From positions 36,855-72,124 of the forward strand of contig JAVHYA010000008.1 in NCBI GenBank assembly GCA_031119395.1: a stretch of 35,270 nt of DNA. The letters run 5' to 3'. Shown here one piece after another: positions 1-35,270 of this stretch (positions are counted from its first letter, which is position 1; every line of letters begins with the position of its first letter). A program made the translations under genes and the position numbers. This DNA is from Pseudomonadota bacterium. GTDB taxonomy: Bacteria > Pseudomonadota > Gammaproteobacteria > Burkholderiales > Burkholderiaceae_C. The notes under the pieces are model-generated. The model searched no databases. It was not told where the DNA came from and saw only the letters and a list, made by a program, of their open reading frames with translations.

Positions 1-29
1 CCGAGCGCCGGTGTGCTCCCCACCCGTTC

Positions 30-902
30 TCAAGAGCCCCGGAGGCTTTTGAGCTTGCGAATGGCCGTCCACGCGCCGGATTTGGCGCTGTCGCGCCACT
101 GCGCCCGCCCCACGGCCGCGGGCTTCAAGCCCAGGCGCCGCAGGACCGGCCGCGCGGCGTGGTTGAAGCGAAGCGCCTGACGCCAGGCATGGCTCTGGTC
201 GGTGCTGAAGAAGATGGACATCGAGATCGACACGTCCTCGCTGCCGTTGCGGACGTGATGGCCGGCCGAGAAAGGAATATGCAGCGCCTCGCCGGGATGG
301 AACTCGAACGTCTTGCCCAGTTCGTTCATGTTGTGGTCCCAGGGCAGGCGTGTGTTCTTGTTGGCGACGTAGGCTTCCTTGTTCTGAGAACTCACCACAC
401 GCTCGTCCCATTGCGGAAAGATCGAGACGTGCTTGCTGCCCCGGAATTGCATCAGGAAGCCCGAGTACCGGTCGATATGGAACGGCGTCACGCTGTTGGG
501 GGACGCGATGAACAGATAGAGCTTCGGGCTGATGGCCGCGTTGCCCAGGCCGCGACGCTTCATGATCTGCTCGACGTCGGCGATCAGTTCCCTGTACAGC
601 GGCTGGAACGACGGATGCGCCTCCGGTCCATTCACCATGATGTAGGAGTCACTGGTGCGGATGTTCTCGATCACGGCCTCGATCGCGAACCGGCTCCCCG
701 TGTTTCCGCACATCACGTCTTCGAAATCGTCGCCGTTGCTCAGCAGCCCCTTGGACGACATCACGCTGTCGGCAGGCAGCGCAGGCAGCACATTGGCCAG
801 GTTCTGCAGGCTCAGCGCAGGGTGGTCCATCAACTGGTGCTGGAACTTGAAAGTCTGCCGGTCCAGCAAATCCAGACAGGCCTCATCCCGGAAACAACGC
901 AT
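30..902 (-). CDS. Cupin-like (JmjC/Cupin_8-type) Fe(II)-dependent protein
   Basis: The protein has 290 residues and fits the cupin_8/JmjC-like superfamily of Fe(II)/2-oxoglutarate oxygenases. The visible metal site is the HxD pair H142/D144 in FHIDRYSG, followed by a distal histidine at H215 or H216 in FSAGHHVRNG. Between them lie the expected beta strands, including the aromatic stretch MQFRGSKHVSIFPQW. No signal peptide is visible. The start is supported by an AGGAG Shine-Dalgarno about 7 bases upstream on the minus strand (908-913). G+C looks lower than in dnaE next door, and a decayed paralogue lies just upstream (1057-1289), so the locus may have held a tandem pair. The substrate is unknown; protein or small-molecule hydroxylation are both possible. 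The fold call is fairly safe, the activity is not. Confidence 0.75.
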   Translation of the reverse strand: MRCFRDEACLDLLDRQTFKFQHQLMDHPALSLQNLANVLPALPADSVMSSKGLLSNGDDFEDVMCGNTGSRFAIEAVIENIRTSDSYIMVNGPEAHPSFQPLYRELIADVEQIMKRRGLGNAAISPKLYLFIASPNSVTPFHIDRYSGFLMQFRGSKHVSIFPQWDERVVSSQNKEAYVANKNTRLPWDHNMNELGKTFEFHPGEALHIPFSAGHHVRNGSEDVSISMSIFFSTDQSHAWRQALRFNHAARPVLRRLGLKPAAVGRAQWRDSAKSGAWTAIRKLKSLRGS

Positions 903-1056
903 CCATTACTCCTCGTCAAACCGGTGGTGCGTTTTGCCCACCGTCTCGCGTCTTTGCGGTGAAATGTATCCTTTTTACTGACAAATGCAAATGGCTGTTT
1001 CAAGGGGCGCGCAAGCGCAGCGCCCGGCGCGCCATCTCCCCAGCCACCCCGGCAGG

Positions 1057-1289
1057 ACGCGATGATCGACATGGAGATCGACACATCGCCTGCGTCGTTG
1101 CACACGGGGTGGCCCGCGCCGAAGGGACTATGAGGGCTGTCGCCGGCCCGAACGCGGATGCGTCTGCGGACCGCCGACCATGATCTAGGAGTCGCTGGTG
1201 CGAAGGCGCTCGATGGTTGCCTCGAGGCTGCAATCCCCAGGTCGTCGGGCGAAGGCGCCTTCGAAATCGTGACCGTGACGGCATCCGTT
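1057..1289 (-). pseudogene. Decayed paralogue of the adjacent cupin-like gene
   Basis: Read on the minus strand from 1289, the DNA encodes HDFEGAF, then SLEATIERLRTSDS, a TAG stop, and IMVGGPQTHP. These match DDFEDV, AIEAVIENIRTSDSYIMVNGPEAHP in the intact neighbour; the TAG replaces the TAC of the conserved tyrosine. After a second stop and a frame change the match resumes near the C-terminus: HSPFGAGHPVCNDAGDVSISMSI corresponds in position to the HIPFSAGHHVRNGSEDVSISMSI region. The roughly 120 residues between, including the HxD iron site, are missing. This is therefore a duplicate with stops, a frameshift and a large internal deletion, lying directly downstream of dnaE. Confidence 0.8.
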
Positions 1290-1291
1290 CG

Positions 1292-4200
1292 TCATTCGTA
1301 CACGATGGTTGCCTTGCCCGCCTCCGCCGCCGCCATCCAGCTGGCCAATGCCGCGTCGACCGGGAAGAAGCGCGCCGCCTCGCCCAGTTGCAGCTCGACC
1401 TGGGCGCCCGAGCGTGCCATGGCCAGGCGCACGCCCAGCCCCTGCTGCACCTCGCCGTGCTCGGTCGCCTCCCTGCGCGGCGGGAAGTCGCGCACGATGC
1501 GCGCGATGTCCGGCAGCTTGCCGTTGACGGCCACGCGCAGGAACTTGCCGAAGCGGCAGCGCGCTGCCGCGAGGTCCCACACCTGCTGCACGTTGAAGCG
1601 CGCCTCGAAACCGCCGCGGCCCGGCTGCAGCCGGCCGCTGACGATCACCAGTTCGTCTTCCTTGAGCTGGTTGCGCGCGGCGTCGAAGACGGCCTCGTCG
1701 GCGACGGCCTCGATGGTGTCGGTCTTGTCGTCGAGCACGAAGATGGCGAGGCGCCCTCGGTTGCCGTTGATGACGCGCAGCCCGCTGACGATGCCGGCGA
1801 TGACCTGCGGCTCGCGGCTGTCGAGCAGTTCGTCGATCTGCCGGCGCGCGAACTGGCGCACCTCGCGCGCCACCTCGTCGAAGAGGTGGCCCGAAAGGTA
1901 GAAGCCGATGGCCGTCTTCTCCAGCGTCAGGCGCTCCTTCACGCCCCAGGGCGTGGTCTCGACGAGGTCGGGCTCCTGCGTGCTCGAGCCGTGCACGTCG
2001 TCGCCCAGGTCGAACAGGCCGCCCTGGTTGGCATGGGCCTCCTGCGCCGCGGCGTACTCGAAGGCGCGGTCCAGCGAGGCCACGAGGGCCGCGCGGTTGG
2101 GCTGCAGCGCGTCGAAGGCGCCGGCCTTGATGAGCGCCTCCACCGTGCGCTTGTTGATGCGCTGGCGGTCCACCCGCGCGCAGAAGTCGTACAGGCTCTT
2201 GAACGGCCCGCCCTCCTCGCGCGCCCTGACGATCGCCTCGATCGCCAGCTGGCCCGTGCCCTTCACGGCGCCCAGGCCGTAGCGGATCACCTTGTCGCTC
2301 ACCGGCTCGAAGCGGTAGAAGCCGCGGTTCACGTCCGGCGGCTCGAAGCTCATGCCGAAGTTCTTGGTCGCGTCCTCGAACAGCACCTTCAGCTTGTCGG
2401 TGTTGTCCATTTCCACCGTCATGTTGGCGCAGTAGAACTCGGCGGTGTAGTGCACCTTCAGCCAGCCCGTGTGGTAGGCCAGCAGCGAATAGGCGGCGGC
2501 GTGCGACTTGTTGAAGCCGTAGCCCGCGAACTTCTCCATCAGGTCGAAGATCTCGTCGGCCTTCTCCTGCGGGATGCCATGCGTGGCCAGGGCACCGGCG
2601 CGGAACTTCTCGCGGTGCTCGGCCATTTCCTCGGCCTTCTTCTTGCCCATGGCGCGGCGCAGCAGGTCGGCGCCGCCCAGGCTGTAGCCGCCCAGGATCT
2701 GCGCGGTCTGCATCACCTGCTCCTGGTAGACCATGATCCCGTAGGTCTCGCTGAGCATCTCCGCCACCGCCGGGTGCGGGTACTCGACCTCCTCGCGGCC
2801 GTGCTTGCGCGCCACGAAGCTGGGGATCAGGTCCATCGGCCCCGGGCGGTACAGCGCGTTCAGCGCGATCAGGTCTTCCAGCCGCGTGGGCCGCGCGTCC
2901 TTGAGCATGCCCTGCATGCCGCGCGATTCGAACTGGAACACGGCCTCGGTCTTGCCGTCGGAGAACAGCTTGTAGGTGGCGCGGTCGTCCAGCGGGATGT
3001 TCTCGTAGGCGAAGCCCTCCTGCCCCTTGTGGCGCTTGACGATGAACTCGCGCGCGATCTCCAGGATGGTGAGCGTGGCCAGCCCCAGGAAGTCGAACTT
3101 CACCAGGCCGATGGCCTCCACGTCGTCCTTGTCGTACTGGCTCACGGCCGAGTCGCTGCCCGGCTGCTGGTAGAGCGGGCAGAAGTCGGTGAGCTTGCCC
3201 GGCGCGATCAGCACCCCGCCGGCGTGCATGCCGATGTTGCGCGTCATGCCCTCGAGCTTCTGCGCCATCTCGACCAGCGACTTGACCTCTTCCTCGCGCT
3301 CGATGCGCTCGGCCAGCTGCGGCTCCGCGGCGATGGCGTACTTCTCCCTGTCGTCGTCCGAGAGGTTCGCGGGCGGGTACTGCAGGGTCACGGGCTTGCC
3401 CGGCTTGTTCGGAATCAGCTTGCTGATGCCGTCGCAAAAGCCGTAGCTCATGTCCATCACGCGGCCCACGTCGCGGATCGCGGCGCGCGCGGCCATGGTG
3501 CCGAAGGTGGCGATCTGGCTCACCGCGTTGCGGCCGTACTTGTCCTTGACGTAGTCGATGACGCGGTCGCGGTTGCCCTGGCAGAAGTCGATGTCGAAGT
3601 CGGGCATCGACACGCGCTCCGGGTTCAGGAAGCGCTCGAAGAGCAGGTTGTATTCGAGCGGGTCGAGGTCGGTGATCTTCAGCGCATAGGCCACCAGCGA
3701 GCCGGCGCCCGATCCGCGGCCGGGGCCCACCGGGCAGCCGTTGTTCTTGGCCCAGTTGATGAAGTCGCCCACGATGAGGAAGTAGCCGGGGAAGCCCATC
3801 TTCAGGATGGTGCCGATCTCGAACTCCAGCCGCTCGACGTAGCGCGGGCGCTGCGCGTCGCGCTTGGCGGGGTCGGGGTACAGGTGCGCGAGCCGCTCCT
3901 CCAGCCCCTCGAACGACAGCACGCGGAAGTACTTCTCGATCGGCATCGGCACGCCGTCCTCGAGCGGCGTCGGGAAGTTGGGCAGCTGCGGCTTGCCCAG
4001 CACCAGCGTGAGGTTGCAGCGCCGGGCGATCTCCACCGTGTTGGCGATGGCGCTCGGCACGTCGGCGAAGAGCGCCTCCATCTCGGCGGCCGACTTGAAG
4101 TACTGCTCGCGCGTGAACTTGCGCACGCGGCGCTGGTTGCCCAGGATCTCGCCTTCGGAAATGCACACGCGCGCCTCGTGCGCCTCGAACTCGTCGGGCT

Positions 4201-4810
4201 GCAGGAACTGCACCGGGTGCGTCGCCACCACCGGCAGGTTCAGCCGCGCGGCCAGTTGCACCGCCGCCACCACGTGCGCCTCGTCGTCGGCGCGGCCGGC
4301 GCGCTGCAGCTCGATGTAGAAGCGGTGCGTGAACAGGCCCGCCAGCTGCAGCGCGATCTCGCGCGCGCGCTCGGCGTTGCCGGCCATCAGCGGCGCGCCC
4401 AGCGGGCCCGCCTGCGCGCCGGCCAGGCAGATCAGCCCGCCGTTGAGCTCCTGCAGCCAGGCCCACTTGGCGACCGCCTGCGTCTGGCCGCGGCCCACGT
4501 TCTGCGTCCAGGCACGCGCCAGGATCTCGCACAGGTTGAGGTACCCCTCGAAGCTCTGCACCAGCAGCACGATGCGGGCGGGCCCGGCGTCGGCATCGAC
4601 GCCCTCCAGGATCAGCTCGCAGCCCAGCACGGGCTTGACGCCCTTGCCGCGCGCCTGCTTGTAGAACTTGACGCCGCCGAACAGGTTGTTCAGGTCGGTG
4701 ATGGCCAGCGCAGGCTGGCCGTCCTTCGCCGCGGCCTTGACGACTTCGTCGATGCGGGTGGTGCCGTCGACGACGGAGAACTCGGTGTGCAGGCGCAGGT
4801 GAACGAACAT
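1292..4810 (-). CDS. dnaE: DNA polymerase III alpha subunit (replicative polymerase)
   Basis: This is the catalytic subunit of the replicative DNA polymerase. At 1172 residues it is close to the E. coli protein. It opens with [15 protein letters not shown], the PHP-domain HxxxH start. The catalytic aspartates lie in PDFDIDF (D404 and D406), followed by palm, fingers and the [13 protein letters not shown] region, with the OB-fold segment ([16 protein letters not shown]) and a short tau-binding tail at the C-terminus. An in-frame ATG at 4852 exists, but starting at 4810 gives the family N-terminus exactly. No Shine-Dalgarno precedes 4810; instead a TACAAT -10 element ends 6 bases before the ATG, which points to a leaderless message. 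The gene diverges from trhO. Confidence 0.97.
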
Positions 4811-4884
4811 CGACGCATTGTAAAAAGCCGCCCCCGCCCATCTCGCCGCCAAGGCCGCGAACGGGCGCTTTTTACAATCGCCGG
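4811..4884. promoter_or_regulatory. Symmetric divergent promoter of dnaE and trhO
   Basis: The 74 bases between the two start codons carry a perfect 12-bp inverted repeat: attgtaaaaagc (4817-4828) and gctttttacaat (4867-4878). Each arm ends in TACAAT read toward its gene, a good sigma-70 -10 element. In both directions exactly six bases separate TACAAT from the start codon (ATG 4810, GTG 4885), which puts transcription start at or next to translation start. No clear -35 is visible and neither gene has a Shine-Dalgarno. Confidence 0.65.
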
Positions 4885-5670
4885 GTGTCCGACGTCCTCA
4901 ACATCTCCGCCTACCTCTTCGTCCCCATCCACGACCGCGAGACGCTGCGGCCCCGGCTGCTCGAATCGGCGCGCGCGCGCCAGCTGATGGGCACCGTGCT
5001 GCTGGCGCAGGAAGGCATCAACCTGTTCCTGGCGGGGGCCGCCGACGACGTGCGCGGCTTCCTCGACGAGTTGCGGGCCGACCCGCGTTTCGCACCGCTG
5101 GAAGCCAAGGAGAGCTGGTCGGCGCAGCAGCCCTTCCGGCGCCTGCTGGTCAAGCTCAAGCGCGAGATCATCCGCATGGATCACCCGGCCATCCAGCCGG
5201 CGGCCGGCCGTGCGCCGGGCGTGGATGCGCGCACGCTCAAGCGCTGGCTGGACCAGGGCCACGACGACGCCGGCAAGCAGGTCGTGCTGCTCGACACGCG
5301 CAACGCCTTCGAGGTCGACTACGGCACCTTCGAGAACGCGATCGACTGGCGCATCACGAAGTTCACCGAATTCCCCCAGGCGGTGATCGAGCACCGCGCC
5401 GAGCTGGAGGGCAAGACGGTCGTGAGCTTCTGCACCGGCGGCATCCGCTGCGAGAAGGCCGCGATCTACATGCACGAGGCCGGGCTGCCGAACGTGCTGC
5501 AGCTCGACGGCGGCATCCTCAAGTACTTCGAGGACGTCGGCGGCGCGCACTACCGCGGCGACTGCTTCGTGTTCGACGGCCGCGAGGCGCTGGCGCCCGA
5601 CCTGAGCGCCCGCGCGCAGCACGCCAGCGCCCGGCGCGGCGAAGACCCCGACATTGCTATCAAAAAGTGA
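4885..5670 (+). CDS. trhO: tRNA uridine(34) hydroxylase, rhodanese family
   Basis: This 261-residue protein belongs to the YceA/TrhO (formerly UPF0176) family, which hydroxylates wobble uridine 34 in certain tRNAs as the first step to xo5U derivatives. The N-terminal part (about 1-100) is the family ferredoxin-like domain. The rhodanese domain follows (about 125-225) with the active loop CTGGIRCEK, cysteines C183 and C189. The start is GTG at 4885, six bases after a TACAAT box, so the message is probably leaderless. The C-terminal residues and the stop codon (DIAIKK-stop) are supplied by an interspersed repeat at 5653-5717, so the natural C-terminus of the ancestral gene may have been a little different. 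Confidence 0.93.
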
Positions 5671-5717
5671 GCTGCCTGCGCCCGCCGGACGGGCGCTGCA
5701 GGCACTTTCGGCTTGAA
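5653..5717 (+). repeat. Interspersed GCTATC-type palindromic repeat, copy A
   Basis: It begins attgctatcaaaaagtgagc and continues into an imperfect GC hairpin (cctgcgcccg / cgggcgctgcagg) ending near gcttgaat. I recognise it as a short repeat common in Comamonadaceae intergenic DNA. Two relatives are in this window (11358-11423 and 30499-30564). It supplies the last codons and stop of trhO and fills the space before the convergent pirin gene, where its hairpin could help end both transcripts. Confidence 0.6.
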
Positions 5718-5731
5718 TCCTTTCGCGAGGA

Positions 5732-6649
5732 TCAGGCCGGCGTGCTGCCGGTGTCCGGCGTCGGCGACTGCACCTGGAAAGGGTGGCCCGGCAGCGGGAT
5801 GAACTCGGTCTCGCCCGGCACGTGGCCCATGCGCTGCGCGGCCCAGTCCTCGCCGGCCTGCAGGATGCGCTCGCGGCGGCTGGAGACGAAATTCCAGGTG
5901 ATGTAGCGCGGGCCGTCGAGCGGCTCGCCGCCGACCACGACCAGGCGCACGGCCTGCGCAGCGGTCAGCACCACCGCCTGGCCGGCGGGCAGCGCGGCCA
6001 TGGTGTGCGCGGGCACGGCCACGCCGTCGAGCTGCACGTCGCCGTCGACCGCGTAGATCGCGAGTTCGGGCGCCAGCGCGGGCAGCTCGAAGCGGCCGCC
6101 GGCGGGCAGTTCGATGTCCAGGTACAGGGTCTGCATCACCGTGGGCACCGGCGAGCGGGCACCGAAGGCCTCGCCGACCAGCACGCGCACCGGCACGCCC
6201 TGCACCCTCAGCGCGGGAATGTCGGCCGCGGCGGTGTGCGAGAAGCTGGGCTCGTCCTCCTCGTGCGCCTGCGGCAGCGCGCACCACAGCTGCAGGCCGT
6301 GGTTGACGTAGGTCTCGGTCTTGAGCGGCTCGGGCTTGCGCTCCGAATGCACGATGCCGCGGCCGGCCGTCATCCAGTTGATCGCGCCGGGGCGGATCTC
6401 CTGCACGGTGCCCAGGCTGTCGCGATGCATCATCGCGCCCTCGAAGAGGTAGGTCACCGTCGCCAGGCCGATGTGCGGGTGCGGCCGCACGTCGTGCTGA
6501 TCACCGGGCTTCTCGGTGGCCGGGCCGAAATGGTCGAAGAACACGAAGGGCCCCACGGCCCGCTTCTGCGCCGCCGGCAACAGGCGGCGCACGTGGAAGC
6601 CGCCTCCGAGGTCCTTGTCGTGCGGCTTCAGCAGCAGGGTGTCGCTCAT
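5732..6649 (-). CDS. Pirin family protein
   Basis: This is a 305-residue bicupin pirin. Many bacterial pirins are iron-containing proteins with quercetinase activity or roles in redox control. The N-terminal cupin keeps all four metal ligands: H57 and H59 in RPHPHIGL, H101 and E103 in GRGIVHSE. The C-terminal pirin_C region follows from about residue 170. An AAGGAG Shine-Dalgarno stands 6 bases before the ATG. It is the last gene of a minus-strand group, 60 bases after the flavodoxin-fold gene. It differs clearly from the second pirin (7813-8514), which is shorter, so the two are not a recent duplication. The physiological substrate is unknown. Confidence 0.9.
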   Translation of the reverse strand: MSDTLLLKPHDKDLGGGFHVRRLLPAAQKRAVGPFVFFDHFGPATEKPGDQHDVRPHPHIGLATVTYLFEGAMMHRDSLGTVQEIRPGAINWMTAGRGIVHSERKPEPLKTETYVNHGLQLWCALPQAHEEDEPSFSHTAAADIPALRVQGVPVRVLVGEAFGARSPVPTVMQTLYLDIELPAGGRFELPALAPELAIYAVDGDVQLDGVAVPAHTMAALPAGQAVVLTAAQAVRLVVVGGEPLDGPRYITWNFVSSRRERILQAGEDWAAQRMGHVPGETEFIPLPGHPFQVQSPTPDTGSTPA

Positions 6650-6709
6650 GCGGGGCTCCTTCGTGTGGGGGGAAACAAGGCGGCAGTATCCCGCCTTTGC
6701 GCACTGCGC

Positions 6710-7261
6710 TCAGCCGCGCGCGGCCGTCACCTCGGCGATGCGTTCGCCAAAGGCGCGCGCGGTGTCGAGGTCGCCCTGCGGCACCTCGGCGGCGCTGGCG
6801 TCCGAGGGCGAGGTCGTCAGCAGGCCGCCATAGCCGCCCACGTAGTTGGGCGAATGGCGCGTGGCCGCCTTGTCGTTGTGCGGCTTGATGCCCAGGCTGA
6901 GCCACAGGCCGCTGTGCTGCATGGCCAGCTGCCACAGGAAGGTCAGCGTCGAGAACTTGTCGCCGTTCATGGTCGCGCTGTTGGTGAAGCCGGCGAAGAG
7001 CTTGTCCTTCCAGCCCTGGGCGAACCAGACCTTCGACGAGGCATCGGCGAACTTCTTGAACTGCCAGCTCGGGCCGCCCATGTAGGTGGGCGAACCGAAG
7101 ACGATGGTCTTGGCGCCGGCCAGCAGCTCCCAGCCGCCTTCGGGCAGGTTGCCCTCGGCGTCGATGGCCAGCACGTCGGCCTGGGCGCCCTGCGCCACGG
7201 CCTGCGCCACGCGCTGGGTGTGGCCGTAGCCGGAGTGGTAGACGATGACGATGTCGCTCAT
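6710..7261 (-). CDS. Flavodoxin-fold NAD(P)H:quinone oxidoreductase-like protein
   Basis: This 183-residue protein has a flavodoxin fold. The FMN phosphate loop is VYHSGYGHTQRVA (residues 7-19) and a second flavin-contacting loop is FGSPTYMGGPSWQFKKF (about 55-71). It resembles WrbA and other NADPH-dependent FMN reductases that reduce quinones by two electrons, although the sequence is too divergent to use the wrbA name. It has an AGGAG Shine-Dalgarno and starts 22 bases after doxX, so the two genes are very likely co-transcribed. Together with DoxX and the pirins this points to defence against quinones or other electrophiles; that role is inferred from context. Confidence 0.88.
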   Translation of the reverse strand: MSDIVIVYHSGYGHTQRVAQAVAQGAQADVLAIDAEGNLPEGGWELLAGAKTIVFGSPTYMGGPSWQFKKFADASSKVWFAQGWKDKLFAGFTNSATMNGDKFSTLTFLWQLAMQHSGLWLSLGIKPHNDKAATRHSPNYVGGYGGLLTTSPSDASAAEVPQGDLDTARAFGERIAEVTAARG

Positions 7262-7283
7262 GGTGCGTGATCTCCTGTCCGGA

Positions 7284-7706
7284 TTACTTCTTGTCGATGC
7301 TGAAGCGGCCCGGGCCGAAGGCGAAGAAGGCCAGGAAGCCGCCGGCGATCGCCAGGTTCTTGAAGAAGTTGGTCTTCTGGGCCATCAGCATTTCCGGCGG
7401 CGCGTTCCAGAACGCATGGCCGAGGAAGGCGGTCGCCACCGTGAAGACGGCCAGGATGATGGCCATCAGGCGCGTCTTGAAGCCGACCAGGAACAGCAGC
7501 GCCACCAGCAGTTCGCACACGATGGCCACCACCACCGCGACCTCGGGCAGCGGCACGCCGATCTTGGTGAAATAGCCCGCCGTGCCGGCAAAGCCCATCA
7601 GCTTGCTCCATCCCGCCGGGACGAAAAGCAGCGCGATGAGCACGCGGCCGATGAGGGCGGCGCCATCCTGCGTGGGGGTGGTGGACGAGGTGTTGGTGAT
7701 GGCCAT
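7284..7706 (-). CDS. DoxX family membrane protein
   Basis: This small integral membrane protein has 140 residues and four predicted helices at about 18-35, 55-76, 79-97 and 115-132. It matches the DoxX family: the loop FVPAGWSKLMGFAGTAGYF and the later GHAFW and NFFKNLAIAGGFLAFF segments are typical. The start at 7706 is chosen because an AGGAG Shine-Dalgarno lies just upstream and an extended reading frame would add a non-family sequence. DoxX proteins are membrane partners of oxidoreductases, often in thiol or quinone stress. A strong terminator (7768-7804) separates this gene from the upstream pirin, so doxX and the next two genes may have their own promoter in 7707-7767. Confidence 0.9.
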   Translation of the reverse strand: MAITNTSSTTPTQDGAALIGRVLIALLFVPAGWSKLMGFAGTAGYFTKIGVPLPEVAVVVAIVCELLVALLFLVGFKTRLMAIILAVFTVATAFLGHAFWNAPPEMLMAQKTNFFKNLAIAGGFLAFFAFGPGRFSIDKK

Positions 7707-7767
7707 GGAAAACTCCTGTTGAAAAAGAAAAACGAGGAAGGAAGAAAGAGCGGAACAGTCGAACGCG

Positions 7768-7804
7768 AAAAAGGGCCGGCACCGCGTTTCGGCGGTGCCG
7801 GCCC
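7768..7804 (-). terminator. Rho-independent terminator after the second pirin gene
   Basis: A perfect 13-bp stem (7773-7785 with 7792-7804) closes a six-base loop. On the minus strand it is followed at once by five T (7772-7768). It begins within 10 bases of the pirin stop and lies upstream of doxX. Confidence 0.85.
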
Positions 7805-7812
7805 GGGGGGAC

Positions 7813-8514
7813 TCAGGCGGCGAGGTCGAAGACCAGCACCTCGGCGTCCTTGCCGCCGGCCAGGTGCAGGGCACTCTCGTCGGCGATCAGCGCGGCATCA
7901 CCGCCGCTGAGCTTCTGGCCGTTGACCTCGAGCTCGCCGCGCACCAGGTGCACATAGCTCTTGCGCTTCGGGTCCAGCACGAGGTCGGCCGATTCGGCGC
8001 CGTCCAGCAGGCCGGCATAGAGTTTCGCATCGGCATGCACCGTGACCGAGCCGTCGGCACCGTCGGGCGATGCGACCAGGCGCAGCCTGCCGCGCTTGTC
8101 GGCCGCGTCGAACTTCTTCTGCTCGTAGCCGGGCGTGATGCCGCGCTGGTTGGGCTCGATCCAGATCTGCAGGAAGTGCGTGGTCGAGTCGCTCTTGTGG
8201 TTGAACTCGCTGTGCATCACGCCGCGGCCGGCGCTCATGCGCTGCACCTCGCCGGGCGGGATCGACTCCACGTTGCCCATGCTGTCCTTGTGCGCCAGCT
8301 CGCCGTCGAGCACGTAGCTGATGATCTCCATGTCCTTGTGGCCGTGGGTGCCGAAGCCGGCACCGCCTGCCACGCGGTCCTCGTTGATCACCCGCAGGTT
8401 GCCCCAGCCCATGAAGCGGGGGTCGTAGTAGCCGGCGAAGGAAAAGCTGTGGAAGGACTTGAGCCAGCCGTGGTCGGCGTAGCCTCGTTCCTGGGACTTG
8501 CGGACTTGCAACAT
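7813..8514 (-). CDS. Pirin family protein, YhhW type
   Basis: At 233 residues this protein has the length and sequence of the YhhW/pirin subgroup, for which quercetin 2,3-dioxygenase activity has been reported. Metal ligands are H57 and H59 in GTHGHKDME and H101 and E103 in GRGVMHSEFN, in the same register as known pirins. It opens MLQVRKSQERGYADHGWLKS, typical of the group. A longer in-frame extension was rejected because an AAGGAG Shine-Dalgarno precedes the ATG at 8514. It is divergent from a LysR gene with a palindrome between them, and is followed by its own terminator. It is probably the main target of that regulator. Confidence 0.92.
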   Translation of the reverse strand: MLQVRKSQERGYADHGWLKSFHSFSFAGYYDPRFMGWGNLRVINEDRVAGGAGFGTHGHKDMEIISYVLDGELAHKDSMGNVESIPPGEVQRMSAGRGVMHSEFNHKSDSTTHFLQIWIEPNQRGITPGYEQKKFDAADKRGRLRLVASPDGADGSVTVHADAKLYAGLLDGAESADLVLDPKRKSYVHLVRGELEVNGQKLSGGDAALIADESALHLAGGKDAEVLVFDLAA

Positions 8515-8646
8515 CGTTGAACTCCTTGCTTGCATCGGGGGCGGGCCTGGCCTCGCCCCTCTCGTGAGCAGCGCCGGATGCGCCGCGATGGAATGAACTT
8601 TAGGCCGTCGGCCGGCGCGCAAAGACGTGTGGCCTTGAAGACATCG

Positions 8647-8661
8647 TTCAAATTTTTTGAA
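8647..8661. promoter_or_regulatory. LysR-type operator candidate
   Basis: The sequence ttcaaattttttgaa is an inverted repeat with 6-bp arms and a 3-bp centre, containing the T-N11-A pattern of LysR boxes. It sits 14 bases before the LysR ATG (8675) and 132 bases upstream of the pirin start, in the only AT-rich patch of this divergent region. Confidence 0.55.
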
Positions 8662-8674
8662 TGAAAATCGGCCC

Positions 8675-9676
8675 ATGCCGACCGCACGCCGAACCACCGT
8701 GTCCTCCAGCGCCCCGCCAGCGCCGCCCAGTGCGCGCGACGTGCTCACGCCCGACGCGCTGGCGATGCTCCAGACCATTGTGCAGGCCGGCAGCTTCGCC
8801 GGGGCGGCGCGCACGCTCGACCTCGTTCCCAGCGCGCTGAGCTACCGCGTGCGGCAGATCGAGGATGCGCTCGACGTGCTGCTCTTCGACCGCAGCGCCC
8901 GCCAGGCGCGCCTCACGCAGGCCGGGGCCGAACTGCTGCGCGAGGCCGGCCGCCTGCTCGGCGAGATCGATGCCGTGGCCAACCGCGTGCGCCGCGTGGC
9001 CACCGGCTGGGAGCCGCAGTTCACCATCGCCATCGACAGCGTCATCGCGCGCGACCCGCTGTTCGACCTGGTGGGCGCCTTCTACGCCGAGGAACCGCCC
9101 ACGCGGCTGAAGCTGCGCGACGAGACGCTGCTGGGCACCATCGAGGCGTTGACCCGCGGCGAAGCCGACCTGGCCATCGGCACCGTGCTCGATGCCGCCA
9201 GCCTGGCCTTCACCGCCACCGGCATCCGCAGCCGGCCGCTGGGCGAGATCCGCTTCGTCTACGCCGTGGCGCCGCACCATCCGCTGGCGCGTGCCGCCGA
9301 GCCGTTGAGCGACGCCACCATCCGCACGCACCGCGGCGTGGCGGCGGCCGACTCGGCACGCCAGGGCCAGAGCATGAACGTCAACCTGGTGGGCGGGCAG
9401 GACATCCTCACCGTGCCGACCATGCAGGCCAAGCTGCACGCGCAGCTGCACGGGCTCGGCGGCGGCTTCCTGCCCGAGCCGATGGCGCGGCCCTACGTGG
9501 AGGCCGGCCACCTCGTGGTGCGCGCCACCGAACGCGTGCCGCCGGCCGGCGCGCTGCATTGCGCCTGGCGGGTGCGGGCTGCCGGCAGCCCGGGCCTGGC
9601 GCTGCAGTGGTGGCTGCAACGCTTCGAGCACGAAGGCACGCGCGAGGCGCTGCTGCACCGCCACCGCGGACGCTGA
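8675..9676 (+). CDS. LysR family transcriptional regulator (pirin/DoxX locus)
   Basis: This 333-residue regulator has a winged helix-turn-helix at about 24-82 (LAMLQTIVQAGSFAGAARTL, then SALSYRVRQIEDALDVLLF) and a LysR substrate-binding domain from about 105. About 22 residues rich in Ala, Pro and Ser precede the HTH. An in-frame TTG at 8657 is possible, but it would lie on top of the operator-like palindrome, so the ATG at 8675 is preferred. It is divergent from the YhhW-type pirin gene, which is the usual arrangement for a LysR regulator and its target. The inducer is unknown; a quinone or other electrophile would suit the target genes. Confidence 0.92.
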   Translation: MPTARRTTVSSSAPPAPPSARDVLTPDALAMLQTIVQAGSFAGAARTLDLVPSALSYRVRQIEDALDVLLFDRSARQARLTQAGAELLREAGRLLGEIDAVANRVRRVATGWEPQFTIAIDSVIARDPLFDLVGAFYAEEPPTRLKLRDETLLGTIEALTRGEADLAIGTVLDAASLAFTATGIRSRPLGEIRFVYAVAPHHPLARAAEPLSDATIRTHRGVAAADSARQGQSMNVNLVGGQDILTVPTMQAKLHAQLHGLGGGFLPEPMARPYVEAGHLVVRATERVPPAGALHCAWRVRAAGSPGLALQWWLQRFEHEGTREALLHRHRGR

Positions 9677-9751
9677 TTGCCCGGGGCCGCCGCGGGAAGC
9701 GGTAGAGTCGGCCCGGCATCCATCCCTCTCGCCGCCTCCTGCACAACAACC

Positions 9752-10825
9752 ATGACAACCCGCCGCCCTCGCACCGCCCGCTCCCCCGCCTCTGCCCCGG
9801 CCCCCCGCCGCATCGCCATCGTCGGTGCCGGCCTGGCCGGACTCACGGCCGCACGCACCCTGGTGCAGGCCGGCCACGAGGTCACGGTCTTCGAACGGGC
9901 GGCGCAGGTCGGCGGCCGCATGGCCAGCGAGGACACGCCCTTCGGCAGCTTCGACTCCGGCGCGCAGTACTTCACCGTGCGCGACCCGCGCTTCCAGCAG
10001 GCGCTCGACGCCACCCGCGCGCCCTGCAAGCGCTGGAGCGCCAACGCCGTGCGGGTGCTCGACGCCCACGGCCGCGTGGCCGAGGCCGCGCTGCCGGGGC
10101 GCGAATCGCACTGGGTCGCGACGCCCCGCATGGATGCGCTGGCCGCGCACTGGGCCGCCCCGCTGGGCACGCGCGTGCGCACCGGCTGCGGCGTGACCGC
10201 GATCGAGCGCGATCCGCTGACCGAGCGCGGCTGGCAGCTGCGCATCGCGGAGGCGGAGGGCGCGCAGTCGGTGCAGCCCGGCTTCGACGCGGTGCTGCTG
10301 GCCGTCACGCCCGGCGCCGCGCGCGTGCTGCTGCGCGGCGCGGCGCCGGCGCTCTTCGAAGCGCTCGGCGGCGTGACCATCGCGCCGTGCTGGTCGCTCA
10401 ACCTCGCCTACCCGCAGGCCAACCAGCCCGCGCTGTGGTCGCTGGGCCCGCAGTGGAACGCCGCGCTCTCCACCCACCACCGCGTGGCCTGGCTGGCGCG
10501 CGAATCGTCCAAGCCCGGCCGCACGCAGGTCGAGCGCTGGACGGTGCAGGCGAGCCCCGCGTGGTCGCAGGAGCACCTGCGCGACGACGCGCCCCGCATC
10601 GAGGCCAAGCTGCAGCGCGCCTTCGCCGAGATCACCGGCATCCTCGCCACGCCCTCCTTCGCCCAGGCGCGCCTGTGGACCGAGGCCAAGACGCTGACAC
10701 CGCTGGGCAAGTCGCACCTGTGGGACGCCGCGACCGGCCTCGGCGTCGCGGGCGACTGGTGCATCGGGCACCGCGTCGAGGACGCGTTCGTCTCGGGCCT
10801 GTCGCTCGCGCTCGACATCGCCTGA
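9752..10825 (+). CDS. FAD-dependent amine oxidase/renalase-like oxidoreductase
   Basis: The protein has 357 residues. An N-terminal Rossmann motif [15 protein letters not shown] (about 23-37) binds FAD, followed by [13 protein letters not shown], the second dinucleotide-binding element of the amine-oxidase/renalase family. The C-terminal [19 protein letters not shown] segment closes the flavin site. There is no signal peptide. The ATG at 9752 gives the shortest tail before the Rossmann motif; an upstream in-frame start would add 25 residues of no family resemblance. The gene follows the LysR gene by 75 bases and precedes gluQ by 4 bases, so it may be co-transcribed with the tRNA genes. The substrate is not predictable from sequence. 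Confidence 0.88.
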
Positions 10826-10829
10826 ACGC

Positions 10830-11873
10830 GTGAACCAGGGCCCCGAGCCGCCGCCGGGCCGCCCCAAGGCGGCGAGCACCCCCTCGGGGGGCAGCGAACC
10901 TCGCGCAGCGGGGAGCGTGGGGGCCACATACATCGGCCGCTTTGCGCCATCGCCCACCGGGCCGCTGCACGCGGGCTCGCTGGTCGCCGCGCTGGCCAGC
11001 TGGCTCGATGCGCGCGCCGCGGGCGGGCGCTGGCTGGTGCGCATCGAGGATGCCGACACCGAACGTTGTCTGCCCGGGCTGGGCGAGCACATCCTCGGCC
11101 AGCTCGCAGCCTGCGGGCTGGTCGCCGACGAGCCGCCCGTGTGGCAGGGCGGCCGCACCGCGCTGTACGAAGCGGCGTTGCAGCGCCTGGCGACGGCCGG
11201 CCTGGCCTACCCCTGCGGCTGCACGCGCCGCGAGATCGACGCCGCCCTGGCCGCACGGGGCGTGGCCCACGAACGCCACGGCGAGCGCGTCTACCCCGGG
11301 ACCTGTCGCGACGGGCTGCACGGCAAGGCCGCACGGGCCTGGCGGTTCGCGACCTGGAAATTCGAACAAAAAATAGCTCCAGCGCCCGCCCCACTTGCGC
11401 AAGCAGCTATCGAAACAATAGCAGACGAGGTGCACTGGACCGACCGCCGGCTCGGCCCGCAGCGCCAGCGCGTGGCGAGCGAGGTCGGCGACTTCGTGCT
11501 GCGCCGCGCCGACGGTCCCTGGGCCTACCAGTTGGCGGTCGTGGTGGACGATGCGGCACAGGGCATCACCGACGTCGTGCGCGGTGAAGACCTGGCCGAC
11601 AACACGCCGCGCCAGATCCTGCTGCAGCAGGCGCTGGGCTTGCCCGCGCCGCGCTACCTGCACACGCCGCTGGTGATGGGCGCCGACGGGCAGAAGCTGT
11701 CCAAGCAGAACGGGGCGACCGCGCTGGCCACCGACACGCCGGCGCAGGCCCTGGGCGCCCTGCAGGCGGCCGCGGCCGTGCTCGGGTTGCCGCCTTCCGC
11801 CGCGACCACGCCCGCCGAGGCGCTGGCGCAATGGGCGGCCCCCTGGGCCGCTCTCTACAATCCGCGCCCGTGA
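10830..11873 (+). CDS. gluQ: Glutamyl-Q tRNA(Asp) synthetase
   Basis: GluQ charges glutamate onto the queuosine base at the wobble position of tRNA(Asp). The catalytic core is a truncated glutamyl-tRNA synthetase without an anticodon-binding domain: [15 protein letters not shown] (HIGH-like), zinc-type cysteines in CGCTRREID and GTCRDG, VRGEDL, and QKLSKQNGA (KMSKS). Two oddities come from repeats. The first 29 residues (Pro/Gly/Ser-rich) are the translation of an interspersed repeat at 10843-10923, so the real start may be the in-frame GTG at 10917 ([12 protein letters not shown]). A second repeat (11358-11423) adds about 20 residues, [20 protein letters not shown], between the zinc region and DRRLGPQRQ. 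The stop overlaps the trmB start by 3 bases. Confidence 0.93.
10843..10923 (+). repeat. Interspersed GC-hairpin repeat at the 5' end of gluQ
   Basis: It contains two small hairpins: gccgcc-ccaa-ggcggc (10858-10873), then a ccccctcggggg palindrome, followed by gcagcgaacctcgcgcagcg and ggggagcgtggggg. I recognise this as a common Comamonadaceae intergenic element. Here it lies within the longest gluQ reading frame and encodes [20 protein letters not shown]. The candidate GTG start at 10917 is inside its last bases. Confidence 0.6.
11358..11423 (-). repeat. GCTATC-type repeat inserted in frame inside gluQ, copy B
   Basis: Read on the minus strand it runs gctattgtttcgatagctgc, then cttgcgcaagtggggcgggc and gctggagctattttttgttc. 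The start matches copy C (gctatcgttttaatagc) at 30501. It interrupts gluQ without breaking the frame and adds about 20 residues that known GluQ proteins lack. Confidence 0.6.
11856..11861 (+). promoter_or_regulatory. Candidate -10 element for a leaderless trmB transcript
   Basis: TACAAT ends 8 bases before the trmB GTG (11870) and lies inside the end of gluQ. The geometry resembles the dnaE and trhO promoters. No Shine-Dalgarno is present before this GTG. Confidence 0.4.
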
Positions 11874-12622
11874 TCGACACCCCTGCCTCGCCCCCGGCCG
11901 CCGACGGCGCCGACAACGACGACGACGCCACCACCCCGCCAGGCTTCCCGCACCGGCGCCTGAAGAGCTTCGTGCGCCGCGCCGGCCGCACCACCGGCGG
12001 CCAGGCCAAGGCCTTCGAGACCTGGGGCCCCGAGTTCCTGCTGCCCTACCGCGAGCAGCGGCTCGACCTCGACGCCGCCTTCGGCCGCCATGCGCCCACC
12101 ATCCTGGAGATCGGCTTCGGCATGGGCGAGGCCACGGCCCACATCGCCCGCGTGCGGCCCGGGGACAACTTCCTGTGCTGCGAAGTGCACGAGCCCGGCG
12201 TCGGTGCGCTGCTCAAGCGCATCGGCGAGCAGCAGATCGGCAACATCCGCATCTGCGCGCACGATGCGGTGGACGTGCTGGAGCACATGATCGCGCCCGG
12301 CTCGCTGGCCGGCATCCACGTCTTCTTCCCCGACCCCTGGCACAAGAAGCGCCACAACAAGCGGCGTCTGATCCAGCCGCCCTTCGTCCGCCAGCTGGCC
12401 GAGCACCTGCAGCCCGGCGGCTACCTCCACTGCGCCACCGACTGGCAGCCCTATGCCGAGCAGATGCTCGAGGTGCTGGGCGCCGAGCCGCTGCTGGCCA
12501 ACACCAGCACCGCCGCCGACGGCTGGGCGGCCAAGCCCGACTACCGGCCGCTGACCAAGTTCGAGAACCGCGGCCTCAAGCTCGGCCACGGCGTCTGGGA
12601 CGTCGTGTTCCGCCGCCTCTGA
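11870..12622 (+). CDS. trmB: tRNA (guanine(46)-N7)-methyltransferase
   Basis: TrmB uses S-adenosylmethionine to make m7G46 in the tRNA variable loop. The 250-residue protein has a variable acidic N-terminus, [20 protein letters not shown] (about 34-53) typical of the family, the SAM motif [10 protein letters not shown] (80-89), the acidic residue E105 in CCEVHEPGV, and the catalytic/tRNA-binding signature [16 protein letters not shown] (152-167). It ends with [16 protein letters not shown]. The start is taken as GTG 11870, overlapping the gluQ stop (GTGA); an in-frame ATG at 11831 would lie deep inside gluQ. The overlap suggests coupling to gluQ, and a TACAAT box offers an additional internal promoter. 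Confidence 0.94.
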
Positions 12623-12653
12623 GCCGCGCGCGGCGGGCGCGCGCGCCCCGCCT

Positions 12654-13223
12654 TCAGTCCCCGATCCGGAAACGGAAGACCTGTCGCACCGGCGCGGCCA
12701 CCGCCTGGCCGGCCGCATCGCGCGCCGGCCGGAAGCGCCAGCGCGGCAGCACTTCGCGCACCGCCTGGGCGAACGCCGCATGCGTGGCCTGCGCCTCCAC
12801 ATCCCGCGCCCGGCCCTCGTCGTCGACGACGAACGTCGCCACCACCCGGCCTTCGACGCCGCGGTCGCGCAGCGCCACCGGATAGCGCGGCGCCCACTGC
12901 GCGATCGGCCGCGGCGGCTCGGCGACCCTGCCCGGGACGGGCCGCGTGCGGGCCACGCGCGGCGGCACCGCCGAAGGCCCGAGATCGACCGGCCCCGGAA
13001 GCGGTGCGGCGCCGACCGGGGGCGCCGGTGCGGGCTCCATGACGCCCGTGCCGCCCGCACGCACCGAGTCGGGCGTGGGCCGCGCCTGGATGTCCTCCAC
13101 GCGCCGTGGAGGAATGCACCCCGCCAGCACCACCAGGCCAGCCAGCAGAAGACCCCGCCACACCGCACAGGCATGCCGCGATGCGGGACATTCATACCGC
13201 CGAGGCACACATGTTGCTAACAT
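12654..13223 (-). CDS. Lipoprotein with TonB C-terminal domain (energy-transducer-like)
   Basis: The protein has a lipoprotein signal, WRGLLLAGLVVLAGC with lipobox LAGC, then a Pro/Ala-rich linker of about 80 residues and a TonB_C domain: PRYPVALRDRGVEGRVVATF, then a C-terminal LPRWRFRPARDAAG segment. Lipid anchoring by a cysteine is unusual for true TonB, which uses an N-terminal transmembrane helix, so this may be a periplasmic or outer-membrane-associated TonB-domain protein rather than a transporter energiser. The start is uncertain. ATG 13223, ATG 13247 and GTG 13163 are all in frame. The last would leave the operator-like palindromes at 13210-13238 outside the gene and give a compact 15-residue signal peptide. 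Convergent with trmB. Confidence 0.75.
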   Translation of the reverse strand: MLATCVPRRYECPASRHACAVWRGLLLAGLVVLAGCIPPRRVEDIQARPTPDSVRAGGTGVMEPAPAPPVGAAPLPGPVDLGPSAVPPRVARTRPVPGRVAEPPRPIAQWAPRYPVALRDRGVEGRVVATFVVDDEGRARDVEAQATHAAFAQAVREVLPRWRFRPARDAAGQAVAAPVRQVFRFRIGD

Positions 13224-13238
13224 GAGTAAATTGTTACT
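13210..13238. promoter_or_regulatory. Pair of adjacent palindromes in a divergent promoter
   Basis: catgtt-gct-aacatg (13210-13224) and agtaa-attg-ttact (13225-13238) are perfect inverted repeats lying end to end, 16 bases before the ATG of the binding-protein gene at 13254. Their position suggests operators for one or both divergent genes. The regulator is not identified. Confidence 0.4.
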
Positions 13239-13253
13239 AAAGGTCATAACGCC

Positions 13254-14378
13254 ATGAAATTGCGTCGACGCGCGTGGATCCAGTGGGCCGGTGCCGCGGC
13301 CGTGTCTCCCATGGCCTGGGCCGCGCCGCCCGCCGGCGGCCGGCCCGTGCTCGTGCTCGGCCAATCGGCGCCGCTGACCGGCGCGGCCAGCGAGATCGGC
13401 CTGGCCTTCGCCGCCGGCGCCAAACTGTACGTGGACGGCTTCAACCAGCGGCCCGATGCCCCGGTGCGCGTGGAACTGCGCCAGCTCGACGACGGCTACG
13501 TGCCCGAGAAGGCCGCCGCCAATGCGCGCCAGCTGCTGGCCGGGGGCGCGGACGCGCTGTTCGGCTTCGTGGGCACGGCCAGCTCGCTCGCGGCGGCGGC
13601 CGTGGCCAAGCCGCAGGGCGCCGTGCTCTTCGCGCCCTACGCCGCGCCGGATTCGCTGCGCGACGCGTCCCATCCCAACGTCTTCCTGGTTCGCCCCAGC
13701 ATGGCCGACGAGGCGTTCAAGATGGTGCAGCACTGCGCCACCCTCGGGCTCACCCGCATCGCCGTGGTGGGCGAGGACGACGCCATGGGCCGCGCCGGCG
13801 TGGAGGCCGTCAACCGTGCGATCCAGGAGCTCAAGCTGCCCCCGCCGGTGGCGACGGCCTTCATGCCCAGCCAGTCGAAGCAGGTCGACGCGGCGGTGGC
13901 CACCGTGCATGCGGCCCAGCCGCAGGCAGTGATCCAGGCCGCGCTGTTCCAGAGCACGGCGGCCTTCATCCAGAAGATGCGCAAGACCGGCTACGCCGGC
14001 GCCTTCCTCAACTTCTCGGCGGTCGGCATCGACCCGCTCTACATCGCGCTGGACAAGGACATCGGCGGCGTGGTGGTGTCGCAGGTGGTGCCCTCGCCGC
14101 GCAGCCGGGCCACGCCCATCGTGCGCGAGTACCTGGCTGCCATCGAGCAGTCCGACCTGAGCCCCGGCTACGAGGGCCTGGAAGGCTTCATCGCCGCCAA
14201 GACGATCTGCGAAGCGGCACGCCGCGGCGGGCGCGGGCCGACGCTCGCCCGCACCCTGGCTGGCATGACGAACTACGACGCGGGCGGCTTCCGCCTGAAC
14301 CTGCGCGCGGGCGTGCGCGAGGCCACCTCGGCGATCGAACTGGTGTCGATCTCCGCCGACGGCCGCGTCATCCGCTGA
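13254..14378 (+). CDS. Branched-chain amino acid-type ABC substrate-binding protein (orphan)
   Basis: The protein has 374 residues. A signal peptide (about 1-23, MKLRRRAWIQWAGAAAVSPM, cleavage after AWA) exports it to the periplasm. The mature part is a type I periplasmic binding protein of the LivJ/LivK family (Peripla_BP_6), with GQSAPLTGAASEIGLAF at the start and VVGEDDAMGRAGVEAV in the middle. The arginine run at residues 4-6 gives the signal a Tat-like look but without a clear SRRxFLK motif. No permease or ATPase gene is adjacent, so it must share a transporter encoded elsewhere or act as a sensor-type binding protein. It differs from the operon-borne binding protein at 19802. The ligand is unknown. 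Confidence 0.88.
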   Translation: MKLRRRAWIQWAGAAAVSPMAWAAPPAGGRPVLVLGQSAPLTGAASEIGLAFAAGAKLYVDGFNQRPDAPVRVELRQLDDGYVPEKAAANARQLLAGGADALFGFVGTASSLAAAAVAKPQGAVLFAPYAAPDSLRDASHPNVFLVRPSMADEAFKMVQHCATLGLTRIAVVGEDDAMGRAGVEAVNRAIQELKLPPPVATAFMPSQSKQVDAAVATVHAAQPQAVIQAALFQSTAAFIQKMRKTGYAGAFLNFSAVGIDPLYIALDKDIGGVVVSQVVPSPRSRATPIVREYLAAIEQSDLSPGYEGLEGFIAAKTICEAARRGGRGPTLARTLAGMTNYDAGGFRLNLRAGVREATSAIELVSISADGRVIR

Positions 14379-14409
14379 TCGGCGGGCCCGGCGCCGGCGG
14401 CGCGCGCGA

Positions 14410-15120
14410 CTACCGCGCGCGCTGCGCGAGCGCCTCGGCGTCGAGGATGTCCACACGTCGATAGCCCAGGCGGATCACGCCCTCGCCGGCCAGCGTGTTG
14501 AGCTGCAGCGACAGCGTCTGCCGCGTCACGCCGAGCATCATGGCCAGCGCCTCCTGCGGCAGCGTCACATGCGACCGCGCCCGCGGCGACTGGGTGGCAT
14601 CGCCGCGCGCCAGGGTCAGCAGCCGGCGGGCGACGCGCGAGCGCAGGTCGCGCAGCGTGTTGTCCTCCGCCAGGCCGTAGAGCATGCGCACGCGACCTGC
14701 CAGAAGGCGCGCCATCGCGTTGGCGAAGGCGGTGTCCCGCATGAGCTGGGTGAACGCGGCCGGCGGCACCACCAGCACGTCGGCCGCCGACAGGGCCGTG
14801 GCATCGTGGGTGCGCGCTTCGCCGTCGATGAGCGTGATCTCGCCGAACCAGTTGCCCGGCTCCAGCACGGCCAGGATCGCCTCGCGTCCGTCGCCGCGCA
14901 GCGTCGACGCCTTGAGCCAGCCCGCCGCCAGCCCGTAGAAGCCGCTGCCGGCCGCGCCCACCGGATCGCCCTGGCGGAACAGCATCTCGCCGCGGCGCAG
15001 GTGCAGCAGTTCGGCCGCGCCGACCAGCGCCTCGCGCTGGCCGCGCGCGAGCGATGCGAACCACGGGTTGGCAAGAAAGGCGCTGCGCTGGGCAGCGGCG
15101 AGGCGGAAGGCGGGGGCCAT
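14410..15120 (-). CDS. Crp/Fnr family transcriptional regulator
   Basis: The protein has 236 residues. A cyclic-nucleotide-binding-type domain (about 22-130) carries the phosphate-cassette-like segment FGEITLIDGEARTHD (92-106), followed by the dimerisation helix and a winged HTH (about 185-222, LPQEALAMMLGVTRQTLSLQ). There is no cysteine cluster at the N-terminus, so it is not an Fnr-type iron-sulphur sensor. The start at 15120 gives a normal family length; an in-frame GTG at 15144 is possible. It is divergent from the HD-domain gene. A 16-bp palindrome of Crp-site size (15173-15188) between them is the likely target. Confidence 0.9.
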   Translation of the reverse strand: MAPAFRLAAAQRSAFLANPWFASLARGQREALVGAAELLHLRRGEMLFRQGDPVGAAGSGFYGLAAGWLKASTLRGDGREAILAVLEPGNWFGEITLIDGEARTHDATALSAADVLVVPPAAFTQLMRDTAFANAMARLLAGRVRMLYGLAEDNTLRDLRSRVARRLLTLARGDATQSPRARSHVTLPQEALAMMLGVTRQTLSLQLNTLAGEGVIRLGYRRVDILDAEALAQRAR

Positions 15121-15172
15121 GCGGAAAAGAGGAGCGGCGTGCACCGGGGCCGGGTAAACGCGGGCGCTGGAA

Positions 15173-15188
15173 TGTCCGATTCCGGACA
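15173..15188. promoter_or_regulatory. Crp/Fnr-type operator with class II spacing
   Basis: TGTCCG-ATTC-CGGACA is a perfect inverted repeat of Crp-family length. The best downstream -10 is TACAGT at 15210-15215, which predicts a start near 15222. The palindrome centre (15180.5) would then be at about -41.5, the position of class II Crp activator sites. This suggests the divergent Crp/Fnr protein activates the HD-domain gene. Confidence 0.5.
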
Positions 15189-15250
15189 GTTTGCCACCCC
15201 GGACCGGCCTACAGTGGGCCGTTCCACCCCCCACGACCCCGGAGACAACA

Positions 15251-15841
15251 ATGAACGCAAGGGCGAATTTCGTGCGCATGCAGGACAGCACGCGCGAGGA
15301 CTGGCAGGCCATCGGCGGCGAGTTCATGCACTTCACGCGCGGCCTGCCCGACCGCGTGATGGCGCACCTGAAGATCCTCGAGGGCGACTACGGCGGCTTC
15401 CCGGTCGACCGGTACACCCATTCGCTGCAGACCGCCACGCGTGCGCTGCGCGACGGCCGCGACGAGGAGTACGTGGTGTGCGCCCTGCTGCACGACATCG
15501 GCGACACGCTGGGCAGTTTCAATCATCCCGACATCGCCGCGGCCATCCTCAAGCCCTTCGTGAGCGAGGCCAACCACTGGATGGTGCAGAACCACGGCAT
15601 CTTCCAGGGCCACTACTTCTTCCACCACATCGGGCTGGACCGTGACATGCGCGACCAGTTCAGGGCCCATCCGCACTACGAGCGCACCGCCGAGTTCTGC
15701 GAGCTCTACGACAACCCCGCCTTCGACCCCAAGGGCGAGACCTTGCCGATGCGCGAGTTCGAGCCCATGCTGCGCCGGCTGATGGCCCAACCGAAGCAGA
15801 GCATCTACAAGGCCGCGCTGCAGGAGCCGGCGGCGGCCTGA
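15251..15841 (+). CDS. HD-domain protein, PhnZ/MIOX-like diiron oxygenase candidate
   Basis: The protein has 196 residues and one HD domain. Likely metal ligands are H57 (RYTHS), H81-D82 (LLHDIGD), H92 (NHPDIAA) and H115 (QNHGIF). The H...HD...H...H order and the 24-residue gap from the first His to HD resemble PhnZ and TmpB, HD-fold mixed-valence diiron oxygenases, more than nucleotide phosphohydrolases, although the gap after HD is shorter here. GGAGA precedes the ATG at 15251. It is followed after about 157 bases, mostly repeat, by a class II aldolase-like gene, and is divergent from a Crp/Fnr regulator. A small-molecule oxygenase is a reasonable reading, but phosphohydrolase cannot be excluded. 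Confidence 0.8.
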   Translation: MNARANFVRMQDSTREDWQAIGGEFMHFTRGLPDRVMAHLKILEGDYGGFPVDRYTHSLQTATRALRDGRDEEYVVCALLHDIGDTLGSFNHPDIAAAILKPFVSEANHWMVQNHGIFQGHYFFHHIGLDRDMRDQFRAHPHYERTAEFCELYDNPAFDPKGETLPMREFEPMLRRLMAQPKQSIYKAALQEPAAA

Positions 15842-15852
15842 ACCTCGAAGTC

Positions 15853-15966
15853 GGACTTCCGGGCGCAGAGGTCGAACAGAGCACGCAGGGGACGCACAAG
15901 GAGCCAGCCACATGCTCCCTGTTGCGACTTGCGCGAAACCTTGGCGACCCCTGCGTCCGGAAGTCC
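15853..15966. repeat. Long inverted-repeat element between the HD and aldolase genes
   Basis: The ends are a 21-bp imperfect inverted repeat: 15853-15873 (ggacttccgggcgcagaggt...) pairs with 15946-15966 (...ctgcgtccggaagtcc) at 19 of 21 positions. The interior has gcgcgaaacc and catgctccct blocks typical of a Comamonadaceae intergenic repeat I recognise by its ggacttccg and ctgcgtcc edges. It encodes no plausible protein and may fold into a long hairpin between two co-directional genes. Confidence 0.6.
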
Positions 15967-15998
15967 GCGTTCATCACCCCCCCACAGGAGACCTCCCC

Positions 15999-16763
15999 AT
16001 GAACGCCAACACCGCCTCCGAAATCCAGAAACTCGTCTCGGCCGAGGAATGGCAGCTGCGCGTCGACCTCGCCGCCTGCTACCGCCTCGTGGCCCTCTAC
16101 GGCTGGAGCGACCTCGTGTTCACGCACATCACGGCGCGCATCCCCGGACCCGAGCACCACTTCCTCATCAATCCCTACGGGCTGATGTTCGACGAGATCA
16201 CGGCCTCGAGCCTGGTCAAGGTCGACATGCAGTGCAACAAGCTCATCGATTCGCCCTACCCCGTCAACCCGGCGGGCTTCGTCATCCACAGCTGCATCCA
16301 CGCCGCGCGCGACGACGTGCAGTGCGTGCTGCACACCCACAGCCGCGCCGGCGTGGGCGTGAGCGCGCAGAAGTGCGGCGTGCTGCCCATCAGCCAGCAG
16401 AGCACCTTCGTGCTGTCCTCGCTGGCCTACCACGACTACGAGGGCGTGGCGCTGCGCGACGACGAGAAGCCGCGCCTGCAGCGCGACCTGGGCAGCAAGA
16501 ACTTCCTCATGCTGCGCAACCACGGCCTGCTCACCGTGGGCAAGACGGTGGCCGACGCCTTCCTCAACATGTACACCTTCGAGAACACCTGCCGCATCCA
16601 GATCGATGCCCAGGCCGGCGGCGAACTGGTGCAGGTCGACCCGCGCATCCTCGACGGCATGGCACAGGTGATGAAGACGGTGACCAGCGGCCAGGGCGCG
16701 AACATCGCCTGGCCCGCCCTCCTGCGCAAGCTGGACCGCGAGAACCCCGGCTACAAGGACTGA
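15999..16763 (+). CDS. Class II aldolase/adducin family protein
   Basis: The protein has 254 residues with the class II aldolase fold. Zinc ligands are H112 and H114 (VLHTHSRAGVG) and H175 (RNHGLLTVG). In FucA-type aldolases a catalytic glutamate stands four residues before a conserved histidine; here the corresponding segment is NPAGFVIHS, with glycine (G93) at that place. The protein thus belongs to the adducin-like branch without the aldolase base, and aldol cleavage should not be assumed; decarboxylase or epimerase chemistry are alternatives. A CAGGAG Shine-Dalgarno supports the ATG at 15999. It may be co-transcribed with the HD gene. Downstream lie a 62-bp repeat and a convergent LysR gene. 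Confidence 0.88.
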   Translation: MNANTASEIQKLVSAEEWQLRVDLAACYRLVALYGWSDLVFTHITARIPGPEHHFLINPYGLMFDEITASSLVKVDMQCNKLIDSPYPVNPAGFVIHSCIHAARDDVQCVLHTHSRAGVGVSAQKCGVLPISQQSTFVLSSLAYHDYEGVALRDDEKPRLQRDLGSKNFLMLRNHGLLTVGKTVADAFLNMYTFENTCRIQIDAQAGGELVQVDPRILDGMAQVMKTVTSGQGANIAWPALLRKLDRENPGYKD

Positions 16764-16775
16764 GTCCGGCAGGTC

Positions 16776-16837
16776 GTCACGTTCGTGACGAATTCGCCGC
16801 CAACGCCCGCCGGCCGGGCGCCGGCGGCCGATTGCAC
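16776..16837. repeat. 62-bp palindromic repeat, copy 1
   Basis: The left end gtcacgttcgtgacgaattcg and the right end ggccgattgcac match copy 2 (25268-25329) at 32 of 33 bases. The 29-base centre differs at 8 positions but in both copies can form a GC-rich hairpin. It lies between the convergent aldolase and LysR genes, where the hairpin could help end transcription. Confidence 0.8.
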
Positions 16838-16875
16838 GTAGCGCCCAGCCGCCCGCCGCGGCAACGCCTGCGCCG

Positions 16876-17763
16876 TCAGGTGCCTTCCGGTGCCCCGGTG
16901 TAGGCCTGCTCGATCAGGCGCACCAGGTCCAGCGCCGCGGGGCTCGTGGCGCGGGTGCTGCGCGCCACCAGGCCGATGTCGCGGAAGAAGGCCTGTTCGC
17001 CCAGGGGCAGCGCCACCACGCCGTCGGGCCATCCCTCGCGCCCGAAGGCCTGCGGGACCAGCGCCACGCCCATGCCGCAGGCCACCATGCGCACCATCGC
17101 ATCCAGGTCGTCGATCTCCACGCAGTCCTGCACGGCGATGCGCGATTCGCGCAGGAAGCGCTCCACCAGCCGCCCGCCGAAGGAGGTGCGGTCGTAGCGG
17201 ATGAAGGGATGCGTGCCCAGCAGTGCGCGCCAGTCGTGCGGCGCGGGCAGGCCGGCCGGCACCACCAGCCGGAAGGGTTCGTGGGACAGCGTCGTCCAGT
17301 GCAGGTCGGCCTGCAGGTCGAACACCGGCCGGATCATGATGGCCGCGTCCACCTCGCCGGCATCGACCTGGTGAAGCAACTGGAAGGACACGCCCGGCAC
17401 CACCCGCACGTGCACGCCAGGGTGCCGCGCACGAAAGCGCGCCAGCACGCCAGGCAACACGATGGCCTGCGCGGAGGCGATGGCGCCCAGCACCACGCGG
17501 CCGCCGAGCGGCCGGCTGCGGCGCTGCGCGGCCATTTCCTCGAACAGCCGCACCACCTCGCGCGCCTGGACCAGCGCATCCAGCCCCTGGGGGTTCAGCC
17601 GCGCGTTGCGGCCGGCGCGGTCGAACAGGGCATGGCCCAGTTGCTCTTCCAGCCGCTGCATCTGGGCGCTGACGGCGGCCTGCGTCAGCCCGATCCGGTG
17701 GCCGGCCCCGGCGAACGTGCCCTCCTCGGAGACGGCAATGAGGGTCTTGAGTTCGCGGATCAT
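16876..17763 (-). CDS. LysR family transcriptional regulator (divergent from the VOC gene)
   Basis: This is a standard-length LysR regulator of 295 residues. The winged HTH occupies about 1-60 (LKTLIAVSEEGTFAGAGHRI, LTQAAVSAQMQRLEEQLGHA) and the effector domain runs from about 88 (RVVLGAIASAQAIVLPGVLA). It is divergent from the small VOC gene across a strikingly AT-rich 100-bp promoter with repeated tgatca motifs, so the VOC gene is the probable target. No Shine-Dalgarno is evident at 17763, although the ATG gives the exact family N-terminus. The effector is unknown. Confidence 0.93.
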   Translation of the reverse strand: MIRELKTLIAVSEEGTFAGAGHRIGLTQAAVSAQMQRLEEQLGHALFDRAGRNARLNPQGLDALVQAREVVRLFEEMAAQRRSRPLGGRVVLGAIASAQAIVLPGVLARFRARHPGVHVRVVPGVSFQLLHQVDAGEVDAAIMIRPVFDLQADLHWTTLSHEPFRLVVPAGLPAPHDWRALLGTHPFIRYDRTSFGGRLVERFLRESRIAVQDCVEIDDLDAMVRMVACGMGVALVPQAFGREGWPDGVVALPLGEQAFFRDIGLVARSTRATSPAALDLVRLIEQAYTGAPEGT

Positions 17764-17810
17764 GGCTGATCAATTTTTGTGATCATTTATCCAAATATAT
17801 ATTGATTTTA
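17764..17810. promoter_or_regulatory. AT-rich divergent promoter with repeated TGATCA sites
   Basis: TGATCA occurs at 17767-17772 and again at 17780-17785, 13 bases apart. ATCAAT (17769-17774) is mirrored by ATTGAT (17801-17806). A candidate plus-strand -10 is TATATT (17798-17803) with TTGTGA at 17777-17782. This AT-rich patch in otherwise GC-rich DNA is probably the LysR-controlled promoter of the VOC gene and of the regulator itself. Confidence 0.5.
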
Positions 17811-17863
17811 TTTTGGCCACCCGCTTTCTAGACTTCGTCCCGATCCCACACCCAGGTAACCCC

Positions 17864-18307
17864 ATGATCGACGTGACTGCCAATCCCACCCTGATGTCCC
17901 CGTTCCACCTTGCGTTCCCCGTGGATGACCTGGCCAAGGCACGCAGCTTCTATGGCGATCTGCTGGGCTGCCCCGAGGGCCGCAGCGCCGACGACTGGGT
18001 GGACTTCAACTTCTACGGCCACCAGATCGTGGCGCACCTGGCACCCGCCGAGTGCGGCGCTGCCCAGCGCAATGCGGTGGACGGGCAGGGCGTGCCGGTG
18101 CGCCACTTCGGCATCGTGCTGCCCATGGCGCAGTGGGAAGACATGGCGGGCCGGCTGCGCGCCGCGGGCCTCGAATTCGTCATCGAACCCTATGTGCGGT
18201 TCAAGGGCGAAGTGGGCGAACAGGCCACCATGTTCTTCATGGACCCGGCAGGCAATGCCATGGAAATCAAGGCCTTCAAGGACATCACGCGGCTTTTCGC
18301 GAAATAG
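17864..18307 (+). CDS. VOC (glyoxalase/dioxygenase superfamily) protein
   Basis: The protein has 147 residues and two beta-alpha-beta-beta-beta units of the vicinal oxygen chelate fold. The first starts [20 protein letters not shown], the second [20 protein letters not shown]. Candidate metal ligands are H15, H81 and E134 (NAMEIKAF), the usual His-His-Glu set, so it should be an active metalloenzyme. Members include glyoxalases, extradiol dioxygenases and resistance proteins; the sequence does not decide among them. An in-frame upstream start would add residues across the promoter, so ATG 17864 is used. It is a single-gene transcript, ended by a strong terminator and probably controlled by the divergent LysR protein. 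Confidence 0.9.
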
Positions 18308-18340
18308 GCTTTTTTGCATCCGGCAGTCCGGCGGACTGCT

Positions 18341-18381
18341 GAAATAAAAGCACCCGCTGGACGAGCGGGTGCTTTTATTTC
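18341..18381 (+). terminator. Perfect 18-bp Rho-independent terminator after the VOC gene
   Basis: 18341-18358 (gaaataaaagcacccgct) is the exact reverse complement of 18364-18381, with a 5-base loop ggacg. The A- and T-rich outer stem makes it work in both directions. A smaller hairpin, gcagtcc-ggc-ggactgc, sits just before it. Confidence 0.95.
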
Positions 18382-18851
18382 AATAAGACCCGATTACCCG
18401 GAATTCCTGTGCGAATTTGCCGGGCGGGTTGCGCTGGCCCCGCCCGATCGCCGCGCCTTCTCATTCGCAAGTCACTGTCGATAAAGAAGAATTTCGCACT
18501 TCATTTCGAATTCAATTGCACCTCGAACTGGTGCATCCGCCATCGCCAGGGGCTGACCGCGGCGCGAATCGCGCGTGTTCTGGTGCACGCCCTTCAAATT
18601 GCGGACCCAAATAATTGGCATGGATCATGCGTTATTGAAGCCATCTTGATCCCGGTCAGTTTTTTGAAGCAATTTCCATGAAACGCCGCATTTCCATGGC
18701 TGCGGCGACCCGCCCGCCACAGCCCGCAACGCCTGGCGGCCGTGCCGTCCACGAGCCAGGCGCACGGGGCCGCCCAAGGGCAGCCGATGCGCCAGGCGTG
18801 CGGGCGGCGGCCGGCCGCGCCTCGGCCGGCACCGCCCCCTGGGGCCTGCCT
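18382..18851. other. Gene-poor gap with low-GC patches and two GC hairpins
   Basis: No convincing gene is present in these 470 bases. A 90-codon plus-strand frame at 18409-18681 has atypical composition, no Shine-Dalgarno and no family resemblance. Much of 18460-18680 is AT-richer than the surrounding DNA. Hairpins are cgggcggg...cccgcccg (18421-18446) and a long GC stem (18802-18816 with 18823-18837) just after the gntR stop. The latter may end gntR transcription but lacks a T tract. A small RNA or decayed gene is possible but unsupported. Confidence 0.5.
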
Positions 18852-19541
18852 CTATTTGCCGGCGCCCAGGGTCCCGTCGCCCAGTTGCCGCGCATAGACG
18901 GCCAGCACGATGCGTTCCGAATGCACGAGGTAGTCGTTCAGCGTCGACGAGGCCTTGGCGAAGTCGCCGGCCTCGGTCAGTTCCAGGATGCTCCGGTTCA
19001 TGTCCACGTAGGGCGCGTGCAGGAACTCCGGGTCGCGCAGCAGGCCGAAGGCCAGCCGCAGTTCGGCCAGCACCTGCGCGAACAGCAGGTTGAGCCGCTC
19101 GCTGTCCGCCAGCTGGACGATGCCCATGTGGAAGGCCATGTTGGCCGTGCCCACGCCCAGCCAGTCGCCGGCCTCGCGGGCGCGCAGGGCCGCGTCGACC
19201 GCTTCGCGCATGCGCTTCTTGGCCGGGTGCCGTGGGTAGGCCTGCGCCAGCGCCTGGCACTCGATCAGGCGCCGCACCCGGTAGATGTCGATGATGGCCG
19301 CGATGCTCGGCACCGACACGAAGACACCCCGGTTGGGCTCGTGGCGCAGCAGGCCGTCCTTGGTCAGCACGCGGAACACCTCGCGCAGCGTGTTGCGCGA
19401 GATGCCCAGGTGATCGCTCAGCGCCTGCTCGGACAGCCGCTGGCCGGGCTGGAACTCCCCCGCGGTGATCTTCTGGCGCAGTTGTTCGGCCACGCGTTCG
19501 CTCAGGGGCGGGGCGGGCAGGTCGGCAGTGGGAGCAGTCAT
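18852..19541 (-). CDS. GntR/FCD family transcriptional regulator of the liv-pxp operon
   Basis: The protein has 229 residues. The winged HTH occupies about 12-76 (LSERVAEQLRQKITAGEFQP then LSDHLGISRNTLREVFRVLT) and an all-helical FCD effector domain runs from about 85 to 215, placing it in the FadR subfamily. These usually sense small organic acids. The start at 19541 is the first ATG that gives the family N-terminus; a longer frame adds non-homologous sequence. It diverges from the ten-gene liv-pxp operon, and the intergenic region has overlapping ATTGTT/AACAAT palindromes of FadR type. It is probably the local repressor, relieved by the imported compound or an intermediate. Confidence 0.92.
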   Translation of the reverse strand: MTAPTADLPAPPLSERVAEQLRQKITAGEFQPGQRLSEQALSDHLGISRNTLREVFRVLTKDGLLRHEPNRGVFVSVPSIAAIIDIYRVRRLIECQALAQAYPRHPAKKRMREAVDAALRAREAGDWLGVGTANMAFHMGIVQLADSERLNLLFAQVLAELRLAFGLLRDPEFLHAPYVDMNRSILELTEAGDFAKASSTLNDYLVHSERIVLAVYARQLGDGTLGAGK

Positions 19542-19653
19542 GGGCGTTCCGTGTGGGCGCTTTGTAGCAGATCGCCTGGCGCCGCCCGCAGCGCACCACG
19601 GCGACCCGATCGTGCACCGGTGCAGGGCAAACCCCGACCTGCGATGCGCCAAT

Positions 19654-19692
19654 ATTGTTCAACAATTCATTGTTCTTTGTTGATCTGAACAA
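19654..19692. promoter_or_regulatory. Cluster of overlapping GntR/FadR-type operators
   Basis: attgttcaacaat (19654-19666) is a perfect 13-bp palindrome fitting the TNGTNNNACNA pattern of FadR-type GntR proteins. It shares its right arm with aacaat-tc-attgtt (19661-19674). A third, ttgtt-gatctg-aacaa, occupies 19677-19692. All lie between the divergent gntR and liv genes, and such a row suggests cooperative binding. Confidence 0.6.
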
Positions 19693-19801
19693 GTTTTGTT
19701 GTTGATTCATGGCACGGGTTTTGCGTGATCAACACGACCAACCTGTAGCCGCCGGTGCGGCGCCGGCACCTGACGCCGATCAACCTTTTTTGGAGTTGCT
19801 G

Positions 19802-21046
19802 ATGAACCGCAGAGAAATCCTGATGCAGATGGCTGGCCTGAGCGCGTTGGCGCTGGCGTCGCCCGGCTGGGCCGCCGACGACGACATCGTGGTGGGGGCG
19901 ATCTACCCCATGAGCGGGCCCAACGCCCAGGTGGGCGTCGATGCGCGCCACGCCATCGACACCGCCCTGCAGATCATCAACACGCCCACGCAGGTCGATC
20001 TGCCGGGCGCCGCCGGCGCCGGCATCGCCAGCCTGGGCGGGCGCAAGCTGCGCGTGGTCTATGCCGACCACCAGGCCGACCCGCAGAAGGGCCGCGCCGA
20101 AGCCGAGCGCCTGATCACGCAGGAGAAGGCCGTGGCCATCATCGGCTGCTTCCATTCCTCGGTCGCCGCGACCGTCGGCACCACCTGCGAGCGCTACGGT
20201 GTGCCCTTCGTGTGCGCGGACTCGTCCTCGCCCAGCCTGCACCGCCGCAACCTCAAGACCTTCTTCCGTCCGGCCGCGCACGACGAGATGTTCTCCGAGG
20301 CGATGTTCGACTTCATGGACCTGCAGAAGAAGCAGGGCAAGAAGGTCGAGACCGTGGCCCTGTTCTTCGAGGACACGATCTTCGGCACCGACTCTTCGAC
20401 CGTGCAGCGCAAGCTGGCCGCCGAGCGCGGCTACAAGGTGGCGGCGGACGTCAAGTTCCGCGCCAACTCGCCCTCGCTGTCGGCCGAGGTGCAGCAGCTC
20501 AAGTCGGCCAACGCCGACGTGCTGCTGCCCTCCTGCTACACCACCGACGTCATCCTGCTGATGAACACCTGCACGCAACTGGGCTACAAGCCACGCAACA
20601 TCGTGGCGCAGGCCGCCGGCTTCGTCGAGAAGGCGGCGCTGGACGTGGTGGGCGACAAGCTGCAGGGCATGATCACCCGTGCCAGCTTCGCGCTGGACAC
20701 CGCCGGCAAGCGGCCCTCCATCGCCTTCGTCGATGCCGCCTTCAAGGCCCGCGCCGGCCGCGACCTCAACGACGCCAGCTCGCGCCAGTTCATGGCCGCC
20801 ATCGTGCTGGCCGATGCGCTGCAGCGCGCCGGCTCCACCGACGGCGAGAAGCTGCGCGCCGCCCTGGCGGCCACCGACATCCCGGGCGACAAGACCATCA
20901 TGCCGTGGTCGCGCGTCAAGTTCGACGCCAGCGGTCAGAACACCTTCGCCAGCCCCGTGCTGCAGCAGTTCAAGGGCACGGGCTTCGTCACCATCTTCCC
21001 CACGGCGGTGGCCATGGCCCAGCCCGTGTGGCCGATGAACGGCTGA
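19802..21046 (+). CDS. Liv-type ABC transporter substrate-binding protein
   Basis: The protein has 414 residues. A signal peptide (about 1-24, MNRREILMQMAGLSALALAS, cleavage near GWA) leads to a type I binding protein of the Peripla_BP_6 family: VVGAIYPMSGPNAQVGVDAR at the start, AIIGCFHSSVAATVGTTCER for the ligand pocket region, ending AMAQPVWPMN. It is the first gene of the operon; livH begins 14 bases after its stop. A TGGAG-type Shine-Dalgarno lies 7 bases before the ATG. Liv-family binding proteins take up branched-chain amino acids, amides, urea and aromatic acids. Given its neighbours, a lactam, 5-oxoproline or a related amide is the favoured ligand, by context only. Confidence 0.92.
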   Translation: MNRREILMQMAGLSALALASPGWAADDDIVVGAIYPMSGPNAQVGVDARHAIDTALQIINTPTQVDLPGAAGAGIASLGGRKLRVVYADHQADPQKGRAEAERLITQEKAVAIIGCFHSSVAATVGTTCERYGVPFVCADSSSPSLHRRNLKTFFRPAAHDEMFSEAMFDFMDLQKKQGKKVETVALFFEDTIFGTDSSTVQRKLAAERGYKVAADVKFRANSPSLSAEVQQLKSANADVLLPSCYTTDVILLMNTCTQLGYKPRNIVAQAAGFVEKAALDVVGDKLQGMITRASFALDTAGKRPSIAFVDAAFKARAGRDLNDASSRQFMAAIVLADALQRAGSTDGEKLRAALAATDIPGDKTIMPWSRVKFDASGQNTFASPVLQQFKGTGFVTIFPTAVAMAQPVWPMNG

Positions 21047-21060
21047 GACGGGACCCACGA

Positions 21061-21939
21061 ATGAACGCGCAAGCAATCGCGCAGGTGCTCGCCAGCGGCG
21101 TGCTGATGGGGCTCATGTATGCCCTCATCGCCGTCGGCCTGTCGCTCATCTTCGGGCTGATGGACGTCGTGAACTTCGCCCACGGCGAGTTCCTGATGAT
21201 GGGCATGTACCTCACCTTCGGCCTGGCCGTGGGCCTGCACCTGGACCCGCTGATCGGCATGCCGCTGGTGGGCGCGGTGCTGTTCATGGCCGGCGTGCTG
21301 GTGTACCTGCTGATCGTGCGCCATGCCATGCGGGCCAAGGCCAACGTGGGCATGGTGCAGATCTTCTCCACCTTCGGCCTCGGCACGCTGATGCAGGGCC
21401 TGGCCCAGTACTTCTTCACCCCCGACTACCGCCAGATCAGCGGCAGCTGGCTGGCCAACAAGACGGTGGAGATCGGCGGCGTCTTCCTGCCGCAGCCGCA
21501 GATCGCCGGGGCCGTGGTCTCGCTGCTGGCCTTCGGCGGGCTGTACCTGCTGATGTCGCGCACCGACTTCGGCCGCGCGCTGGAAGCCACGCGCGAGGAC
21601 CAGGGCGCGGTGGCGCTGGTGGGCATCGACCGCAACCGCGTCTTCGCCCTGGGCTGGGGCCTGGGCCTGGCGATGGTCGGCGTGGCCGGCGCCATGCTGG
21701 CCAACTTCTACTACATCCATCCGCAGGTGGGCGGCGCCTTCAGCGGCATCGCCTACGTCGTCGTCGCCCTGGGCGGCTTCGGCAGCGTGTTCGGCGCACT
21801 GGTGGGCGGCGTGGTGGTCGGGCTGGTCGAGGCCATGACCACCCTGGTGCTGCCCGCGTCGCTCAAGACCGTGGGCGTGTATGCCCTGTACCTGCTGGTG
21901 GTCCTGCTGCGGCCCAGCGGCCTTTTCGGGAGACTCTGA
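21061..21939 (+). CDS. Branched-chain amino acid-type ABC permease, LivH family
   Basis: The protein has 292 residues and about eight hydrophobic helices. It carries LivH signatures: LMYALIAVGLSLIFGLMDVV, NFAHGEFLMMGMYLT near the N-terminus, and the cytoplasmic loop ALEATREDQGAVALVGID that contacts the ATPase. It forms the membrane channel together with the next gene. Its stop overlaps the start of that gene by one base (TGATG). Specificity lies in the binding protein rather than in this subunit, so no substrate is inferred. Confidence 0.94.
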   Translation: MNAQAIAQVLASGVLMGLMYALIAVGLSLIFGLMDVVNFAHGEFLMMGMYLTFGLAVGLHLDPLIGMPLVGAVLFMAGVLVYLLIVRHAMRAKANVGMVQIFSTFGLGTLMQGLAQYFFTPDYRQISGSWLANKTVEIGGVFLPQPQIAGAVVSLLAFGGLYLLMSRTDFGRALEATREDQGAVALVGIDRNRVFALGWGLGLAMVGVAGAMLANFYYIHPQVGGAFSGIAYVVVALGGFGSVFGALVGGVVVGLVEAMTTLVLPASLKTVGVYALYLLVVLLRPSGLFGRL

Positions 21940-22973
21940 TGACCGACGCAGCGATTGCTGTTCCCGCCGGCCCTGCGCCGGCCTCGGGTGCGCTGCAGGC
22001 CCATGCCGCACAGCGGCGCCGCCAGTTGCTGACGGGCGCCGTCGTGCTCGTGCTGATGGCCGCCGTGCCACTGCTGGTGCGCGATGCCTACATGCGCAAC
22101 ATCCTGATCCTCACCCTGATGTACGCCGCGCTGGCGCAGGCCTGGAACATCCTGGGCGGCTACTGCGGGCAGATCTCGCTGGGCCATGCGCTGTACTTCG
22201 GTGCCGGCGCCTACGCCACCAGCGTGCTGTTCGTGAATTTCGGCGTGCTGCCGTGGTTCGGCATGGTGGCCGGCGCGGTGCTGGCGGCCGTGCTGGCGCT
22301 GCTGCTGGGCTGGCTGTGCTTTCGCCTCAAGGGCCACTATTTCGCCATCGCCACGCTGGTGATCGCCGAGATCGGCCTGCTGTTGGTGCACAACTGGGAC
22401 TACGTCGGCGCCGCCATGGGCATCCAGTGGCCGCTCGGCGCCGACAGCTGGGCCACGCTGCAGTTCGCGCGCGACAAGGCGCCGTACTTCTACTTCGTGC
22501 TGGGCCTGTTCGCACTGACCTGGCTGATCACCTTCTGGGTGGAGGGCTCGCGCTGGGGCTACTGGTGGCGTGCCGTCAAGGACAACCCCGAGGCCAGCGA
22601 GAGCCTGGGCGTGACGGTGTTCCGCTCCAAGATGGCGGCGGCCGCCCTGTCGGCCAGCCTGACGGCCGTCGCCGGCGGTTTCTACGCAGCCTTCGTGGCC
22701 TACATCGATCCGGACAGCGTCATGCACTTCCGCTTCTCGCTGCTGATGGTGCTGCCGGTGGTGCTCGGCGGCATCGGCACCCTGTGGGGGCCCCTGCTGG
22801 GCGCGGTGATCCTGATCCCGCTGACCGAGGCCATCCGCAGCTACATGGGCGGATCGGGCACCGGCACCGACCTGATCGTCTACGGTGCGCTCGTCATGGG
22901 CGTGGCGGTGCTCAAGCCCGAGGGCCTGATCGGCCTGTTCAGCGGCTGGCGCCGCAAGGCAGGTGCCGCATGA
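21939..22973 (+). CDS. Branched-chain amino acid-type ABC permease, LivM family
   Basis: The protein has 344 residues. A non-conserved 30-residue Ala/Pro-rich N-terminus precedes about eight to ten membrane helices. LivM hallmarks are AQAWNILGGYCGQISLGHAL and the ATPase-contact loop AVKDNPEASESLGVTVFRSK. It overlaps livH by one base and the ATPase gene by four (ATGA), so the four transport genes are translationally coupled. With LivH it forms the heterodimeric channel of the importer. Confidence 0.94.
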   Translation: MTDAAIAVPAGPAPASGALQAHAAQRRRQLLTGAVVLVLMAAVPLLVRDAYMRNILILTLMYAALAQAWNILGGYCGQISLGHALYFGAGAYATSVLFVNFGVLPWFGMVAGAVLAAVLALLLGWLCFRLKGHYFAIATLVIAEIGLLLVHNWDYVGAAMGIQWPLGADSWATLQFARDKAPYFYFVLGLFALTWLITFWVEGSRWGYWWRAVKDNPEASESLGVTVFRSKMAAAALSASLTAVAGGFYAAFVAYIDPDSVMHFRFSLLMVLPVVLGGIGTLWGPLLGAVILIPLTEAIRSYMGGSGTGTDLIVYGALVMGVAVLKPEGLIGLFSGWRRKAGAA

Positions 22974-23732
22974 ATGCCGCCAACGACGCCCGCCTGGCGA
23001 CGACGCCGGGCGCCGACCGGCCCATCCTGCAGCTGACCGACATCTGGCAGCGCTTCGGCGGCCTGGTGGCCAACGCCGAGGTCAGCTTCGACGTGCCCCG
23101 CGGCCAGATCCTCGGCCTCATCGGCCCCAACGGCGCGGGCAAGTCGACGCTGTTCGGCATCATCGCCGGCGCCCGTGCGCCGGTGCAGGGCCAGGTGGTG
23201 TTCGAGGGCCGCGACGTCACCGCGCTGGACGCGCCCGCGCGCTGCGCGCTGGGCATCGCCCGCACCTACCAGGTGCCCCGCTCCTTCGACAGCATGAGCG
23301 TGCTGGACAACGTGATGGTGGGCAGCTTCACCCGCCACACCCGCGCCGCCGCGGCCCGCGAGGCGGCCCTGGACGTGCTGCAGTTCGCCGGCCTGATCGG
23401 GCGCGCATCGGCGTCGGCCGGCGACCTCACGCCGCCCGAGAAGCGCCGCCTGGAAGTGGCCCGCGCCCTGGCCACCGAACCGCGCCTGCTGCTGCTGGAC
23501 GAGGTGATGACCGGCCTGACGCCCAGCGAGGCGCGCAAGGGCGTGGAACTGATCCGCCGCATCCGCGACCGCGGCATCACCGTCATCATGGTCGAGCACG
23601 TGATGGAGATCGTCATGCCCCTGGTGGACCGGGCCATCGTGCTCAACCTCGGGCGCGTGCTCAGCCAGGGCACGCCGCAGGAGGTGGTGCGTGATCCGGC
23701 CGTCGTGGCCGCCTACCTCGGAGACCGCCATC

Positions 23733-23743
<11 letters not shown>
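22970..23743 (+). CDS. ABC transporter ATP-binding protein, LivG family
   Basis: The protein has 257 residues. Walker A is GPNGAGKST (52-60), the switch region is RTYQVPRSFDSMSVLDNVMV, and Walker B is RLLLLDEVMTGLTPSE with H-loop VEHVME. The signature segment is unusual: where LivG normally has a serine-glycine motif such as LSYGQQRRLE, this protein reads LTPPEKRRLEVARAL. The ABC signature serine and glycine are therefore replaced, which might lower its own hydrolysis and leave the canonical site in the partner LivF. It overlaps the LivM gene by four bases. Confidence 0.92.
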
Positions 23744-24440
<697 letters not shown>

Positions 24441-24448
24441 GGCCGGCC

Positions 24449-25243
24449 ATGTCGCATCCCCCCATCTGGCAGCAGCCCGGCGACCTGCGCCGGGCCATCC
24501 GCCGCAAGGAATTCCGCGGCCACACCGCCGGGCAGGCGCCCGGGTACGCGCAGGGCAACCTGGCCATCCTGCCGCGTGCCTACGCCGACGAGTTCCTGCG
24601 CTTCTGCCGCCTCAATCCCAAGGCCTGCCCCGTGATCGGCATGACCGAGCCGGGCGACCCGCGCGTGCCCGAGCTGGGCGCGGACATCGACCTGCGCCAC
24701 GACGTGCCCGCCTACTGCGTCTTTCGCGACGGCGAATTGGTGGAGGAAGTCGCCGACCTGGGCAGCCTCTGGCGGGACGACCTGGTCGGCTTCGTGCTGG
24801 GCTGTTCGCTGTCCTTCGAGGCCGCGCTGCTCGACGCCCGCGTGCCGGTGCGCCACATCGAGGACGACCACCCGGTGCCCATGTACGACACCAGCCTGCC
24901 CAACGGCCGCGCCGGCCGCTTCGGCGGCACCATGGTCGTCAGCATGCGGCCGATGACGCCGGCGCAGGCCATCCGCGCCATCCAGGTCACCTCGCGCTTT
25001 CCGGCGGTGCACGGCGCGCCGGTGCACTTCGGCGACCCGGCCGCCATCGGCATCGCCGACATCGCACGACCCGACTACGGCGTGCCGTCCGGGATGCGCG
25101 AGGGCGAGGTCCCCGTCTTCTGGGCCTGCGGCGTGACGCCGCAGCAGGCCATCCGCGTGGCCCGGCCGCCGCTGGCGATCACGCACAAGCCGGGCTACAT
25201 GCTCGTGGCCGACGTTCGCAACAGCGAACTCGCGGCCTTCTGA
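24449..25243 (+). CDS. Putative hydro-lyase, DUF1445 family (first copy)
   Basis: The protein has 264 residues and belongs to the DUF1445/YcsI family of putative hydro-lyases. The same domain forms the N-terminal half of mammalian D-glutamate cyclase, which interconverts D-glutamate and 5-oxo-D-proline, and a YcsI gene lies in the Bacillus subtilis ycsF-kip cluster. Family blocks seen are [45 protein letters not shown] and [12 protein letters not shown]. It differs from the second copy (26213) in the middle: [20 protein letters not shown] instead of [12 protein letters not shown]. The start at 24449 is 8 bases after livF; an in-frame GTG at 24437 would overlap livF. Its catalytic residues are not known to me. 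Confidence 0.88.
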
Positions 25244-25267
25244 GCCCGACCGGCAGGCGCATGAATA

Positions 25268-25329
25268 GTCACGATCGTGACGAATTCGGCGCCCGCGCCC
25301 GTGCGACGGGCGCGGGCGGCCGATTGCAC
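25268..25329. repeat. 62-bp palindromic repeat, copy 2
   Basis: It starts with a perfect 14-bp palindrome (gtcacgatcgtgac), continues gaattcg, then a perfect 12-bp hairpin (25291-25302 with 25306-25317, loop gcg), and ends ggccgattgcac. It has the same length as copy 1 (16776-16837) and identical ends apart from one base. It sits inside the liv-pxp operon, where the hairpin could attenuate transcription or protect the upstream mRNA. Confidence 0.82.
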
Positions 25330-25406
25330 TTTCCCGGCGCGGATTCCCGGCGGCATGGCCCGACGGCCGGGGTCTCCACGCCGCCATTGCCCTGAAGAGA
25401 CCGGAC

Positions 25407-26162
25407 ATGCAGATGGACCTCAACAGCGACCTCGGCGAAAGCCTGGGCGCCTGGCGCATGGGCGACGACGCCGCCATGCTCGACATCGTGACCAGCGCCA
25501 ACGTGGCCTGCGGCTTCCACGCGGGCGACCCGGCCGGCATCCTCGCCACGCTGAAGGCGGCGGCCGCGCGCGGCGTGGCCGTGGGCGCGCACGTGGCCTA
25601 CCCCGACCTCGTGGGCTTCGGGCGGCGCGCGATGGACATCGCCAGCGCCGACCTCGTGGCCGGCGTGATCTACCAGATCGGCGCCCTGCGCGGCCTGGCC
25701 GCCGCCGCCGGCACGCAGGTGCGCTACGTCAAGCCGCACGGCGCGCTCTACAACACCATCGCGCACGACGCGCGGCAGGCGCGCGACGTGATCGCCGCGA
25801 TCCGCGCCGCCGACCCCGGCCTGGCGCTGGTCGCGCTGGCCGGCTCGCCGCTGGTGGGCTGGGCCCGCGAGGCGGGGCTGCGCGTGGTGTCCGAGGCCTT
25901 TGCCGACCGCGCGTACACGGCCCAGGGCACGCTGGTGCCGCGCGGCCAGAGCGGCGCGGTGCTGCACGACCCGGCGCAGGTAGCGGCGCGCATGCTGCGC
26001 CTGGTGCGCGAGGGCGTGGTCGAGGCGATCGACGGCAGCCTGGCGCGCATCGAGGCCGACTCGATCTGCGTGCACGGCGACAGCGCCGGCGCCGTCGCGA
26101 TGGCGGCCGAACTGCGGCACGTGCTGCGCGACGCCGGCGTCGAACTGCGCGCCTTCGCCTGA
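25407..26162 (+). CDS. pxpA: 5-oxoprolinase subunit A (LamB/YcsF family)
   Basis: PxpA works with PxpB and PxpC in ATP-dependent opening of 5-oxoproline to glutamate. The 251-residue protein has the family blocks in order: [28 protein letters not shown] (putative metal and substrate site), [30 protein letters not shown] and [20 protein letters not shown]. Many PxpA proteins read AHPSYPD or similar where this one has AHVAYPD, so it may be a subfamily with a related lactam substrate. ATG 25413 is an alternative start two codons later. It is flanked by two DUF1445 genes and followed by the pxpBC fusion and a biotin carboxylase. Confidence 0.9.
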
Positions 26163-26212
26163 AACGGCGCAGGCGCACCGCCCCCGAATTCGTTCACCGA
26201 GGAACCCGTTCC

Positions 26213-27028
26213 ATGAGCTTCCCGCTTTCCACCTCCACGGCCCGTGCGCAGGCGGTCCAGGCTGCCCGCACCGCGCGCGAGGCCTACCGCGCCGGCCGCG
26301 CCGAACCCACCGCCGGCGTGGCGCCGGGCATGACGCAGGCCAACATGATCGCGCTGCCGCGCGACTGGGCCTGGGACTTCCTGCTGTACGCACAGCGCAA
26401 CCCCAAGCCCTGCCCCGTGCTCGACGTCATCGAGGCCGGCGAGCACCGCACCGTGCTGGCCGAGGGCGCGGACGTGCGCACCGACATCCCGCGCTACCGC
26501 GTCTGGCGCGACGGCCGGCTGGCCGGGGAAGTGGCGGACGCCACCGCGCTGTGGGCCGAGCATCCGGACCTCGTCACCTTCCTCATCGGCTGCAGCTTCA
26601 CCTTCGAGACGCCGCTGCAGGAGGCCGGCATCGAGGTGCGCCACATCACCCAGGGCTGCAACGTGCCCATGTACCGCACCGCGCGCGCCTGCCGGCCGGC
26701 GGGCCGCCTGCACGGCGAGCTGGTGGTCTCGATGCGGCCGATCCCTGCCCATCGCGTGGCCGATGCGGTGGCCATCTCGGCGCGCTTTCCCTCGGTGCAC
26801 GGCGCGCCGGTGCACGTGGGCGACCCGCAGGCGCTGGGCATCGCCGACCTGGGCCGGCCCGACTTCGGCGACCCGGTGCGCATCGAGCCCGGCGAAGTGC
26901 CGGTGTTCTGGGCCTGCGGCGTCACGCCGCAGGCCGCGGTGATGGCATCGGGCGTGCCCTTCGCCGTGACGCACGCACCGGGCTACATGTTCATCACCGA
27001 CGTGCCGGACAGCACGTACCACGTATGA
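26213..27028 (+). CDS. Putative hydro-lyase, DUF1445 family (second copy)
   Basis: The protein has 271 residues and is the more typical of the two DUF1445 paralogues: [68 protein letters not shown] and [13 protein letters not shown]. The family is linked to D-glutamate/5-oxoproline interconversion through mammalian D-glutamate cyclase, and annotated as a hydro-lyase on general grounds. A GAGGA Shine-Dalgarno precedes ATG 26213. Its stop overlaps the pxpBC start (ATGA), so the two are translationally coupled. The two DUF1445 genes are clearly diverged, so the duplication is old or they were acquired separately. Confidence 0.9.
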
Positions 27029-28728
27029 GCTCCCGCCCGGCCGTACCGACGGGGACGCGCACCGCAGGCGAATCCGAAGCGCCCTCCCTGGGCGCCCGCA
27101 CCGCCCAGGACGCGCCGCAGCGCGCAGGCGCCTCGATGCGCGTGCTGCCCGCCAGCCGGTCCACCGTGCTGGTGGAGCTGGAAGACCTGCCCCAGACGCT
27201 GGGCCTGCTGGCCTCGCTGCAGGAGCGTCCGATCCCGGGCGTGCTCGAGATCGTGCCCGGCGCGCGCACCCTGCTGATCGATTTCGACCCGCTGCGCATC
27301 GACCGCGCAGCGCTGGCCGCCGAGCTGGCCACCCGCCCGCTCACGCTGCGCGAGTCGGAAGCCGGCACCCGCGTGGAGCTGCCGGTGCACTACGACGGCG
27401 AGGACCTCGCCGAGGTGGCGGCGCTGCTCGGCATGACGCCCGAGGAGGTGGTGCGCCGCCACACGGGCACCGACTGGTTCGTGGCCTTCTCCGGCTTCGC
27501 GCCCGGCTTCGCCTACCTGACGGGCGGCGACGAGGCGCTGCACCGGGTGCCGCGCCGCAGCTCGCCGCGCACCCGCATCCCGCCCGGCGCGGTGGCGGTG
27601 GCCGGCGGCTTCAGCGGTGTCTACCCCAAGGCCAGCCCCGGCGGCTGGCAGCTCCTGGGCCAGACGCCCGTGGCCATGTGGGACCTCGACCGGGACCCGC
27701 CGGCGCTGCTGCAGCCCGGCCAGCGCGTGCGTTTCGTCGACGCCGGCCCGCGCCCCGCCACGCCCTTGGCCGCCGCGGCGCCCGCCGCCCCGTCCGCGCC
27801 GCCCGAGGTGCAGGGCCCGGCCCTGGCGGTCCGAAGCCCCGGCCTGCAGGCCCTGCTGCAGGACATGGGCCGTCCCGGCCAGGCCGGCCAGGGCGTGTCG
27901 GTGTCCGGCGCCATGGTGCGCGGTGCGCTGCGCGCCGCCAACCGGCTGGTGGGCAACCCCGCCGATGCCGCCTGCATCGAGGTGGCCCAGGGTGGCTTCG
28001 AGCTGCAGAGCCGGGGCGACACGGTGGTGGCCGTGACCGGCGCTGCCGGCCCCCTGACCCTCACCGCACCCGACGGGCGCAGCTGGCCGGTGCCCCGCCA
28101 CGCGCCCCTGGCGCTGGGCGACGGCGACCGCCTGCGCCTGGGCGAACCCGACGCCGGCGTGCGCAGCTACATCGCCCTGCGCGGTGGCATCGACCGCGCG
28201 CCCGTGATGGGCAGCCTGGCCTTCGACACGCTGGCCCAGGTCGGCCCCGCGCCGCTGGCGGCGGGCGACCTGCTGCCCGTGCGCACCCCCCGGGGCCTGG
28301 GTGCCGTGGCCGAGCCCGATGCGCCGCAGCCCGATCTGCCGCGGCCCGGCGAGCTCGTCGTGCTCGACGTGCTCCTCGGCCCGCGCACCGACTGGTTCAC
28401 GCCCGAGGCGGTGGCGCTCCTCGCCGCGCAGGAATGGACCGTGACGCCGCAGTCCAACCGCGTCGGCCTGCGCGTGCAGGGTGCCGAGCCGCTCGCCCGG
28501 GCGGTCACCCGCGAGCTGCCCAGCGAAGGCACGGCCCTGGGCGCGATCCAGGTGCCCGCCAGCGGCCAGCCGGTGCTCTTCCTGGCCGACCACCCGCTGA
28601 CCGGCGGCTACCCCGTCATCGGCTGCATCGCACCCTGGCACCTGGACCTGGCCGGGCAGATGCCCGTCGGCGCCCGCATCCGCTTTCACATCGTCGCGGG
28701 CTTCGAGCCCATCGATCTCTCACGCTGA
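27025..28728 (+). CDS. Fused 5-oxoprolinase subunits B and C (KipI-KipA)
   Basis: This 567-residue protein joins PxpB and PxpC, which are separate genes in E. coli and B. subtilis. After a 37-residue non-conserved N-terminus the PxpB/KipI part (about 38-245) shows [14 protein letters not shown] and [20 protein letters not shown]. An Ala/Pro-rich linker (about 248-268) leads to the PxpC/KipA part (about 270-562) with [42 protein letters not shown] and [20 protein letters not shown]. KipI-KipA is also the fold of the urea carboxylase carboxyltransferase domain, which matters because a biotin carboxylase gene follows 7 bases later. ATG 27136 (MRVLPASRS) is an alternative start. Confidence 0.92.
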
Positions 28729-28735
28729 ACACACC

Positions 28736-30463
28736 ATGAAGAAAGTCCTGATCGCGAACCGCGGCGAAATCGCCGTGCGCATCGCCCGCGCCTGCGCCGA
28801 CTACGGCGTGCGCTCGGTCGCCGTGTATGCCGACCCCGACATCGATGCCCTGCACACGCGCGTGGCCGACGAGGCCTGGGGCCTGGACGGCCACCGCCCG
28901 GCCGACACCTACCTCGCGATCGACAAGCTGCTGGCCGTGGCACGCAGGAGCGGCGCCGACGCCGTGCATCCGGGCTACGGCTTCCTGTCGGAGAACGCGG
29001 GCTTCGCCCAGGCCGTGATCGACGCCGGGCTGACCTGGATCGGCCCGCCGCCCGCGGCCATCGCGCGGCTGGGCGACAAGGTCGAGGCGCGGCGCATCGC
29101 GCTGAAGGTCGGTGCGCCGCTGGTCGAAGGCACGGCCGACCCGGTGAAGGACGCGGCGCAGGTCGAGGCCTTCGCGCGGCAGCACGGCCTGCCCATCATC
29201 ATCAAGGCGGCCTTCGGTGGCGGGGGGCGCGGCATGAAGATCGCGTGGCGCCTCGACGAGGTGGCCGAACTCTACGAATCGGCGGTGCGCGAGGCCGTCA
29301 CGGCCTTCGGCCGAGGCGAATGCTTCGTCGAGCAGTTCCTCGACAAGCCGCGCCACATCGAGGCCCAGGTGATCGCCGACGCGCACGGCCATGTGCTGGT
29401 GCTGGGCACGCGCGACTGCTCGCTGCAGCGACGCAACCAGAAGCTGGTGGAGGAAGCGCCCGCGCCCTTCCTCGACGCGAGCCAGCGCGAGCGCATCCAC
29501 GCCGCGGCGCGCGACATCTGCGCCGAAGCCGGCTACGTCGGCGCCGGCACGGTCGAGTTCCTGCTCAGCGCCTCCGGCGCGATCTCCTTCCTCGAGGTGA
29601 ACACCCGGCTGCAGGTCGAGCACCCGGTGACGGAGGAGACCTGCGGCCTGGACCTGGTGATCGAGCAACTGCGGGTGGCCGACGGCCTGCCGTTGACGCT
29701 GAAGGAGACGCCGGCGCCGCGCGGCCACGCGATCGAATTCCGCATCAACGCCGAGGACGTGGGCCGCGGCTTCCTGCCCGCGCCGGGCCCGGTCGACGTG
29801 TTCGAGCCGCCGGGCGGACCCGGCGTGCGGGTGGACAGCGGCGTCCACGCCGGCGCGGTGGTGCCCGGCAGCTTCGACTCGCTGATGGCCAAGCTGATCG
29901 TGACGGGGGCCACGCGCGCGCAGGCGCTGGCGCGTGCGCGCCGCGCGCTGGCGGAGTTCCGCATCGAGGGCCTGCCCACGGTGCTGCCCTTCCACCGCGC
30001 CGTGCTGCAGCAGCCGGACTTCATCGGCGACGACGGATTCAGGGTCCACACCCGCTGGATCGAGACCGACTTCGCCGAGACGCTGGCCGCCGCCGCGCGC
30101 GCCGAACCCCAGGCCGCCGAGCCCCTGCAGCGCACCGCCATCGAGATCGACGGCCGGCGCGTCGTGCTGGGCCTGCCCGCCGTGCTGCTGCGCGCGCTGG
30201 CCGCCGGCGGCCCGGGCACAGGCGCGCCGGTGCAGGACGCGCCGGCTGCCGACCCCGCCGCCGTGACGGCGCCGATCGCCGGCACGCTGCAGGCCTGGAA
30301 GGTGGACGACGGCGCCGAGGTGACCGAGGGCGAAACCCTGGCCGTCATGGAGGCGATGAAGATGGAGATGCAGGTGACGGCGCATCGCGGCGGGCGCCTC
30401 ACGCGCCAGGCCGAGGCCGGCCGGCACGCGGCGGCGGGCAGCGTGATCGCGCGCATCGACTGA
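28736..30463 (+). CDS. Biotin carboxylase with C-terminal biotinyl domain
   Basis: The protein has 575 residues. The biotin carboxylase part (about 1-445) starts [20 protein letters not shown], carries the ATP-grasp glycine loop GGGGRGMK (161-168), ERRNQKL-type [11 protein letters not shown], and the catalytic [16 protein letters not shown]. After a linker comes a BCCP domain with EAMKMEM, biotinyl lysine K542. There is no carboxyltransferase domain here and none of the usual acyl-CoA carboxyltransferase genes beside it. It starts 7 bases after pxpBC. It resembles acyl-CoA carboxylase alpha subunits, but its placement suggests that PxpBC, homologous to the urea carboxylase carboxyltransferase, is its partner. 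Confidence 0.92.
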
Positions 30464-30498
30464 CGCGGCACGCACGGCGTCGGCCACCCGCCGGCTCC

Positions 30499-30564
30499 AA
30501 GCTATCGTTTTAATAGCACTGCGCGCCCGCCCCGCGGGCGCTGCGGCCCGATCCGGCGCTGAAT
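30499..30564 (+). repeat. GCTATC-type palindromic repeat, copy C
   Basis: It begins aagctatcgttttaatagca and continues into gcgcccgccccgcgggcgc, a strong hairpin, ending gcgctgaat. It is related to copies A (5653) and B (11358). It lies 35 bases after the end of the liv-pxp operon and may act as its transcription end. Confidence 0.6.
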
Positions 30565-30733
30565 CCCGACCGGTGCCCTGTGGCGGGCGGTCGGGCGGGC
30601 ACGACCGCCACAGCGGCGCGGCATACTTCACGGTTGCCGCCACCGGCCCCTGCGCGCCGGGCCGCGCCGCATTCGGCGCGACAATGCCCGCCGGCCCGTT
30701 CCGTTCACTTTCTTCCCAAGGACATCCAGCGCC

Positions 30734-32971
<2,238 letters not shown>

Positions 32972-33004
32972 GTCCCCGTCGCCGCGCGTCGAGCGCGAGC
33001 GCCG

Positions 33005-33029
33005 AGCCGTCCTTCGGGACGGCTTTTTT
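33005..33029 (+). terminator. Rho-independent terminator after icd
   Basis: agccgtcc-ttcg-ggacggct (33005-33024) forms an 8-bp stem with a stable UUCG-type loop, followed by a run of six T ending at 33029. Confidence 0.93.
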
Positions 33030-33084
33030 CATTTCATGCACCTGCTGTGCGAAGCGCAACAGGGAGCCGGCCAATCCGGCATCG

Positions 33085-33984
33085 CTACTGCCTTTCTGCG
33101 GCGGAAGATCTCGCGAAGTCGACAAAGGCCCGCAAGGCCGCGGAAAGGAACCGCTGCCTGGGGTAGTAGAGATAAGGGGCGCCGATGCCGGGCGACCACG
33201 CCTGAAGCACCCGGACCAGGTCTCCATCGGTCAGCTCGCGTTCGACGTACTTCTCGTGCACGTAGGCGAGCCCTCCTCCAGCCGCGGCAGCGTTCACGGC
33301 GATCTGGGCATCGTTGACGATGAGCCGCGCCGTGGGCATCTCCGGCGCGGCGTTGCGGCGCTGGAATGCCCACTCCTGCAAGCCTCCCGCCGGGAATCGA
33401 CGGCGAATGCAGTCGTGTCCTGCGAGATCGCGGGGCGATTGCGGCACGGGTCGCCGCCTGAAATAAGCCGGCGAACCCACCACCGCATAACGCTGCGGCG
33501 GCCCGATCCGGACCGCGATCATGTCCTGCTGCAGGTCCTTGGTGATGCGGACGCCCGCGTCGTAGCCATCCCGGACGATGTCGGCCATTGCTGCATCGGC
33601 GGTGATCTCCATTGAAACGCCGGGGTGCAGCGCGGTGAACCGCGCCGCCAGGCCGGCCAGCAGGAACTGCGCGATCGGCGCCGGCGCGTTGATCTTCAGC
33701 GTGCCCAGCGGAGACCCGCGGTGCTGGTTCAGCCGTTCGAGTGCACCCTTGATGGTCGCCAGGCTGGGCTCGAGCTGCGCGAGCAGGTCATTTCCGGCCG
33801 CCGTGGGCCTCACGCTGCGCGTCGTTCTCGTGAGCAAGGTGACGCCCAACTCTTCTTCCAGACGACGGATGGTCTTGCTGACGAGCGAGACCGAGACCTC
33901 CTTCTCGGCTGCGGCAGCACGGAAGCTCCGATGCCTCGCAACCGCACAGAACATGTCAAGGTCCGGAAGAACGGATCTGTCCAT
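33085..33984 (-). CDS. LysR family transcriptional regulator (divergent from the aldo/keto reductase)
   Basis: The protein has 299 residues with a winged HTH at about 1-62 (MFCAVARHRSFRAAAAEKEV, SLVSKTIRRLEEELGVTLLT) and an effector domain of the CrgA-like type, LGTLKINAPAPIAQFLLAGL onwards. CrgA-like regulators often control oxidoreductase genes next to them, as here. ATG 33984 is chosen over an in-frame ATG at 34023 because it gives the family N-terminus. The region from about 33.0 kb on has visibly lower G+C than the preceding 30 kb, so this gene pair may have arrived by transfer. Convergent with icd. Confidence 0.92.
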   Translation of the reverse strand: MDRSVLPDLDMFCAVARHRSFRAAAAEKEVSVSLVSKTIRRLEEELGVTLLTRTTRSVRPTAAGNDLLAQLEPSLATIKGALERLNQHRGSPLGTLKINAPAPIAQFLLAGLAARFTALHPGVSMEITADAAMADIVRDGYDAGVRITKDLQQDMIAVRIGPPQRYAVVGSPAYFRRRPVPQSPRDLAGHDCIRRRFPAGGLQEWAFQRRNAAPEMPTARLIVNDAQIAVNAAAAGGGLAYVHEKYVERELTDGDLVRVLQAWSPGIGAPYLYYPRQRFLSAALRAFVDFARSSAAERQ

Positions 33985-34115
33985 TGTTGAATCGCAGTAA
34001 ACAACCCATGCCCGATTATCCAACTAGTGCGTCGCGGACCGAACTCCTAGCATTCGCACGTCGATGTCGTCGAATCGAGTCACGCAAGCCGCACCGGCTT
34101 CACACAAGGACAGCA

Positions 34116-35219
34116 ATGACCACTCCTGATTTTTCTTCCACACGGCGCAGGCTGTTGCAAGCGGGCACCGGGATGACGGCTGCCGTGCCGCTCGCGCTGG
34201 CCAGCTTCTCGGCGCGCGGCCAATCGTCGCCGCCTGCGCCCGCACGGTCCAGCCTTCCTCCGCCGCCTGCCGATGTGTTGACGAAGACCATTGCGCGCAC
34301 GGGCGAATCGGTAACGGCCCTCGGGCTCGGGACCTTTCTGACATTCGATGCCTTGCCGGGGCAGCCTCGCGACAATCTGCGTGAGGTCGTCAAACGGTAT
34401 TGGAACGGCGGCGTGCGCTTGCTCGACACTTCACCTCTCTATGGAAGCGGCGAGACCAATGTCGGCGACTTCATCACAGGCCTGGGCATCAACGCCGAGC
34501 TGTTCATGGCCAACAAGCTATGGACCACCGGCGACTACCTGACCGATGAGACTCATGCCAATCGGAGCCTCGAGCAATCGCAGCTGCGCCTCTGGCGTCA
34601 ACGCTTCGACCTCATGCAGTGCCACAGCATCGTCAACGCCGAGTCGGTGCTCCCCCTGCTGAATGCCTGGAAAAGGGAGGGACGGATACGACTCGTCGGC
34701 GTCACTCACCACGAGAGCGACTATCACGATCTGCTGGCGCAATGGATCGACCGTGGCAGCGTCGACTTCGTCCAGGTGAACTACTCGATCTTCAACCGCA
34801 ATGCCGAGAAGCGCGTGTTTCCGGCGGCCCAGCAGCATGGGGTCGGCGTTCTGGTCAACATGGCGATGGAGAAGGAGCGACTGCACAAGGTCGTCGAGGG
34901 GCAGCAGTTGCCTGCGTTTGCGCGAGAGTACGGCGTCGAGAACTGGGCCCAGTACTTCCTGAAATTCGTGATGTCGCATCCCGCCGTGACCTGCTGCCTG
35001 AGCTCCACGGCCAATCCCGAGCATGCTGCAGAGAATGTGGGTGCATTGAAGGGCCCGCTGCCCGACGCCGCCCTGCGCGCGCGGATGCTGCAGCACCTCG
35101 AGCGTCTCCCTGGATTCACTCGGATCGCGTCGATGCCTTGGTATCCCGGCAAGAACAATCAGTACCAGGGCTTCATTCGACGGGGCCAAGCCTCGCTGAG
35201 GGCACGCAACTCGCTGTAG
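34116..35219 (+). CDS. Aldo/keto reductase with Tat signal peptide
   Basis: The protein has 367 residues. The N-terminus STRRRLLQAGTGMTAAVPLA (8-27) has a twin-arginine run, a hydrophobic stretch and a later small-residue region before a Pro-rich linker, a plausible Tat signal. The aldo/keto reductase domain follows from about 60. The catalytic tetrad is complete: D104, Y109 (LLDTSPLYGSGETN), K134 (MANKLWT) and H170 (MQCHSI). An AAGGA Shine-Dalgarno 5 bases before ATG 34116 fixes the start. NADPH is not available in the periplasm, so an exported form must fold with bound cofactor or use another electron donor; alternatively the Tat-like N-terminus is non-functional. The divergent LysR protein is the likely regulator. 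Confidence 0.9.
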   Translation: MTTPDFSSTRRRLLQAGTGMTAAVPLALASFSARGQSSPPAPARSSLPPPPADVLTKTIARTGESVTALGLGTFLTFDALPGQPRDNLREVVKRYWNGGVRLLDTSPLYGSGETNVGDFITGLGINAELFMANKLWTTGDYLTDETHANRSLEQSQLRLWRQRFDLMQCHSIVNAESVLPLLNAWKREGRIRLVGVTHHESDYHDLLAQWIDRGSVDFVQVNYSIFNRNAEKRVFPAAQQHGVGVLVNMAMEKERLHKVVEGQQLPAFAREYGVENWAQYFLKFVMSHPAVTCCLSSTANPEHAAENVGALKGPLPDAALRARMLQHLERLPGFTRIASMPWYPGKNNQYQGFIRRGQASLRARNSL

Positions 35220-35240
35220 CTCACAAGAGTCCTGCTCTTG

Positions 35241-35270
35241 CCTCGTGCCTCGTGCCTCGTGCCTCGTGCC
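35241..35270 (+). repeat. Heptanucleotide tandem repeat at the window edge
   Basis: CCTCGTG is repeated four times without error (35241-35268) and a fifth copy begins before the window ends. It starts 22 bases after the aldo/keto reductase stop. The total copy number is unknown because the array runs off the edge. Confidence 0.9.

Follow-up and report, generated by a model that had tools for sequence, protein, structure and literature searches.

The window, by which we mean the whole 35,270-nucleotide stretch that was analysed, carries a run of forward-strand genes in which a fused PxpB-PxpC gene is followed directly by a gene for a biotin carboxylase with a biotinyl domain (BC-BCCP):

19709-24440, + strand: branched-chain-amino-acid-type ABC transporter, possibly the substrate importer
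19709-21046, + strand: binding protein of this transporter
21939-22973, + strand: its LivM-like component
22974-23743 and 23691-24440, + strand: two ABC ATPases, named from sequence rather than by family search
24449-25243, + strand: PF07286 D-glutamate cyclase family protein, copy 1
25407-26162, + strand: PxpA (LamB/YcsF), predicted lactam hydrolase, by family search
26213-27028, + strand: PF07286 D-glutamate cyclase family protein, copy 2, overlapping the annotated pxpBC start by 4 bases
27025-28728, + strand: PxpB-PxpC fusion, 567 aa from the annotated start at 27025, a CT_C_D plus CT_A_B carboxyltransferase of urea carboxylase type
28736-30463, + strand: BC-BCCP, AccA3-like alpha subunit, 575 aa, with no Pfam BT domain between BC and BCCP
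30359-30361, + strand: codon of K542, the predicted biotinylation site (EAMKM motif), invariant in 28 aligned rows

Pfam places PF02682 (CT_C_D) at residues 38-229 of the fusion (E 8e-64) and PF02626 (CT_A_B) at residues 290-555 (E 3e-81), the same fold as the urea carboxylase carboxyltransferase, a kinship already proposed in a sequence-only reading of this DNA. That reading had also described the product of the gene at 28736 as a biotin carboxylase with a biotinyl domain and its biotin site at K542; matches to PF00289, PF02786, PF02785 and PF00364 bear out the former, and the position of MKM at residues 541-543 the latter. The coordinates agree with the 7 bases it had counted between the genes (the fusion's stop codon ends at 28728, and the BC-BCCP ATG is at 28736), there is, as it stated, no acyl-CoA carboxyltransferase gene (PF01039) near BC-BCCP, and by Pfam all parts of a biotin-dependent carboxylase (BC, CT_A_B, CT_C_D and BCCP) are indeed encoded together. 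Because the match to relatives begins at residue 32-39 in 61 of 80 related loci (the best 80 of 163 relatives, mostly Comamonadaceae and so not independent) and residues 1-35 are predicted to be disordered, the annotated start of the fusion is probably too early, the true start probably being M38, with its ATG at 27136.

The ATP-grasp/BC core and MKM biotin site of BC-BCCP are intact: K115, K157, H207, E274, E287, N289, R291, E295, R336 and K542 are invariant in the 28-row alignment, their roles being those of the corresponding residues of E. coli BC. Its AF2 model has a pLDDT of 79.5. Spacing between BC and BCCP was taken from Pfam domains; BLAST edges were dropped, those of the window protein being set by how the reference had been cut. 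Profile searches of the genome returned six PF01039 matches and six biotin carboxylases. Two of the former (C37 and C129) each adjoin a BC, a third at a contig end (C34) is about 2.1 kb from one, and C48 shares an ORF with its BC; NCBIfam names C84:3200 as AccA, C69 is taken as AccD from its PF01039 match alone, the chosen ORF having no NCBIfam match, and the BC of C141 is AccC. Because the other biotin carboxylases and carboxyltransferases are accounted for by position or NCBIfam, the window BC is the only one left without an acyl-CoA carboxyltransferase, and no acyl-CoA carboxyltransferase is unpaired (with C69 as AccD by PF01039 alone). Two other alpha subunits of the genome have a BT domain (PF18140 in C37, PF21139 in C34), through which such enzymes dock to acyl-CoA carboxyltransferases (PMC3199775). 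Pfam found none in the window BC-BCCP, which weakly favours its partnership with PxpBC; the argument is weak because the one AccA3 tested also lacks a Pfam BT domain.

The BC-BCCP gene lies directly downstream of the PxpB-PxpC fusion in 79 of the 80 loci, and in the sole exception (L064) the contig ends 15 bases after PxpC. PxpA is linked more loosely (76/80). Among 200 Burkholderiales genomes searched, BC-BCCP adjoins the fusion in all 7 that have it, and in Pseudomonas (the genus of locus L065) both proteins occur in an identical set of 27 out of 199 genomes, each time on a single contig and strand with 20-59 bases between matches. The 79 of 80 loci, together with the Burkholderiales and Pseudomonas co-occurrence, rule out chance neighbours. 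At E <= 1e-150, with up to six best candidates scored per genome, BC occurs only beside PxpBC in 27/27 Pseudomonas-genus and 7/7 Burkholderiales genomes that carry it. Phylogenetically separate BC lineages also adjoin PxpB/PxpC in other bacteria; a search of the long type C and type D PxpB proteins for a fused BCCP gave no match. A putative partnership of PxpB-PxpC with BC-BCCP is well supported by these distributions.

The best match of the window BC-BCCP is the AccA3 chain of PDB 9yx5 (737 bits, residues 2-574), and the PxpC and PxpB halves have the other two chains of that entry among their best matches. The entry is titled 'Structure of the long chain acyl-CoA carboxylase complex from Mycobacterium smegmatis with MSMEG_0435-MSMEG_0436 bound'. 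By homology, then, actinobacterial sister proteins of both window proteins are named together in one solved complex. Window-type BCs group with AccA3 (support 100/100), and the window protein has both the BC-BCCP architecture and a place in the AccA3 clade; in the PxpC-half tree its kind forms one clade (99) beside MSMEG_0435-like proteins. Unlike the window BC-BCCP, which is a dedicated copy in a pxp operon, AccA3, the nearest relative that has been characterised, serves acyl-CoA carboxylases as a common, general alpha subunit (PMC11001197), and PxpB and PxpC are separate chains in the mycobacterium but fused in the window.

All three components of PxpABC (B. subtilis YcsF-KipI-KipA; E. coli YbgJK plus a third gene) are present in the window. 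The differences are that PxpB and PxpC are fused, in a clade separate from the genome's other copy, and that BC-BCCP is an additional conserved partner. Companions shared with the B. subtilis operon are YcsI and, in some relatives, the NRAMP protein YcsG. PxpA scores 362.6 bits against NF003814 (cut-off 226). The fusion falls below the PxpB equivalog TIGR00370 (136.8 bits, cut-off 145.55) and the PxpC equivalog NF045499 (162.5 bits, cut-off 500). A second locus of the genome holds a BC-less pxpBCA with a pyroglutamyl peptidase (Pcp) homologue; the gene just upstream of its pxpB, a candidate for that peptidase, is CoaD, and the Pcp homologue lies elsewhere in the stretch. This BC-less copy passes the PxpB cut-off (252.7) and misses the PxpC cut-off (337.1), so NF045499 does not separate the two copies. 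An 18O study cited in PMC8453981, whose title reports a phosphorylated tetrahedral intermediate for 5-oxoprolinase, counts against a carboxylation mechanism. A genome survey cited in PMC13274462 detected PxpABC in most of the prokaryote genomes it covered; B. subtilis and C. glutamicum need the enzyme to use 5-oxoproline, and phosphorylation by PxpBC is stated as assumed (PMC13274462). No BC is named in the pxp operons of those two species as that paper describes them, so PxpABC does not always depend on a linked BC.

Urea carboxylase (K. lactis UA/UC, PDB 3va7 and 5i8i; TIGR02712) has the same BC, BCCP and two-part carboxyltransferase (CT_A_B plus CT_C_D), and it activates an amide nitrogen on which a hydrolase then acts, a scheme that the window may share by analogy. 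By contrast, it is one polypeptide where the window encodes two, its domain order is BC-CT_AB-CT_CD-BCCP rather than CT_CD-CT_AB / BC-BCCP, and the window BC comes from another, AccA3-like lineage. The TIGR02712 cut-off (1303.85 bits) is reached by neither protein (149.6 bits for PxpBC, 483.7 for BC-BCCP), nor are they a single polypeptide. The general base of the urea carboxylase carboxyltransferase is K1605 of K. lactis UA (PMC5770610). A lysine was expected at this position in the window; it aligns instead with R177 of the fusion, and arginine occupies it in 24 of 24 type A rows and in all 59 rows of types A, B, E and the BC-less group, against lysine in urea carboxylase and types C and D (17/17). 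With arginine in place of K1605, the site that would accept the carboxyl group is not a straightforward copy of the one in urea carboxylase. Of the split urea-carboxylase-type enzyme that the sequence-only reading proposed, the partnership is well supported (conserved pair, sister proteins in 9yx5, separate BC lineages, 5-oxoproline neighbourhood), and N-carboxylation of a lactam is a putative chemistry.

Among the 80 relatives, 31 have a pyroglutamyl peptidase homologue, 36 have DUF969 and DUF979, and 34 have PF07286; one or another of pyroglutamyl peptidase, PF07286 and DUF969/979 is present in 71. This neighbourhood (PxpA, pyroglutamyl peptidase or D-glutamate cyclase, DUF969/979) points to 5-oxoproline, in its L or D form, as the probable substrate. 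We consider it reasonably likely that PxpB-PxpC and BC-BCCP are two subunits of one biotin-dependent carboxylase, a split relative of urea carboxylase, which N-carboxylates 5-oxoproline for opening by PxpA. At the BC domain, the biotin on K542 would pick up a carboxyl group at the cost of ATP and bicarbonate; the BCCP would then swing to the PxpBC carboxyltransferase, and the carboxyl group would pass to the lactam nitrogen of 5-oxoproline. PxpA would hydrolyse the activated lactam, and the resulting N-carboxyglutamate would yield glutamate and CO2. That the two window proteins form a complex, that the carboxyl group travels in this direction and that an N-carboxyl intermediate arises is what we infer for this locus. 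Because bicarbonate would be returned, the net reaction would be that of the known ATP-dependent 5-oxoprolinase, and growth tests would not reveal the biotin dependence.

PxpABC might instead act here as an ordinary phosphorylating 5-oxoprolinase, as it could in B. subtilis and C. glutamicum, where it functions with no BC named in the pxp operons (PMC13274462, available text), with BC-BCCP merely co-regulated and serving an acyl-CoA carboxyltransferase elsewhere in the cell. Kinship with the shared subunit AccA3 (PMC11001197), and the want of a Pfam BT domain in both the window protein and the one AccA3 tested, fit this account. However, the genome has no unpaired acyl-CoA carboxyltransferase to be served (C69 counting as AccD without a family match), BC is confined to the side of PxpBC in the Pseudomonas-genus and Burkholderiales genomes at the threshold and candidate number given above, and the structure that contains AccA3 also has homologues of PxpB/PxpC bound (9yx5); we regard this alternative as unlikely.

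The carboxylase could also act on a different lactam, amide or imide, carboxylated on N or C, with PxpA acting on the product. Ordinary 5-oxoproline could be handled by the second, BC-less pxpBCA locus with its Pcp homologue, a Liv/Urt-type ABC transporter and two PF07286 genes lie in the window, and the putative base differs from that of urea carboxylase; yet the Pcp, DUF969/979 and PF07286 genes of the relatives all indicate 5-oxoproline, and a different substrate seems to us rather improbable. That BC-BCCP binds PxpBC as a regulatory or moonlighting complex, without carboxyl transfer, we think very improbable. The complex named in the title of 9yx5, MSMEG_0435-0436 bound to the long-chain acyl-CoA carboxylase, could be regulatory, but this reading is opposed by the carboxyltransferase fold that PxpBC shares with urea carboxylase, by the invariance of the BC and BCCP residues across 28 rows, and by the recurrence of separate BC lineages beside PxpB/PxpC, for which regulation would create no need.

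Linkage of pxp and acc genes is not new as such: a six-gene operon of S. aureus that includes pxpB, pxpC, pxpA, accB and accC is in print (PMC11315280). It resembles the window in placing pxp and BC/BCCP genes in one operon and differs in that accB and accC are separate; its genes are listed there under fatty-acid synthesis and amino-acid metabolism. In the two-component 5-oxoprolinase of P. putida, component A is a hexamer of dimers (64 and 51 kDa) with oxoproline-dependent ATPase activity, and the available text of PMC8453981 mentions no biotin for it. Two Pseudomonas pairs of the window kind have computed masses of 61.3-61.6 and 55.7-57.0 kDa, similar two-subunit sizes. It is conceivable, though we hold it doubtful, that all prokaryotic 5-oxoprolinase is biotin-dependent, with PxpBC fed by a dedicated BC (window), AccA3 (actinobacteria), operon-encoded AccB/AccC (S. 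aureus) or housekeeping AccBC in trans (E. coli, B. subtilis), and with P. putida component A (64 + 51 kDa) consisting of BC-BCCP and fused PxpBC. If that were true of the whole family, the assumed phosphorylation of 5-oxoproline would be wrong for PxpABC.

The strongest of 379 alignment columns for BC association was Q209 of PxpB (PGGWQ), present in 57/57 BC-associated and 3/19 BC-less proteins. We rejected it as a marker: E. coli YbgJ and B. subtilis KipI, both presumably without a linked BC, also have Q, and the tree holds only 2-3 independent pairs (sign test p 0.5-1).

Searches of the openly licensed literature (CC0/CC BY/CC BY-SA) returned nothing on 9yx5 or on a biotin-dependent form of PxpABC, which is not proof of absence; no test of the enzyme's identity or mechanism surfaced within that literature. 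A biotin-dependent version offers a concrete alternative for coupling ATP to lactam opening, a step otherwise described as assumed (PMC13274462), and if true would add a lactam-nitrogen substrate to the biotin carboxylases. Annotations call the fusion 'urea amidolyase family protein' or '5-oxoprolinase/urea amidolyase family protein' and its partner 'biotin carboxylase N-terminal domain-containing protein', and the proposed enzyme, if real, would account for one enzyme annotated under two unrelated names.

The five genes considered here are co-directional and close-packed.

Genes of the set (window coordinates)
24449-25243, same direction as the whole set: PF07286 gene, copy 1
25407-26162, same direction as the whole set: PxpA
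26213-27028, same direction as the whole set: PF07286 gene, copy 2
27025-28728, same direction: PxpB-PxpC fusion (PxpBC); annotated start overlaps the preceding PF07286 gene by 4 bases
28736-30463, same direction: BC-BCCP (biotin carboxylase and biotin carrier), 7 bases 3' of the fusion

The sequence-only reading had given the coordinates of the last two genes, their 7-base spacing and the predicted biotin site K542, all correctly. Because the N-terminal 37-residue extension of PxpBC (27025-27135) is predicted to be disordered and most of it lies outside the matches with relatives, ATG 27136 is the probable start codon. Genes for an ABC transporter of branched-chain-amino-acid type lie 5' of the PF07286 and pxp genes, and 3' of BC-BCCP is what we take, from its sequence, to be an isocitrate dehydrogenase-like gene.

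It is highly probable that the fusion and BC-BCCP form one functional unit. Relatives were sought with the window fusion in one genome per species; 228 pattern-matching stretches yielded 163 with a relative, of which the best 80, mostly Comamonadaceae, were kept. Among these best 80 of 163, PxpB and PxpC are fused in all 80 (a count subject to query bias), a BC homologue follows immediately 3' on the same strand in 79 (match edges 6-332 bases apart), BC and BCCP share a single ORF in 78 (L041 is truncated by a contig end), and PxpA is present in 76. The sole locus without a downstream BC, L064, stops 15 bases after PxpC; PxpA was not found in the examined stretches of L053, L057 and L062, and that of L089 is too short to judge. 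Two neighbourhood-unbiased searches with BC-BCCP, scoring at most the best six candidates per genome, agree with this linkage. Across 200 Burkholderiales genomes, PF02626 occurs in 82 and a BC-BCCP match (E <= 1e-150) in 7, every one within 46-229 bases of a PF02626 match; across 199 Pseudomonas genomes, BC occurs in 27 and the fusion in the identical 27, always on one contig, with 20-59 bases between matches. At the same threshold, 149 actinobacterial genomes gave 44 matches spread over 40 genomes. Two of these matches (G312:C4 and G334:C17) adjoin a PxpB-PxpC fusion; the remaining matches that were compared are AccA3-like genes (mycobacterial acyl-CoA carboxylase alpha subunit) or remoter BCs, located elsewhere. 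One Pseudomonas fusion copy (G554:C1:4985111-4986715) has an in-frame TGA in the output sequence. Plasmids have fusion relatives too: at E <= 1e-60 they were found on 199 records out of 72,556, with Klebsiella accounting for 95. In each of the three plasmid regions inspected (L242, L243 and L244, the last from K. pneumoniae IncFIB plasmid pL5201), the fusion is accompanied by pxpA, a BC gene and a 'putative hydro-lyase'.

Foldseek places the AF2 model of the fusion (pLDDT 84.2) nearest to T. thermophilus TTHA0988 (TM 0.76), followed by M. smegmatis MSMEG_0435-0436, E. coli YbgJK, and K. lactis urea amidolyase and urea carboxylase. The top-scoring match to the window BC-BCCP, an AccA3 chain, belongs to PDB entry 9yx5 (release date 2025-11-26), which bears the title 'Structure of the long chain acyl-CoA carboxylase complex from Mycobacterium smegmatis with MSMEG_0435-MSMEG_0436 bound'; the title and chain lists of this entry are evidence, in relatives, that proteins of these two kinds associate.

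The best explanation we can propose, and one we consider reasonably likely, is a biotin-dependent 5-oxoproline carboxylase-hydrolase. By the precedent of urea, N-carboxylation of the lactam would yield a substrate that PxpA can hydrolyse, and the resulting carbamate of glutamate would be expected chemically to shed CO2. The overall equation of this proposed cycle would be that of 5-oxoprolinase, and therefore genetics alone would not have exposed biotin. Catalytic residues of BC and BCCP are invariant across 28 aligned rows. A BT domain, present in two other alpha subunits of the window genome (C37, C34), was not found in the window BC-BCCP or in the single AccA3 tested; since that AccA3 also lacks it, its absence is by itself compatible with an acyl-CoA partner. 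One point tells against this enzyme being simply another urea carboxylase: the general-base lysine of the latter, K1605 (PMC5770610), is replaced in the window PxpBC by arginine R177, as mapped both by alignment and by hand-counted numbering via L125. In the alignment this position is lysine in 17/17 rows of urea carboxylase and PxpB/PxpC types C and D, and arginine in 59/59 rows of the window type (A), types B and E, and the BC-less group. Judging from these residues, either the arginine or another residue would fill the general-base role, or else the chemistry would differ.

Parts of this arrangement are in print: an S. aureus operon combining pxp and acc genes (PMC11315280), an additional BC/BCCP copy plus pxpB/pxpC genes in L. 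pentosus (PMC12427679), and split carboxyltransferase homologues noticed in a 2011 survey that termed them unstudied (PMC3199775). Phosphorylation by PxpBC is an assumption in a C. glutamicum paper (PMC13274462), and PMC8453981, drawing on another work, ascribes ATP hydrolysis activity to PxpB and PxpC. The latter also describes P. putida component A, an oxoproline-dependent ATPase, as a hexamer of dimers of 64 and 51 kDa; computed masses for two Pseudomonas pairs are 61.3-61.6 kDa (BC-BCCP) and 55.7-57.0 kDa (PxpBC), an agreement that is suggestive, not close.

A tree of 69 BC domains unites window-type BCs and actinobacterial AccA3 in one clade (35 rows, 100/100). Because the actinobacterial pxp-linked BC of L220 branches on the AccA3 side (92/80), BC may have been captured into pxp loci twice. 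BCs adjoining PxpB/PxpC in other bacteria fall outside the window-type clade: the 4 type B loci, where BC is a gene of its own; the 5 type C rows, whose BC is divergent and which group with two type D rows; and the type D BC of L129, which branches next to urea carboxylase. In a quick-method tree of 76 PxpC halves (support below 80 on 26 of 73 inner branches), the 24 window-type sequences form one clade (99) nested in a 39-row clade (99) that also takes in MSMEG_0435-like proteins; among the latter, L217 matches 9yx5 chain V at 468 bits.

Pyroglutamyl peptidase action releases 5-oxoproline, and D-glutamate cyclase, the Pfam name of PF07286, produces 5-oxo-D-proline; both would thus supply 5-oxoproline, possibly of opposite hand. 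Among the best 80 of 163 loci, homologues of DUF969 occur in 36, DUF979 in 36, pyroglutamyl peptidase in 31 and PF07286 in 34, with at least one of the four in 71 and none in nine (L047, L050, L056, L058, L060, L079, L082, L088, L089); in L031, the first three precede pxpA. As raw counts over related loci, pyroglutamyl peptidase and PF07286 are almost mutually exclusive, co-occurring in just 2 of the 80, a pattern that would suit operons each dedicated to a single source, or a single enantiomer, of 5-oxoproline. The same division is seen in the window genome: at its second locus (C162; pxpB-pxpC-pxpA, with coaD near) there is a homologue of pyroglutamyl peptidase, and in the window there are two PF07286 genes; no BC lies within the 16 kb examined at C162. 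Under nitrogen limitation, MSMEG_0435 and MSMEG_0436 are up 2.2-2.4-fold (PMC4617892). An NRAMP-family transporter gene directly 5' of pxpA in L065 (Pseudomonas) and plasmid regions L243 and L244 parallels ycsG, which lies within the B. subtilis pxp operon and whose product imports manganese (PMC10448178); by analogy, PxpA or BC may need Mn.

Other split carboxylase-like sets were seen in actinobacteria (L204, L206, L208, L210, L214) and in samples of the window genome's class and order (L236, L233, L129). In these sets the PxpB/PxpC-like proteins still have the lysine of urea carboxylase and are accompanied by a lone BC, and PxpA is present in six of the eight; neither BLAST nor motif search found a BCCP nearby. 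Four actinobacterial operons (L203, L205, L207, L212) hold PxpB, PxpC, a separate BC and PF07286, with PxpA in three and a BCCP or biotin-motif ORF in three, and from their gene content appear to be a similar function set put together with another BC lineage.
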